NCBI GenBank assembly: GCA_947168855.1
Contig: CAMVNO010000005.1
Span: forward strand, 152,439-216,438
DNA length: 64,000 bases
Source: an uncultured Clostridia bacterium
GTDB taxonomy: Bacteria; Bacillota; Clostridia; Christensenellales; CAG-138
Direction of reading: 5' to 3'
The first letter of the stretch is position 1. Every line of letters starts with the position of its first letter. Positions 1 to 64,000 of the stretch are shown here, in pieces. The notes beneath the pieces were generated by a model. The model was not told the DNA's origin, ran no database searches, and worked only from the letters and a program-made list of their open reading frames with translations. Made by a program: the position numbers and the translations under genes.

Positions 1-242
1 CCGGAGGGACGGATCGAATGCACCATGAAGCCGACCTCGTCGCTGTGCGCGTCGAGCATCAGAACGGGCTTATCGCCGGTGTTCCGCCTGCGGTACAGAT
101 ACAGATTGCGAAGATGATCCTCTTCGACCCGGCAGACGTCCCCGATCGCCGCCCTTGCGGCGCGGACCGTTTCGTCCTCGAAGCCGCTCGGTGCGTTCGC
201 CTCCGAAAGCGCCTTGAGCAAAGATAACTCGCGTTCCGTCAT
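1..242 (-). CDS. M42 family metallopeptidase (glutamyl aminopeptidase-like), N-terminal fragment; gene continues beyond window start
   Basis: Reverse-strand translation MTERELSLLKALSEANAPSGFEDETVRAA...LDAHSDEVGFMVHSIRPSG, typical M42 N-terminus with the DAHxDEVGFMV metal-site motif. Confidence 0.8.
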   Translation of the reverse strand, partial: MTERELSLLKALSEANAPSGFEDETVRAARAAIGDVCRVEEDHLRNLYLYRRRNTGDKPVLMLDAHSDEVGFMVHSIRPS

Positions 243-946
243 AGCTGCCTCCCGTTTGCTGTGTTTGATCCGATCATCTTCAAAAGCGCACTCTCCGGCG
301 CGTGCGGAAAGAGCGCGGAAAGATGCGCGAGGATGCGTTCGCGCGATTCGTCCGGCGTGCGCGGACAGAAGAGCGCGTCCTCGCCGAACTGCGCCTCGGG
401 CGTGGTGTAGAGCGCAACGCCCCAGCCGTATTCCTTTCCGAACCTGTCCAGCCGATAGACGAAATCCGAGATGCAGAGCCAGCCCTGCATCATCAGCCGC
501 GTCACCGCCGTGTCGAAGCCCGTGTTGCCGCCCTTATGATAATTGCACTGCTGCTTTAGGTGCGGCGTCAGCATTGAGCCGTAGGTGCGCACGGCGTCAA
601 GAAGCTGCTTATCCTTATAAAAAACCAGCCCGTCCTCATACCATTCGTCGAAGGTCATGCCGTCGCGGCGCACGTTCAGAAAATCCGGGATCCATTCGCG
701 ATCGATAAACCCCGCCTTCTTCTGAAAGAACTTGCCGTACATGCACCGTCCCGCGCTTGCGACAGGGCCCTTCCAGTCCCAGACCGGCCAGTCGTCGCGC
801 CCGTCGACGGAGCCGTTGTACCAAAGCTCGCGCGGCGTGTGCTCCTCAAGCGAGAAGCCCGGGATCCCGTTTTCGAAGAACGGCAGAAACCCGAAGGTTT
901 CGATCAGCCGTTCCATGTCCTCCTTTGAACGGATCGGCTGCCGCAT
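239..946 (-). CDS. Conserved hypothetical protein (AlkZ-related / winged-helix-like)
   Basis: 235-aa ORF, ATGA-type overlap with the downstream M42 gene; family call is tentative. Confidence 0.65.
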   Translation of the reverse strand: MRQPIRSKEDMERLIETFGFLPFFENGIPGFSLEEHTPRELWYNGSVDGRDDWPVWDWKGPVASAGRCMYGKFFQKKAGFIDREWIPDFLNVRRDGMTFDEWYEDGLVFYKDKQLLDAVRTYGSMLTPHLKQQCNYHKGGNTGFDTAVTRLMMQGWLCISDFVYRLDRFGKEYGWGVALYTTPEAQFGEDALFCPRTPDESRERILAHLSALFPHAPESALLKMIGSNTANGRQL

Positions 947-949
947 AGT

Positions 950-1558
950 TCAGTTTCCCGAGCTCGAGGAAGACGAGGACGAAGCCGCCGCCGCGTTTTC
1001 ACGGTCACGGATCATGTGCTGCAGCGTGATGAGGATCGTAATGACCTTCTGCTCGTGCTCCGGCTTGTAGATGTCGATGCAGTACTTGTCGTGGAGCGAG
1101 AACATCTTCTGCCCGATCACCGCAATGATGCTGCCGTCGACGTCATACAGCTCGAAGTTGAGCGCCATGATGTTGCCTCTGAGCTGCCAGCCGAGCCCCT
1201 CGACGTTTGTGATGTCCTTGACGAGATGCCAAAGCTCGTTGGAAAGCTGGAAATCCGTCCCGTCCGCCATTTCGATGAAGTGACGCTCGTGCAGAGTCAG
1301 GATCTTTTTCCACATCTTTGCGACAAGGTTATCCTGTGCGTCGAAGATCTGCGTACGGTCATGCAGGGAGATCGCCTTGCTCTCGGCGCGGTATACGACC
1401 TGCCCGGCGTCATCTGTCACCTCGATGCGATGATGCAGCGAAAAGACCTTCGAAGATGTGTACAGCGAACGCGCCGGCTCGCCGAACCGTTCCACATTGT
1501 TGACGTTCGCCTGTTCGCCCTCCTCATGAAAGCGATGATACTTGGAAAACACACCCAT
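950..1558 (-). CDS. LURP-one-related / scramblase-like (DUF567-type) protein with Ala/Ser-rich C-terminus
   Basis: Repeated 'xxFSLHxxxxIxD' beta-hairpin pattern; start MGVFSKYHRF preceded by gggaggt RBS. Confidence 0.7.
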   Translation of the reverse strand: MGVFSKYHRFHEEGEQANVNNVERFGEPARSLYTSSKVFSLHHRIEVTDDAGQVVYRAESKAISLHDRTQIFDAQDNLVAKMWKKILTLHERHFIEMADGTDFQLSNELWHLVKDITNVEGLGWQLRGNIMALNFELYDVDGSIIAVIGQKMFSLHDKYCIDIYKPEHEQKVITILITLQHMIRDRENAAAASSSSSSSSGN

Positions 1559-1571
1559 AAGATACCTCCCG

Positions 1572-1835
1572 TTATTGTGTATTGCGTACGGCGCACATGC
1601 GCCGGTAAGCTTCTCTGTGTCCTTCGGATTCCTCATAGAATCCCGCCATGTCCCCGCACGGGAACGTCTCGCATTGTCCGCAAGCCTCGATCCCCTTTGC
1701 CCGGCAGCATCCGACCGGCAGGCACGGATCGTCGCCCCATGCGGTGTCGCGGCAGCCGGAGCACTTGCCTTGCGTACAATCCGGGCAGACAGCGCAGTTC
1801 ACGCCGCAGTACGCGATCATCCGGTCGTTCCCCAT
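1572..1835 (-). CDS. DUF3795-type cysteine-rich protein
   Basis: MIAYCGVNCAVCPDCTQGKCSGCRD... CGxxCxxCP motif; internal start MGNDRMIAYCG preferred over longer ORF. Confidence 0.7.
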   Translation of the reverse strand: MGNDRMIAYCGVNCAVCPDCTQGKCSGCRDTAWGDDPCLPVGCCRAKGIEACGQCETFPCGDMAGFYEESEGHREAYRRMCAVRNTQ

Positions 1836-1965
1836 GCTCCGTCTCCCCCTCCGATTTCTATGGAAATTATACCACCACCCGCGCCCGCTCCGCAAGACGC
1901 GCGGGGAGATTTTCACGGCAATTTGAAAGAATTGTGACACGAAAGCAAACTCATCGGCAGATGTA

Positions 1966-1993
1966 TTGCATTTTGCATAAACTGTGCTATGAT
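1966..1993 (+). promoter_or_regulatory. Sigma-A-type promoter of clpB
   Basis: TTGCAT (1966-1971), 16 bp spacer, TATGAT (1988-1993), immediately upstream of CIRCE. Confidence 0.7.
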
Positions 1994-1997
1994 ATGT

Positions 1998-2024
1998 TTA
2001 GCACTCGGATACAGAGAGTGCTAA
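1998..2024 (+). promoter_or_regulatory. CIRCE element (HrcA operator)
   Basis: TTAGCACTC-N9-GAGTGCTAA, perfect 9-bp inverted repeat matching the CIRCE consensus. Confidence 0.96.
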
Positions 2025-2067
2025 AACGACGAAATACGGCGATGCCGTTTGATGGGAGGCGAAGCAT

Positions 2068-4650
<2,583 letters not shown>

Positions 4651-4662
4651 ACCCAAAATGCA

Positions 4663-4694
4663 AAAACGGCTTTCCTTTCCGGGAAAGCCGTTTT
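4663..4694. terminator. Bidirectional intrinsic terminator between clpB and HD gene
   Basis: aaaacggctttcc...ggaaagccgtttt hairpin between convergent CDSs. Confidence 0.85.
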
Positions 4695-4701
4695 CTTATT
4701 C

Positions 4702-5691
4702 TCATTCTCCCGCGATCCAGTCCGTCTGCGGATCGGAAAGGAACGCGTCCCTTGCGATGCGAAACGCGTCCGAATACGCGGAAACGCGTCCGACGCCTCG
4801 GATCAGCGGGTCGATGTACCGCTTCTTCGCCGCGATCCTGCGCCATTGCCCTTCGCCTACCGGCGTTTCGGCGCGGCGCATCACATGATATGCGCGATAG
4901 CGGCGCCATGCCGCGGCGGTCCGTTCGTCCCGCAAAAGCTTTGCGCTAACCTCCGGCTCGGTCGTATAGAGGTCGGCTTCGGTCAGCACGCCGAGACCGA
5001 TCGCGTCCTTCAACAGCTCGGACAGCATCTGCATCGCGAAGCGATCCTCGTCGGAGACGTAGATCTTCGAGCACGCAAGCGACGCAAACGCAAAATTCTC
5101 TGCAAGCCTTGCGTCCGAAAACACCAGCTCCGGCGCGCCGTTCTCATTTGTGCCGACAGACAGGTCCGCATAGAACGCTTTGACCTCGTCGATCGTACGG
5201 ATGCGGTAATTCAGCAGGTTCCCGAGCGTATATTCGAGCCGGTCGGCGGAAAGACACGGCGAATCGTTGTCCGCGATCGGATAGATGTGATAATCGCAGA
5301 CGCCGTCGGTTACGAACCCGTGCGCGCGAAGAACGCGCTGCAGCGCTTCGTCGCCCTCGATGATCGCGCGGGTGCCGTCCTCGGTCGATTCCTGCACAAG
5401 GTAGTCGCCTCTTAAAAAGTCCACGACGTGCGCAAACACGGGCGTTGCGACATCGTGCAGAAGCCCCGCAACCGCCTGTTTTTCATCCTGCGTGAAATGC
5501 CACACGATCAGGGCGACGCCGAGGCTGTGATCGAACCGCGAATACGGCGATAAACCCGCAAACCGCGGAAACGCCGTATACTCGCAGCCGCAGTTCATGC
5601 CGACGGCTTTGAGCCGCTTAAGGCACGGCGCCGCGATGCATTCGCCGACCGCCGCGGGGATTTCATTATGATACAGTCCGTGATGTTCCAT
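4702..5691 (-). CDS. HD-domain phosphohydrolase
   Basis: SRFDHSLGVALI...GLLHDVATPVFAHVVD (HD motif). Confidence 0.85.
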   Translation of the reverse strand: MEHHGLYHNEIPAAVGECIAAPCLKRLKAVGMNCGCEYTAFPRFAGLSPYSRFDHSLGVALIVWHFTQDEKQAVAGLLHDVATPVFAHVVDFLRGDYLVQESTEDGTRAIIEGDEALQRVLRAHGFVTDGVCDYHIYPIADNDSPCLSADRLEYTLGNLLNYRIRTIDEVKAFYADLSVGTNENGAPELVFSDARLAENFAFASLACSKIYVSDEDRFAMQMLSELLKDAIGLGVLTEADLYTTEPEVSAKLLRDERTAAAWRRYRAYHVMRRAETPVGEGQWRRIAAKKRYIDPLIRGVGRVSAYSDAFRIARDAFLSDPQTDWIAGE

Positions 5692-5749
5692 GCGTTTATT
5701 CTATCAGCTTTTCCCCGCAAAGTCAAAGACGGCGTGCCGCATAAAAGGC

Positions 5750-5778
5750 TTGACACAGTCCGGGTTATCGTATATAAT
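5750..5778 (+). promoter_or_regulatory. Sigma-A promoter of tyrS
   Basis: TTGACA (5750-5755), 17 bp, TATAAT (5773-5778). Confidence 0.85.
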
Positions 5779-5838
5779 TTCTCACGATTATCGAACGAAA
5801 AACGGACTTTTTTTCTGATATAACAGGAGGATGACACC

Positions 5839-7059
5839 ATGCAGATTTATGAGGAACTGAAAGCGCGCGGACTGATCGCGCAGGTCACGGACGAAGCGGA
5901 GATCAGAAATCTCATCAACAACGGCGGCGCGAAGTTCTATATCGGCTTCGACTGCACCGCGGACAGTCTGACGGCGGGGCACTTCATGGCGCTGACGCTG
6001 ATGAAGCGTCTGCAGATGGCGGGCAACAAGCCGGTCGCGCTGATCGGCGGCGGCACGACCATGATCGGCGACCCCTCGGGCAGAACCGACATGCGCAAGA
6101 TGCTGACCAAGGAAGACATCGACCACAACGCGGAATGCTTCAAGCGGCAGATGGAGCGCTTCATTGAGTTCGGCGAGGGCAAGGCGGAGATGGTCAACAA
6201 CGCCGACTGGCTCTTAAAGCTCAACTATGTGGACATGCTGCGCGAGGTCGGCACGTGCTTCTCGGTCAACAACATGCTCCGCGCGGAGTGCTATAAGCAG
6301 CGCATGGAGAAAGGTCTCTCCTTCCTCGAGTTCAACTACATGATCATGCAGAGCTACGACTTCTACTATCTGTACATGAACCACGGCTGCAACATGCAGT
6401 TCGGCGGCGACGATCAGTGGTCGAACATGCTCGGCGGCACGGAGCTGATTCGCCGCAAGCTCGGCAAGGACGCGTACGCGATGACGATCACGCTCTTGAC
6501 CGACTCGCAGGGCAAGAAGATGGGCAAGACCGCCGGCAACGCGGTCTGGCTCGATCCGAACAAGACCACGCCGTTCGAGTTCTATCAGTACTGGCGCAAC
6601 GTCGACGACGCGGACGTGATGAAATGCATCCGCATGCTGACCTTCATCCCGATCGAAACGATCGACGAAATGGACCGCTGGGACGGAAGCCGCATCAACG
6701 AAAAGAAGGAGATCCTTGCGTTCGAGCTCACCAAGCTCGTGCACGGCGAGGAGGAAGCAATCAAGGCGCAGACCGCGGCGCGCGCGCTGTTTAGCGGCGC
6801 AGGCGACGACGCGAACATGCCGTCATTTGCGGTTCCCGCGGATGCGATCGTTGACGGAAAGATCAACATTGTCGACATGCTTCTTCTGGGCTGCATCGAC
6901 AAGTCCAAGGGAAAGGTCAGAACACTCATCGAGCAGGGCTCGATCTCGCTGGACGGCGAACGCGTCGACGACACGTGGATGAACGTCACCGAGGAACAGC
7001 TCAAGGCTGGCGTGAAGATCAGAAAAGGCAAGAAGACCTATGTGAAATTCACGCTGTAA
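5839..7059 (+). CDS. tyrS: Tyrosyl-tRNA synthetase
   Basis: 406 aa; YIGFDCTADSLTAGHF, GGGTTMIGDPSG, KMGKT class I motifs; C-terminal S4-like domain. Confidence 0.97.
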   Translation: MQIYEELKARGLIAQVTDEAEIRNLINNGGAKFYIGFDCTADSLTAGHFMALTLMKRLQMAGNKPVALIGGGTTMIGDPSGRTDMRKMLTKEDIDHNAECFKRQMERFIEFGEGKAEMVNNADWLLKLNYVDMLREVGTCFSVNNMLRAECYKQRMEKGLSFLEFNYMIMQSYDFYYLYMNHGCNMQFGGDDQWSNMLGGTELIRRKLGKDAYAMTITLLTDSQGKKMGKTAGNAVWLDPNKTTPFEFYQYWRNVDDADVMKCIRMLTFIPIETIDEMDRWDGSRINEKKEILAFELTKLVHGEEEAIKAQTAARALFSGAGDDANMPSFAVPADAIVDGKINIVDMLLLGCIDKSKGKVRTLIEQGSISLDGERVDDTWMNVTEEQLKAGVKIRKGKKTYVKFTL

Positions 7060-7070
7060 ACAATCAAAAA

Positions 7071-7100
7071 AGCGCCCCCAACGATTGTGTTCGGGGCGCT
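7071..7100. terminator. Intrinsic terminator after tyrS
   Basis: agcgccccca-a...-ttcggggcgct hairpin between convergent genes. Confidence 0.8.
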
Positions 7101-7110
7101 GTTCTGTCTG

Positions 7111-7914
7111 TTAAAACTGGATTGTGATTACGGGGCGTACGCCCTTTCCGTGAAACGTCATCGCGAAGCTCCAGATGTCCTCCCCATCGCCTTTCATGGC
7201 ATACGCACAGTAGCACTCCACATAGTCCCATGTTTCGTCATCCCATTCATAAGCGGGGTCCTCGCAGCTTTCACCAAGCCACCAGAAATCCTTCTTCTCG
7301 TTGAATCCGCGCACTTCAATTGCGTATTCCGTAGCCTTCGCCTTTCGATACTCCAGCGGCAGTTTCTTGGCTTCCGATCGGTTCAGCAGCGTAACGCCGT
7401 TTGTGAGCATCTGGCGTTCCTCATCGGAGAACGCGTCTTTTTTGAACTCTTTATTCAGCCAGCGGTACAATTCGGAGTCTTCAAACTCCACCATATCGAA
7501 CTTGCCGCTGTGATACCGACAGCTGTCAAGGCAGTATTTGGACATCAGCCGGACCTTATTGCCGTCAATCTTAATGACGTACCATTCGATGGGCGTTTCG
7601 GAACCCATTTCGGTCTGGATATATCTGCCGAAGGTCACTACGTCATACAACGAAAGCTCTTTTGCAGAGAGAACCGACTTTCCGCTCTTCCTGACCGGCG
7701 ATTCCTCCGTCGACTCTGTCGTATCCTCTTTCGGTTCGGTCGGCTGCCCGATCGGCTCGGTCGTATCCTCTTTCGGTTCGGTCGGTTCCTGCGCCGGTGC
7801 AGGCGTATCCGTGACCCATTCCAGTCTGCCGCCCGGCAGACAGGCGACCGACCCCAGCAACAAAACTGCCAGAGCGGCGACAGCAATCATTTTCAACCCC
7901 GTGTTTTTCTTCAT
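7111..7914 (-). CDS. Lipoprotein with DUF6273-type domain
   Basis: Signal peptide with lipobox (LLLGSVAC), TEPKEDTTEP repeat linker, WYVIKIDGNKVRLMSKYCLD...VRPVITI C-terminal domain. Confidence 0.75.
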   Translation of the reverse strand: MKKNTGLKMIAVAALAVLLLGSVACLPGGRLEWVTDTPAPAQEPTEPKEDTTEPIGQPTEPKEDTTESTEESPVRKSGKSVLSAKELSLYDVVTFGRYIQTEMGSETPIEWYVIKIDGNKVRLMSKYCLDSCRYHSGKFDMVEFEDSELYRWLNKEFKKDAFSDEERQMLTNGVTLLNRSEAKKLPLEYRKAKATEYAIEVRGFNEKKDFWWLGESCEDPAYEWDDETWDYVECYCAYAMKGDGEDIWSFAMTFHGKGVRPVITIQF

Positions 7915-8149
7915 CGATGAATCCCCCTTTTTTATCGATTTCGGGATCGTCCGGAACCTGTTCATATAGCGTTCGGGATCTGCGCATATCCGCGGCGCCG
8001 AACTGTATGATCCCGATTCTTTCAACGATCCTTCAATCATTTTGATTATATCATCCGTTTTTCAAAAACACAAGCCGGCTTTTTGCTGATCCGCGATCAT
8101 CTCCCGTCTTTCTGCGCCGTTTTTCGTTTGCGGACGGGCAATGCCGCGC

Positions 8150-8178
8150 TTGCATTTTGGAAGGCATTATGATATGAT
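8150..8178 (+). promoter_or_regulatory. Sigma-A-like promoter upstream of the VUT transporter leader
   Basis: TTGCAT (8150-8155), 17 bp, TATGAT (8173-8178). Confidence 0.6.
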
Positions 8179-8203
8179 GCAGTTCGTCCCCCGCGGACGC
8201 AAA

Positions 8204-8240
8204 CGGTGTCTCTTGGTAACCACCGCAAAAAAACAAGGAG
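8204..8240 (+). ncRNA. preQ1-I-type riboswitch (H-type pseudoknot overlapping the Shine-Dalgarno)
   Basis: P1 CGGTG(8204-8208)/CACCG(8221-8225); P2 TCTTG(8211-8215)/CAAGG(8234-8238); A-rich connector CAAAAAAA; tail contains aaggag RBS of the YhhQ-family gene. Confidence 0.75.
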
Positions 8241-8251
8241 TGTTCTTTCCC

Positions 8252-8971
8252 ATGAAAAAAACGATCGCGGAATTTCGCGAAATGCTGAAAACCGTTCCCC
8301 CGCTTCTTCTGACGCTGACCGTTCTGTCCATTGTCGGCATGAATCTTCTGGCGAACAAAAGCATCGACACCGGGCTCGACTGGCTTGCGCTCGACTGCGG
8401 GATCATCCTCTCGTGGCTGACGTTTCTCACCATGGACATCCTCACCCACTGCTACGGTCCGCGCGCGGCAACGCTGTTCTCGGTCTTTGCGCTCGCGCTG
8501 AATCTCTTTATGGCGGGGATCTTCTTTCTCGCAAGCCGTATCCCCGGCGTGTGGGGCGAAAGCTTCGTCGAGGGCAGCGAAGCCGTGATCAACGCCGCGC
8601 TCGACGGCACGTTTGCCGGCACGTGGTACATTATTCTCGGCAGCTCGGTTGCGTTTCTCGTGTCCGCGTTCGTCAACAATTTCTTAAACTACGGCATCGG
8701 AAAGCTGCTCAAAAAGAGAGAAGGCTTCGGGCGTTTCGCGCTGCGGTCGTATGTGTCCACATTCGTCGGTCAGTTCGTCGACAACCTCGTCTTTGCGCTG
8801 CTCGTGAGCCGGATCTTCTTCGGCTGGACCATGCTGCAGTGCCTGACCTGCGCGCTCACCGGCGCCGTGTGCGAGCTGCTCTTTGAGGTCGTGTTCTCGC
8901 CGCTGGGCTATCGCATCGCAAAGCGGATCACGGATCGCCGGATCCCGGTCCCGGAAGGAGCGGCGGCATGA
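8252..8971 (+). CDS. VUT/YhhQ-family queuosine precursor transporter
   Basis: Multi-TM protein with GIILSWLTFLTMDILTHCYGPRAA and ELLFEVVFSPLGYRI family-like motifs; start MKKTIAEF after riboswitch SD. Confidence 0.8.
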   Translation: MKKTIAEFREMLKTVPPLLLTLTVLSIVGMNLLANKSIDTGLDWLALDCGIILSWLTFLTMDILTHCYGPRAATLFSVFALALNLFMAGIFFLASRIPGVWGESFVEGSEAVINAALDGTFAGTWYIILGSSVAFLVSAFVNNFLNYGIGKLLKKREGFGRFALRSYVSTFVGQFVDNLVFALLVSRIFFGWTMLQCLTCALTGAVCELLFEVVFSPLGYRIAKRITDRRIPVPEGAAA

Positions 8972-9615
8972 ACGTATTGATCACCGGCACTTCCCGCGGC
9001 ATCGGCAAAGCGATCGCCGAACGGTTTTTAACCGAAGGACACGCGGTTTTCGGCGTGGATCTCTGCCCCGCCGCGATCGAACACCCGAACTACACGCATT
9101 TTACGCGCGACATCCGCGACGAACGCCCGCTTGATATTCCCGATCCGGAGATCCTCATCAACAACGCGGGCACGCTCGAAGAAACCGACGCGATCGACGT
9201 GAACCTTTCGGGCACGATCCGCTTTACCGAGCGGTTTCTGGATTCGCCCGCGCTTCGTTCGATCCTGTTCATTGCGTCCGCCTCGGCGCGCAACGGCGCG
9301 GAGTTTCCGTATTACGTCGCGAGCAAAGCCGGGATCGTCGGCTACATGAAGTATCTTGCGAACGCCTTGGGCAAGCGCGGGATCACGGTGAATTCCATCT
9401 CTCCCGGCGGCGTGGTCACGCCCGCAAACGCGCACATTTTGGAAAGCGAAGCGCTGTATGCGGCGGTCAAGAACGAAACATTGCTCGGAAAATGGGCGGA
9501 CGCCGACGAGATTGCGGCGCTGAGCTGCGCATTGACCGTCGAAAACCGCTCGATCACCGGCGAGGACATTCTCGTCGACAACGGCGAGATGCTCAAATCG
9601 AATTTCATTTGGTAA
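8968..9615 (+). CDS. SDR family NAD(P)-dependent oxidoreductase
   Basis: MNVLITGTSRGIGKAIA, NNAG, YYVASKAG; ATGA overlap with upstream gene. Confidence 0.9.
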   Translation: MNVLITGTSRGIGKAIAERFLTEGHAVFGVDLCPAAIEHPNYTHFTRDIRDERPLDIPDPEILINNAGTLEETDAIDVNLSGTIRFTERFLDSPALRSILFIASASARNGAEFPYYVASKAGIVGYMKYLANALGKRGITVNSISPGGVVTPANAHILESEALYAAVKNETLLGKWADADEIAALSCALTVENRSITGEDILVDNGEMLKSNFIW

Positions 9616-9629
9616 AAACGGAGGAAGCC

Positions 9630-10049
9630 ATGGAGTACAAAAGATTCAACGACACGATCCTGCTTCGGATCGACCGCGGCGAGGAGATCGTCGAAACGTT
9701 GAAGACGGTTGCGGAAAAGGAGCATATCCGGCTTGCAAGCGTTTCCGCGCTCGGCGCGACGGACGATTTTACCGTCGGCGTATACGACGTCGCGAAAAAG
9801 CGCTACGATTCCAGAACCTTTACCGGTCCGCACGAGATCGTATCTCTCGTCGGCACGATCACCGAAAAGGACGGCGCGTTCTATCAGCATCTGCATATGA
9901 GCGCGGGCAACGCCGCCTGCGAGATCTTCGGCGGGCATCTGAACCGCGCGGTGGTTTCCGTGACCTGCGAAATGGTGATCCGCGTGATAAACGGCGCGGT
10001 CGACCGCGCGCCGGATCCGCAGACCGGGATCAATCTTCTGCGGTTCTGA
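9630..10049 (+). CDS. DUF296/PPC-domain DNA-binding-like protein
   Basis: RIDRGEEIVETLKTVAEKEHIRLASVSALGATDDFTVGVYD...GGHL; gaggaag RBS. Confidence 0.85.
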   Translation: MEYKRFNDTILLRIDRGEEIVETLKTVAEKEHIRLASVSALGATDDFTVGVYDVAKKRYDSRTFTGPHEIVSLVGTITEKDGAFYQHLHMSAGNAACEIFGGHLNRAVVSVTCEMVIRVINGAVDRAPDPQTGINLLRF

Positions 10050-10809
10050 CCGCGATCGCCTTTTTTGCCTTCCGGTCCCGGATCAGCCACGGCAGATAGG
10101 ACAGGAAGAACAGCAGCGTGACCGCCGCCGCCATGAACAGCACGCGCAGCGCGTAGTTTGCGGGCAGGAAGTCCAGAATGGATTTCGTTGCCTCCGGCTT
10201 TGCCATGTAGAGGTAGTTCGCCTCCCCGCCGATGAGCATGTTGGCGACAAACGCGATCGCCGCCATGACGACCGTTGCGATGTACGCCTTGATGAACGAT
10301 CTCCACGTCGGGCGCATTCCGTGCACGAAGATCATGTAAAAGACCGCGATATAGCCCGTGGTGTGCTCGAGTCAGAACTGATAATAACGAAAGCGCGTCG
10401 GACCCGTGTACGTGATGACCGTCGGCGTGATCAGCGCGAAGATCGTGCCGGAGAACAGCCAGAAATACGGGATATCGAACAGCGTCTGATTCTTTGTGAC
10501 GAGCATATAGCTTCCGAAGATGACGCCCCAGCCGCACAGCGTGATCGGCAGGTGATCCTGCGGGTTCGCGCCGAGCGACGGCACGCCGACGAGCCGCCAG
10601 AAATAGGACATTTCGCAAATGATCATGATGAGCGCCAGCGCAAGGCGCAGGTTCTTTTCCCGCTTGCTGTTTCTGATCCGGTCGCGGAACACGTAAATCA
10701 GCACGATGATCGCGATCATCAAAAGGATCGGCAGAAAATGGGCAAGCGTGAAATTCCGGAACTCGACTTCATCGCCTTTGCCGAAAAAATACTCGAAAAA
10801 CGCCTTCAT
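10030..10809 (-). pseudogene. TIGR02206/YwaF-type integral membrane protein interrupted by an in-frame TGA
   Basis: ORFs 10372-10839 and 10030-10335 lie in the same frame; reading through the TGA at 10372-10374 gives ...TRFRYYQF*LEHTTGYIAVFYMIFVHGMRPTW... Confidence 0.7.
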
Positions 10810-10897
10810 TGCATTCCCTCCGCTGCACTTTCCGATCATTATACCGTAAATCGTTCGTTTTCACAAGGTCTTTTTCGATCGGCGGCATAACGCATAC

Positions 10898-10926
10898 TTG
10901 AAATGCGCCTGAAAAAATGATATGAT
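10898..10926 (+). promoter_or_regulatory. Sigma-A-like promoter of lipase/queT-PAP2 operon
   Basis: TTGAAA (10898-10903), 17 bp, TATGAT (10921-10926). Confidence 0.7.
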
Positions 10927-10991
10927 AGTCAAGTATTGATTTTACGGCGAGCGCTCGTTTCGCGTTCCGAAAAGATCGATGGGAGCATTCT

Positions 10992-12659
10992 ATGGACAGA
11001 CTGACAGATTACATTCAATGGATCGGGGATCTGGATTTTCGCGCGTATCCGTTTCGCGAAGCGGATGCGCTGATCCTGTGTATCATCAGTTATTACGATC
11101 TCAAGCCGGTTTTTGCCGCGGAAAAGCCGGAATACACCGTTTCCGACTGTCTTCCCATGATCGAAGCCGGAGAGGCAAAGCTCGAAATCACGGGCGGCGA
11201 TCTCGGCAACGGAGAGATCTTTGCCGCGGCGGTGCGTTCCAGGCGCTTCGGCAGCCTTCGCATGTCCGACTATGAGGAATCGCTGCGTTCGGACCCGCCT
11301 CTGCAGTTTTCGGCGGTGACCTTTCACGCGCCGGAGTTCTCGTTCATTGCATACCGCGGCACGGACGCCTCCATCGCCGGCTGGCGCGAGGACTGCATGA
11401 TCTCGTTTACGCAGACGGAGGCGCAGATGCTGTCGCTCGCCTACGCCGAACGCATGATCGACGACGGCGTGTGGTACATCGGCGGGCATTCGAAGGGCGC
11501 GAATCAGGCGCAGTACGCCGCCTGCATGCTGCGCGACGAGCAGTGGGAAAAGGTCCGGCATGTTTACCTTCTGGACGGTCCGGGCTTCTGCCCCGAGGTG
11601 CTGGATCCGGCGCTGGATAAGCGGATCGATCCGAAAACCACGCGCATCATCCCGGAGTTTGACATCATCGGCATGCTGTTTGAACCGCAGATTACGGACA
11701 CGCGCATCGTGCGGTCCACGCAGGAAGGTCTTCTGCAGCACTCCCTTGCGTCGTGGATGATCGAGCACGGCTCCCTCGCACTCGTCGAACAGAACGATCC
11801 GATGAGCAGGCAGATCAATCATCTGATGAACGACTGGGTCGAAAGCGTTCCGCAGCAGGATCGCGCGGTCTTCTCCAATGAGCTGTTCGACGCCTTATCC
11901 GCGGACGGGACCGAATCGCTGGAGCAGCTCGATCTCGACCGGCTGCAGTCTGTGCTGATCCGGCTCACCGGCGTCAGCGCGACGACCAGAAAGACGTTTG
12001 CAAAGCTGCCGAACAAGCTGCTGTTCGAGGACACCATCCGCCCGCTGCCGGAAACGAAAACCGAAAAGCTCAAGCGCATCTTCTCCGATCTGCGCGTGCA
12101 GGGGATCGGACTGATCCTCGCGGGCGTGATCCTGTTCTTCCTGTCCGGCGTTCTGTTTCAGCTGACGACAGTCATCATTCTGACGGCGCTCGCGGGCATA
12201 CAGACGGTGCTCCTCATCCGACGGCTCATCCGGCAGCACGGCAAGCTTGACGGCATGCGGGGACGGTTCGTGCTTCTCGGCATGATCCTGGCGCTGGCGG
12301 CAAGCCTGTATTTCAAGGAGCACGCCATGTTCCTGATCGGCAGCGTGCTTTACGGGATCCTGAGCCTTGCGCTTGCGTATTTTACGGTCGTCAAGAAAGG
12401 TCTCAAGCGGGAGAAAAAATCGTTCCTCCGCATTCTGAATTTCATCGAAGGCGCCGTTTGTACGCTGTTCGGGCTCGGGTACCTTGTGATCCCGCAAAGC
12501 ATTGCATGGGCGTTCACGATCTCGTTTGCCGCCTGCGGCGCGCTGGACGGGCTCGTGCGGCTCGGATACTGGACCGCGCAGTACCTGAAACAGCGCAGGC
12601 AGAGAACCATCCTGACTGCCGTTCAAAAAGAACCGCTGAAGAAGGAATCATCCAAATGA
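10992..12659 (+). CDS. Mbeg1-like (DUF2974) alpha/beta-hydrolase with C-terminal multi-TM domain
   Basis: GGHSKGANQAQYAA nucleophile elbow, FSFIAYRGTDASIAGWREDC; C-terminal hydrophobic helices. Confidence 0.8.
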   Translation: MDRLTDYIQWIGDLDFRAYPFREADALILCIISYYDLKPVFAAEKPEYTVSDCLPMIEAGEAKLEITGGDLGNGEIFAAAVRSRRFGSLRMSDYEESLRSDPPLQFSAVTFHAPEFSFIAYRGTDASIAGWREDCMISFTQTEAQMLSLAYAERMIDDGVWYIGGHSKGANQAQYAACMLRDEQWEKVRHVYLLDGPGFCPEVLDPALDKRIDPKTTRIIPEFDIIGMLFEPQITDTRIVRSTQEGLLQHSLASWMIEHGSLALVEQNDPMSRQINHLMNDWVESVPQQDRAVFSNELFDALSADGTESLEQLDLDRLQSVLIRLTGVSATTRKTFAKLPNKLLFEDTIRPLPETKTEKLKRIFSDLRVQGIGLILAGVILFFLSGVLFQLTTVIILTALAGIQTVLLIRRLIRQHGKLDGMRGRFVLLGMILALAASLYFKEHAMFLIGSVLYGILSLALAYFTVVKKGLKREKKSFLRILNFIEGAVCTLFGLGYLVIPQSIAWAFTISFAACGALDGLVRLGYWTAQYLKQRRQRTILTAVQKEPLKKESSK

Positions 12660-13843
12660 GCAAATCATATCGTCATACAACCACTTATATCACCAAAGCG
12701 GCGTTCATCGCGGCGCTCTACGTCGTGCTGACCGTGCTGTCCGCGCAATTCGGGCTGTCCGGCACGAACGTGATCCGGTTCCGGCTTTCCGAAGCGCTGA
12801 CCATCCTGCCGTTCTTCACGAGCGCGGCGATCCCCGGTCTTGTGATCGGGTGTTTTCTGTCCAATCTGTTGACCGGCGCCGCTGTCTGGGACGTCGTGTT
12901 CGGCACCGTCGCCACGCTGATCGGCGCGGTCCTCACCTATGCGCTGCGCCGGTACAAGTGGCTTGCGCCGATCCCGCCGATCGTTGCGAATACCGTGATC
13001 GTGCCGTTCGTGCTGCGCTACGCCTACGGCTTTACCGACGCCTTCTGGTTCCTTGCGCTGACCGTGTTCGTCGGCGAATTCGTCTGCTGCGGGATCCTGG
13101 GCATGCTCCTGCTGTTTGCGGTGAACAGGCATGCCGATCTCGTCCGGGACAAGGAGCCGGAACCGCACGAGCGGCGGACGTTCAAAGAGGTGTTCCCGGC
13201 GTATGTCTGGATCTGCTTCGCCTATCTTCTGATCATCGACCTTGCCGTGTTTTACGGCACGCGCCCGTTCCTGCCGTATCTTCCGGTACACGAGCTTGCC
13301 ACGCCGGTGGATGCAAAGATCCCGTTCCTGCCGCCGTGGATCATTGTTTACGTGCTGTCGTTTGTGTCGTGGCTCGTCACGATCATCTGGATCCTTGCGG
13401 AGAGCAAAAAGCATGCGTACCGGCTGTGCGGCGTCTATACGATCATCGTGATCCTGTCCGGCATCTGCTTCCTCGCGTATCCGGCCATGATCCAACGCCC
13501 CGAGATCACGGAGCCCGGTCTGTTCAACGACTGGATGCGCCTTCTGTACCGGCTTGACGCGCCGCAGAATCTCTGCCCGTCCTTCCACGTCGTCATCAGC
13601 TATATCTGCTGGCGCTGCACGATGGACTGCAAAAAGATCCCCAAGTGGTATCAATGGTTCAACCTTATCTTTTTGATTCTCGTCTGCTTCTGCATTCTGT
13701 TTGTCAAGCAGCACTATCTGATCGACATCCCCGTCGCGCTCGTCATCACCGAAGGCGCGATCCAGATCGGACGGCTCACGCGCATCGAACGCATCGGGTT
13801 TGCGATCGAAAACCGGCTCCGCAAGCGTCCCGCGGCGGAATAA
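12656..13843 (+). CDS. QueT-family ECF substrate-binding protein fused to PAP2-family phosphatase domain
   Basis: N-term ITKAAFIAALYVVLTVLSAQFG...IRFRLSEALTILPFFTSAAIPGLVIGCFLSNLLTGAAVWDVVFGTVATLIGA (QueT); C-term PSFHVVISY...KQHYLIDIPVAL (PAP2 C2/C3 motifs); one uninterrupted ORF. Confidence 0.85.
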   Translation: MSKSYRHTTTYITKAAFIAALYVVLTVLSAQFGLSGTNVIRFRLSEALTILPFFTSAAIPGLVIGCFLSNLLTGAAVWDVVFGTVATLIGAVLTYALRRYKWLAPIPPIVANTVIVPFVLRYAYGFTDAFWFLALTVFVGEFVCCGILGMLLLFAVNRHADLVRDKEPEPHERRTFKEVFPAYVWICFAYLLIIDLAVFYGTRPFLPYLPVHELATPVDAKIPFLPPWIIVYVLSFVSWLVTIIWILAESKKHAYRLCGVYTIIVILSGICFLAYPAMIQRPEITEPGLFNDWMRLLYRLDAPQNLCPSFHVVISYICWRCTMDCKKIPKWYQWFNLIFLILVCFCILFVKQHYLIDIPVALVITEGAIQIGRLTRIERIGFAIENRLRKRPAAE

Positions 13844-13853
13844 ACAACAAAAA

Positions 13854-13884
13854 GGGGCTGTTTAAAAACGCTTTGAACAGCCCC
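13854..13884 (+). terminator. Terminator-like hairpin after queT-PAP2; first module of hairpin array 1L
   Basis: GGGGCTGTT (13854-13862) / AACAGCCCC (13876-13884). Confidence 0.7.
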
Positions 13885-13996
13885 AATGCATTCTCGCTTC
13901 GCTCCGTGAATTGTCCAAAGGACATGAATTGTGCCTTGCGGCACATGAATTGACGCCGAACGGCGTCATGCAGGAAGATTTTCCGTACGGAAAATC
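13854..13996 (+). repeat. ATGAATTG-hairpin array, element 1L (plus orientation)
   Basis: (A)TGAATTG spacers at 13907, 13924, 13945 followed by hairpins GTCC-AAA-GGAC, GTGCC-TTGC-GGCAC, GACGCC-GAAC-GGCGTC; ends in palindrome GATTTTCCGTACGGAAAATC (13977-13996). Confidence 0.9.
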
Positions 13997-14129
13997 AACA
14001 TTCATGTGACCTTTGGTCACAATTCATGCCGAAGGCAATTCATGGCGCAGCCAATTCATGCGGCAACGCCGCAATTCATCGGGGATGTTAAGAACTGCCG
14101 ATCAGAGTTTCTTAACATCCCCGTTTTTT
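13977..14129 (-). repeat. ATGAATTG-hairpin array, element 1R (minus orientation; shares the central palindrome with 1L)
   Basis: CAATTCAT spacers at 14020, 14036, 14052, 14072 with hairpins GTGACC-TTT-GGTCAC, TGCC-GAA-GGCA, TGGC-GCA-GCCA, GCGGC-AAC-GCCGC. Confidence 0.92.
14080..14129. terminator. Strong hairpin with U-tract on + strand and A-tract (U-tract on - strand) before it; first module of element 1R
   Basis: CGGGGATGTTAAGAA (14080-14094) / TTCTTAACATCCCCG (14109-14123) followed by TTTTTT. Confidence 0.85.
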
Positions 14130-14170
14130 ATTTCCGTGCTGATCTGCGCTTCCGAGCGCAAACGTTCTGT

Positions 14171-14431
14171 TCAATCCTTTTTCCGGGCGACCTCGGCGAT
14201 GTCCGGCCAGCGCTTCAGAATGTACTGTATCGCATTGCGTGAATGCGGGATCATGCAGTCCGTGCAGTTTTTGATCCCGTTCTCCAGATAGGTGAAGTTG
14301 CCGCCGCATTTGTCGCCGAGCATATACAGCGGGCAATAGCAGAACAGGCAGTTGAAATTCTCCGGATGGTCGGTCTTATGACACGGAAAATATTTGCAGT
14401 CGGTATTCTGAAAAAAAGAATCGCTGTTCAT
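14171..14431 (-). CDS. Cysteine-rich small-domain protein (cobalamin-locus associated)
   Basis: CKYFPCHKTDHPENFNCLFCYCPLYMLGDKCGGNFTY...CTDCMIPH. Confidence 0.8.
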   Translation of the reverse strand: MNSDSFFQNTDCKYFPCHKTDHPENFNCLFCYCPLYMLGDKCGGNFTYLENGIKNCTDCMIPHSRNAIQYILKRWPDIAEVARKKD

Positions 14432-15072
14432 CTGGTGCCTCCTCTCGTTGTGTCCAGTTCATAGAGCAGCGCGTTGACGATCGCCGCCGCAACGTTGCTG
14501 CCGCCCTTTCTGCCCCTTGCCACAATGCACGGCACGGGACCTTCGATGATCTGCTCCTTCGACGCGACGACGTTCACAAACCCGACCGGCACGCCGATGA
14601 TGAGTCTGGGACGGTAGCCTCCGTCCGCCAGCTCGCGAAGCCGCAGAAGCGCCGTCGGCGCATTGCCGATCGCAAAGATCACGTTTTCGCCCAGGCGCGC
14701 CGCCTTGTCCATGCTGACCTGCGCGCGGGTGACGCCCTGCGCCTTTGCCGCCTCCGCCACGTCCGGATCGGACATATAGGAGACTGCTTCACAGCCGAAT
14801 CGCGCCGCCGTGCGCTTGTTGATGCCCGCAAGCGCCATCTGCGTGTCGGTGACGATCGTTGCACCGTCGCGGATCGCCTGCTTGGCGATTTCGATCGCGC
14901 CTTCGGACACATAGAGCGTGTCGGCATAGTCGAAATCCGCCGTCGTATGGATCACGCGCTTCAGGATCGGCGCAAGCGCCGGGTCGATCTGCCGGTCGCC
15001 GAGCTCCTCGGTGATGATGCGAAAGCTCTCCGCCTCGATCTCCGCGGGTAAAAGATGCAGCAGTTTTGTCAT
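14428..15072 (-). CDS. cbiC: Precorrin-8X / cobalt-precorrin-8 methylmutase
   Basis: RVIHTTADFDYADTLYVS, GNAPTALLRL, IIGVPVGFVNVVASKE. Confidence 0.95.
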   Translation of the reverse strand: MTKLLHLLPAEIEAESFRIITEELGDRQIDPALAPILKRVIHTTADFDYADTLYVSEGAIEIAKQAIRDGATIVTDTQMALAGINKRTAARFGCEAVSYMSDPDVAEAAKAQGVTRAQVSMDKAARLGENVIFAIGNAPTALLRLRELADGGYRPRLIIGVPVGFVNVVASKEQIIEGPVPCIVARGRKGGSNVAAAIVNALLYELDTTRGGTR

Positions 15073-16568
15073 ACGCCCTCCTCCAGAATCCTGTAGATTG
15101 CCTTCAGGTCCATATGGCTGCGCAGCGTGTCGGCAAGCAGGTCGTACTGCCGCTGCTTATGCGCTTCGCCCGACACCGTGCCGAGCGTATCCGGATCGAC
15201 GCCCTTACGCTCCGCCAGCGCCCGCACCAGCGTGCCCGCAACGGCGTCGCCGTCGAACACGCCGTGCACATAGGTGCCGTAGACGTTGCCGCTTTGCCCG
15301 CCGTCTGTGTGCGAATCGCCCGAAACGGAATCGCGGATCGCCGCGATCGGCGCGGCGCTCTGCGTCTGCCCCATATGGATCTCATAGCCTTCGAACGGCT
15401 TGCCCGACAGCGCGGCGAGCGAGCCGGACAGCGCGCCGAACGCACCCGAAACGCGCGTGCGCGTCTTTTGCTCGGTAAATATCGTTTCGATCGGCAGCAG
15501 ACCCATGCCGCGCAGGCTCCCGCCGTGCTCCACGCCGTGCGGATCGGAAAGCTGCGTGCCGAGCATCTGATAGCCGCCGCATACGCCGAACACCGTGCCG
15601 CCGTCGCGCGCAAAGCGCAGGATCTTCGCTTCGAGCCCGCTTTGCCGGAGCCACAGAAGGTCCGCCATCGTGTTCTTCGTGCCGGGCAGAACGATCATGT
15701 CCGGGGCGCCGAGCGCTCTCGTGCTCTGTACATAGCGTACCGAAACGCCGTCGATCGCCTCCAGCGCGCGGAAATCGGTGAAATTGCTGAGCCGCGGCAG
15801 GCGGATGACCACGATGTCGACCTGCGCCGCAGGGCGGTTTTCAAGCCGCTCGGAGAGCGAGTCCTCGTCGTCGATATCGAGATGCACATACGGCACCACG
15901 CCGACGACCGGAATGCCGCAAAGATCCTCCAGCTGCCGGATCCCCGGCGTCAGGATGGATTCGTCGCCGCGAAACTTGTTGATGACGATGCCCTTGACGA
16001 GCGCGCGCTCGTCGGGATCGAGCAGCGCGACGGTCCCGTAGATCTGGGCAAACACGCCGCCGCGGTCGATGTCGCCGACCAAAAGCACCGGCGAAGACGC
16101 CGCCTTTGCCATGCCCATGTTTACAAAGACGTCGGCGTCTTTGAGATTGATTTCGGCGGGGCTGCCCGCGCCTTCGATGACGATCACGTCGTTCTGCTCC
16201 GACAGCGTATGATACGCCTGCATCACGTCCGGCAGCAGCGTGTGTTTCATCGCAAAGTAGTCGCGCGCGGAGAGCGTTGCCCGCACCTCGCCGTTGACGA
16301 TCACCTGCGAGCCCATGTCGCTCGTGGGCTTTAAGAGGATCGGGTTCATCAGCACGGACGGTTCGACGCCCGCCGCCTCCGCCTGCACGACCTGCGCGCG
16401 TCCCATCTCCAGCCCTTCCTTCGTGATGAACGAATTCAGCGCCATGTTCTGCGCCTTGAACGGCGCGACGCGTTTGCCGTCCTGCCGGAACACGCGGCAC
16501 AGACCCGCGGCGATCAGGCTCTTGCCCGCATTGGACATCGTGCCCTGAATCATGATCGGCTTTGCCAT
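15069..16568 (-). CDS. cobQ: Adenosylcobyric acid synthase
   Basis: MIQGTMSNAGKSLIAAGLCRVFRQDGKRVAPFKAQNMALNS; GATase-like C-terminus GVCGGYQMLG. Confidence 0.96.
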   Translation of the reverse strand: MAKPIMIQGTMSNAGKSLIAAGLCRVFRQDGKRVAPFKAQNMALNSFITKEGLEMGRAQVVQAEAAGVEPSVLMNPILLKPTSDMGSQVIVNGEVRATLSARDYFAMKHTLLPDVMQAYHTLSEQNDVIVIEGAGSPAEINLKDADVFVNMGMAKAASSPVLLVGDIDRGGVFAQIYGTVALLDPDERALVKGIVINKFRGDESILTPGIRQLEDLCGIPVVGVVPYVHLDIDDEDSLSERLENRPAAQVDIVVIRLPRLSNFTDFRALEAIDGVSVRYVQSTRALGAPDMIVLPGTKNTMADLLWLRQSGLEAKILRFARDGGTVFGVCGGYQMLGTQLSDPHGVEHGGSLRGMGLLPIETIFTEQKTRTRVSGAFGALSGSLAALSGKPFEGYEIHMGQTQSAAPIAAIRDSVSGDSHTDGGQSGNVYGTYVHGVFDGDAVAGTLVRALAERKGVDPDTLGTVSGEAHKQRQYDLLADTLRSHMDLKAIYRILEEGV

Positions 16569-17921
16569 TCAATCCTCCTTTGCGCAGGCGCGCAGAAACC
16601 GCTCGATCGGTTTCGGGTTCGATTCATAAAAGAGATGCGGAAACCCGGCAAGCAGATTGCCGTCCGCATGGATGCACTTCCACGAGCGCCTGCCCTTCGG
16701 CTTCTCCGCAAGGAAATCGCCGCCGCACGCCTCGCTCTCAAAATAATGGAATTCATGCGCCTTGATCGCCTCGCCCGCGCGGAAGAACGCGCCGTCGTGT
16801 TCCGCCGTCAGCGTGACGTAGCCGAAGCGCGAAAGCTTTTCGGTGCGATACGCTTTCGCGTCGATCACGCCGCACATCGGATAAAACCGTCCGTCCATGT
16901 CCGAAAGCGCCCGGTGCAGATACAGAAATCCGCCGCATTCCGCAAGCGTGGGCATGCCGCCCGTAACCGCGGCGCGGACCGATTCGCGCATCGACGTATT
17001 TTCGGCAAGCTGAAGCGCGAACAGTTCCGGATATCCGCCCGGCAGGATCAGCCCCTGTGCGTCCTCCGGAACGGTCTTGTCGTGCAGCGGCGAGAAGAAC
17101 AGAAGCTTTGCGCCGAGCCGGTTGAGCAGCGCAAGATTGTCGCGGTACAGAAAGCAGAACGCCTCGTCGCATGCCACGGCGATCCGCGTTTTCGGCATCT
17201 CCGGCGTCTCCGGCGCATCGGGAACCGCTAGATCCTCCGCCGCGTTCATCAACGCCTCAAGCGCGTCGAAATCGAGCGTTTCGCCGAGCCTTGCCGCAAG
17301 CCGCCCGAGCCGCGCGTCGAGATCGCGCACCGCGTCCGGCGTGACCAGCCCGAGATGGCGGCTTTCGATGACAAGATCATCCGCCTTCTCAAGGTATCCG
17401 ATCGGAACGACGCCGCGGCGTCTGACCTCCGGCGCGATCGCCTCGAACACCGGCTTGCTCATTTGGTTGAAAATCACGCCCCGGATGCCGCTGTCGGGCT
17501 TGAAATGCAGAAATCCGTCCAGCGTCGCGAGCGCCGAAACGCTCTGTCCGCGTGCGTTGACGATCAGCACGACCGGCGCTTTGAGCGCCTTTGCCACGGC
17601 GTACGTGCTCGCCTCGTCGCTTGCCGCCCCGAGCCCGTCATAATAGCCCATCACGCCCTCGATCACGGCGCAGTCGGCGTCGTTTGCGCCGCGGGCGTAA
17701 AGCCTTTGCAGCAGGTTCGGATCGCAGAAAAACAGATCGAGCGTGCCCGACGGGATCCCGAGCACAGCCTGCTGAAACATCGGATCGATATAGTCCGGTC
17801 CGCACTTGAACGATACGACGCGTCTGCCGCGGTCCTTCAGCGCCTTCAGGATCCCGCAGGTGATCGTCGTTTTGCCGCTGCCGCTTGACGGCGCGGCAAG
17901 CAGGATGCGCGGACTATGCAT
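16569..17921 (-). CDS. cbiA: Cobyrinate a,c-diamide synthase
   Basis: LLAAPSSGSGKTTITCGILKALKDRGRRVVSFKCGPDYIDPMFQ. Confidence 0.95.
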   Translation of the reverse strand: MHSPRILLAAPSSGSGKTTITCGILKALKDRGRRVVSFKCGPDYIDPMFQQAVLGIPSGTLDLFFCDPNLLQRLYARGANDADCAVIEGVMGYYDGLGAASDEASTYAVAKALKAPVVLIVNARGQSVSALATLDGFLHFKPDSGIRGVIFNQMSKPVFEAIAPEVRRRGVVPIGYLEKADDLVIESRHLGLVTPDAVRDLDARLGRLAARLGETLDFDALEALMNAAEDLAVPDAPETPEMPKTRIAVACDEAFCFLYRDNLALLNRLGAKLLFFSPLHDKTVPEDAQGLILPGGYPELFALQLAENTSMRESVRAAVTGGMPTLAECGGFLYLHRALSDMDGRFYPMCGVIDAKAYRTEKLSRFGYVTLTAEHDGAFFRAGEAIKAHEFHYFESEACGGDFLAEKPKGRRSWKCIHADGNLLAGFPHLFYESNPKPIERFLRACAKED

Positions 17922-19875
17922 CTTCCTTCGCCCCCTCGCACGAAATGATGTACACCGGGTTCTGCGCGGTCATCAGATGGTATCCGCCGACCTTTCTGCC
18001 GCGGGAAACGGCAAGCTCCGTGATCTCTTCGTTCTCAAGCGGGAATGCTTTGAGCACGGCAAGCGCCTCCGCGAACGTCTCTGCCGTGACGGTGTTCAGC
18101 ACGATGCGCGCGCGCGGGTTCTTTCCGAGCGCACAGCGCACGATCTCCGAAAGCTTCCCGCCGCTGCCGCCGATGAAGACGTGTGTGGGCTTTGGCAGGT
18201 CCGAAAGCGCTTCCGGCGCCGTTCCGTGCACGACCGTCAGGTTCGTAACGCCCAGACGCCGCTTGTTTTGTTCGATCAGCTCACAGGCGGGTTCGTCGCG
18301 CTCGATCGCGTACACCGCGCCGCGCACGGCGCATTCCGCCATCTCGATCGACACCGAGCCGGTGCCCGCGCCGACGTCCCAGCAGACCGCGTCCTCTTGA
18401 AGCTTCAGTTTGGAAAGCGTCACCGCGCGGACCTCGGATTTCGTCATCGGAACGTCCGTGCGCAGAAAATCCGGATCCGGTCTGCCGTGCGTCACGATCT
18501 TCGGCGCGTCGTTTTCGATCAGTACGATCGACAGCGGCGCAAAGCTGCGGTCCAGAAGGTCCTTTGCCGTGCCGCTTGTGATCGCTTCGTTCGGATAGGA
18601 AAGGTTTTCGCCGACCGTCACGCGCACGTCCGAAAGCCCGTATTCGCACAGGGTATGCAGGAGATCGGAAACGCCGCTCTCCCCGGCGGTCAGCACGGTC
18701 GTTTTGGCGTTCTGCCTGACCGTTCCCGTGAGATTGCACGCGCGTCCGTGCGCCGAGATATGCGCCGCGTCGTCCCACGAGACCCCGATGCGCGCCGAAA
18801 AGTACGCAAGCGAGGAGACGCCCGGCAGCACGTTCGGTCTGAGATCGCCGATGCGCGAAAGCAGCCCCTTCGTTCCGCTGAAGAAGCCGGTGTCGCCCGA
18901 CATGGCGACGACAATGCGCTGCGCGGGATCGTTCCGGATAAGCGATTCGATCTCATCCGGCAGGATCGCATGCACGGTCCGCTTGGAAAAGCCCGCCAGA
19001 ACGTCCGTCACGCGCGGCGCGCCGACGATCAGCTCCGCCCTTCGGCATGCGTCGATCGCCGCTTCGGTCAGCTGTCCGCTTCCCGTGCCGACGCCGAGGA
19101 TCGTGATCTCCTTCTGCCGCACGAGATGAAACCGCTTTTCCAGCAATCGGATGCAGTCGGCTTCCGAAACGCCCTGCTCCTCGGACGGTCTTTGAATCAC
19201 CACGGGCGTTGCGCCGCAGGCGCGCGCCGCGCGGATCTTCTCCGCAAAGCCGCCCGCCGCGCCGGTGTCCTTGGTCACAAGATAGCTTGCGTCGATGCTC
19301 TTCAATAAGGCGGCGTTCAGCTCCTCGGAAAACGGTCCCTGCATGCAGATGAGGTGGGCGCCGGAAAAGCCCAGCGCGAACGCCGCGTCGGTCGATTCCT
19401 TTACCGGTAGGATCCTGGCGTACAGCCGCGTTTCAAACCCGCGCACCGCCGTGTACCGGGAAAGCTCCTTGCTGCCGACGGTCAAAAGCACGTTGCCCTG
19501 CGTTTTGTTGAGATACTCCACCGCCGCGTCGGCGTCCTCGACGAACACACAGCCGTCGGCGTTTTCCGAATCGCGCAGCACGCGCAGATAGTCCGTGCCG
19601 GTTTCGGCGCAGACCGCCCTGAGCGTTTTTGTCACCTCGACGGCATACGGATGCGTGGCGTCGATCAGAAGCTCCGCGCCGGTCTCTTTGATCAGCGCTT
19701 CGATCTCCGCCGCGTTTTTGCGTCCGAAGATCACGCGGAGATTCTCACCCGGTTCGATCAGCGTTTCGCCGTATTCCGTGGCGACGCTGACCGTGACATC
19801 GAGCGGCTGCTCCAGCAGCGCGCTCGCGATCCTGCGTCCCTCCGTTGTGCCTGCAAATAACAGAATGCTATGCAT
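17914..19875 (-). CDS. Trifunctional CbiJ-CbiE-CbiT fusion (precorrin-6A reductase / C5-methyltransferase / C15-methyltransferase-decarboxylase)
   Basis: ILLFAGTTEGRRIA (CbiJ/CobK), ITILGVGTGSGQLTEAA (CbiE), MTKSEVRAVTLSKL...DVGAGTGSVSIEMA (CbiT) in one 653-aa ORF. Confidence 0.93.
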   Translation of the reverse strand: MHSILLFAGTTEGRRIASALLEQPLDVTVSVATEYGETLIEPGENLRVIFGRKNAAEIEALIKETGAELLIDATHPYAVEVTKTLRAVCAETGTDYLRVLRDSENADGCVFVEDADAAVEYLNKTQGNVLLTVGSKELSRYTAVRGFETRLYARILPVKESTDAAFALGFSGAHLICMQGPFSEELNAALLKSIDASYLVTKDTGAAGGFAEKIRAARACGATPVVIQRPSEEQGVSEADCIRLLEKRFHLVRQKEITILGVGTGSGQLTEAAIDACRRAELIVGAPRVTDVLAGFSKRTVHAILPDEIESLIRNDPAQRIVVAMSGDTGFFSGTKGLLSRIGDLRPNVLPGVSSLAYFSARIGVSWDDAAHISAHGRACNLTGTVRQNAKTTVLTAGESGVSDLLHTLCEYGLSDVRVTVGENLSYPNEAITSGTAKDLLDRSFAPLSIVLIENDAPKIVTHGRPDPDFLRTDVPMTKSEVRAVTLSKLKLQEDAVCWDVGAGTGSVSIEMAECAVRGAVYAIERDEPACELIEQNKRRLGVTNLTVVHGTAPEALSDLPKPTHVFIGGSGGKLSEIVRCALGKNPRARIVLNTVTAETFAEALAVLKAFPLENEEITELAVSRGRKVGGYHLMTAQNPVYIISCEGAKEDA

Positions 19876-20599
19876 GAATGTATCCTCTCGGCGTAACCAT
19901 TTTCCCGTTGATGACCTGCGTTTCGGAATTCCCGATAAAGACCGTGCAGAACATATCGACCTCCGCCGTTCTCAGCTCCTTCAGCGGCAGGACCGTGACC
20001 GATTCGTCGTCGCGTCCGATGTTTCGCGCAATGCCGCACACGGTGTCCGGCGAGGCGAACCGCAGCACCAGATCGCACGCGCGCATCAGATGGTCTTTGC
20101 GCTTATGGCTGGCGGGGTTATAGAGGCAGATCACGAAATTCGCCTGCGCCGCGGCAAGCAGACGCCGTTCGATCGTTTCCCACGGGGTCAGAAGATCGGA
20201 AAGGCTGATCACCGCAAAATCGTGCATCAACGGCGCGCCTAAAATCGCGGCGCCGGAAAGCACCGCGGACACGCCGGGGATCGTCCGGACCGTGACATCC
20301 GGATACGCCTTTGCCATCTCCTCGCACAGACCGCTCATGCCGTAAACGCCCGCGTCGCCCGAACAGATCATGGCGACGGACCTGCCGGATTGCGCGGTTT
20401 CCAGCGCGAGCTGTACGCGCGCAACCTCCTGCCGCATCGGCGTGGTCAGAAACTCCTTGTCCGGAAAATGCGCTTTCACGAGGTCGACATAGACCGTATA
20501 GCCCACGATGACGTCGCAGCGCTCGAGCGCTTCGATCGCCCGGAGCGTCATGTTCTCATAGCTTCCGGGACCGATGCCCACCACATACAGTTCAGACAA
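19868..20599 (-). CDS. cbiH: Precorrin-3B C17-methyltransferase (CbiH/CobJ)
   Basis: ELYVVGIGPGSYENMTLRA, GDAGVYGM; probable TTG start overlapping cbiG stop. Confidence 0.92.
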   Translation of the reverse strand: MSELYVVGIGPGSYENMTLRAIEALERCDVIVGYTVYVDLVKAHFPDKEFLTTPMRQEVARVQLALETAQSGRSVAMICSGDAGVYGMSGLCEEMAKAYPDVTVRTIPGVSAVLSGAAILGAPLMHDFAVISLSDLLTPWETIERRLLAAAQANFVICLYNPASHKRKDHLMRACDLVLRFASPDTVCGIARNIGRDDESVTVLPLKELRTAEVDMFCTVFIGNSETQVINGKMVTPRGYIHA

Positions 20600-21614
20600 A
20601 CGAAATCGCCTCCTCCTTTTTCGCCAGCGCAAAGGTCATGCCGTCCTTTGCGACCTTTTGTACCGTGAGCGGACCGCCTGCCGCAAGCACCGCCGCGCGT
20701 TCGCACACGTTGTCCGCGCCGGTCCTTTCCGCGACAAACGCCGAATGGGAAAACGTCCCTTCGACCGCCATGAGCGCCTGCGCCGAATAGGTATAAAACG
20801 GCACGCTGCGCGCGTCGGCAAGCGCCCGGATCCCGGGCTCGTCCGCTTTGAGATCGACCGACGCAAGGCAGAACACCGCCTCGTCCGGCACGTTCGCAAG
20901 CGCAAGCTGTTCCGAAACGAATGCCGAAAGCGCGTCCGCGTCCTTTCCCCTGCGGCAGCCGATCCCGATGCAGTAGCGCTGCGGCGTTAAAAACAGCGTC
21001 CGCGCATACGGCGGCTCGATCCTTTGCTCCGAAACGACGATCCCGATCGCCGCCGGTTCACGCGTAAGCCCGTCCGGCAGGTCCCCCGCGATCGGCTCCA
21101 TGCTCAAAAATCCCACCGGTTCACGGCGCAGCAGCGCGGCGGAGATCTCCTTCGCAAGCTGCATGTCCGCGATGTGCAGATGATTCTTCGCCGCAAACAC
21201 GTCAACGGCGAAAAGCCCGTTCAGATCCGTTGCGGTCGTGATGACCGGCGTTGCGCCGAGCGTCTCCGAAAGCGACAGCGCCAGCGCGTTTGCGCCGCCG
21301 ATGTGTCCCGACAGAAGCGGGATTACAAAGCGCGCCTGCTCGTCGACGACAAGCACCGCGGGATCGGTCGTTTTGCTTTGGATCCACGGCGCGATCGCGC
21401 GAACCGCAATGCCGGCGGCGCACACGAAGATCAGGGCGTCCGCGTTTTGAAAGCCGTCCTTTGCCCAGTCCGCCGCGCTCATTTCGAGCGGAAGATCGCC
21501 GCTTTTCGGATACCGCGCATAGGATTCCGCCGTGTGCGTTCCCTGCAGCGCATCAACAATGCGGCGCGCGGTCTGTTCGCCGCGTTCGGTGTAGGATACG
21601 ATCCGGATGCGCAT
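20592..21614 (-). CDS. cbiG: Cobalamin biosynthesis protein CbiG
   Basis: CAAGIAVRAIAPWIQSKTTDPAVLVVDEQARFVIPLLSGHIGGAN. Confidence 0.94.
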   Translation of the reverse strand: MRIRIVSYTERGEQTARRIVDALQGTHTAESYARYPKSGDLPLEMSAADWAKDGFQNADALIFVCAAGIAVRAIAPWIQSKTTDPAVLVVDEQARFVIPLLSGHIGGANALALSLSETLGATPVITTATDLNGLFAVDVFAAKNHLHIADMQLAKEISAALLRREPVGFLSMEPIAGDLPDGLTREPAAIGIVVSEQRIEPPYARTLFLTPQRYCIGIGCRRGKDADALSAFVSEQLALANVPDEAVFCLASVDLKADEPGIRALADARSVPFYTYSAQALMAVEGTFSHSAFVAERTGADNVCERAAVLAAGGPLTVQKVAKDGMTFALAKKEEAISFV

Positions 21615-21617
21615 GGT

Positions 21618-22376
21618 TCACTCCTTTGCCGGACGGAATTCGGTTGCAAACGCCGGATTGTAGAGCTCGGAACGCGCATAGCCGCTTTGCGCCACCGCGT
21701 CGCCCACGATGATCAGCGCGGTCTTTCTGACGCCGTTCTCCTCGGCGCACTGCGGGAGCGTACCGACTGTGCAGTACAGCGTTTTCTCGTCCGGCCATGT
21801 CGCCTTATAGACGATCGCCGCGGGCGTGTCGGAGCTGTAGCCTCCCGCCAGCAGCTCCTCACGCGTTTTTTCCAAAAGTCCGGTGCTCAGAAACAGCACC
21901 ATGGTCGCCCGATGCGCGGCAAACGCGCGAACGCTCTCGCGCTCCGGCACCGGCGTTCTGCCCGCCATGCGCGTGATGACCACGCTCTGCGAAACGCCGG
22001 GCAGGGTATATTCCATCTTGAGCGCCGCCGCCGCGCCGCAGAACGAGCTGACGCCGGGGCAGTAGTCGTATGCGATGCCGTCGCGGTCCAATGCGTCCAT
22101 CTGCTCGCGGATCGCGCCGAAAAGGCACGGATCGCCGGTGTGCAGGCGCACGGTCGTGCGCCCCTCGGCTTCCGCCCCGCGCATAACCGCGAGGACTTCC
22201 TCGAGCGTCATTTCCGCGCTGTTGTATACCGCGCAGTCCGGTTTTTTCTCTTCGAGCAGCGCCGGGTTCACCAGCGAGCCCGCATAGATGATGACGTCCG
22301 CCTCTCTTAAAAGCCGCTGTCCGCGGACGGTGATCAGATCGGCTGCGCCGCAGCCTGCGCCGACAAAATGGATCAT
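21618..22376 (-). CDS. cbiF: Precorrin-4 C11-methyltransferase
   Basis: MIHFVGAGCGAADLITVRGQRLLREADVIIYAGSLVNP. Confidence 0.95.
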   Translation of the reverse strand: MIHFVGAGCGAADLITVRGQRLLREADVIIYAGSLVNPALLEEKKPDCAVYNSAEMTLEEVLAVMRGAEAEGRTTVRLHTGDPCLFGAIREQMDALDRDGIAYDYCPGVSSFCGAAAALKMEYTLPGVSQSVVITRMAGRTPVPERESVRAFAAHRATMVLFLSTGLLEKTREELLAGGYSSDTPAAIVYKATWPDEKTLYCTVGTLPQCAEENGVRKTALIIVGDAVAQSGYARSELYNPAFATEFRPAKE

Positions 22377-23059
22377 GCTTCCTTCTCCTTTACGATCGTG
22401 ACCAGATAATACCCGGCGTCCTCCGGGATCGCCTCGCGCGAACCATAGACGCGCTCGTCTTCCGTGCCGCAGTTTTCCACCGCCTGCGCCGAAACGTCGC
22501 GCTCGGAAAGCGCGTTTTTAAGCGCGTTCAATTCGCCCTTCATAAAAACTTTTGTGCCGGAAAGCGCAAGCGCTTCCTCCGCGTTTGCGCCGCCCGGAAG
22601 GATATGCAGTTCTTCCCGGTCGGTGCACAGCGGTTTTTTGAGCCGTGCCGCCGCCGCGCAGAATGAGGTCACGCCGGGGACCCACTGCACGTCGTACCCT
22701 GCCGCCGAGACCTTTGCCGCCAGATACGCGAACGTCGAATACACCGACGGATCGCCGAGCGTGACGAACACGACGGTCCTGCCCGCACAAAGCGCCGCCG
22801 CGATTCGTTCCGCGCCGGCTTCGTACGCCGCTTCGCGGAGGCTTTGATCGTGCGTCATCGGCATGTCGATGCAGAGAACGGGCTTGTCCTTTGCCTCCGG
22901 CACCGCGCCGCACGCGATCCGGTACGCAAAGCATTTTTCGGAATCCCGATGCGGGATCGCAAGCATGTCGCAGCTTCCGATCAGCCGCGCCGCCCTGCAC
23001 GTTAAAAGCTCCGGATCGCCCGGACCGACCCCGACGCCGTAAAGAATACCGCTGCTCAT
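22373..23059 (-). CDS. cbiL: Precorrin-2 C20-methyltransferase
   Basis: GILYGVGVGPGDPELLTCRAARLI, VTLGDPSVYSTFAYL. Confidence 0.93.
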   Translation of the reverse strand: MSSGILYGVGVGPGDPELLTCRAARLIGSCDMLAIPHRDSEKCFAYRIACGAVPEAKDKPVLCIDMPMTHDQSLREAAYEAGAERIAAALCAGRTVVFVTLGDPSVYSTFAYLAAKVSAAGYDVQWVPGVTSFCAAAARLKKPLCTDREELHILPGGANAEEALALSGTKVFMKGELNALKNALSERDVSAQAVENCGTEDERVYGSREAIPEDAGYYLVTIVKEKEA

Positions 23060-24198
23060 ATCGTTCCCTCCGTCCAAAGCATCGCCGTTTCGGTTCTGTA
23101 AAGCTCCCGGTTCCCGCCGGTAAAGACGATCGCGCCGCATGTGATCTGCCCCTTCGTGCGCGCGGAAAGCGCAAACTCGGTCCGCGTTTTCAACATGCGC
23201 AGGGTGTTTTCGAGCGCCCCGCGTTCCTCGAGAACGCGCAGCATCTCGTCGGTTGTGACGCAGTCGAACATGGCGCGCGCTGTATCCGCGTCCGCGCCGG
23301 AAAGGAGCGCAGCCGAAGCCATCAGCTCCGCGCGGCAGTCGCCCTCCCGCGAGTGCGTATTCATGATCCCGCCGGACAGCTTGACGAATTTGCCGATGTG
23401 CCCGACAAGAAGCGCCTCGGAAAAGCCGGCGTCGATCGCCGCGTCAAGCGCCTTGCCGATGTAGTTTGAGCACTTGACGATCCGCTCGTCCGATACGCCG
23501 TACCGTTCCTTCAGAAAATCCGCGCCGTAATTGCCCGGCGTGAGGATCAGGCGCGTATCCCCGAGCGCTTTGCGCTGTCTGATCTCCAGCACGATGCTGT
23601 CGACGAGCGCGTCCTCGCTCATCGGCTCCACAATGCCGCTCGTTCCGAGGATCGAAATACCGCCCTCGATGCCGAGCCGCGGATTGAACGTCTTTTCCGC
23701 AAGCGCAACGCCCTCCGGGATCGAGATCACCACGGAGAGCCCCTTCGGCGGTTCGCATTCCTCCGCCGCCTCCTCGACCGCGCGGCGGATCATTTCCCGC
23801 GGGACCGGATTGATCGCCGCTTCGCCGATCGCCTGCTTGAGCCCCGGCTTCGTCACGCGTCCGACGCCGACGCCGCCGTCGATCAGGATCCCGGGTCGTT
23901 CCGCCGCCGAAACCGCGGCATAGACCAGCACGCCGTCGGTCACGTCCGGATCGTCGCCGCTGCTCTTGCGGATCGCGCAGCTTGCCGTGCCGTCAAGAAG
24001 CTTCGGTTCCAGAACCTCGAGGTTGAGCGGGATCCCCTTCGGCGTGTCGATGCGCACCGTCTTCGGCGTCGCGCCCGTCAGAAGCAGCTGTGTCGCCGCC
24101 TTTGCCGCCGCCGCGGCGCAGGTGCCGGTGGTATATCCGTATCTCAGTCGCTTTCCGTCTTTTTGGACGGTGTAGTCCTCTATGCCCGTTTTATGCAT
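23056..24198 (-). CDS. cbiD: Cobalt-precorrin-5B C1-methyltransferase
   Basis: LRYGYTTGTCAAAAAKAA, GTSGIVEPMSE, VGHIGKFVKLSGGIMNTHS. Confidence 0.96.
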   Translation of the reverse strand: MHKTGIEDYTVQKDGKRLRYGYTTGTCAAAAAKAATQLLLTGATPKTVRIDTPKGIPLNLEVLEPKLLDGTASCAIRKSSGDDPDVTDGVLVYAAVSAAERPGILIDGGVGVGRVTKPGLKQAIGEAAINPVPREMIRRAVEEAAEECEPPKGLSVVISIPEGVALAEKTFNPRLGIEGGISILGTSGIVEPMSEDALVDSIVLEIRQRKALGDTRLILTPGNYGADFLKERYGVSDERIVKCSNYIGKALDAAIDAGFSEALLVGHIGKFVKLSGGIMNTHSREGDCRAELMASAALLSGADADTARAMFDCVTTDEMLRVLEERGALENTLRMLKTRTEFALSARTKGQITCGAIVFTGGNRELYRTETAMLWTEGTI

Positions 24199-25264
24199 GC
24201 AGCACCTCCGAAACCGCCGCGATCAGCGCTTCGTTTTCCGCGTGCGTGCGCACCGCAATGCGCGCGTCGCCCGCCGATAAGCCGCGATAGTTTGCGCAGC
24301 TCCGAATCAGAATCCCGCGCTCCAAAAGCGCGTCGTACAGCCCCGGCACGCCGGAAAGCAGCAGATAGTTCGCGTCGCCGTGCAGTACGTCGACGCCGCG
24401 CGTTTCGAGTTCGCGGATCAGATATGCTTTCTCCTCCGCGATCAGCGCGCGCGTTTTATCGATCCACTCTCCGCAGTCGAGCGCGGCAAGCCCCGCCGCC
24501 TGCGCCAAGCCCGAAACGTTCCACGGCTGCGAGATCCGGGTGAGCGCCGCCGTCAGTTCACGATTGCGTGTGACGCAGTATCCGAGCCGCACGCCCGCCA
24601 TGCCGTAGGTCTTGGTAAACGCGCGGAGGATCATCACGCGGTCGCCGTCAATGAGATCGGGCACGAGCGAATCCTGCCGATCCGCGTCGGTCAGCCCGTA
24701 AAAGCTTTCGTCCAGAAAGAGCCACGTCCCCGTTTCCCGACAGCGATCGAGCACGCGGCGCAGCAGCGTCCGCCCGACGCAGCGCCCCGTGGGATTGTTG
24801 GGACTGGCAAGCATCAGCAGATCGACGGTCTCGTCGATCGCGCCGAGGATCGAATCGTCAGGCGCAAAGCCGTTTTCGCGGCGCAGCGGAAAGAACGTCG
24901 GTTCCGATCCGAAAGCGGCAAGCGCCGCCTCGTAATCCTGAAACGACGGAACGGGCAGCAGCGTTTTCTGCGGCTTCAACACCGCCGCAAGCTGATAGAT
25001 CAGCTCCGCCGCGCCGTTGCCGCATACGATCGCTTCCGGCGGAACGGCAAGCCGCCTTGACAGCGCGTCCCGAAGCGCGGTGCAGTACGGATCCGGATAC
25101 CGGTCCGCCGCCTCCGCCGCGGCGCAGATCGCCGCCTTCACGCGGTCGGGCGTGCCCAGGGGATTGACATTCGCCGAAAAATCGAGCGTGACGCGGTTTT
25201 TATAGACGTCTCCGCCATGCCCGTATTGCCCGTTCACGATCACAGCAGCAGCCCTCCGATCCAT
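24191..25264 (-). CDS. cobD: Threonine-phosphate decarboxylase (PLP-dependent, CobD-like)
   Basis: YGHGGDVY...LDFSANVNPLG, SPNNPTGR, AFTKTYGMAGVRLGY. Confidence 0.9.
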   Translation of the reverse strand: MDRRAAAVIVNGQYGHGGDVYKNRVTLDFSANVNPLGTPDRVKAAICAAAEAADRYPDPYCTALRDALSRRLAVPPEAIVCGNGAAELIYQLAAVLKPQKTLLPVPSFQDYEAALAAFGSEPTFFPLRRENGFAPDDSILGAIDETVDLLMLASPNNPTGRCVGRTLLRRVLDRCRETGTWLFLDESFYGLTDADRQDSLVPDLIDGDRVMILRAFTKTYGMAGVRLGYCVTRNRELTAALTRISQPWNVSGLAQAAGLAALDCGEWIDKTRALIAEEKAYLIRELETRGVDVLHGDANYLLLSGVPGLYDALLERGILIRSCANYRGLSAGDARIAVRTHAENEALIAAVSEVLHA

Positions 25265-26208
25265 GCAATCGCCTCGAAAACGACGAGCCAGAGAATGCTC
25301 GTCCCGTACAAAAGCCGGCAGCTCCGCTTCACGTCGGCGCGCTCGATCGCGCGATCCGCGTCGCCGATCGTGGGCTTTTCGACCCAGACGCCGAAGTAGC
25401 TTGCGCCGCCGCCGAGCTGCACGTGCAGCGCGCCGGCACAGACGGATTCGGTCTGCGCGGAGTTCGGGCTCGCGTGGTTGCGCCGGTCGCGTTTCCAGAT
25501 GCGGCGCGCATTTTTGGCGTCAAGCCCTATGAGTCCCGCCGCCGCGATCATGCCGAGCGCGGAAAGCCTTGCGGGAATGTAATTCGCCGCGTCGTCCAGC
25601 TTTGCCGCCGCGCGTCCGAAGTCGATGTAGGTCTCGTTCTTGTAGCCGACCATCGAATCCATCGTGTTGATCGCCTTATAGAAAAACCCGCCGACCGCTC
25701 CGAACAGCATCAGATACAGCATCGGCGCGATCACGCCGTCCGAGGTGTTTTCCGCCACGGTCTCGACCGTCGCCTTCAGCACCTGCGTCTCGGAAAGCGT
25801 TTCCGTGTCGCGCCCGACCAGCATGCCGACCTGTTTCCGCCCGGCGTCGAGCCCGTCGGTTTCGAGCGCTTTCACGACCTTATATGCTTCCTTCTGCAGG
25901 CAGCGCGCCGCAAGCGCCTGCCAGCACAGGATACAGCTGACGCCGAAATACACCCACGGATGCAGCATCCAGCAGCCGAACAGGATCCCGAATACGACCG
26001 CCGCGGAAATCAGCGGCACCAGGATCGCGAGGATCGTGCCCGCCGCGCGCAGACGGTTCGGCATGCGCCTGCGCAGGAAGCGTTCCAGCGCGGAGATCAG
26101 CTTGCCGATCAGCACCACGGGATGCGGAAGCCGGTAGGGATCGCCGAGCACGCAGTCGATCAGAAATCCCGCAAGGACGGACAGCCAAGTGAGCGTAAAC
26201 AGATTCAT
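25240..26208 (-). CDS. cbiB: Adenosylcobinamide-phosphate synthase
   Basis: LIDCVLGDPYRLPHPVVLIGKLI, VGRDTETLSE, VAENTSDGVIAPMLY. Confidence 0.94.
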   Translation of the reverse strand: MNLFTLTWLSVLAGFLIDCVLGDPYRLPHPVVLIGKLISALERFLRRRMPNRLRAAGTILAILVPLISAAVVFGILFGCWMLHPWVYFGVSCILCWQALAARCLQKEAYKVVKALETDGLDAGRKQVGMLVGRDTETLSETQVLKATVETVAENTSDGVIAPMLYLMLFGAVGGFFYKAINTMDSMVGYKNETYIDFGRAAAKLDDAANYIPARLSALGMIAAAGLIGLDAKNARRIWKRDRRNHASPNSAQTESVCAGALHVQLGGGASYFGVWVEKPTIGDADRAIERADVKRSCRLLYGTSILWLVVFEAIAWIGGLLL

Positions 26209-27335
26209 AGCCGTCCCTCGCGCACCGCGTCGAACAGCGCCGCCGCGTCCGTGCGCTTCTCCCCCGCGTATTCCGAAAGCTGCCCGTTCTGCCGGTTCGT
26301 CTCCCCGATCTGCGCCGTACATACGACCGCCTTGCAGCCGTCGATCAGCTTTTTCGCCCTTGCCGCGGCGTCATCGTCGATCGCGGCAAACGCCGGGACC
26401 GTGACCGTTTCGACCGCGAGCGCCTGCGATACGGGATAATCCACGTCGTTTTGCTGCAGTACGCCCGCCGCAAACGGGATCCCCGCCCGCTGTAAAAACC
26501 GATAGACCGGGATGCCGCTGCCGCCGCCCCCGATCACAAAAACCCGCGGTTCGCCCGTGACGGCAGGAAGCTCCGCGCTGCCGAACAGCGCGTTGTAGCC
26601 GCCCTTTTCGATGCCGTACAGCCCCGCAATGTATGCATCCGTAAAGATGTTCTCCGGCGTATCGCACCGGTCGATGCGATTGTGCGCCACGCAGACCACG
26701 CGGTCCGAGATCTTCTGCGCAAGGTCGAGCTCGTGCAGCGATACGATCACGGCGACGTTTTGTTCGCGCACCATGGATTTCAGAATGTCCAAAAGCTCCA
26801 GCTTATGCTTCACGTCGAGGAACGACGTCGGCTCGTCGAGCACGATGATCTCCGGCTGCTGCGCAATCGCGCGCGCCAGAAGCACCCGCTGCCGCTGTCC
26901 GTCGGAAATCGCGGAAAACGGACGGTCCGCGAAATCCTTCGCATGAACCGTTTCAAGCGCGGCGTCGACGATCGCGCGGTCCTCCTTCGTGAGCAGTCCG
27001 AGATGCCCGGTATACGGATAGCGCCCGGTCGCGGCAATGTCCCGGCAGGTCAGCAGCTCCGCTTTGATCCGCTCGGTCATGACGATCGCAAGCTTTTTCG
27101 CAATGTCGCGCTCCTTTAGGTTCGCCATGTCGCGTCCGTCGAGCACGACCGTGCCCGCGATGAGCTTTAGCTCCTTAATCATGCTTTTCAGGATCGTGGA
27201 CTTGCCCGAGCCGTTCGGTCCGATCAGCGTCAGGATCTCGCCGCGCTTGACTTGGATATTGATATTCTCGATCAGCGGCTTTCCGTCGTAGCCGACGGTC
27301 ATCTGTTCCGCGGAAATGTAATACGTGCCGTTCAT
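26205..27335 (-). CDS. FecE/BtuD-type ABC transporter ATP-binding protein with C-terminal Rossmann-like extension
   Basis: GPNGSGKSTILKSM Walker A, DGQRQRVLLARA signature; extension PRVFVIGGGGSGIPVYRFLQRAGIPF. Confidence 0.92.
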   Translation of the reverse strand: MNGTYYISAEQMTVGYDGKPLIENINIQVKRGEILTLIGPNGSGKSTILKSMIKELKLIAGTVVLDGRDMANLKERDIAKKLAIVMTERIKAELLTCRDIAATGRYPYTGHLGLLTKEDRAIVDAALETVHAKDFADRPFSAISDGQRQRVLLARAIAQQPEIIVLDEPTSFLDVKHKLELLDILKSMVREQNVAVIVSLHELDLAQKISDRVVCVAHNRIDRCDTPENIFTDAYIAGLYGIEKGGYNALFGSAELPAVTGEPRVFVIGGGGSGIPVYRFLQRAGIPFAAGVLQQNDVDYPVSQALAVETVTVPAFAAIDDDAAARAKKLIDGCKAVVCTAQIGETNRQNGQLSEYAGEKRTDAAALFDAVREGRL

Positions 27336-28375
27336 CTCGATCCCTCCTTCTGCCGCCGGAGCATCACAAGGATCACGATCGGCGCGCCGAAGACCGCCGT
27401 CACCGAGCTGATCGAAAGCTCGTTCGGCGCAAACGCCGTGCGGGCGATCAGGTCGCAGAAGAGGCAGAACACCGCGCCGCCCAGGAAGCACGCGGGGATC
27501 ATCACGATCGGCTTGGCGGTCTTGAAGAGCCTCCGCATCAGGTGCGGCACCGCAACGCCGACGAAGCTGATCGGTCCGGCAAACGCCGTGACGCACGCGG
27601 ACAGGACGCCGGAAAGCAGGATCAGCGCGATCCGGAACGCCCTGATATTCACGCCCATGTTCCGGGCATAGACCTCGCCGAGCTGATACGCGCCGATCGG
27701 TTTGCTCATCAGAAACGTCAGGACCAGCGCCGGCAGCACGACCGCCGCGATGACGAGCACGTTATCCCATTTGAGCCCCGCGAAGCTGCCCATCGCCCAG
27801 TCGTGGAGCTTGACGATGTTCGAATCGTCCGCAAAGCGGATCACAAACTCCGTGATCGCCGAGCAGATATAGCCGATCATAACGCCGCAGATGATCAGCA
27901 TCGACATGCGCTTGACCTTTGCGGAAATCGCAAGCACAAAGCCCATCGAGAGCATGGCGCCGGCGAAGGACGCAAGGATCAGTGCGATCGAGCCGACCGC
28001 GACGCCGCGGCTTAAGAAGGCGATCATCGTGACCGAAAGCACGAGCTTCGCGCCGGACGAAATGCCGAGGATGAACGGACCCGCGATCGGGTTGCTGAAA
28101 AAGGTCTGCAGGAGGAAACCGGAAAGCGCAAGCGCGCCGCCCAGAAGGATCGCCGGCAGGATGCGCACCATACGCACGTCCATAACGATCACGCGATGCG
28201 GGCTCTGCGCGTTCAATAGTCCGTCGAACACCTCGGGAATCGAAAGGGCGGTGCTTCCCGCCACGATGTTCCAGAATGCGAAACCGAGCAAAGCGACAAA
28301 CAGCAGCGCAAAGCCGAGAATCAGCCTTGCCTGCCGTCCGTGTGCGGTATTGCGTTCGGGGGTTCCGGTTTGCAC
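27332..28375 (-). CDS. FecCD-family ABC transporter permease
   Basis: RILPAILLGGALALSGFLLQTFFSNPIAGPFILGISSGA, ITYxG-type FecCD TM pattern. Confidence 0.93.
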   Translation of the reverse strand: MQTGTPERNTAHGRQARLILGFALLFVALLGFAFWNIVAGSTALSIPEVFDGLLNAQSPHRVIVMDVRMVRILPAILLGGALALSGFLLQTFFSNPIAGPFILGISSGAKLVLSVTMIAFLSRGVAVGSIALILASFAGAMLSMGFVLAISAKVKRMSMLIICGVMIGYICSAITEFVIRFADDSNIVKLHDWAMGSFAGLKWDNVLVIAAVVLPALVLTFLMSKPIGAYQLGEVYARNMGVNIRAFRIALILLSGVLSACVTAFAGPISFVGVAVPHLMRRLFKTAKPIVMIPACFLGGAVFCLFCDLIARTAFAPNELSISSVTAVFGAPIVILVMLRRQKEGSR

Positions 28376-28389
28376 AGAAATCGCCTCCG

Positions 28390-29547
28390 TCAGTTAAGCT
28401 TATGCAGATAAACGAGCCCGTCGGATCCTTCGCCCGACAGCACCCGGTAAAAGTCGCCGATCAGCCTTCCGATGCCCATCGGCTCCTGAAACAGATTCTT
28501 GCCCGTGCACCAGACGTCGCCGGTTTTCACCGCCCTGAACTCGGAAAACAGCGGGCTCTTGTCGATGAGCTCGGCAAGCGTGAAGATCTCGCCGTCGATC
28601 GTGCTGTTGTAGATCAGCACGTCCGCGTCCTTTGCGCCGGCATAAAAACTTTCCATTGTCATGTTCACCGTGGACAGCGCGCTGCCGCTCGAAAGATCGG
28701 AAAACGCGTATGCGCCGCCCGCGGCTTCGATCATTTTCACCACGTAATCGTCGCTCTTGCGAACGTTCACCGCGCCCGTGCCGGTGACATAGAAGAACGC
28801 GACCGTCTTCCCCGTCTTCGGCTGCTCGCCGATCGCGGCGATCCCCTCGACCTCCGCGTCAAACAGCGCGGCCGCCTCCGCCTCTTTTCCGAGGATCGCG
28901 CCGTAGACCTTGATCCACTCCATGCGACCCAGAGGATCCTGCTCGTAGCTGGAGCGTTCGATCAGCACGGGAATGCCGTAATCGCGAAGCTTTTCGCTGA
29001 TCGCCGGCGAATGATAGATCATCGTCGATTCGATCGCAAGGTCGCAGCGCTCCTTCAGGATCAGCTCAAAATCGGGTGCGCTGTATTTGCCCGCAAAGAG
29101 CATGTCGCCGCGCTCCATGGCGTCCGCCGCCTCTTTGATCGACCAGCCGTCCGCCTTGGTGCCCGAAAGCCGCACCGAGCCGATGCCATTGAGCGCGCGG
29201 AAAAAGTCCATGGCGCTTGTCGCCGCCAGATAGATGCGGTCGACCGGGCGGTACAAAACCGCAACGTCGTCCTTTAGATCTGCGGGCTTTCCCATCCCCT
29301 CCGGCACCAGAAGCAGGCTTCCGGTCGCGGGAATCGTGATAAGCTCGTAGCCCTGCGAAAGCTGCCGGATCGTGTACTCGGTCGCATACCGAACCGGCGT
29401 TTCGGACAGCACCTCGAGCGTTTCCCACGCGGGACCCGCCGGGCGGGCTTGTTCCGCCGTTTTCGTGCCGCCGCAGGCGAAGCTCAGAACGCAAAAAGCA
29501 GCGCACAGCAAGAGTGCGCCGAGCTTTTGTGCGATACGCCCGTTCAT
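28390..29547 (-). CDS. ABC transporter substrate-binding lipoprotein (BtuF/FepB-like)
   Basis: Lipobox LSFAC, SBP domain, adjacent to FecCD permease. Confidence 0.85.
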   Translation of the reverse strand: MNGRIAQKLGALLLCAAFCVLSFACGGTKTAEQARPAGPAWETLEVLSETPVRYATEYTIRQLSQGYELITIPATGSLLLVPEGMGKPADLKDDVAVLYRPVDRIYLAATSAMDFFRALNGIGSVRLSGTKADGWSIKEAADAMERGDMLFAGKYSAPDFELILKERCDLAIESTMIYHSPAISEKLRDYGIPVLIERSSYEQDPLGRMEWIKVYGAILGKEAEAAALFDAEVEGIAAIGEQPKTGKTVAFFYVTGTGAVNVRKSDDYVVKMIEAAGGAYAFSDLSSGSALSTVNMTMESFYAGAKDADVLIYNSTIDGEIFTLAELIDKSPLFSEFRAVKTGDVWCTGKNLFQEPMGIGRLIGDFYRVLSGEGSDGLVYLHKLN

Positions 29548-29948
29548 GCGACGGGCGCGAGCGACGCGGGATCGAACGTAATCGTGTATTCGATCTCATG
29601 CGGCGTGCTCATCGCCACGGTATCCGCCACAACGGAAAGCGGCTTCCGGATGTTTTCGACGGGGATCACGAACGTCGAATGTCCGTCGGAAATCGCAGGC
29701 TCATAGCGTTCGCCGTTTACCAGCATGTAATCGTACTTGTCGCTGCTCCAGATCACCACAAGCGACGCTTTGCCGTCCGGGAACACGACCAGCTGCGCGG
29801 GCGAAGCGATCGTTGCCTTGCCCGTGCCGCCCGTGAGCGTCACGTCGATCATGTAAGAGCCCTCTTCCGGCAGCGGATTCTTTGCGCCGCAGGCGGCAAA
29901 CGTCAGACACATTGCCGCGATCAGCAGCCAAACGATGATGCGTTTCAT
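29544..29948 (-). CDS. Small lipoprotein, metal/cofactor-uptake associated
   Basis: Lipobox LTFAAC; GKATIASPAQLVVFPDGKASLVVIWSSDKYDYMLVNGERY...EIEYTITFDPASL. Confidence 0.75.
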   Translation of the reverse strand: MKRIIVWLLIAAMCLTFAACGAKNPLPEEGSYMIDVTLTGGTGKATIASPAQLVVFPDGKASLVVIWSSDKYDYMLVNGERYEPAISDGHSTFVIPVENIRKPLSVVADTVAMSTPHEIEYTITFDPASLAPVA

Positions 29949-30042
29949 AATTCTTCCCTCCGAATGAAAGGCGGCGCGGCATTCAGATACGCGCCGTGCC
30001 GCCTTTTATTATTTTACATGGTTTCGATCCGCACCGCAAGCG

Positions 30043-30570
30043 TCAGTTTTGCGGAACGGGGTTCAGAACGACGACCTTATGATCGTACCACTTGCCCTTC
30101 TTGCCGATCAGCGCAAGATCGAATTCCTCGCCGATGACCGGAACGGGCACGTCGAAGCCGTAAACCTCCTCGGTCGTGCCGTCGTCATACGTCACGCTGT
30201 CGGTCGTGGGGTCCAACAGCTTCGCGCCGTCCTTCTGCGCGTCCTCCGCAAGACCTAAAAACAGGTTCAGGATCGACTTGCCGACGAGGCTGATGTGGAT
30301 CGTCGCCCTGCCGTCCTTGACGGTCAGCACGCCCATGCCCTTGTTCGCCTCGTTGACGTGGAACATCGAGCTGTCGGTCTTGAACTCCGCAAGATACACG
30401 CCGTCCGGAAGGTCGATCTTCGATGCGGGCGCGGGTTCTTCGGTCGCTTCCGGCGCTTCCGTCACGACGGGGTCGGGCTCCGGCTCGGAAACGGGTTCCG
30501 GCTTCGCGCCGCAGGCGGCGAACGCCGCAAGCAGCAGAAGCGCAAAGCATGCTGCAAGAATACGTTTCAT
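30043..30570 (-). CDS. Small lipoprotein, metal/cofactor-uptake associated
   Basis: Lipobox AAFAAC, Pro/Glu-rich linker, DGVYLAEFKTDSSMFHVNEANKGMGVLTVKDGRATIHISLVG. Confidence 0.75.
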   Translation of the reverse strand: MKRILAACFALLLLAAFAACGAKPEPVSEPEPDPVVTEAPEATEEPAPASKIDLPDGVYLAEFKTDSSMFHVNEANKGMGVLTVKDGRATIHISLVGKSILNLFLGLAEDAQKDGAKLLDPTTDSVTYDDGTTEEVYGFDVPVPVIGEEFDLALIGKKGKWYDHKVVVLNPVPQN

Positions 30571-30591
30571 GTCTGTGATGTCCTTGATAGA

Positions 30592-32925
30592 TTATTCCGC
30601 TTTCATCGCTTCCGCGGTGTGCGCAACATAGAGCGCCTGCACGTCCGCAATTCTGCCGAGACCGGCGATCTGGACCTTGATATCAAAGAACAGACCGGCG
30701 TCCGTAAACTGACGGAGCCAGGATTCGGGATCGTCGGGATCCGCCATATCGTTGTTGGCGTGATCGCCCGCAACGACCATCAGCGGGCGAAGGATGACCT
30801 TGTCATAGCCTGCCGCATGGACCGCCTCGATGACCGCTTCGCAAGCGGTCTCTTCGGGTTCGCCCTCGACCGTGCCGATGAACACGTTCTTGTAGCCGAG
30901 GTTGTTCATCATGTTCTGCATCTGCGTGTAGGTGACCTTCGCATTGTGCGAAGTGCCGTGTCCCATGAGCACGAACGCAACGCCGTCCGCTTCCGCGTCC
31001 TCGAGCGTTTCATAGCCCGCGGTCTTCACCGCTTCCGCAACGACCGCCTTTGCGACGGTTTCCTTGTCCGCATTGACTTCCGCCGCGTCCTTGCCGACGG
31101 TGCCGAGCAGCGGCAGCGCGATCTTCACGGTCTCGAACTTGTCCTTGTATGCTTCGACCGCAGCGCAAAGCTCGTCGTATTCCGCGCCCTGCATGAGGTG
31201 CGTGGGCTGGACCACGAGGTTCTTGACGCCGTTTGCGACTGCGCGCTCAAGCGCCTGATCCATGTTGTCGATGAACTCGCCGTCGCGCGCCTGCACATGG
31301 TTGATGATGATCTGAGCGGTGAACGCTCTGCGAACCGCCCATTCCGGATAAGCAGCCGCAAGAGCCGCTTCGATGCCGCCGATGTCCTCGGCGCGGCTGT
31401 CGTTGAACGAGGTACCGAAGCTCACGACCAGCAGCTCGTTCTCGCCGATCTCGTCCGCGTTTCTCGGATCGTCCTTCGTCGCGTCGCCGGTGTCTCTGCC
31501 GAAATAATCGGGATCGGCTTCCTCACCCTCGACCAGTTCCTTCTGCGCATCGGTCAGCGCATCCCACGCAGCCTTCGCCGCAGCGCACTGCGCGTCGGTG
31601 TTCTCGTTGCGCTCCTGCACATAGATCGCATCGATCAGCGCCGCGACCTCTGCCGCAGCAGCATGATCCGGGTCAAACATCTGCAAAACTTCATTTGCAT
31701 GCTCCACATAGATCTCCTGGATCGCTTCGATTCTGCCGAGACCGGAGATACAGGCCGTGATGGAATCAAAGTATCCGCTTGCATCAAACTGGGAGAACCA
31801 GGATTCCGGATCCTCCATATCCGCCATATCGTTGTTTGCGTGATCGCCCGCAACGACCATCAGCGGCTGCAGCACGACTTTGGTATAACCCGCTTCGTGA
31901 ACCGCATTGATGACGTTCTCGCAGGACGTGGACTCCGGCTCGCCTTCGACGGTGCCAATGAACACGTTCTTGTAGCCCAGTTCGTTCATCATGGTCTGCA
32001 TCTGGGAATAGGTGACCTTCGCCTTGTGCGAGGTGCCGTGTCCCATGAACACGAACGCAACGCCTTCTGCTTCTGCCGCTTCAAGCGTCTCATAACCTTC
32101 GCTCATCACCGCATCTGCAACGACTGCCTTTGCAACCCGCTCCTTGTCGGTGTTGACTTCCGTCTCATCTTTGCCGACTTCGCCCAGAAGCGGCTCCGCG
32201 ACCTTGACGGATTCGAACTTGTCCGCGTACTTTGCGACCGCCTCACAGAGCTCGTCGTATTCCGCGCCGTGCATGAGGTGCGTCGGCTGGATCACGAGCT
32301 GCTTGACGCCGTTTGCGACCGCGCGCTCGAGCGCCTGATCCATGTTGTCGATCTTCTCGCCGTCACGCGCCTGTACGTGGTTGATGATGATCTGCGCGGT
32401 GAACGCTCTGCGAACCGCCCAATCCGGATATGCCGCAGCAAGCGCCGCCTCGATGCCGCCGATGTCCTCTGCGCGGCTGTCGTTGAACGACGTGCCGAAG
32501 CTCACGACCAGCAGTTCCTTTTCGCCGATGCCGTCCGCATTTCTCGGATCGTCCTTCGACGCGTCGCCTGTGTCTCTGCCGAAGTAATCGGGATCGGCGT
32601 TCTCGCCTTCCACGAGCTCCTTTTGCGCGTCGGTCAGCGCATCCCATGCCGCCTTTGCCGCGGCGCACTGCTCGTCGGTGTTCTCGTTGCGTTCCTGCAC
32701 ATAGATCGCGTCGATCAGCGCCGCGACCTTGTCCGCCGCTTCCTTATCCGCGGGATCCGCTTCGGGCTCGCCCGCCGTCTCGCCCGCCGGCTCGCCCGCG
32801 GGTTCTTCCGCAGGCTTGCTCGCAGGTTCTTCCGCGGGCTTGTTCGCAGGCTGTGTGCCCGTGCATGCAATGGCAAGCGCGAACAGAAGCGCTGCTGCCA
32901 GCATCAAAGCAATCGCCTTTTTCAT
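30592..32925 (-). CDS. Exported lipoprotein with two tandem CbiK (sirohydrochlorin cobaltochelatase-like) domains
   Basis: Signal peptide LFALAIAC lipobox; two copies of LLVVSFGTSFNDSRAEDIGGIEAALAAAYP...QPTHLM...FMGHGTSH. Confidence 0.93.
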   Translation of the reverse strand: MKKAIALMLAAALLFALAIACTGTQPANKPAEEPASKPAEEPAGEPAGETAGEPEADPADKEAADKVAALIDAIYVQERNENTDEQCAAAKAAWDALTDAQKELVEGENADPDYFGRDTGDASKDDPRNADGIGEKELLVVSFGTSFNDSRAEDIGGIEAALAAAYPDWAVRRAFTAQIIINHVQARDGEKIDNMDQALERAVANGVKQLVIQPTHLMHGAEYDELCEAVAKYADKFESVKVAEPLLGEVGKDETEVNTDKERVAKAVVADAVMSEGYETLEAAEAEGVAFVFMGHGTSHKAKVTYSQMQTMMNELGYKNVFIGTVEGEPESTSCENVINAVHEAGYTKVVLQPLMVVAGDHANNDMADMEDPESWFSQFDASGYFDSITACISGLGRIEAIQEIYVEHANEVLQMFDPDHAAAAEVAALIDAIYVQERNENTDAQCAAAKAAWDALTDAQKELVEGEEADPDYFGRDTGDATKDDPRNADEIGENELLVVSFGTSFNDSRAEDIGGIEAALAAAYPEWAVRRAFTAQIIINHVQARDGEFIDNMDQALERAVANGVKNLVVQPTHLMQGAEYDELCAAVEAYKDKFETVKIALPLLGTVGKDAAEVNADKETVAKAVVAEAVKTAGYETLEDAEADGVAFVLMGHGTSHNAKVTYTQMQNMMNNLGYKNVFIGTVEGEPEETACEAVIEAVHAAGYDKVILRPLMVVAGDHANNDMADPDDPESWLRQFTDAGLFFDIKVQIAGLGRIADVQALYVAHTAEAMKAE
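30606..32745 (-). repeat. Direct internal duplication of about 1080-bp period in the tandem CbiK gene
   Basis: e.g. atagatcgc[a/g]tcgatcagcgccgcgacct at 31621 and 32701, offset exactly 1080 bp; protein repeat of about 360 aa. Confidence 0.9.
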
Positions 32926-32992
32926 GTATGTTTCCTCCTGTATTTCGGGATTCTTTCGTCCCGTATTTGACTTCATCAAAGCGCACGGCACG

Positions 32993-33023
32993 AAAAAATC
33001 CCTTTACCGAAATGGTAAAAGGA
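32993..33023 (-). terminator. Leader terminator between cobalamin riboswitch and cbiK-like gene
   Basis: minus strand TCCTTTTACC-ATTTC-GGTAAAGGGA followed by TTTTTT. Confidence 0.75.
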
Positions 33024-33102
33024 ATGTGTACAAGCTGCCCCTCTGGGGCGATGGTACAATCAATTCCTCGTGACCCGGAAAATGTCTTTTCCCGTACCGT
33101 CC

Positions 33103-33278
33103 AAATCGGCAGGTTTCCTGGCTCGCGGCCTGAGACGCCTTCGCCTTCCCGATTGCTCAGTGGCTGCTGTTCGCATGATGGCGTCAATCCGCATACAGTG
33201 ACGAGATCGCACAGGCGTTTCACCTGTTTCCCTTTTACCCGCTGCGGCGAGGCAGCGGCACCGATTGCTGATTCAGTT
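33103..33278 (-). ncRNA. Cobalamin (AdoCbl) riboswitch
   Basis: minus strand: AAAAGGGAAACAGGTGAAACGCCTGTGCGATCTCGTCACTGTATGCGG...CCACTGAGCAATCGGGAAGGCG...GAGCCAGGAAACCTGCCGAT (B12-box-like core). Confidence 0.93.
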
Positions 33279-33287
33279 TTCTGTATT

Positions 33288-33316
33288 ATTATAGTCTTGT
33301 CGCCGTATTCTGTCAA
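33288..33316 (-). promoter_or_regulatory. Sigma-A promoter of cobalamin operon
   Basis: minus strand TTGACA (33311-33316), 17 bp, TATAAT (33288-33293). Confidence 0.85.
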
Positions 33317-33382
33317 CCGGCAAGTGTATTGCATTCCTGCCGATTCTCCGTTTGCTCCGATGGTTCGCGCGCGCCGCGCGAA

Positions 33383-35905
33383 TCATTCGGAAACGACGCC
33401 CTTGTACGTGTAGCCCTCGCGTTCGACGGCCGCCTGCATTTCGGCTTCGTCCGGCGTGCCGGACAGCTTCACCGTGACGGTATTCGTTTCATGGCTTGCG
33501 GTCGCCTCCGAAACGAACGGCAGCGCTTCGAGCGCTTTTTTAACGGTCGCTTCGCAGTGCGGGCACATCATCCCCTCGACCGAAAGCGTCACCGTGTCCG
33601 GCGTCTTCGGCGCCGGTTCCGCGATCTTTGCGCGGCGCGTTTTGCGGCGCGGACGGTCGTGCGAGGCGTCATGGATGCGGGCAAGGTTCAGCCGCAGCGC
33701 GTTTGTGACGACGCAGAAGCTCGAAAGGCTCATCGCCGCGGCGCCGAACATGGGATTCAGCTCCCAGCCGAACAGCGGTACGAACACGCCTGCGGCGAGC
33801 GGGATCCCGATGACGTTATAGATGAACGCCCAGAAAAGGTTCTCGTAAATATTCCGAAGCGTAAAGCGGCTCAGCCGGATCGCCGCCGCCGCGTCGGAAA
33901 GATTGGAATGCATCAGCACGATGTCCGCCGCGTCGATCGCAACGTCCGTTCCCGCGCCGATCGCAATGCCGATGTCCGCGCGCGTGAGCGCGGGCGCATC
34001 GTTGATGCCGTCGCCGACCATTGCAACCCTGCCGTAGCGGGACAGGTCGCGGATCACCGCCTCCTTGCCGTCGGGCAGCACGCCCGCAATGACCTCGTCG
34101 ACGCCCGCCTGCTTGCCGATCGCATTTGCCGTACGCGCATTGTCTCCGGTCAGCATGACGACGCGGATGCCCATGTTCCGGAACGCCTCGATCGCCGCGG
34201 GACTGTCCTCCTTGATGACGTCCGCAACTGCAATCATGCCGATGAACACGCCTTCTCTTGAAAACAGCAGCGGCGTTTTGCCGTCATCGGACAGCGCTTC
34301 CGCCTGTTTTTTCACCGCGTCCGGCACGTCGGTCTGCGTTTCCATAAAGCGGAGACTTCCGCCGAGGATCGTCTGATCCAGCACTCTTGCCGAAACGCCG
34401 TTGCCGACCAGCGCCCGAAATCCCGCAACCGGTTCGCAGAGGACGCCCTTCTCGTCCGCGTATTCGACGATCGCCTTTGCAAGCGGATGCTCGCTGCGCT
34501 GTTCCACGGATGCCGCAAGCTTCGTAAGCTCAACTTCGGACATGCCGAACGGAACGACGTCGGTCACCTTCGGCGCGCCGAGCGTAACAGTGCCCGTCTT
34601 GTCGAGCGCGATCACGTCGATCTTGCCTGCCTGTTCCAAAGCGGTTGCGGTTTTGAACAGGATGCCGTTCTTTGCGCCGACGCCGTTGCCGACCATGATT
34701 GCGACCGGCGTCGCAAGCCCGAGCGCGCACGGACAGCTGATGACCAGCACCGAGATCCCGCGCGCAAGCGCGTACCCGAACGCCTGACCGACGAGCAGCC
34801 ACACGATCAGCGTGACGACCGCGATCCCGATCACGATCGGAACGAACACGCCGGATACCTTGTCTGCGATCTTGGCGATCGGCGCCTTGGTCGCCGCCGC
34901 GTCGCTGACCATGCGAATGATCTGCGAAAGCGTCGTATCCTCGCCCACGCGCGTCGCGCGGCACAGAAGATACCCGCTTTGGTTGACCGTCGCCGCCGAA
35001 ACCGGATCGCCCGGCGCCTTGTCGACCGGGATGCTCTCTCCGGTCAGCGCGGATTCGTTGACTGCGCCCGAACCCTCCAGCACCACGCCGTCCACCGGAA
35101 TGCTCTCCCCGGGACGCACCCGGAAGACGTCGCCGATTCTGACTGTTTCGATCGGGACCTCCGTTTCAACGCCGTCGCGCACCAGAACCGCCGTCTTCGG
35201 CGCAAGCTTCATAAGCCCCTTGAGCGCGTCGGTCGTCTTGCCCTTCGAGCGCGCTTCCAGCATCTTGCCGACGGTGATCAGCGTCAGGATCATTGCGGCG
35301 GACTCAAAATAAAAGCGCATCATGTAATCCATGACCGCTTCGCTGTCGCCGTCGACGACCGCGCGGGTCATGGCAAACAGCACGCCGACGCTCCACGCAA
35401 ACGACACAAACGAGCCGAGCGCAACGAGCGTGTCCATGTTCGGCGCGCGATGTAAAAGCGCTTTGAACCCGCTGACGAAGAACCGCTGGTTGATGATCAT
35501 GATCGCCGCCGACAGAACGAGCTCCATAAGCCCCATGGCGACATGGTTACCGTCAAGGAATTTCGGCAGCGGCCAGTTCCACATCATGTGTCCCATCGAA
35601 ACATACATCAGCGGAATCAGCAGCACGACCGACGCGATCAGCCGCTTCAAAAGCGCGGGCGTTTCGCGGTCCAGAAGCGCATCCGCATTCTCTGCCGCTT
35701 TGGTCTCTCCCTTTTTCGACGCGCCGTATCCGGCTTTTTCGACCGCGGCAATGATCGACGCGGGGCTTGCGCTGCCCTCGACGCCCATAGAATTGGTCAG
35801 GAGGCTGACCGAACATCCCGTCACGCCCTCGACGGCGTTGACCGCCTTTTCGACGCGCGCGGCGCACGCGGCGCAGCTCATGCCTGTGACCTGATATTGA
35901 TCCAT
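33383..35905 (-). CDS. copA: Copper-translocating P-type ATPase with N- and C-terminal HMA domains
   Basis: [53 protein letters not shown]-terminal [15 protein letters not shown]. Confidence 0.95.
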
Positions 35906-35969
35906 TCCGACTCCTTTGTCCGTTCCGGTTTCGATCCGTCCGGTTTAATTCCTACTGAATTGCTCGTGT

Positions 35970-35998
35970 ATTATATAACGCCTCCTGCCGCTTGTCAA
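35970..35998 (-). promoter_or_regulatory. Sigma-A promoter of copA
   Basis: minus strand TTGACA (35993-35998), 17 bp, TATAAT (35970-35975). Confidence 0.85.
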
Positions 35999-36036
35999 GC
36001 GAGCGCGCAGGCAGATCGAAGCTTTTCAGATAAATG

Positions 36037-36066
36037 TTGGACAAATCGCAACAGATAGTGTATGAT
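36037..36066 (+). promoter_or_regulatory. Sigma-A-like promoter of STAS-kinase-GHKL operon
   Basis: TTGGAC (36037-36042), 18 bp, TATGAT (36061-36066). Confidence 0.6.
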
Positions 36067-36161
36067 AAAAAGGAACCGACCGGTCGGATCGACCGGATTC
36101 CCGAACGGTGCGGTTCAGCCGCGCCCCGCCCGGCGCAGGAAGTCAGACAGGAGATTCGGAT

Positions 36162-37721
36162 ATGACAGTAAAAATACCTTTATACGGGCGCATTGATTCC
36201 AACAACGCCGCCGAACTGGAGAGGAGCATTTTCTCCCAGCTCGAAGGAAAGCATGCGGCGAGCGTGATTCTCGACGCCGAACAGCTCCGGTACATCTCAA
36301 GCGCGGGGCTCAGAGTACTGCTGCGCGTCAAGAAAACCCACCCGGATCTGACGATCACGGGCGTCAGCTCGGACGTCTACGAGATTCTCGACATGACCGG
36401 CTTTACCGAAATGATGAACGTCGAAAAAGCGTACCGCGTCGTTTCGATCGAAGGCTGCGAGGAGATCGGGCGCGGCGCGAACGGCACGATCTATCGCATC
36501 GACAAGGACAACGTCGTGAAGGTCTATAAAAACGCCGACGCGCTTGCGGACATTCAGCACGAGCGCGAGGTGGCAAAGCTGGCGCTGATCCTGGGGATCC
36601 CGACCGCGATCTCCTATGACGTGGTCAAAGTCGGCAACAGCTACGGTTCGGTGTTCGAGCTTCTGAATGCGCGTTCGTTCTCCAAGATCCTGAAAAGCGA
36701 TCCGGCAAAATTCGATTGGTGCGTTTCGGAGTTCGTGCAGATGCTGAAACGGATCCACAGAACGCTTGTTCCGAAGGGAAAGCTGCCCGACATGAAGGAA
36801 AAAGCGCTCGACTGGGCGATGTTTTTGAAGGGACATCTTCCCGAACAGGCGTGGAACAAGCTGTACGCGCTGATCGACGCCGTACCGACCGACGATCACA
36901 TGATCCACGGCGACTACCACACGAAGAATCTGGAGCTGCAGAACGACGAGGTGCTGATCATTGACATGGATACGCTCTCCGTGGGGCATCCGATCTTCGA
37001 GCTCGGTTCGATCTACAACTCGTTCGTCGGCTTCTCCGAGGTCGATCATGAGGTCATTCTGCGGTTCCAGGGCTTTGACTTCGAAACGGGAAAACGGTTC
37101 TGGCGGCATTCGCTCGCGGCGTATCTCGGGACAAACAACGAACTGAAGCTCCGGGAAGTCGAGGACAAGGCGCGCATCATCGGTTATGTGCGGCTGATCC
37201 GCCGCGCGATCCGCCGAAACGGTCTCGAAAACGAAATGGATCGCAGGGAGATCGAACACTGGACAGCCGAGCTGTTAACGCTGCTCGACACCGTCGATTC
37301 GCTGCTGTTCTCCGGAAACGAAATCGAGGTCGAGGCGATCGACGAGAATCTTCCGAAGGTGCAGGCATTCATTGCGCGGCATCTTGCGGAAAACGGCTGC
37401 CCGATGAAAGCGCGGATGCAGATCGAGGTTGCGGCGGAGGAAATCTTCGTCAACATCGCGCATTACGCGTATACGCCGCTTTCCGGCAGCGCGACCGTGC
37501 GCGTTGAGTTTTTCGAGAATCCGATGAGCGTTTCGATCACGTTTATGGATCACGGCATTCCGTACGACCCGCTCGCGCATCGCGAGCCGGACGTCGCGCT
37601 CTCCGCGGCGGAACGCGAGATCGGCGGTCTCGGGATCTTCATGACCAAAAAGATCATGGACGACGTTGCGTACGAATACCGCAACGGACAGAACATTCTG
37701 ACGCTGAAAAAGAACCTGTGA
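36162..37721 (+). CDS. Three-domain protein: STAS - aminoglycoside-phosphotransferase-like kinase - GHKL (RsbW-type) ATPase
   Basis: STAS: LRYISSAGLRVLLRV; APH: MIHGDYHTKNLELQNDEVLIIDMDT; GHKL: AAEEIFVNIAHYAY...DHGIPYDPL...GGLGIFMTKKIMDDVAYEY. Confidence 0.9.
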   Translation: MTVKIPLYGRIDSNNAAELERSIFSQLEGKHAASVILDAEQLRYISSAGLRVLLRVKKTHPDLTITGVSSDVYEILDMTGFTEMMNVEKAYRVVSIEGCEEIGRGANGTIYRIDKDNVVKVYKNADALADIQHEREVAKLALILGIPTAISYDVVKVGNSYGSVFELLNARSFSKILKSDPAKFDWCVSEFVQMLKRIHRTLVPKGKLPDMKEKALDWAMFLKGHLPEQAWNKLYALIDAVPTDDHMIHGDYHTKNLELQNDEVLIIDMDTLSVGHPIFELGSIYNSFVGFSEVDHEVILRFQGFDFETGKRFWRHSLAAYLGTNNELKLREVEDKARIIGYVRLIRRAIRRNGLENEMDRREIEHWTAELLTLLDTVDSLLFSGNEIEVEAIDENLPKVQAFIARHLAENGCPMKARMQIEVAAEEIFVNIAHYAYTPLSGSATVRVEFFENPMSVSITFMDHGIPYDPLAHREPDVALSAAEREIGGLGIFMTKKIMDDVAYEYRNGQNILTLKKNL

Positions 37722-37734
37722 GGAACGAACGGCT

Positions 37735-38601
37735 GTGACGATTCTTCCCGGAACAATCGACCTGCACATGCACACCTCCGTCTCCGACGGAACGGACTCG
37801 CCGGAGGATATTCTTCTGCGCGTTCGGGAAGCCGGGATCGGGCTGTTTTCGGTTACGGATCACGACGCGATCGAGGGCTGCCGGCGCATCCTTGCCGTGC
37901 GAAAAGCAGGCGATCCCGCGTTTATCACGGGGGTCGAGTTCTCGTGCAGGGACGCCGAAGGGCAGTATCACATCCTCGGCTACGATTACGATCCGGACGC
38001 CGCGCCGATCAACGGCGTCGTGCAGCAGGGACATGCGTTCCGCATGCAAAAGATCAAAGAGCGGATCGATTTTCTGAAGGAACGGTTCGGGTTTGTCTTT
38101 TCGCAGGAGGACATCGACCGGCTCCTCCGCTTACAGAATCCCGGCAAGCCGCACCTGGGCAACCTGATGGTGCAGTACGGCTATGCCGCAACCAAGGACG
38201 AGGCGATCAAGGCGTATATCAACCGGATGCGGTCCGAGGACGCCTACGTCCGCCCGGAGGACGCGATCCGCGGCATTCTCGAAAGCGGCGGCATTCCGGT
38301 GCTTGCACATCCGGCATACGGCAGAGGCGACGAGCTGATCATGGGCGACGCGCTTAAAGCGCGCGTGAAGCGGCTCATGGGCTTCGGGCTCCGGGGCGTC
38401 GAGGCGTTCTACTCCGGATTTACCGAAAAGCTGCGGAACGAAATGCTTTCCATTGCGGAAACATACGATCTGTATGTGACCGCGGGCAGCGATTATCACG
38501 GAAGAAACAAGCTGGTCGCTTTGGGGGATACCGGCATGAACGGAATAACGGAGATCCCGAAAGGGCTGATACAGTTTTTACAAAGAATCGAAGAACACTG
38601 A
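37735..38601 (+). CDS. PHP-domain metal-dependent phosphoesterase
   Basis: IDLHMHTSVSDGTDSPEDIL, VTDHDAIEG; GTG start. Confidence 0.88.
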   Translation: MTILPGTIDLHMHTSVSDGTDSPEDILLRVREAGIGLFSVTDHDAIEGCRRILAVRKAGDPAFITGVEFSCRDAEGQYHILGYDYDPDAAPINGVVQQGHAFRMQKIKERIDFLKERFGFVFSQEDIDRLLRLQNPGKPHLGNLMVQYGYAATKDEAIKAYINRMRSEDAYVRPEDAIRGILESGGIPVLAHPAYGRGDELIMGDALKARVKRLMGFGLRGVEAFYSGFTEKLRNEMLSIAETYDLYVTAGSDYHGRNKLVALGDTGMNGITEIPKGLIQFLQRIEEH

Positions 38602-38616
38602 ACGGAGGAACAAACG

Positions 38617-39231
38617 ATGAAAACCGATGTGATTGAGATCACGCCGAACGGAGACGGGATCGATCGCGCGCTTCTTGAAACCGAACGCGCGGCTGCGTAC
38701 CGCGGATTGGAGCCGAAACAGGCGCTGCGTCTGCGGCTGCTTGCCGAGGAAATGACGGGCATGCTTCGCACGCTGATCGGCAGCATGCCGTTCCGGTATT
38801 GGGCGGAAACGGAAGGACAGCGGTTCTCCCTGCATCTTGCGACGGAAACCCAGATGACCTCTGACCTGCGCAAGGCGCTTCTCGATGCGTCGTCGACCGG
38901 CAAAAACGCCGCGGCGAAGGGCTTTATGGGGCGGCTGCGCGATATTTTCACGCGGCTGGCCGACGCGGACGCCGTCCCTGCGTATCCGTACGAGTACGGC
39001 TACAGCTATGTGGACGTTACGGGCTTCGACGCCTCAATGGATATGTCGCCCAACGCCGCGCTGTACGGCTGGTCGCTGCACGCATACCGGAACGCCGTTG
39101 CCGAGAACAGGGACAAGGAGCCGGAAAAATGGGACGAGCTGGAAAAGTCGATCACGGCAAAGCTCGCCGACGACGTGAAGATCTTTATCCGCGGAAACAC
39201 CGTGGAAATGGTGATTGAAAAAACGTTCTGA
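38617..39231 (+). CDS. Degenerate GHKL/HATPase-like regulatory protein
   Basis: LRLRLLAEEMTGMLRTLIG and C-terminal DDVKIFIRGNTVEMVIEKTF; weak but consistent GHKL-like layout. Confidence 0.55.
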   Translation: MKTDVIEITPNGDGIDRALLETERAAAYRGLEPKQALRLRLLAEEMTGMLRTLIGSMPFRYWAETEGQRFSLHLATETQMTSDLRKALLDASSTGKNAAAKGFMGRLRDIFTRLADADAVPAYPYEYGYSYVDVTGFDASMDMSPNAALYGWSLHAYRNAVAENRDKEPEKWDELEKSITAKLADDVKIFIRGNTVEMVIEKTF

Positions 39232-39244
39232 AAGGAGCAACAAT

Positions 39245-39541
39245 ATGACTATTCATCAGGAAAAAAACGGAAACGCATTGACCGTCGCGCTTGAAGGCAG
39301 ACTGGACACCATGACCGCACCGGAGCTCGAAGAAACCCTGAAGGAAGCGCTGACCGGCGTCGAAGCGCTGACCTTCGATTTCGAAAAGCTGGATTACATC
39401 TCGTCCGCGGGGCTTCGCGTCCTGCTTGCGGCGCAGAAGACGATGAACCGGCAGGGCACCATGAAGGTCACGCATGTGAATGAGATCATTTCGGAGATCT
39501 TTGATGTGACCGGGTTCTCTGACATCCTCACGATCGAATAA
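39245..39541 (+). CDS. STAS-domain anti-sigma factor antagonist
   Basis: LEGRLDTMTAPELEETL...FDFEKLDYISSAGLRVLLAAQK. Confidence 0.92.
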   Translation: MTIHQEKNGNALTVALEGRLDTMTAPELEETLKEALTGVEALTFDFEKLDYISSAGLRVLLAAQKTMNRQGTMKVTHVNEIISEIFDVTGFSDILTIE

Positions 39542-39610
39542 CCCCCTGCGCACGGTCCGGATCCACGCAAAACGCCGCCGTGCGGCGAATGCCTGCATCC
39601 CGACAGAAAC

Positions 39611-39638
39611 AGAGGCGAAGCCGTTTGGCTTCGCCTCT
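39611..39638. terminator. Bidirectional intrinsic terminator
   Basis: AGAGGCGAAGCC-GTTT-GGCTTCGCCTCT between convergent genes. Confidence 0.85.
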
Positions 39639-39652
39639 TTCGTTGTACTGCG

Positions 39653-42475
39653 TTATTCCTGTTCGGTCGGATAGTCCGATTTGCCGGTGATCTTGCGCTT
39701 GATGATCTTGCCCATTCGCTTCAACGCGTACGGACCGACGAGCTTCATCATCTCCTCCGCGGTGTGCATTTCGCTCGCGGCGGGCAGATCGCGGCTCAGG
39801 TGGATCGCGTCGAACTCGCAGCGCGTGGTGCACAGACCGCAGCCGATGCACTGGTTGAGGTCGACGACCGTCGCGCCGCAGCCGAGGCAGCGGTTCGCTT
39901 CGATTTTGACCTGCTCCTCGGTGAGCGGCAGTCTGAGATCGGCAAACGTCGCGCGCGCTTCGCCCGGCTTAAATCCCGGACGCTGACGCGGCGAGCTGTC
40001 GAACGAGTCGGGCCGCGTGATATCGTCGCGGTCGAACTCGATGAACTTCCGGAGATCCCTGCCGATCACGAGCGACTGACCCGGGTGCACGAAGCGGTTG
40101 ATCGAGACCATGCCTTCCTTGCCGTCCGCGATCGCGTCGATCGCGAACTTCGCGCCGTGGAAGATGTCGCCGCCGACGAACACGTCGGGCTCCGCGGTCT
40201 GATACGTGGTCGGATCGGCGACCGCCGTGCCGTTTCTGCGGACCTCGACCCTGCTGCCTTCGAGCAGGCTTCCCCACTCGGCGCTCTGTCCGATCGCCAT
40301 CAGCACGTTTTCGCACGGGACCGTCATGGTGTCGTTCTCGTCGTAGGTCGGGCTGAAGCGGTGCTCCTCGTCATAGACGCGCGTGCAGCGCTTGAAGACG
40401 ACCGCGGTGACCTTGCCGGTTTCGTCGCGCAGGACTTCCTTCGGCCCCCAGCCGTTTTCGATCGCGATGCCCTCCTCAAGCACTTCCGCAACCTCGTCCT
40501 TCGCCGCGGGCATTTCGTCCAGCTGTTCGAGACAGAGCATCGTGACCTTGCCTTTGGTACAGCGCAGCGCGGTCCTTGCGACATCCGCCGCGACGTTGCC
40601 GCCGCCGACGACAACGACGTCGCCCGAAAGCGTTTCGTTTCCGTTCTGATTGACGCGCTTTAAGAACGCAACGCCGGATTCGACGCCCGCGCCCTCTTCG
40701 CCGGGCACGCCCGCGGTTCTGCCGCCCTGCAGACCGATCGCGATGTAGAACGCCTTATAGCCCTGTTTCCTCAGCTCGTCGAGCGTAACGTCCTTGCCGA
40801 CCTCGACGCCGCAGCGGATCTCGGCGCCCATCTTTCTGACGATCTCGATCTCCTGTTCGAGCACGTCCTTTTCGAGCCGGAAGCTCGGAATGCCGTTTAA
40901 GAGCATGCCGCCCGGACGGCTTTCCTTTTCAAACACGGTGACCGGATAGCCCTCGCTTCTGAGCCAGTACGCCGCGGAAAGTCCCGCGGGACCCGCGCCG
41001 ATGACCGCGATCGGGAACTCCGTCCACTCTTTACCCTCACCGTTTTCGCAGGGGACCGTAAACTCCTCCGGATGCTCGATTTCCCATTGCGCAAGGAATT
41101 TCTTGATCTCGTCGATCGCGACCGGCTTGTCGATCGTGCCGCGCGTGCAGCGGTCCTCGCAGCGGCGGTTGCAGACCGCGCCGCAGACCGCCGGGAACGG
41201 GTTGTCCTTGCGGATGAGCCGGACGGCCTCGGCATATCTGCCCTCCGCCGCCATCTTGATATAGCCCTGCACCGCAATATGCGCCGGACACGCCGTTTTG
41301 CACGGCGATGTGCCGGTGTCGTAGCAGTTCTCCTTGTTGTGATCGCGATAGTCGCGGTCCCACTTGTCCTCGCCCCAGACGTGGTCGTCCGGCAGCTCGT
41401 GCATCGGGTATTTCACCCGCGTGCCGTCCGCTTTGCACAGCTTCTGACCGAGCTTTGCCGCGCCTGCCGGGCAGACCTCGACGCACTTGCCGCAGGCAAC
41501 GCACTTGCTCTTATCGACGTGCGCGCGGTACGCGGAGCGCGACATATTCGGCGTGTTGAACAGCTGCGAGGTTCTGAGCCCGTAGCAGCTGCCCGCCGAG
41601 CAGTTGCAGATGCCGACGATGCGGTTCGGACCGTCGAGATTCGTGATCTGATGCACATAGCCCTTGCGCTCGGCGCGCTCGATGATCTCCATCGCCTCTT
41701 CGCGCGTGATGTAGCGCGCGTCCTTTCCGGTTTCCACCAGAAACTCCGCGATGTCGCCGACGCCGATGCACATATGACCTTCGATGTCGCCCACGCCCTC
41801 GCCGCGGATGCGCTGTGCCTTGCGGCACGCGCAGACCATGGAACAGAACTTGTCGTACTTTTCGAGCCAGTGCGAAAGGTGCTCGACCGAAACGCTTTGC
41901 GCCTCGACCGGGATCGCCTTTTCAACCGGAATGACGTGCATGCCGATGCCCGCGCCGCCCGGCGGAACGAGCTTTGCGGCAAGCTCCAGCGGCTCCTGCG
42001 GCGCAAGGTTGAACATCGTCGCGACCTCAGGATGCTCGTCCGGCAGCGTCTTGTGCTCGACCATGTACTCGCCCGAGCCCACGACCCACTTCGGGATCAT
42101 GTACTGGATGTGGCTATCGGCATTGTCGCGGTTCTGCTCAAGGATGCCGATCCAGATCAGGTGGTCGATGACCTTCTGCGCCTCTTCCTCGCTCATGTTG
42201 TTGCGCGCGGCGATCTCCTTGGTCGTGAGCCCCACGCGGCGCTTTTTGAAGCTCAGCATGAACCTGACCTCGTCCTTCGTCAGAAGACGGTCGAGGATCC
42301 AGAAATCCATATGGTTTTCCTTCATGCCGCCGGGAAGCTTTCTGGGAATGTTGTCGGTGATCAGCACCGCAAGCTTTTTAATGAGCTTTGCCTTTTCCGG
42401 ATCGTCGCAATGATGCGCGTCGACCGGATAATCCTTCTCGTTGACGTGGATCTTCGGATTGACTTCTTTGACCAT
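39653..42475 (-). CDS. Large Fe-S/FAD NAD(P)-dependent oxidoreductase (GltD-like module with N-terminal Fe-S and wHTH-like region)
   Basis: CVACGKCVEVCPAGA, AVIGAGPAGLSAAYWLRSEGYPVTVFEKE, NQCIGCGLCTTRCEFDAI. Confidence 0.88.
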   Translation of the reverse strand: MVKEVNPKIHVNEKDYPVDAHHCDDPEKAKLIKKLAVLITDNIPRKLPGGMKENHMDFWILDRLLTKDEVRFMLSFKKRRVGLTTKEIAARNNMSEEEAQKVIDHLIWIGILEQNRDNADSHIQYMIPKWVVGSGEYMVEHKTLPDEHPEVATMFNLAPQEPLELAAKLVPPGGAGIGMHVIPVEKAIPVEAQSVSVEHLSHWLEKYDKFCSMVCACRKAQRIRGEGVGDIEGHMCIGVGDIAEFLVETGKDARYITREEAMEIIERAERKGYVHQITNLDGPNRIVGICNCSAGSCYGLRTSQLFNTPNMSRSAYRAHVDKSKCVACGKCVEVCPAGAAKLGQKLCKADGTRVKYPMHELPDDHVWGEDKWDRDYRDHNKENCYDTGTSPCKTACPAHIAVQGYIKMAAEGRYAEAVRLIRKDNPFPAVCGAVCNRRCEDRCTRGTIDKPVAIDEIKKFLAQWEIEHPEEFTVPCENGEGKEWTEFPIAVIGAGPAGLSAAYWLRSEGYPVTVFEKESRPGGMLLNGIPSFRLEKDVLEQEIEIVRKMGAEIRCGVEVGKDVTLDELRKQGYKAFYIAIGLQGGRTAGVPGEEGAGVESGVAFLKRVNQNGNETLSGDVVVVGGGNVAADVARTALRCTKGKVTMLCLEQLDEMPAAKDEVAEVLEEGIAIENGWGPKEVLRDETGKVTAVVFKRCTRVYDEEHRFSPTYDENDTMTVPCENVLMAIGQSAEWGSLLEGSRVEVRRNGTAVADPTTYQTAEPDVFVGGDIFHGAKFAIDAIADGKEGMVSINRFVHPGQSLVIGRDLRKFIEFDRDDITRPDSFDSSPRQRPGFKPGEARATFADLRLPLTEEQVKIEANRCLGCGATVVDLNQCIGCGLCTTRCEFDAIHLSRDLPAASEMHTAEEMMKLVGPYALKRMGKIIKRKITGKSDYPTEQE

Positions 42476-42484
42476 GATGCCTCC

Positions 42485-43669
42485 TTACACGATCGGGATT
42501 TTGATCGTCATGTCGGACAGCGGATATGCCGCGCAGGCATGGACGTAGTTGAAATCCTTATCCGCTGCGCGTCTGCCGTCGTTTTCGGGGCAGACGTAGT
42601 ATTCGCCCGAGAGCACCTTTGTGCGGCAGAAGCCGCATTCGCCGCTGCGGCAATCGGTCAGAAGCACGATGCCCGCACGTTCGCATGCCACGACCAGCGA
42701 CTCGTTTGCTTTTGCGGGGATCTCGTCCTTATGGATGCCGCGCATGACGGTCAGCGTATAGGTCTCGTCCTTCTTTTCGACCGGGTAGCCCGCAAACGTC
42801 GTGATGTCCTTCGCCTGTCCGAAGACCTCGAAGCGGATTCGCCGCGCGGGCACGTCAAGCTTTTTGATCTCCTCTCGCAGGAATTTATACATGACCTGCG
42901 GACCGCAGATGAAATAGGACGTGTCGCCCTTCGAGTACTTTTTGATCAGCTCCGCGGTGAGGAAGCCGCGCTCACCCGTCCAGTCGGGTTCGTCGCCGGA
43001 AAGCACGTTGACGACGTGCACGCGGTCGCTTTCGAGTGCCTGAAGTTCGTCCTTTAAGATGATGTCGTTCGACGACACCGAACCGTACAGAATCGTCAGC
43101 TCCGCGTCCATCGTGCCGTTTGCGATCTCCTTTGCCATGGACGCGAACGGCGTGATGCCGACGCCGCCTGCCAGCGCCATGATGTGATGCGCGTCGCGAA
43201 GCGGTTCATAGTAGAACTGTCCGAGTCCCATATTGCCCTTTACGCGATCGCCGACTTTCAGTTCGGTGTTGATGTAATCGCAAATCAGCCCGTCGCCCTT
43301 GCTGCGCCGCACGGTGATCTCGACATACCCGTTCTCCTTCCTTGCCTCGAACGGCGCGGACGAGATCGAATACGGGCGGCACAGAACCTTGCCGTCGAGC
43401 TCGAATGCGAGCGAAATGAACTGTCCCGCATAGAACGGGGGCAGCTTGCCGCCGCCGACCTTTTCAAAGCGCACGGTCTTTGCCGTGGGGCTTGCGGGGC
43501 GGATGTCCGTGACCGCGAGATCCAGCGTGCCGGGATGCCACTCCTTGGCGACGTTGCCGATCGGGTCGACGGTCTCCGGCGTTTCGGAAGCGGTTTCGAA
43601 TGCGTTGAGGCGCGCTTTGGTGACGCGCGACGCGCCGCCGACGTCCTTTAAGAATCCCTTGACCTTCAT
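42485..43669 (-). CDS. Ferredoxin-NAD(P) reductase-like flavoprotein with C-terminal 2Fe-2S domain
   Basis: RPYSISSAPFEA FAD motif, CRSGECGFCRTKVLSGEYYVCPEN 2Fe-2S motif. Confidence 0.88.
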   Translation of the reverse strand: MKVKGFLKDVGGASRVTKARLNAFETASETPETVDPIGNVAKEWHPGTLDLAVTDIRPASPTAKTVRFEKVGGGKLPPFYAGQFISLAFELDGKVLCRPYSISSAPFEARKENGYVEITVRRSKGDGLICDYINTELKVGDRVKGNMGLGQFYYEPLRDAHHIMALAGGVGITPFASMAKEIANGTMDAELTILYGSVSSNDIILKDELQALESDRVHVVNVLSGDEPDWTGERGFLTAELIKKYSKGDTSYFICGPQVMYKFLREEIKKLDVPARRIRFEVFGQAKDITTFAGYPVEKKDETYTLTVMRGIHKDEIPAKANESLVVACERAGIVLLTDCRSGECGFCRTKVLSGEYYVCPENDGRRAADKDFNYVHACAAYPLSDMTIKIPIV

Positions 43670-45198
43670 TTTGCCGCCTCCTTCTTTTTCATATCGTCCA
43701 GCACGTTCTTCGCGGCCTTTCTGCCGTTCGTGACCGCCGGTCCCATGCCGTCGCCGGAAATCTGGTGCGCGCCGGCGAATTCAAGCCCTTCGATGAACTT
43801 CTCCTCCTCTGCGGTCTGCAGTCTTGCGACGATGTGGTCCTCCATGGTGTGCGCGTAGCCGTAGATGCAGCCGTTCCACATGCCGGTGTAATGCGCGACG
43901 GTCATCGGCGTTTCGATGACGATCTCGAGCACGTGATCCAGAAGGTTCACGCCGTAGTACTTCGACATATCGTCGATCATCTGCTTTGCGACCTCATGCT
44001 TGACGCGGTCGTAATCGTCGGCGGAAACCGTCTTCCAGCCGTCCACGCGCGGCAGCGTCGTGATCGAGAACGAGCAGGTGCCCTCGGGCGTTGCGTCGGG
44101 ATTCGCGTAATTATGGCAGATGCAGGTCAGATAGCGGTACGGTCCGAGCCCCGCAAGATCCTGATACAGCGCTTCGGTGTCCATCGTGTCGCCGCGGAAG
44201 ACGCTGTAATCGTGAATGCCGAGCTCCTCGGCGGACTTGTCGAGGATCATGATGACCGAGAACGCGGTGAGACTCAATCTGCGTCCGTTCACCATCTTGA
44301 TCGCCTTTTTCGGGACCTCGGAGAGCGGTTCGATCATCGAGGTATAGACCTTGTTCGGATACGCCGCACTGATGACGTAATCCGCGTGGATCTCGTCGCC
44401 GCGCGCGGTGCGCACGCCGTATACCTTGCCGTCCTTCACGAGGATCTTGTCCACGTGCTGGCGGTATTCGATCTGCACGCCCATCGCTTCGGCGCGCTCC
44501 GCCATCTTGAGGCTCATCTCATGGCTGAACTTGTGCGGGATATAGGAGCCGTAGCCGATGTAGTCCGCCATCAGCACGGCAAAAATCGTAAACGGCAGGG
44601 TTCTGAAGCCCGTGCCGACGTAGATCCAGTACGGCGCCAGAAGGTCCTGCGCCTTCTGCGGAAGATCGAACGTGTCGATGACCTCCTGCGTGGAATAGCC
44701 CGCGGTCTTGACGAACGCTTCGTGCTTCAGGAGCATCTGCACCTTGCTCATCGGGTGGATCGAAAGCTCGTTGACCGAGTCGAACACCGTGTGGCAGAGA
44801 TTCAGAAGCTTCAGCACTTTCTCATAGGTGCCGGGGACCTCGGCGTCCACTTCCTTTGCGAACGTTTCCAGCCCCGGATGCAGCGTGACCTCAAGCCCCG
44901 GCAGCGACGCGTGGTACGCCTCGGGCACCTTGAGCCAGTCGATCTGAACGCCCATGTCCTCCAGGAACTTGCCGACCTTCAGGCGATTGCCCTCGGGACC
45001 GATGCTCATCATCTCGTGCAGCGCGGCTTCGATCTCGATGCCGCCGCGAACGAAGCTCGTCGCGATGCCGCCGGGCAGGTTGTGGCGCTCGAGCACCAGC
45101 ACGTCCTTGCCCTTTTCGGCAAGCATCAGCGCGGAAGAAAGCCCCGCCAGAGCGCCGCCGATGACGATGACGTCATAATGATCTTTGTAGAATTTCAT
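43666..45198 (-). CDS. CrtI/RetSat-like NAD(P)/FAD-dependent oxidoreductase
   Basis: YDVIVIGGALAGLSSALMLAEKGKDVLVLERHNLPGGIATSF, C-terminal GDGMGPAVTNGRKAAKNV. Confidence 0.85.
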   Translation of the reverse strand: MKFYKDHYDVIVIGGALAGLSSALMLAEKGKDVLVLERHNLPGGIATSFVRGGIEIEAALHEMMSIGPEGNRLKVGKFLEDMGVQIDWLKVPEAYHASLPGLEVTLHPGLETFAKEVDAEVPGTYEKVLKLLNLCHTVFDSVNELSIHPMSKVQMLLKHEAFVKTAGYSTQEVIDTFDLPQKAQDLLAPYWIYVGTGFRTLPFTIFAVLMADYIGYGSYIPHKFSHEMSLKMAERAEAMGVQIEYRQHVDKILVKDGKVYGVRTARGDEIHADYVISAAYPNKVYTSMIEPLSEVPKKAIKMVNGRRLSLTAFSVIMILDKSAEELGIHDYSVFRGDTMDTEALYQDLAGLGPYRYLTCICHNYANPDATPEGTCSFSITTLPRVDGWKTVSADDYDRVKHEVAKQMIDDMSKYYGVNLLDHVLEIVIETPMTVAHYTGMWNGCIYGYAHTMEDHIVARLQTAEEEKFIEGLEFAGAHQISGDGMGPAVTNGRKAAKNVLDDMKKKEAAK

Positions 45199-45256
45199 AG
45201 CATTCTCCTTATGCAAAGCAGAGGGAGCGATCGCCGCTCCCTCCGGATTCTGTGTC

Positions 45257-46645
45257 TCAGAAGAACCGTTCCACGAGCTCGCGGGAGTATTCCGCGGTCT
45301 CGTCCATATCGCCGAAGCTCATGATCTCGCCGGCATAGAACGTGTCGTATTTGTCCTGCATCGCCTCGACCTTGTCGTACCAGCCCGCGGCATAGTCCTC
45401 GGAGAAGACATGCGGGAAGTAGTAGACGCTCCACTCGTTGACGACGTTGCTCGCAGGATTGTGCATGATCTTAAGATCCTCGAGCACGGTCTTTCTGCAT
45501 TCCTCATACGGGATCTCCGCGGTGTCCTTATGCTTGCGCAGCGCGTAGGTGGTGATGATCTGATCCTTGGTGTCCTTCCAGCGGCGGTAGTAGACCATCA
45601 GATGACCGAGACGCTCTTTCTGCATGTTCTCGAACACGTAGTAGGAGATTTCCGGATGATCCTCGGGCTTCGTTTCGACGGCAAGCACGTCATAGCGCTC
45701 GTAGTCGATCTTACTGAAGAGCTCCTTCTCGTCCTCACGCGCGTCGAAGTAATCGACCATGCCGACCTGACCGTCCGCGCGCTTGTTCGGGATAAAGAGC
45801 GGCGCGGTGACGATGATCTTGTCGTACTCCTCGACCTCGCCGTTGACGGTGACGTAAACCTTGCCGTCCCTGCGCTCGACCTTTTCGATCTTGCTCGAAA
45901 GTCTTGCCGGGTGCTTGAGGTGCGCGTTCAGCTGTTCCCAGATGTACTGCGTGCCGTTCTGCCACGTCCACAGGTTGACCTTGACAAAGTTCATGCAGGT
46001 CTGGAAATCCAGATATTTCAGAACGTACGCCGCGGGGATCTCGTCGAAATAGCCGTAGCCGAAGGAGGTGTACGGCCCGATCCAGATGTCCTGCGTGAGC
46101 TCGACGCCGTTCAGCTTGCAGAACTGATTGAACGGCAGGCAGAGATCCTTGAGGTTCGGGTTCTCGCCCTTCACCGGCTCGCGCTTTGCGTTCGCCTGGG
46201 AGAAGCCGTCGTAGCGGCCTTCCGCAACGCCGCGGTGACCGTTCACGTCGTAGCCCTTATACTTGGTCTCCAGAAGCTCGCCGAGCTTTTTGACCTGCTT
46301 TTTCATTTTAAGCAGACGCGGGATCTTGAGGATGTTCTTTTTCGGCTCGAAGGGCTCGATGATCTTGCCTTCCTTATTCTTGTAGTTGCGGTTGAGTTTC
46401 GGACCGTCGTGCGTGATGCCGCAGAACTCCTCGACGTCATGGACGGCATAGTAGCTCGGAACGCCCATGATGGCGCCCATCTCGTAGCGGCGACCGTTGT
46501 AGGTCGGGGACCAGCACTTGCCGCCGACGCGGTCAAGGCGTTCGAGGATCGTGTAGTTCTCGTACCCCTTCTTTTCGAGGTACATACCGGCGGAAAGACC
46601 CGCGGGGCCGCCGCCGACGATGCAGATGCGTACATTCTTGTCCAT
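45257..46645 (-). CDS. FAD-dependent oxidoreductase resembling polyunsaturated (linoleic) fatty acid isomerase PAI
   Basis: GGGPAGLSAGMYLEKKGYENYTILERLDRVGGKCWSPTYNGRRYEMGAIMGVPSY; ...YYFPHVFSEDYAAGWYDKVEAMQ...FYAGEIMSFG matches the remembered P. acnes PAI pattern along its length. Confidence 0.75.
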   Translation of the reverse strand: MDKNVRICIVGGGPAGLSAGMYLEKKGYENYTILERLDRVGGKCWSPTYNGRRYEMGAIMGVPSYYAVHDVEEFCGITHDGPKLNRNYKNKEGKIIEPFEPKKNILKIPRLLKMKKQVKKLGELLETKYKGYDVNGHRGVAEGRYDGFSQANAKREPVKGENPNLKDLCLPFNQFCKLNGVELTQDIWIGPYTSFGYGYFDEIPAAYVLKYLDFQTCMNFVKVNLWTWQNGTQYIWEQLNAHLKHPARLSSKIEKVERRDGKVYVTVNGEVEEYDKIIVTAPLFIPNKRADGQVGMVDYFDAREDEKELFSKIDYERYDVLAVETKPEDHPEISYYVFENMQKERLGHLMVYYRRWKDTKDQIITTYALRKHKDTAEIPYEECRKTVLEDLKIMHNPASNVVNEWSVYYFPHVFSEDYAAGWYDKVEAMQDKYDTFYAGEIMSFGDMDETAEYSRELVERFF

Positions 46646-46744
46646 ATAAATTCCTCCAAATTACTTGTGATCGTTCACAGCGTATACAGTATATCGCATC
46701 TCGCTGCAAATTGCACGTTTTTTCCCTGAAAACAGAAAAAATCT

Positions 46745-46773
46745 TTTCAATTTCCCCCCGCCTATGCTACAAT
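46745..46773 (+). promoter_or_regulatory. Sigma-A-like promoter of acyl-ligase operon
   Basis: TTTCAA (46745-46750), 17 bp, TACAAT (46768-46773). Confidence 0.55.
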
Positions 46774-46793
46774 ACAGATACGGAGGTGATCCC

Positions 46794-48152
46794 ATGCGGT
46801 TTTCCGGGTTTTCTGAATTGCTTTTCCATTGGGCGAAGCATGCGCCCGACGCGCCTGCGCTGAAGTACGAACAAAACGGAACGGTCGGATCCTGCTCGTT
46901 TTCCGGGCTGTTTGACCGGGTAAAGGCGCGCGCGGATTTGCTCTCAAAGGAACCGAAACACGCCTGCGGCATTCTGGCGGACGGCTCGTTCGACTGCGTC
47001 GTCGAGATCTTCGCGTCCGTGCTTGCGGGGCGCCGCACCGTGCTGCTCGGCGAGAACACGGCGGACGAGGTGCTTTTTGAGCAGGTCAAAGAAGCCGAGC
47101 TCGACGCGCTCTGGGGAGATCCTGACCTGACAGAAGCGCTGGAGTCCGCGCTTTGCGAGCATGCCGAGGGCGGCGAAGGAAAGCTTCTGTTCTTTACTTC
47201 CGGCACCACGAGCCGCGCAAAGGCGGTCGTGCTGACCGACGCATCCCTGATGAGCTCCGCCTATAACGGCGGCGCGCTTCTGCCGCTCTCCCCCGGGGAT
47301 ACGCTTCTTTGCATGCTGCCGCTCGATCATGTGTTCGGCTTTGTCTGCGGACTTTTATGGGGTCTGTCGTGCCGCGCATGCGTGGCGTTGGGACGCGGCG
47401 CGCGGCACTATCACGAGGACTGCGTCTTCTTCCGTCCGACGGCGCTCTCCGCCGTTCCGTCGCTTCTGGGCTTTCTTTTGAAATACCGCGCGCTGAATCC
47501 CGAGCTCAGGCTCATCCTGATCGGCGCGGGCGGCTGTCCTCCGGAGATCCTGACCGCGGCGAAAGCGACCGACGCGCGCGTCTGCTTCGGCTACGGGCTG
47601 ACGGAAACGAGCTCCGGCGTTGCGCTGTCGCTCGGCGAAGGCGATCCCTATGCGATGACCGTCTGTCCGGACGACACGATCACGATCGCGGACGACGGCG
47701 AGGTTCTGATCACCGCCCCCACCTGCATGATGCAGGGCTACTGGCGCAAGCCCGAGGACACCGCGGCGGTTTTGCGGGACGGCGTGCTCCGTTCCGGCGA
47801 TCTCGGCACGATCGGCGACGACGGAAAGCTCCGGCTGACCGGGCGCAAAAAGGAAATCCTGGTGCTCAGCGACGGCACGAAGCTTTACCTGCCCGAATAC
47901 GAACAGGCGCTTTCAAAGGCGCTCGGCGGCGAAGCGGTCTGCGTGCTGCTTGTGAACGATCAGCCGATCCTTGTTCTGGAGGGCGAACCGCACGATACCG
48001 CGGCGGTCTGGGCGAGCATTCGTCCGGTACTGGACGCGCGTGCGCGGAATCAGCAGATCCGCGCGATCGAATACTACGGAAAGCCGCTGCCGCGCACGGC
48101 GAGCGGAAAAATCATGCGTTGGGCGATCCAACGGGAAAGAGAAGGACTATGA
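46794..48152 (+). CDS. AMP-dependent acyl-ligase (acyl-ACP/acyl-CoA synthetase-like)
   Basis: LLFFTSGTTSRAKAVVLTD, GYGLTETSSGVAL, GDLGTIGDDGKLRLTGRKKE; cggaggt RBS. Confidence 0.9.
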   Translation: MRFSGFSELLFHWAKHAPDAPALKYEQNGTVGSCSFSGLFDRVKARADLLSKEPKHACGILADGSFDCVVEIFASVLAGRRTVLLGENTADEVLFEQVKEAELDALWGDPDLTEALESALCEHAEGGEGKLLFFTSGTTSRAKAVVLTDASLMSSAYNGGALLPLSPGDTLLCMLPLDHVFGFVCGLLWGLSCRACVALGRGARHYHEDCVFFRPTALSAVPSLLGFLLKYRALNPELRLILIGAGGCPPEILTAAKATDARVCFGYGLTETSSGVALSLGEGDPYAMTVCPDDTITIADDGEVLITAPTCMMQGYWRKPEDTAAVLRDGVLRSGDLGTIGDDGKLRLTGRKKEILVLSDGTKLYLPEYEQALSKALGGEAVCVLLVNDQPILVLEGEPHDTAAVWASIRPVLDARARNQQIRAIEYYGKPLPRTASGKIMRWAIQREREGL

Positions 48153-48403
48153 CGCGCAGAGAAGAGATCCTGAACAAAACGAGAGAGATCATTGTGGAAT
48201 CGCTGCCCGAGCTCGAAGGCAGGGAGTTCAACGAGGATACCGTGATCAACACCGACACCGGCATCGACTCGATGGGCTTCACGCTGATCATCTGCCGGCT
48301 TGAGGCGGCGTTCAACGTGCGCATTCCGAACCGTCAATGGCAGAAGCTGTCCACGGTGAAGGACGTCGTCGACGCGATCGAAAAACGGATGCCGAAGGAA
48401 TGA
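48149..48403 (+). CDS. Acyl carrier protein
   Basis: 84 aa; NTDTGIDSMGFTLIICRLEAAFNVRIP with phosphopantetheine-type DSM; ATGA overlaps both sides. Confidence 0.9.
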   Translation: MTRREEILNKTREIIVESLPELEGREFNEDTVINTDTGIDSMGFTLIICRLEAAFNVRIPNRQWQKLSTVKDVVDAIEKRMPKE

Positions 48404-49125
48404 GCGTCTATCAATACGAATACCGCATATTGAGCTCCGACACGGACGCGAACCGGCGCCTTCGCCTTTCGCGTCTTATGACCATGCTGCAGGAGGCGTC
48501 GATCGCGCATACGACCGAGCTCGGCATGGGACGCGAAAAGACGCTGGACCGGGGGCTTTTGTGGATCGTGACGCTCCAGCAGGCAAGGATCGCGCGGCTG
48601 CCCGAATATGACGAGCCGATCCGCTTAAAATCCTGGCCGGGCAAAATGATGCACCTGCTGTTTCCGCGCTATTACCGCATCGAGGACAAAAAGGGCAACG
48701 CGCTGGTCGAGGCGAGCGCGCTCTGGGCGCTGATGGACGAAAAGACGCGCCGCGTCGTGTTCCCCGAGCTGTACGGCGTGAAGATCCGCGGCGTGCATAC
48801 CGGCAGGGAGATCCCGCTGCCCGTCGCGCCGAGAATGCCGCAGGACGGCGAACCGAGCGCGTTTACCGTGCCCTTCAGTTACGTCGACCTCAACGGGCAC
48901 ATGAACAACACGCGCTATTTCGATCTTGCCGAGGACCGTATGCCGAAAACGCTGCATACGCGTCGGCTCTGCGGCGTACAGACGGAATACGCCAGAGAAG
49001 CGAAGGAGGACGAAACGATCCTTCTGAAAAGCGAGGTCACGCCCAACGCCTATCTTTTATCCGGCGAACAGAACGGCGCAAAGCTGTTCCGCCTCATGCT
49101 GACCTACGCCCCGGATCGGGATTGA
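48400..49125 (+). CDS. Acyl-ACP thioesterase (hotdog fold)
   Basis: SSDTDANRRLRLSRLMTMLQEASIAHTTELG..., VDLNGHMNNTRYFDLAED hotdog/FatA-like motif. Confidence 0.88.
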   Translation: MSVYQYEYRILSSDTDANRRLRLSRLMTMLQEASIAHTTELGMGREKTLDRGLLWIVTLQQARIARLPEYDEPIRLKSWPGKMMHLLFPRYYRIEDKKGNALVEASALWALMDEKTRRVVFPELYGVKIRGVHTGREIPLPVAPRMPQDGEPSAFTVPFSYVDLNGHMNNTRYFDLAEDRMPKTLHTRRLCGVQTEYAREAKEDETILLKSEVTPNAYLLSGEQNGAKLFRLMLTYAPDRD

Positions 49126-49188
49126 TCTGCTTTCCCGACGCTCGAAATGCCGACGACAAAAATTGCTGTCCGAAATCGAAAAAAAAGA

Positions 49189-49217
49189 TTGACAAATCAA
49201 AACGGACGGCTTATAAT
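49189..49217 (+). promoter_or_regulatory. Sigma-A promoter of pyrG operon
   Basis: TTGACA (49189-49194), 17 bp, TATAAT (49212-49217). Confidence 0.9.
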
Positions 49218-49391
49218 GTGTTTCGTGTTTTTTATATATGATATATCGCCGACACGGACTGTGAGGCGAACCGAACCGAATATGCGGCATTTCGATGAAA
49301 TGTCTGAAGATGAACGTCAGGCGTCCATCCGCGGGGACATCTCCCCTCGGGCGGGCGCCTCTCTCTTTATGAAAACAGCGGGAGGAACGGT

Positions 49392-50999
49392 ATGAAAAAA
49401 TACATTTTTGTGACCGGCGGCGTGGTCTCGGGGCTTGGCAAGGGCATTACGGCGGCGTCGCTCGGCAGGCTTTTGAAGGCGCGCGGGTTCAAGGTCGCGG
49501 CGCAGAAGCTCGATCCGTACATCAACGTCGATCCGGGCACGATGAGCCCCTATCAGCACGGCGAGGTCTACGTAACCGAGGACGGCGCGGAGACCGACCT
49601 CGACCTCGGACATTACGAACGCTTCATCGACGAGGATCTGAACCGGTATTCGAACCTGACGACCGGCAAGGTCTACGCGAACGTGCTTGCGCGCGAGCGG
49701 CAGGGCGGCTACCTCGGCAAGACGGTTCAGACGATCCCGCACATCACCGACGAGATCAAGCGTTTCATTTACCGCGTCGGCGAAAAGAGCGACGCGGACA
49801 TCGTGATCACCGAGGTCGGCGGCACGATCGGCGACATCGAGGGACAGCCGTTTTTAGAGGCGATCCGGCAGGTCGGGCGCGAGGTCGGCAGGGACAACGC
49901 GGTCTACATTCACGTCACCCTCGTCCCCTACCTCAAAGCGAGCGGCGAACACAAGTCCAAGCCGACGCAGCATTCCGTGAAGGAGCTTTTGGGCATGGGC
50001 ATCACCCCGGACGTTCTCGTGCTGCGCTGCGACGAGCCGATCACGGACGACGGCATCTTTGAGAAGATCGCGCATTTCTGCAACGTCGACCGCGACTGCG
50101 TGATCGAAAACCTGACGCTCGACACGCTCTATGAAGCGCCGCTGTACCTTGAACAGGCGCATTTTTCCGACATCGTGCTGCGCAAGCTGCATCTTACGGC
50201 GCCGGAGCCGGACCTTTCGGACTGGCGGGCGATGGTTGAACGCGTCAAGCACCCGGAAGGCTCCGTTTCGGTTGCGATCGTCGGCAAATACACGCAGCTG
50301 CACGACGCGTACCTTTCGATCGTCGAGGCGCTGAAGCACGCGGGCTACGCGCGCGGCGTCTCGGTGCAGCTCAAATGGATCGATTCGGAGACGTTCACGC
50401 CGGACGACGTGCAGGACGTCGACGGGATCCTGGTCCCGGGCGGCTTCGGCAGCCGCGGCATCGAGGGCATGATCCGGGCGGCGGGCTTTGCGAGAACGCG
50501 CGGGCTCCCCTATTTCGGCATCTGCCTCGGCATGCAGATTCTGTGCATCGAGTATGCGCGGAACGTGCTCGGCTGGGCGGACGCGAACTCCGGCGAGTTC
50601 GATCCCGAAAGCGCGCATAAGGTCATCGACTTCATGCCCGGACAGAGCGACGAGGTCGACAAGGGCGGCACGCTGCGGCTCGGCAGCTATCCGTGCCTCG
50701 TGCAGCCTAAAACGACGCTTTCCCGCTGCTACGCGCTGGACGCGATCGCGGAGCGCCACAGACACCGCTACGAGCTCAACAATGAATTCCGACAGCGCAT
50801 GCTCGACGCCGGTCTTACGTTCTCGGGCGTTTCCCCGGACGGACGCCTGGTCGAAGCGGCGGAGCTGAAGGAATTGCCGTTCTATGTCGGCGTGCAGTAT
50901 CATCCGGAATTCAAGAGCCGGCCGAACAAGCCGCATCCGCTGTTCCTCGGATTCATCGAGGCGGCACAAAATCATAAAATACAAGGAGAAAAACCATGA
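49392..50999 (+). CDS. pyrG: CTP synthase
   Basis: [31 protein letters not shown]; GATase FGICLGMQ. Confidence 0.97.
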
Positions 51000-52327
51000 A
51001 GCATTATACAAAAGAGGACATCGTCCGCATCGTCAACGAAGAAGACATCGAGTTCATCCGCCTGCAGTTTTCCGACATCTTCGGACAAATGAAGAACGTC
51101 GCGGTCACGCGCTCGCAGATCGAAAAGGTCCTGAACAACAAGATCATGATCGACGGCAGCTCGATCGAGGGCTTCACCCGCATCCACGAGTCCGACCAGT
51201 ATCTGCGCCCCGATCTCAACACCTTTGCGATCCTGCCGTGGCAGCCCGCCATGCACAAGACGGCGCGGCTGATCTGCGACGTCTATAATCCCGACGGCAC
51301 GCCGTTCGTCGGCGATCCGCGCTATGTTCTGAAGCGCACCTTAAAGCGCGCCGAGGAGCTGGGCTACACCTTCAACGTCGGTCCCGAGATGGAATTCTTC
51401 CTCTTCGAGGCGGACGACAAGGGGCTGCCGACCTCGCGCACCGCGGACGCGGCGGGCTATTTCGACATGGCGCCGATCGATCACGGCGGCAACGTGCGCC
51501 GCGAGATCTGCCTGATGCTTGAGGAGATGGGCTTTGAGATCGAGGCGAGCCATCACGAGGTCGCCGAGGGACAGCACGAGATCGACTTCAAGTATGAGGA
51601 GGCCCTGACCGCCGCCGACAACATTCTGACGTTCCGCATGGCGGTCAAGACGATCAGCCAGAACTACGGTCTGCACGCGACTTTCATGCCGAAGCCCGTG
51701 TTCGGGATCAACGGCAGCGGCATGCACGTGAACATGTCGCTGTTCCGCGACGGAAAGAACATCTTCTTTGACCCGAACGGCACAAAGCAGCTTTCCGGAG
51801 AGGCGTACAGCTTCATCGCGGGCGTGCTCGCGCATGTGCGCGGGATGGCGGCGATCACGAACCCGCTCGTCAACTCCTACAAGCGCCTCGTGCCCGGCTA
51901 CGAAGCGCCGTGCTATCTTGCGTGGAGCGCGTCGAACCGCTCGGCTCTCATTCGCATTCCCGCCGCGCGCGGCAGTTCCACGCGCGTGGAGCTTCGCTGC
52001 CCCGACCCCGCCTGCAATCCGTACCTTGCGATCGCGGTCTGCCTTGCAGCGGGTCTGGACGGGATCGAACGTGGCATGACGCCGCCCGCGGAGATCACCG
52101 AAAACATCTACCTGATGACCGAAGCGGAGCGCAAGGCGCACGGCATCGACAGTCTGCCTGGCAATCTTCTCGAAGCGGTCGAGTGCCTTTCCGCCGATCC
52201 GCTGATCGTGAACACGCTCGGCGAGCACGTCTTTACGCATTACACCGAGGGCAAGCGCCGCGAGTGGGACGAATACCGCACGCGCGTGACCGACTGGGAG
52301 CTGAAAAAGTACATGATCGTCTACTGA
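50996..52327 (+). CDS. glnA: Type I glutamine synthetase
   Basis: [46 protein letters not shown]. Confidence 0.96.
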
Positions 52328-52358
52328 GCCCGACCGGATCGGACAGGAGGAAGCAGCC

Positions 52359-53147
52359 ATGAGATTCACGAAGATGCACGGACTGGGCAACGATTTCCTG
52401 CTTGCGGAAGGTCCGGTCCCCGAAAACGCGGCGCGGCTTTGCGCGGCGCTGTGCGACCGTCGCTTCGGCGTGGGCGCGGACGGGGTGATCTTCGTTTCTC
52501 CCTCCCAAACGGCGGACTGCAGCATGAATATCTTCAACGCCGACGGCAGCGAAGCCGGCATGTGCGGCAACGGCATCCGCTGCGTCGGCAAGTTCCTGTA
52601 TGACAGGGGCATGACCCGAAAGGACCGCCTGACCGTGGAAACGCGGTCCGGCGTCAAAGCCCTGCGGCTTCGGATCGAAAAGGGGCGTGCCGTCGGCGCC
52701 GCCGTGGATATGGGACGCGTGCGTTCGACGGGAGCGCCGGTGATCCTGCCGGACGGCATGGGTACCGGAATCCCGGTTTCGGTCGGGAATCCGCATCTGG
52801 TGATCTTTTCCGACGACGCGGAAACCCTGCCGCTGTCCGTCCTCGGACCCGCGATCGAGCGCGATCCCCGCTTTCCGGGCGGGATCAACGCGGAGTTCGT
52901 CCGCGTTCTGTCCGGCACGAAGCTCCGGATGCGGGTCTGGGAGCGCGGCTGCGGCGTGACGCCCGCCTGCGGCACGGGCGCATGCGCGTCCGTCTTTGCG
53001 GCGGTCAAAGAGGGGCTTTGCCCCGCGGAACGGCCCGTGGAGGTCGTTCTGGACGGCGGCAGCCTGTTTATCACGGTCCGCGCCGACGACAGCGTCACCA
53101 TGGAGGGACCTGCGGCAACGGTCTTCGAGGGGGAGGTCGATATCTGA
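52359..53147 (+). CDS. dapF: Diaminopimelate epimerase
   Basis: MRFTKMHGLGNDFLL, NADGSEAGMCGNGIRC, ACGTGACAS. Confidence 0.96.
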   Translation: MRFTKMHGLGNDFLLAEGPVPENAARLCAALCDRRFGVGADGVIFVSPSQTADCSMNIFNADGSEAGMCGNGIRCVGKFLYDRGMTRKDRLTVETRSGVKALRLRIEKGRAVGAAVDMGRVRSTGAPVILPDGMGTGIPVSVGNPHLVIFSDDAETLPLSVLGPAIERDPRFPGGINAEFVRVLSGTKLRMRVWERGCGVTPACGTGACASVFAAVKEGLCPAERPVEVVLDGGSLFITVRADDSVTMEGPAATVFEGEVDI

Positions 53148-54340
53148 TGCGGATCAATTCTGCCTATACAAATCTGCCGCCCGCCTTTTTCTTTTCGCGC
53201 CTGACGGAGACCGTCTCGCGCTATGCGGCGGACCATCCGGACCGGCGGCTTTTACGGCTGGGCGTGGGCGACGTTGCGGGACCTCTTGCGCCGGCGGTCA
53301 TCGAAGCGCTGCAGCGCGCCGTTGAGGAGCAGAGCCGCACGGAAACCTTTCACGGCTATCAGCCGGAGACCGGCACGGATTTTCTGAAAGCGGCGGTGGC
53401 GGCTTATTACCGGCAGCGGAACGTACATCTGTCCCCCGACGAGATCTTCATCTCCTCCGGCGCGGCGGACGATCTGGGCGCGCTCGGCAATCTGTTTTCC
53501 GCCGCTGCCCGGGTGCTGGTGGCGGAGCCTGCCTACCCCGCCTACACGGACGTCAGCCGCATGGCGGGAAGGACGATCCTGCATCTGACGGCGAATCGGG
53601 AAAACAGCTGCCTGCCCCTGCCGACGTCGGATACGGACGCCGACCTCGTCTATCTGTGTTCGCCGAACAACCCGACCGGCGCGGCTTACACCGCTTCTCA
53701 GCTTCTGCAATGGATCGACTGGGCAAACGCGCGGCAGGCGGTCATTCTGTTCGACGCCGCGTATGAGGCGTTCGTCCGCGATGCGGACGTGCCGCACAGC
53801 ATCTTTGAACTGCCGGGCGCAGAGACCTGCGCGATCGAGATCTCCTCTCTGTCCAAGACGGCGGGATTTACCGGCATGCGTCTGGGATATACCGTGGTTC
53901 CGGACGCGCTGGTGCGGGACGGCTGTTCCCTCCGCGGGATGTGGACGCAGGACCGGACCACGCGAACCAACGGCGTTTCCTATGTGCTGCAGCGCGCGGG
54001 CGAAGCGGCGCTGTCCCCGGAAGGACTGCGCTTCAGCCGCGAACGGATCGCCGGCTATCAGGAGAACGGGCGCATCCTCTCCGAAGCGCTCGAAAAAGCC
54101 GGCGTCTGGTTTGTCGGCGGGCGCAACGCCCCCTACCTCTGGCTCCCCTGTCCGGACGGTCGGAGCGGATGGGATTTCTTCGAGCGTCTGCTTGAGACGG
54201 CGCAGATCGTCGTGACCCCCGGCGAAGGCTTCGGCAAAGGCGGCGAAGGGCATGTGCGCCTCTCCTGCTTCGGCAGCAGAGAAGACACGGAAGAAGCCGC
54301 CGGACGGCTTTTGACATTTTTCCAAAATGGAGTATCATAA
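53147..54340 (+). CDS. dapL: LL-diaminopimelate aminotransferase
   Basis: RINSAYTNLPPAFFFSRL...LRLGVGDVAGPLAPAVIEAL, CSPNNPTGAA, SSLSKTAGFTGMRLGY. Confidence 0.94.
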   Translation: MRINSAYTNLPPAFFFSRLTETVSRYAADHPDRRLLRLGVGDVAGPLAPAVIEALQRAVEEQSRTETFHGYQPETGTDFLKAAVAAYYRQRNVHLSPDEIFISSGAADDLGALGNLFSAAARVLVAEPAYPAYTDVSRMAGRTILHLTANRENSCLPLPTSDTDADLVYLCSPNNPTGAAYTASQLLQWIDWANARQAVILFDAAYEAFVRDADVPHSIFELPGAETCAIEISSLSKTAGFTGMRLGYTVVPDALVRDGCSLRGMWTQDRTTRTNGVSYVLQRAGEAALSPEGLRFSRERIAGYQENGRILSEALEKAGVWFVGGRNAPYLWLPCPDGRSGWDFFERLLETAQIVVTPGEGFGKGGEGHVRLSCFGSREDTEEAAGRLLTFFQNGVS

Positions 54341-54375
54341 ATACGAATACCGTATCGGAAGGGAGAATTGTTTGT

Positions 54376-56244
54376 ATGTGCGGAATCGTTGGGTATACCG
54401 GCTCGAAACCGGCTGCGCCGATCCTGTTGGAAGGGCTCAAGAAGCTCGAATACCGCGGCTATGACTCCGCGGGACTTGCCGTGCGCAGCGGCGACGCGCT
54501 TGCCGAGGTCGTGAAGGCGACCGGGAAGCTCAAGAACCTGATCGAGATGACCGACGAGGGGCGGACGATGCCCGGCTTCTGCGGCATCGGGCACACGCGC
54601 TGGGCGACGCACGGCGAACCGAGCCGCGCAAACGCGCATCCGCACGTCTCCGGCAACGCAACGGGCTCCGGCTCCGGTCCGGTCGAATCGGATGTGGTCG
54701 GCGTGCACAACGGTATCATCGAAAACTACGAGGAGCTCAAGCAGAAGCTTCTGAACAACGGCTATCGCTTTTACAGCGGCACGGACACCGAGGTCGTGAT
54801 CAAGCTGGTCGACTACTATTACAAGAAATACAAGATCGGTCCGATCGACGCGATCAACCGCATGATGGTCCGCGTGCGCGGCAGCTACGCCCTTGCGCTG
54901 ATGTTCAGGGACTACCCCGGCGAGCTCTACTGCGCGCGCAAGGACAGCCCGCTGATCATCGGCGTTGCCGACGGCGAGAGCTTCCTTGCCTCCGACGTCC
55001 CCGCGATCCTCAAGCACACGCGCGACGTCTACTACATCGACAATCTGCAGTCCGCGCGCCTTCTGCCGGGCGAAGCGCATTTCTTCGATCTGAACGGCGA
55101 CGAGATCACGCTGCCGCTTTCCCGCATCACATGGGACGCGGAAGCCGCGGAAAAAGGCGGTTACGAGCATTTCATGATCAAGGAGATCCACGAGCAGCCC
55201 AAAGCCGTCCGCGACACGCTGAACAGCATCATCCGGGACGGCAGGATCGACTTTACGGCGGCGGGACTCGACCGGGATTTCTTTGCGAAGATCGACAGCG
55301 TCCACATCGTCGCCTGCGGCTCGGCGTGGCATGTCGGCATGCTCGCGCAGTACGTGATCGAGGATCTTGCCGAGATTCCGGTGCGCGTGGAGCTTGCGTC
55401 GGAGTTCCGCTACCGGAAGCTGCTGCTGTCCGGGCATTCTTTGGTGATCGTGGTGTCGCAGTCCGGCGAAACGGCGGATTCCCTTGCGGCGCTGCGCGCG
55501 GCGAAGGCGCAGGGCGTGCCGACGCTCGCGATCGTGAACGTCGTCGGCTCGACGATCGCGCGGGAAGCGGATCATGTGCTGTATACGCTTGCCGGTCCCG
55601 AGATCGCCGTCGCCACGACCAAGGCGTACAGCGCGCAGCTTGCGGTCATGTATACGCTCGCGATCGCGTTGGCGGACGTGCGCGGAAAACTGGACGAGAC
55701 GCGCCGCGCGGCGTACATCAAGGACCTTTCCGCGCTGCCGGACAAGATGACGCGCGCTTTGGAGGACAAGGAGCGCATCCAATGGTTTGCCAGTAAGCAC
55801 GCCAACGCACGGGACATTTTCTTCATCGGACGCGGGCTTGACTACGCGATCTGCCTCGAGGGCAGTCTCAAGATGAAGGAGATCTCCTACATCCACAGCG
55901 AGGCGTACGCCGCGGGCGAGCTGAAGCACGGCACGATCAGCCTGGTCGAAAACGGCACGCTGATCATCGGCGTGCTGACGCAGCAGGACCGCATCGAAAA
56001 GACCGTCAGCAATATGGCGGAGTGCAAGGCGCGCGGCGCGTACCTGATGGGCCTGACCGGCTACGGCAACTACAACGTCGAGGAAGCCGCGAACTTCACC
56101 GTCTACGTGCCGAACGCCGACCCGCATTTCATCGGCAGTATCGCGATCATTCCGCTGCAGCTGCTCGCCTACTACACCAGCGTTGCAAAGGGGCTCGACG
56201 TCGACAAGCCGCGCAACCTCGCAAAAAGCGTCACGGTCGAATAA
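54376..56244 (+). CDS. glmS: Glutamine-fructose-6-phosphate aminotransferase
   Basis: MCGIVGYTGSKPA, two SIS domains, C-terminal AKSVTVE. Confidence 0.97.
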   Translation: MCGIVGYTGSKPAAPILLEGLKKLEYRGYDSAGLAVRSGDALAEVVKATGKLKNLIEMTDEGRTMPGFCGIGHTRWATHGEPSRANAHPHVSGNATGSGSGPVESDVVGVHNGIIENYEELKQKLLNNGYRFYSGTDTEVVIKLVDYYYKKYKIGPIDAINRMMVRVRGSYALALMFRDYPGELYCARKDSPLIIGVADGESFLASDVPAILKHTRDVYYIDNLQSARLLPGEAHFFDLNGDEITLPLSRITWDAEAAEKGGYEHFMIKEIHEQPKAVRDTLNSIIRDGRIDFTAAGLDRDFFAKIDSVHIVACGSAWHVGMLAQYVIEDLAEIPVRVELASEFRYRKLLLSGHSLVIVVSQSGETADSLAALRAAKAQGVPTLAIVNVVGSTIAREADHVLYTLAGPEIAVATTKAYSAQLAVMYTLAIALADVRGKLDETRRAAYIKDLSALPDKMTRALEDKERIQWFASKHANARDIFFIGRGLDYAICLEGSLKMKEISYIHSEAYAAGELKHGTISLVENGTLIIGVLTQQDRIEKTVSNMAECKARGAYLMGLTGYGNYNVEEAANFTVYVPNADPHFIGSIAIIPLQLLAYYTSVAKGLDVDKPRNLAKSVTVE

Positions 56245-56260
56245 CCGAAGGAAACGAAAA

Positions 56261-56291
56261 AGGGGATGTTAAGCATTTCTTAACATCCCCT
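56261..56291 (+). terminator. Terminator-like hairpin after glmS; first module of hairpin array 2
   Basis: AGGGGATGTTAAG-CATTT-CTTAACATCCCCT perfect 13-bp stem; no U-tract follows it directly. Confidence 0.7.
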
Positions 56292-56398
56292 ATGAATTGC
56301 AGCACGGCTGCATGAATTGGCTGCGCCATGAATTGCCTTCGGCATGAATTGACAATGGAATTGTCATTATGGATGGTTTTCCGTTCGGAAAACCATCC
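56261..56398 (+). repeat. ATGAATTG-hairpin array, element 2
   Basis: ATGAATTG at 56292, 56312, 56328, 56344 with hairpins GCAGC-ACG-GCTGC, TGGC-TGC-GCCA, TGCC-TTC-GGCA, GACAAT-GGA-ATTGTC; ends GGATGGTTTTCC-GTTC-GGAAAACCATCC (56371-56398). Confidence 0.93.
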
Positions 56399-56515
56399 TT
56401 TGTGCCGGATCGACCGCAGAAGACGCCGGGGTAGTCCTGGAGCATGCCGCAGCGCTGAGGATCGGCAGCGCGATCAGCAAAACAGTCAATCATTTCTTCA
56501 TTGCGGAATCGTCTT

Positions 56516-58552
56516 TTATAGCTTTTTCTGTATCGTCAGGACGTTTTGTCCGAACTTGTATGCATAGTCCATGCTGTCCATGGTCTTCTTCACCAGAAAG
56601 ATGCCAAGCCCCCCGATCGGTCTGTCCTCTGCAGAAAGATGCACGTCCGGGTCTTTCTTTTCCAGCGGGTTATAGGGCATCCCCTTGTCCAGGAAGGTCA
56701 GGGTCGCCGTCCCCGACGCCTGTTCGTATCCGAACCGCACGGTGACGGGACCGGTCCCCGGCGCATAGGCGTACTGTGCGATGTTCGCCATGATCTCGTC
56801 GATCGCCACGCCGATCTGCATCTTTGCCTTCGGCGGACAGTCGACGGCGTCCAGCTCCGCCTCAACGAAATCGGTCACCGCAGGGATGTTCCCGACCGCG
56901 GCTTCCACGGTCAGCTCCTTCACGGGCGCCGCCGCCTTTGGACCCTTATATTCAAGACAGAGCATGGTGAGATCGTCAAACTGCTCCGCCTCCTGCACAA
57001 AGTCTTCCACCGCCCGGCGTACGCTGCGCAGGATCTCCTCCGGCGCTTCGTCCTTGGCGTCGTTCAGCGCGGCGACCATCCGCTCGGAACCGAAGAGCTC
57101 GTTGTTCGCGTTGCTCGCTTCGGGCACGCCGTCCGTGTAGACGAAGATCTTTGCCCCCGGCGTCAGTTGGATCTCATATTCCCGATACCGAACGCCGCTC
57201 ATGCCGCCGATCACAAGCCCGTGCTTATCCTTCAGCAGGGCAAAGTCGCCGTCGGACGTCTTGACCACCGGGTACTCGTGCCCCGCGTTTGCCGCCGTGA
57301 GCTTGCCGGTGGAGATCTCCAGGATCCCCAGCCAGACGGTGACGAACATCTGCTCCTGATTGTTGGAGCAGATCGCCTCGTTGGTCTTGGTCAGGGTCGC
57401 CGCCGGACCGTTCCCCAGCATCGCGCAGCTCTGCAGGATGATCTTGGAAGCCATCATGAACAGCGCCGCCGGCACGCCCTTGCCGGACACGTCCGCAATG
57501 ACCAGACCCAGATGATCCTCGTCTATGAGGAAGAAATCAAAGAAGTCGCCGCCCACTTCCTTGGCGGGATCCATGGAAGCGTAGAGCGCGAACTCCGGTC
57601 GGTCCGGGAAAGGCGGGAACAGATGCGGGATGAACGCCGCCTGAATGCGGGTGGCGAGAGACAGCTCCGTGCTGATGCGCTCCCGCTCGGCGGTGATTTG
57701 CGTGATATCCGAGATGTAGGTCTCGATCTGCTCCTCCATCGTGTCGATGGACTTTGCCAGCTGCCCGATCTCGTCCTTGTTGCGGATGACCTCCTGCAGC
57801 TTCTGCGCCGACGCCGTATTCTCGTGGGAGAACCGGGCAGCCTCCTCCGTGATCAGATTGACGGGATGCAGCAGCACCCGATGCAGGTAGAAGCTCTGTC
57901 CCAGGATCACAGCCAGCACCAGTATCGCGACAGCCAGCGCAATCTTTCCGAGAAAGGTGCTGCGTACGCCGGCGAGGATGTCCATCTGCCGCTGCACGCA
58001 GAGGATCCCCTTCACGCTTCCGTCGGACCCCTTAAGCCCGATCATGACGGTGATGTGAGAATCGGTCTCGATGTTGCCCTTGTCCCGGATCACCAGCTCC
58101 CGGTCCGCTTCCAGCTCGTAGAGCGCGCGGTATTTTTCCCGGTACTCGTCGTTGGTGGTATCCCGCACGAAACCGAAATCGTACTTGGTATAGGGACTGT
58201 TGTGGTCGATCGTGGAAAAGAGAAAGGTGATATGCCGATAATCCGACCGGTCAGGCACGATCACATAGATAAAGGTTGACCCGGAGGTGTTGCACAGATG
58301 ATCCAGCCGATCCCATACCTCCGTGTATGCGGGGGTAACGCCGCCGCTTTGAGCGTATTCGTCTATTTGATCGGCGTCTACGAGCTCGGCAGCCGTCTGC
58401 GCCGTCAAAAAAGCGCCTTCCGCGTACTGATTCAGCAGCGCGTCGGTAAAGGTCCGATAACCGATGATGCCGACGACCACGGAAAACAGCACCAGCAGCA
58501 GTACGATGCCGGATATGCTTTTGACGGTGATGTGTTGACGCAGCCACTTCAT
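56516..58552 (-). CDS. Membrane sensor - HAMP-like - SpoIIE-type PP2C phosphatase - GHKL ATPase fusion
   Basis: N-term TM/extracytoplasmic domain; AKEVGGDFFDFFLIDEDHLGLVIADVSGKGVPAALFM (SpoIIE/RsbU); GHKL: AIDEIMANIAQYAY...GGLGIFLVKKTMDSM. Confidence 0.93.
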   Translation of the reverse strand: MKWLRQHITVKSISGIVLLLVLFSVVVGIIGYRTFTDALLNQYAEGAFLTAQTAAELVDADQIDEYAQSGGVTPAYTEVWDRLDHLCNTSGSTFIYVIVPDRSDYRHITFLFSTIDHNSPYTKYDFGFVRDTTNDEYREKYRALYELEADRELVIRDKGNIETDSHITVMIGLKGSDGSVKGILCVQRQMDILAGVRSTFLGKIALAVAILVLAVILGQSFYLHRVLLHPVNLITEEAARFSHENTASAQKLQEVIRNKDEIGQLAKSIDTMEEQIETYISDITQITAERERISTELSLATRIQAAFIPHLFPPFPDRPEFALYASMDPAKEVGGDFFDFFLIDEDHLGLVIADVSGKGVPAALFMMASKIILQSCAMLGNGPAATLTKTNEAICSNNQEQMFVTVWLGILEISTGKLTAANAGHEYPVVKTSDGDFALLKDKHGLVIGGMSGVRYREYEIQLTPGAKIFVYTDGVPEASNANNELFGSERMVAALNDAKDEAPEEILRSVRRAVEDFVQEAEQFDDLTMLCLEYKGPKAAAPVKELTVEAAVGNIPAVTDFVEAELDAVDCPPKAKMQIGVAIDEIMANIAQYAYAPGTGPVTVRFGYEQASGTATLTFLDKGMPYNPLEKKDPDVHLSAEDRPIGGLGIFLVKKTMDSMDYAYKFGQNVLTIQKKL

Positions 58553-58583
58553 GGAATTCTCTTTTTCCTTTCCCTCGCACCGG

Positions 58584-58880
58584 TCATTCAACGGTCAGGA
58601 TGTCCGCAAAACCGGTGACCTCGAAGATCTCCAGAATCATTTCATTCGCATGGATCACCTTCATGCTTCCCTGCCGGTTCATGGTCTTTTGCGCGGACAG
58701 CAGCACACGAAGCCCTGCGGAGGAGATGTAATCGAGCTTCTCAAAATCAAAAGTCAGCTCCTCCACGCCCGCAAGCGCGTCGTTCAGCGCCGCCTCCAGC
58801 TCCGGCGCGGTCACGGTGTCCAAACGGCCCGCAAGCGCGAGAACCAACGCTTTGCCGTCTTTCTTTTGTTCGATGTTCAT
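58584..58880 (-). CDS. STAS-domain anti-sigma factor antagonist (close paralogue of 39245-39541)
   Basis: LAGRLDTVTAPELEAALNDALAGVEELTFDFEKLDYISSAGLRVLLSAQKTMNRQGSMKV. Confidence 0.92.
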   Translation of the reverse strand: MNIEQKKDGKALVLALAGRLDTVTAPELEAALNDALAGVEELTFDFEKLDYISSAGLRVLLSAQKTMNRQGSMKVIHANEMILEIFEVTGFADILTVE

Positions 58881-59019
58881 ATTTGTATCTCCTTTCAGAA
58901 TCACTTTTCGACGTCCTTTTCGGACGATTGTTTCTGTGTCATTCGGTCCCTCCGGATCGGAACGCATTTTCCGAAGCGGAAAGCTGTGCCGGAATCGCGC
59001 CGATCCATCCGGAATACGG

Positions 59020-60111
59020 TCAGATAACAGCGATGATCCTGTTTTCGCCGTCGAATGCAAAGTCGGTCCGTTTCGCAAGCTTTTTGGCGATCGTTGCGGA
59101 AAGCGAATCGCCGTCGGTCAGCGGGTCGAAGCGCGCGCCGCCGTAAACGGCGGAAACCGCGATCGAACCGTCGGCGTCGGAATGCTCAATGCTCACGCGG
59201 ATCGGGAAGCCGTTCTGCGTCTCGCGAAGCTTCGGCAGCACGCCCTGCATGACGATCTCCTCAAAGACCAGGATCGTACGGCGGAGCGCCTGCGCGGACA
59301 GCATCGCGCTTTTGCCGAACTGTTCAAGCGCTCTCAGAAGCGCCGGATAATCGGGCTCGGCGTCCGCGATCTCAAATTCGAGCGTCTTAAGCCGCTTGAT
59401 GAACCGGCGCGTGCGCTCCTTTTCGGGATGCTCAAAGATCTGCTCCGGCGTCCCGTCTTCATAGATGCCGCCGTCGTCCATGTAGAAAACGCGGTTCGAC
59501 ACGTCGCGCGCAAATTTCATCTCGTGCGTGACGATCATCATGGTCATGCCCTCCTCCGCAAGGGAGCGGATGACGGACAGCACCTCGCCGACCATCGTGG
59601 GGTCGAGCGCGGAGGTCGGCTCGTCGAAGAGCAGGATTTCGGGCTTCATGGCGATTGCGCGTGCGATGGCAACGCGCTGCTTCTGTCCGCCGGACAGCTC
59701 GCTCGGGAAATTCTCCGCCTTATCCCTGAGCCCAACGCGGTCCAGAAGCGTCAAAGCCTCCTCATGCGCCTGCTGCTTCGGCATTTTCAGCAGATGCACC
59801 GGCGCAGACATGATATTCTCGACGACGGTGAGGTTGTCGAACAGGTTGAACGACTGAAACACCATGCCCATCTTACGACGGACCAGGTTCATCTTGCACT
59901 TGGGGTCCGTGATCTCTTCGCCGTCGACAAAGATTTTCCCGGAGGTGGGATCCTCCAGCCTGTTCAGACAGCGCAGAAGCGTCGATTTGCCCGTGCCGGA
60001 CGGGCCGATCACGGAGATCACGTCGCCCTTGTTGATCTCAACGCAGACGTCTTCAAGCGGCGTCGCGTTCGGGTATTCCTTTCTGAGATGCTCAATGCGG
60101 ATCATGCTCAT
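59020..60111 (-). CDS. GlnQ-type amino-acid ABC ATPase with C-terminal degenerate GHKL-like domain
   Basis: [42 protein letters not shown]; extra about 120-aa C-terminus [16 protein letters not shown]...[22 protein letters not shown]. Confidence 0.88.
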
Positions 60112-62393
60112 TTTGCCGCGCCTCCTTTCGCCGCTCTGCGCCGTTTCGGGTCAACGCCCTTCAATACCCGCCCCAGAATCAACGTAATGATCCAGGCAAG
60201 AATGAAATAGATCAGCGCCGTCGCGATCAGCGGGAAGAACGCCTCATAGGTGCGGGCGCGGATGATGTCGCTCATCTTCGTGAGGTCCTGCACCGCAATG
60301 TAGCCGACGATCGACGTGGATTTCAGAAGCGAAACGATCTCGCCGCGATAGACCGGCAAAAACCGCTGCGCCGCCTGCGGGAAGATGAACCGGAAGAACG
60401 ACTGATTCTCGGTAAAGCCGAGCGCCAGCGCCGCTTCGCGCTGTCCCGGATCGATGCTCTCGATGCCGGAACGCATGATCTCGGACGCGTATGCACCGAA
60501 GTTCAGCGTAAAGCCGATGATCGCAACCGTGATCGCGGAGAACGGCGTCTTTGCAAACACGACGTAGTAGAGCAGCATCAGCAGCACGACCGTCGGCGTG
60601 CCCTGCAGCAGCTTCACATACAGGTTGGAGATCGTACTCGCAAGCTTCGAGCCGGTGCGGCGGAACATGCAGATCAGAAACGCAAGGACCGTGCCGAACA
60701 GCACAGAAAGCACGGTGATGAAGCACGTCGTTCCGACGCCCTGCGCGATCAGCTTCCAGCGGCTTTCGCGGAGGAAGTTCTTTTCAAAGCTCGAAGCGAT
60801 CCTTTGGAAGAGGGTTCGCTCATCCCTGGCGACGATCCCGAGATCGATTGCCGGAACCGACAGACCCATACCGCCCTCATAGACGGTGTCCGAAAAGAGC
60901 ATGCTCGCTTTTCGTTCCTCGGTCACCGATATGGGACCGATCAGCACATCGTATTTCCCGGCCGAGATCCCTGCAATGCATGAGGTCAGCGTGCCGGTTT
61001 CGTATGCAATGGCATAGCCGTATTCCCGCGCAAACCGGGTGATCAGCTCGACGGCAAATCCCGTATACGCGCCGTTCGACACATAGGTAAACGGCGGCCG
61101 GTCCGGAAGGAGCGCAACGGTGATCGTTCCGTTTTTGCCGTTCGGGACCGTCGGATCGAACGCCTGCTCCGCGTTCTTCGCGTCGTCCGACCATACGTTC
61201 TGCAGACGGGTCAGTTCGCCGCTTTCCCGGAGTCCCGCCACAAAGGCGTTGAACTCCGGCAGAATCTTTTCCGAAAGGTCGCTCGCCTTGCTGAACGCAA
61301 AGGAATAGCCTTCGACATAGAGCGGCTTTGAAAGATACCCGATCTCCGGTTCCTCTTCGCAGATGCCGCGGATCGTCGGCAGATCGCCCGCATAGCAGTC
61401 GATCGAACCCGACTTCATGGCGAGGACCAGATCGCTGTTGCTCTCCTGATAGACGTAGGTGGAATCGGGGAACAGTTCCAGCACGATGTTTTCCAGGCTG
61501 AAGCCCGTCACCATGCCGATCCGCTTTCCGATGTACTCCGTATAGCTCGGCTCGCCCGCGATGATCTCGTCCGAACGCGCCGCGACGACGATACCGCCCT
61601 CGCTGACCGGATCGGAGAAGAGGACCTCCTCCTCGCGCTCGGGCGTGACGTTCATGGTCGTCGTAAACTCATACTTGCCGGACGCCAGCGCAGGAATGCG
61701 CGCCGAGAAATCGACCTCGCCGATCTCGATCGCGTAGCCGTACTCGCGGCAGAACCGCACGGCGACGTCGATGTCGTAGCCGACGTTTTTGCCGTCCTTG
61801 ATGTAGGAAAACGGTTCGTCCGTCGAAGTCGTAACGACGTGGATGGTGCCGTTTTCGCCCGTCAGATCGGACATGTCGACGACCTTCTTCGATTCGTCGA
61901 CGCCGAACCAGGTCCGGTCGATCTCGTCATACACGCCGTTCGCCTTGATCTTCGCAAGGAACTGATTGAATTGATCGCGCAGCGCCTTTTCCTCCGGATC
62001 GTCCTTGCGGAACGCAAAGGAATAGCGGTTGTTCGTCAGGCGTTTATGGAAATAGTTGATCTCCGGCTCTGCGGCATGGATGCTTTTCAACGCCGGCTCG
62101 TCTCCGAGGTAGGCGTCGATCACACCGCTTTTGAGCGCGATGTTCATGTTCGGATAGCCGTCAAAGTACAGATACTCGCTTTTCGGGAAATACCTGAAGG
62201 TCTCCGCCTCCATGTTCGTGCCCGTCAGGATGCCGATCTTTTTGCCGATGAACGCCTCATAGCCTGTCGCCTTCTGCGCGATCTCGCGCTGCTTTGCGCT
62301 CGGAATCAGCGTCATCACGACGGCAAGCGCCAGCAGCGCCGCCAACACGCAGACGATGACGATATCGACCTTTCTTGTTTTTTTCACGCGCAT
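60108..62393 (-). CDS. Fused amino-acid ABC transporter: two SBP_bac_3 domains plus permease
   Basis: Two SBP_bac_3-like repeats (each with IGILTG/IGMVTG...[22 protein letters not shown] type segments) and permease [24 protein letters not shown]. Confidence 0.92.
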
Positions 62394-62509
62394 TCACCTC
62401 TGTGTCAGATGCGTTCGGTATACCGTACCGTCGGTCCGTGCAAAATCCGTACGTTCCGGCGGGGCGGAGAAGTACCGTCCTGCGGGAACCGGTATGCCGG
62501 TCGGACCGT

Positions 62510-62929
62510 TTACGGTCTGCCGTAATAAAACTCGGTTGCGGTCACGTTTTTCTGGATCAGAACGGAGCTCTGATGAAACGCCGCGATCAATTCGTCCGCA
62601 GCGGCGTGAACGGCGTCCGCGCTCGTATCGCTCAGATAGATCACGATCGTGTATTCGCGATAGAGCATATCTCCGTCTGCCCAGCCGCCGTTCGCCTCCT
62701 GGATCGTCCAGCCGCCGACATGCTTGAGCAGAATCTCCTCCGCTTTCGTTTTGGCTTCGTCCGGCGCAAACACCGGTTCGTTCGTATCCTTATCGTTCGT
62801 GCCGAGATACATGACGTACTGCACGTCACCCGCCGCCTGTTTCGGCAGCAGCGCAACGATCAGTCCCGCGATCGACAGGCACAGTGCGGCGACGGCGATC
62901 ACGATCGCAGCAACGGTTTTTTTATTCAT
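62510..62929 (-). CDS. Hypothetical exported/membrane-anchored protein (DUF3574-like)
   Basis: N-terminal TM; QYVMYLGTNDKDTNEPVFAPDEAKTKAEEILLKHVGGWTIQEANGGW. Confidence 0.7.
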   Translation of the reverse strand: MNKKTVAAIVIAVAALCLSIAGLIVALLPKQAAGDVQYVMYLGTNDKDTNEPVFAPDEAKTKAEEILLKHVGGWTIQEANGGWADGDMLYREYTIVIYLSDTSADAVHAAADELIAAFHQSSVLIQKNVTATEFYYGRP

Positions 62930-62954
62930 AAGGTAACTCCTTCCCCCGCGTCCG

Positions 62955-63920
62955 TTACATCTCCTGATGGAGCTTGCGGAACTTCGGAGACTTGGAATCG
63001 AGCACCTTGAAGCTCTCCTCCGACGGAATATCGTTCTTGCCGGAATCGATGTAGTTTCTCAGCACGCCGACCAGCACAAACGGCTTGATAAAGACCGAGT
63101 GGATGATCGCCCACACGATGATCCCGATGAGCGCCGCGAAAGCGATGGGCAGCGCCTTGGGATTGATGAGGATCTGCGCGAGCCTGCTCGACGTATCGGT
63201 AAGGTTTTCCGTCATCCACGCCGCCAGCGGCTCATAGAACGTCTGTCCCTTCAGGATCAGGTAAGAAATGACGCCGAACACGCCGCCGATCCCGAGCAGG
63301 GAAACAAGGCCCATGCCGAACACGCGCCCCATGTTCTTTGCAAACGTTTTGCCGTGCTTGAAAAACAGCACTGCGCCTTCGCACGCCGCCCGCGCGGGCT
63401 TGACCTCCTTGCGGTAGAAGACCCAGCCGAGGCAGCAGTCGCAAAGGTAATTGACGATCGTCTGCATAACGGAGCTCACCGCGCCGCCGATCGCGCCGCC
63501 GGTATCGCCGCCAATGCTTTCGCCGAGCTTCGTGATGCCTCTGCCGATCTGGTTGAAGATGCCCCGGATCACGCCGGTGATCGCAAAGAACGCCGCAACG
63601 GTCGCAAAGCGTTCCTTCACGACCTTCTTGCCCTCCCTGATGACGTCGTCGGGCAGTTCGCCTTCGGAAACGCCGCGGGTCATCATGGCGATCTGTCCCG
63701 CTTTCAGCGCATACGAAATGAACCGCGTGATGAGGATCAGCGCAACGATGCCGATCACAGCCCCGATCAACAGACCGATCGGTCCGTTTTGCGCGTATTT
63801 TTCACCGAGGAAATACCCGAGCGTTCCCGCGCCGAGAAGCAGCACGACCGAAATGATGTCCCAGAACACGCGACGCAGGGAGAATCCGAGCGTCTTTTTG
63901 TAGATTTGTTTGTTGTCCAT
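62955..63920 (-). CDS. Hypothetical multi-pass membrane protein
   Basis: 321-aa ORF with several hydrophobic helices and Gly-rich linker. Confidence 0.75.
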   Translation of the reverse strand: MDNKQIYKKTLGFSLRRVFWDIISVVLLLGAGTLGYFLGEKYAQNGPIGLLIGAVIGIVALILITRFISYALKAGQIAMMTRGVSEGELPDDVIREGKKVVKERFATVAAFFAITGVIRGIFNQIGRGITKLGESIGGDTGGAIGGAVSSVMQTIVNYLCDCCLGWVFYRKEVKPARAACEGAVLFFKHGKTFAKNMGRVFGMGLVSLLGIGGVFGVISYLILKGQTFYEPLAAWMTENLTDTSSRLAQILINPKALPIAFAALIGIIVWAIIHSVFIKPFVLVGVLRNYIDSGKNDIPSEESFKVLDSKSPKFRKLHQEM

Positions 63921-64000
63921 ATTTACCTACTGATCCTTATGGTTGATAATCTGTCCCGTGAAACTCGCGGGATCTCAGCCCTTCAGGGCGTTGAAGACGA

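Follow-up and report, generated by a model that had tools for sequence, protein, structure and literature searches.

A symmetric hairpin array between convergent genes represents a seldom-described repeat family in gut Clostridia

Layout of the element

The window analyzed here, a 64,000-nucleotide stretch from an uncultured Clostridia bacterium, carries at positions 13854-14129 a symmetric array of short hairpins with ATGAATT or AATTCAT between them. The array lies between the QueT-PAP2 gene on its left (plus strand, stop codon ending at 13843) and the end of the cobalamin operon on its right (minus strand, last gene 14171-14431, with CbiC before it). What kind of sequence is this, and what might it do at the ends of the genes that face it? 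We find that such arrays form part of a gut Clostridia repeat family that has seldom been described. The unit is a 5-nucleotide linker (TGAAT, or CGATA in a sister family) plus a short hairpin, strung into arrays; in the form found here, which we term class I, a palindrome sits between two arrays of opposite orientation, two terminal caps close the structure, and the whole is dispersed as one block. Class I is, in our view, probably a hairpin element interspersed in the manner of BOX or MITE repeats that serves as a bidirectional 3'-end module, with a function and a mobilizer that we infer from sequence. A search of open-access journal papers returned no description of TGAAT linker-hairpin arrays.

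The element is non-coding, roughly 270 bases long, and bounded by its two terminal hairpins (13854-14123, bounds taken from 25 aligned copies with unrelated flanks). From left to right it consists of a terminator-type hairpin, the constant motif CTCGCTTCGCTCC, three small hairpins with ATGAATT, a 20-bp palindrome, four small hairpins with AATTCAT, a second terminator-type hairpin, and T6. The left terminal hairpin, GGGGCTGTTTAAA-AACGC-TTTGAACAGCCCC, occupies 13854-13884, beside an A-tract (13849-13853) that is a U-tract for a minus-strand transcript. The right one, GGGGATGTTAAGAA...TTCTTAACATCCCC (14081-14122), adjoins a T-tract (14124-14129) that is a U-tract for a plus-strand transcript, so that the outward T/U-tract of the composite on the plus strand continues to 14129.

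The left arm reads on the plus strand and comprises CTCGCTTCGCTCC (13893-13905), a motif seen too in composites of other families, and three canonical hairpins, each preceded by a TGAAT linker (13907-13911, 13925-13929, and 13946-13950): T-GTCC-AAA-GGAC-A (13912-13924), T-GTGCC-TTGC-GGCAC-A (13930-13945), and T-GACGCC-GAAC-GGCGTC-A (13951-13968), which are helices 1 to 3 of the covariation alignment described below. The central palindrome GATTTTCCGTACGGAAAATC spans 13977-13996; TTTTCCGNNCGGAAAA occurs 22 times in the genome. The right arm reads on the minus strand, and its four hairpins, T-GTGACC-TTT-GGTCAC-A (14005-14021), T-GCC-GAA-GGC-A (14027-14037), T-GGC-GCA-GCC-A (14043-14053), and T-GCGGC-AAC-GCCGC-A (14059-14073), are helices 5 to 8 of the same alignment. 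Each is followed by ATTCA, or TGAAT on the minus strand (14022-14026, 14038-14042, 14054-14058, and 14074-14078). The first-pass annotation of this DNA had described these hairpins, the 20-bp palindrome, and a terminator-like hairpin at either end; every hairpin was found where it had been placed, the palindrome and both end hairpins are present, and all details checked agree with the sequence.

In the window, ATGAATTG has 10 occurrences where 1.9 would be expected, a count that 0 of 100 shuffles attained. The ten are confined to two clusters, at 13924-14079 and 56292-56351. The second cluster marks a half copy (about 56266-56400) that retains a terminal hairpin, four hairpins, and the centre and has lost the right arm. 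Matches to the element were absent from a phage collection and a plasmid collection, and we rejected an origin from either. The window also contains a cobalamin riboswitch at 33091-33280 on the minus strand (93 bits).

The repeat unit and its folding

Among 82 distinct inserts compared from host-genome loci, the linker core TGAAT is constant; each hairpin, whose short stem is GC-rich, is closed by the T and A that flank this core, as a T-A pair that is sometimes replaced by C-G. The second pair is nearly always G-C, while the inner pairs are of several Watson-Crick types. Stems of at least 4 pairs form in 70% of the inserts, compared with 19% (maximum 30%) when the 3' halves were re-dealt. The spacing from linker to linker is variable, at 16 to 22 bp and more; a coding function was rejected because units of 16-22 nucleotides, with a few longer, do not keep a reading frame. 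The earlier statement that this is not a CRISPR is borne out, as the repeat measures only 5-8 nt and the inserts are self-complementary, with none of the direct repeats of at least 20 nt and unique spacers that define such loci.

As RNA, the element folds with an energy of −131 kcal/mol (z = −11.7), which none of 200 shuffles equalled. Local hairpins alone account for about −103 kcal/mol, and arm-to-arm pairing for the remainder. Covariation, which the first-pass annotation had proposed as a check, is strong. When 19 distinct class I cores from two species were aligned, 98.2% of pairing cells were paired, compared with at most 42.5% when the partners were slid by 1-3 columns. Both sides have changed in 14 of 48 pairs, including three pairs of helix 2 and five of helix 5, whereas the slid controls gave no more than 2 such pairs; 71 cells carry both-side changes, against a shuffle mean of 20.7, and none of 500 shuffles reached 71. 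Class II arrays, which lack the terminal ends, show the same behavior: between orthologous arrays of different species, the linkers are largely kept and the hairpins are swapped for other complementary hairpins. Hairpin structure is thus under constraint, with sequence free and pairing kept. No Rfam family reached its gathering threshold in the region (best RAGATH-32, 17.7 bits versus 41.8).

Dispersal, relatives, and a candidate mobilizer

The pattern ATGAATTG-N6-20-ATGAATTG has 95 matches in about 40 clusters of the 2.42-Mb host genome (G000), while the reversed control has 0; this census uses the exact linker pattern and misses degenerate arrays, and the genome sequence examined consists of stretches around arrays. 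About 25 of the clusters are class I composites. Near-identical sequence is shared by eight class I copies, including the one in the window, at sites that are unrelated (two lie 1.6 kb from each other); the identity stops at the terminal hairpins, beyond which the flanks differ entirely. The relative G021, a second species, carries a separate set, whose copies are near-identical to one another and have a different second hairpin. Dispersed, near-identical, non-coding copies with fixed ends, as expected of a MITE, are found in both sets. The array had been put forward as open to refutation if the pattern proved unique to these loci, and the 95 matches show that it is not.

Not all copies are recent, since species share some of their class I and class II sites. 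Copies also exchange parts: ends are chimeric, modules are swapped, unit number differs from copy to copy, and identical hairpin cassettes recur across many arrays. The element is absent 3' of the QueT-PAP2 ortholog in 12 relatives, where the next genes are mostly different, and is absent after the 98%-identical gene in G021. No clean empty site was found among the relatives' orthologous sites, because synteny of the neighbours is lacking or other repeats fill the site. In one relative (G004, locus L235), a CGATA/GATAT tail-to-tail array lies 3' of the QueT-PAP2 ortholog, where the host genome has the TGAAT element; at another orthologous site (L053 near 2500 and L279 of G021), one species has a GATAT-type linker and the other a TGAAT-type linker. 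In G003 and G006 (L281, L282, L284, L286, and L288), GTAG-type palindromes and other repeats have intruded into the hairpin loops and arms of class I copies, and the resulting larger composites are present at two or more sites. In G021, several contigs terminate within or next to an element copy, which means that copies break metagenome assemblies.

We propose that the block spreads by transposition in trans, possibly through an IS1182-type transposase. An intact IS1182 transposase is present in G021, and the host genome has a broken remnant only. In G003, a class I copy ends in a close match to the right-end hairpin of the G021 IS1182, whose left end is similar to that of the subfamily. PF13751 had no match in four genomes of other families that carry composites, and IS1182 was rejected as a general mobilizer on this basis; in those families the end hairpins vary by locus. 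No target-site duplication is visible beside the near-identical copies, whose flanks are AAA and TTT. Because of these two results, we keep the IS1182 link as a lead within the genus, one suggested by the similarity of the ends.

The family extends well beyond the host. The sister family with linker CGATA has the same layout within the genus, and its pattern matched in 23 of the 23 genomes of the genus searched, with up to 107 matches against 0-4 in controls, some matches being due to chance. Across the order, the TGAAT pattern was found in 42 of 396 genomes and 26 of 142 genera, although some single matches may be chance. A linker-agnostic scan of the collected loci returned TGAAT, CGATA, and TGATA only; other linkers may exist elsewhere, as the scanned loci were mostly picked by the TGAAT pattern. 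Most named records that contain arrays come from uncultured Clostridia, with many of them obtained from the gut of ruminants, and two of them are close relatives of the host genome, with flanking proteins 88-94% identical. Heptamer tandems of TGAATTA/TGAATTG with no hairpins occur in three genomes of one genus in another family (L255-L257; G408, G311, and G130).

Tail-to-tail composites occur in families f4, f14, f16, and f19 and in another genus of f1, several of them with CTCGCTTCGCTCC. In several composites of other families, a centre segment (e.g., TGAATTGCAACC) is the reverse complement of 9-13 nt of the last hairpin's 3' arm, and two folds therefore compete. At L333-L350 (f4, f14, f16, and f19), the centre segment is repeated directly in the 5' arm of the last hairpin, at a spacing of about 91-98 bp, a possible two-state fold in which the two would vie for one 3' arm. 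Such competition is not obvious in the window copy.

Placement at gene ends and competing explanations

Class I copies lie at gene 3' ends. Where both neighbours were called, 14 of 24 copies are between convergent genes, compared with a background of 18% (p = 1e-5), and 0 of 24 are between divergent genes. The terminal hairpins are polar across the 24 copies: U makes up 5 and 4 of 8 on their outward sides and 1.6 and 1.75 of 8 on their inward sides. A consensus terminator scanner called no terminator at the element despite these outward U-tracts.

Because the end hairpins bear U-tracts outward only, far-end termination is predicted for both mRNAs. The block would act on RNA at the gene 3' end: a convergent transcript would pass the near hairpin, which lacks an inward U-tract, continue across the array, and terminate where the far hairpin presents a U-tract on its outer side. 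Since transcripts are expected to end at the far hairpin, each mRNA would gain the hairpin chain, which may cap its 3' end against exonucleases, and each may be insulated from the opposing gene. If far-end termination is correct, convergent mRNAs would overlap across the whole element, which would be a distinct mode of forming 3' ends in uncultured gut Clostridia. The first-pass annotation had offered a structured 3'-UTR RNA and a mobile hairpin element as separate possibilities; sequence evidence supports the two jointly, as probable readings, and its third option, a protein-binding DNA array, is not required to account for the data.

One-directional class II arrays also prefer one strand. 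In tandem gene pairs, 34 are sense and 7 antisense (p = 1.3e-5), and they usually lie closer to the downstream gene start; a few class II contexts are uncertain because genes were called by a codon-usage script. Sense arrays upstream of or between genes would probably serve as structured leaders or intercistronic spacers. At least one one-directional array lies upstream of an apparent conserved promoter region, so not all of them are leaders. Names read from translations make the genes 3' of leader arrays look unrelated (Tdh, MurG, a response regulator, MutY, a CoA transferase, LysC, and others), and a shared regulon for 5' arrays was rejected on this ground.

By layout, the closest analogue of class I appears to be BOX, a boxA-boxBn-boxC composite of Streptococcus pneumoniae with variable inner modules, a strong RNA fold, ends that resemble those of a resident IS (ISSpn2), and over-representation between convergent genes; SPRITE has AAAA/TTTT ends, and no target-site duplication could be established for it (PMC3049150). 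In layout only, BOX/SPRITE and class I are alike in composite build, variable modules, fold, and convergent bias, and possibly in IS-like ends. However, BOX modules are sequence conserved, whereas class I hairpins are free in sequence and share only the constant 5-nt linker; class I also has two arrays in opposed orientation, with a terminator-type hairpin turned outward at either end. IS1182-family MITEs resemble class I as small dispersed non-coding blocks, and possibly in having ends like those of a resident IS1182, and differ from it on the points of target-site duplication and other families given above. Hairpin-cluster intrinsic terminators are short hairpins just after stop codons for which joint action in termination has been proposed (PMC8355165); those are ordinary unrelated hairpins, while the arrays here form one repeat family in which the linker is constant and the polarity outward.

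How strongly do these features favor a mobile 3'-end module over other explanations? The arrays could instead be a cis-regulatory structured RNA, a riboswitch or protein-binding leader controlling a regulon, with mobility only apparent. Strong covariation, sense-strand bias, arrays kept at orthologous sites, and mutually exclusive long-range pairing in several families would all suit such an RNA, but unrelated genes downstream of leader arrays, variable unit number, the lack of an Rfam family, and near-identical class I copies dispersed at unrelated genes make it unlikely. We judge it similarly improbable that the arrays are a neutral by-product of replication slippage or template switching at inverted repeats, with pairing kept by strand-switch correction rather than selection. 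That process would yield variable unit numbers, chimeric ends, swapped modules, and the same cassettes in many arrays; it sits poorly with a block of roughly 270 bp that is dispersed whole, its ends fixed, and with outward-only U-tracts, 3'-end placement, and sense-strand bias, although these last three could partly reflect selection against harmful insertions only. Convergent placement could also be mere tolerance, as has been argued for pneumococcal repeats (PMC3049150).

A DNA binding array for a nucleoid protein or gyrase, with the hairpins as cruciforms, is very unlikely: a constant linker of constant polarity, a perfect central palindrome, and arm-to-arm complementarity could be read this way, but linker spacing of 16 to 22 bp and more is unlike a phased DNA array, and both the outward U-tracts and the sense bias speak for RNA. 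Least credible to us is a REP/BIME spread by a RAYT (Y1 tyrosine transposase). REP/BIME sequences are short intergenic palindromes that form inverted dimers, reach high copy number, and show compensatory stem changes (PMC3733652), and class I is alike in all four respects; the host genome even encodes one RAYT-like gene (L230:1285-1830; C4, about 245.1-245.7 kb; NF047646, 71.9 bits versus a cut-off of 80). However, that gene is flanked not by this repeat but by GTAG-tagged GGACGGGCATTGCCCGTCC palindromes, a further copy of which lies within its reading frame, and the 3.3-kb locus contains no TGAAT array. Class I units have no GTAG or CGTC tag beside the palindrome, bear TGAAT on both sides of each hairpin, and form tandem strings of different stems, whereas stem sequences are conserved within a REP family. 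The earlier statement that this is not a simple REP element therefore holds, and RAYT mobilization is probably not the route; the GTAG survey does not mention Firmicutes or Clostridia (PMC3733652).

The mobile 3'-end module might also be part of something wider, a lineage-wide RNA code in which a trans-acting RNA-binding factor reads the single-stranded TGAAT/CGATA linker, sense arrays set stability or termination, and cassettes are interchangeable. We regard this as a long shot worth stating; if true, arrays at both the 5' and 3' ends of mRNAs would govern stability or termination genome-wide. Known bacterial hairpin repeats are recognized by conserved palindrome or module sequences, whereas the conserved part here is the single-stranded linker. 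The family is in effect a natural experiment in structure-only constraint, and similarity-based searches would tend to miss such elements. Finally, at L052 (about 2515-2580) and L155, a hairpin array is separated from an OmpR-type response regulator gene by a conserved, repeated TTGTTACAAC-TATTA-TGTTACAAT that lies upstream of this gene and is possibly an autoregulatory site.
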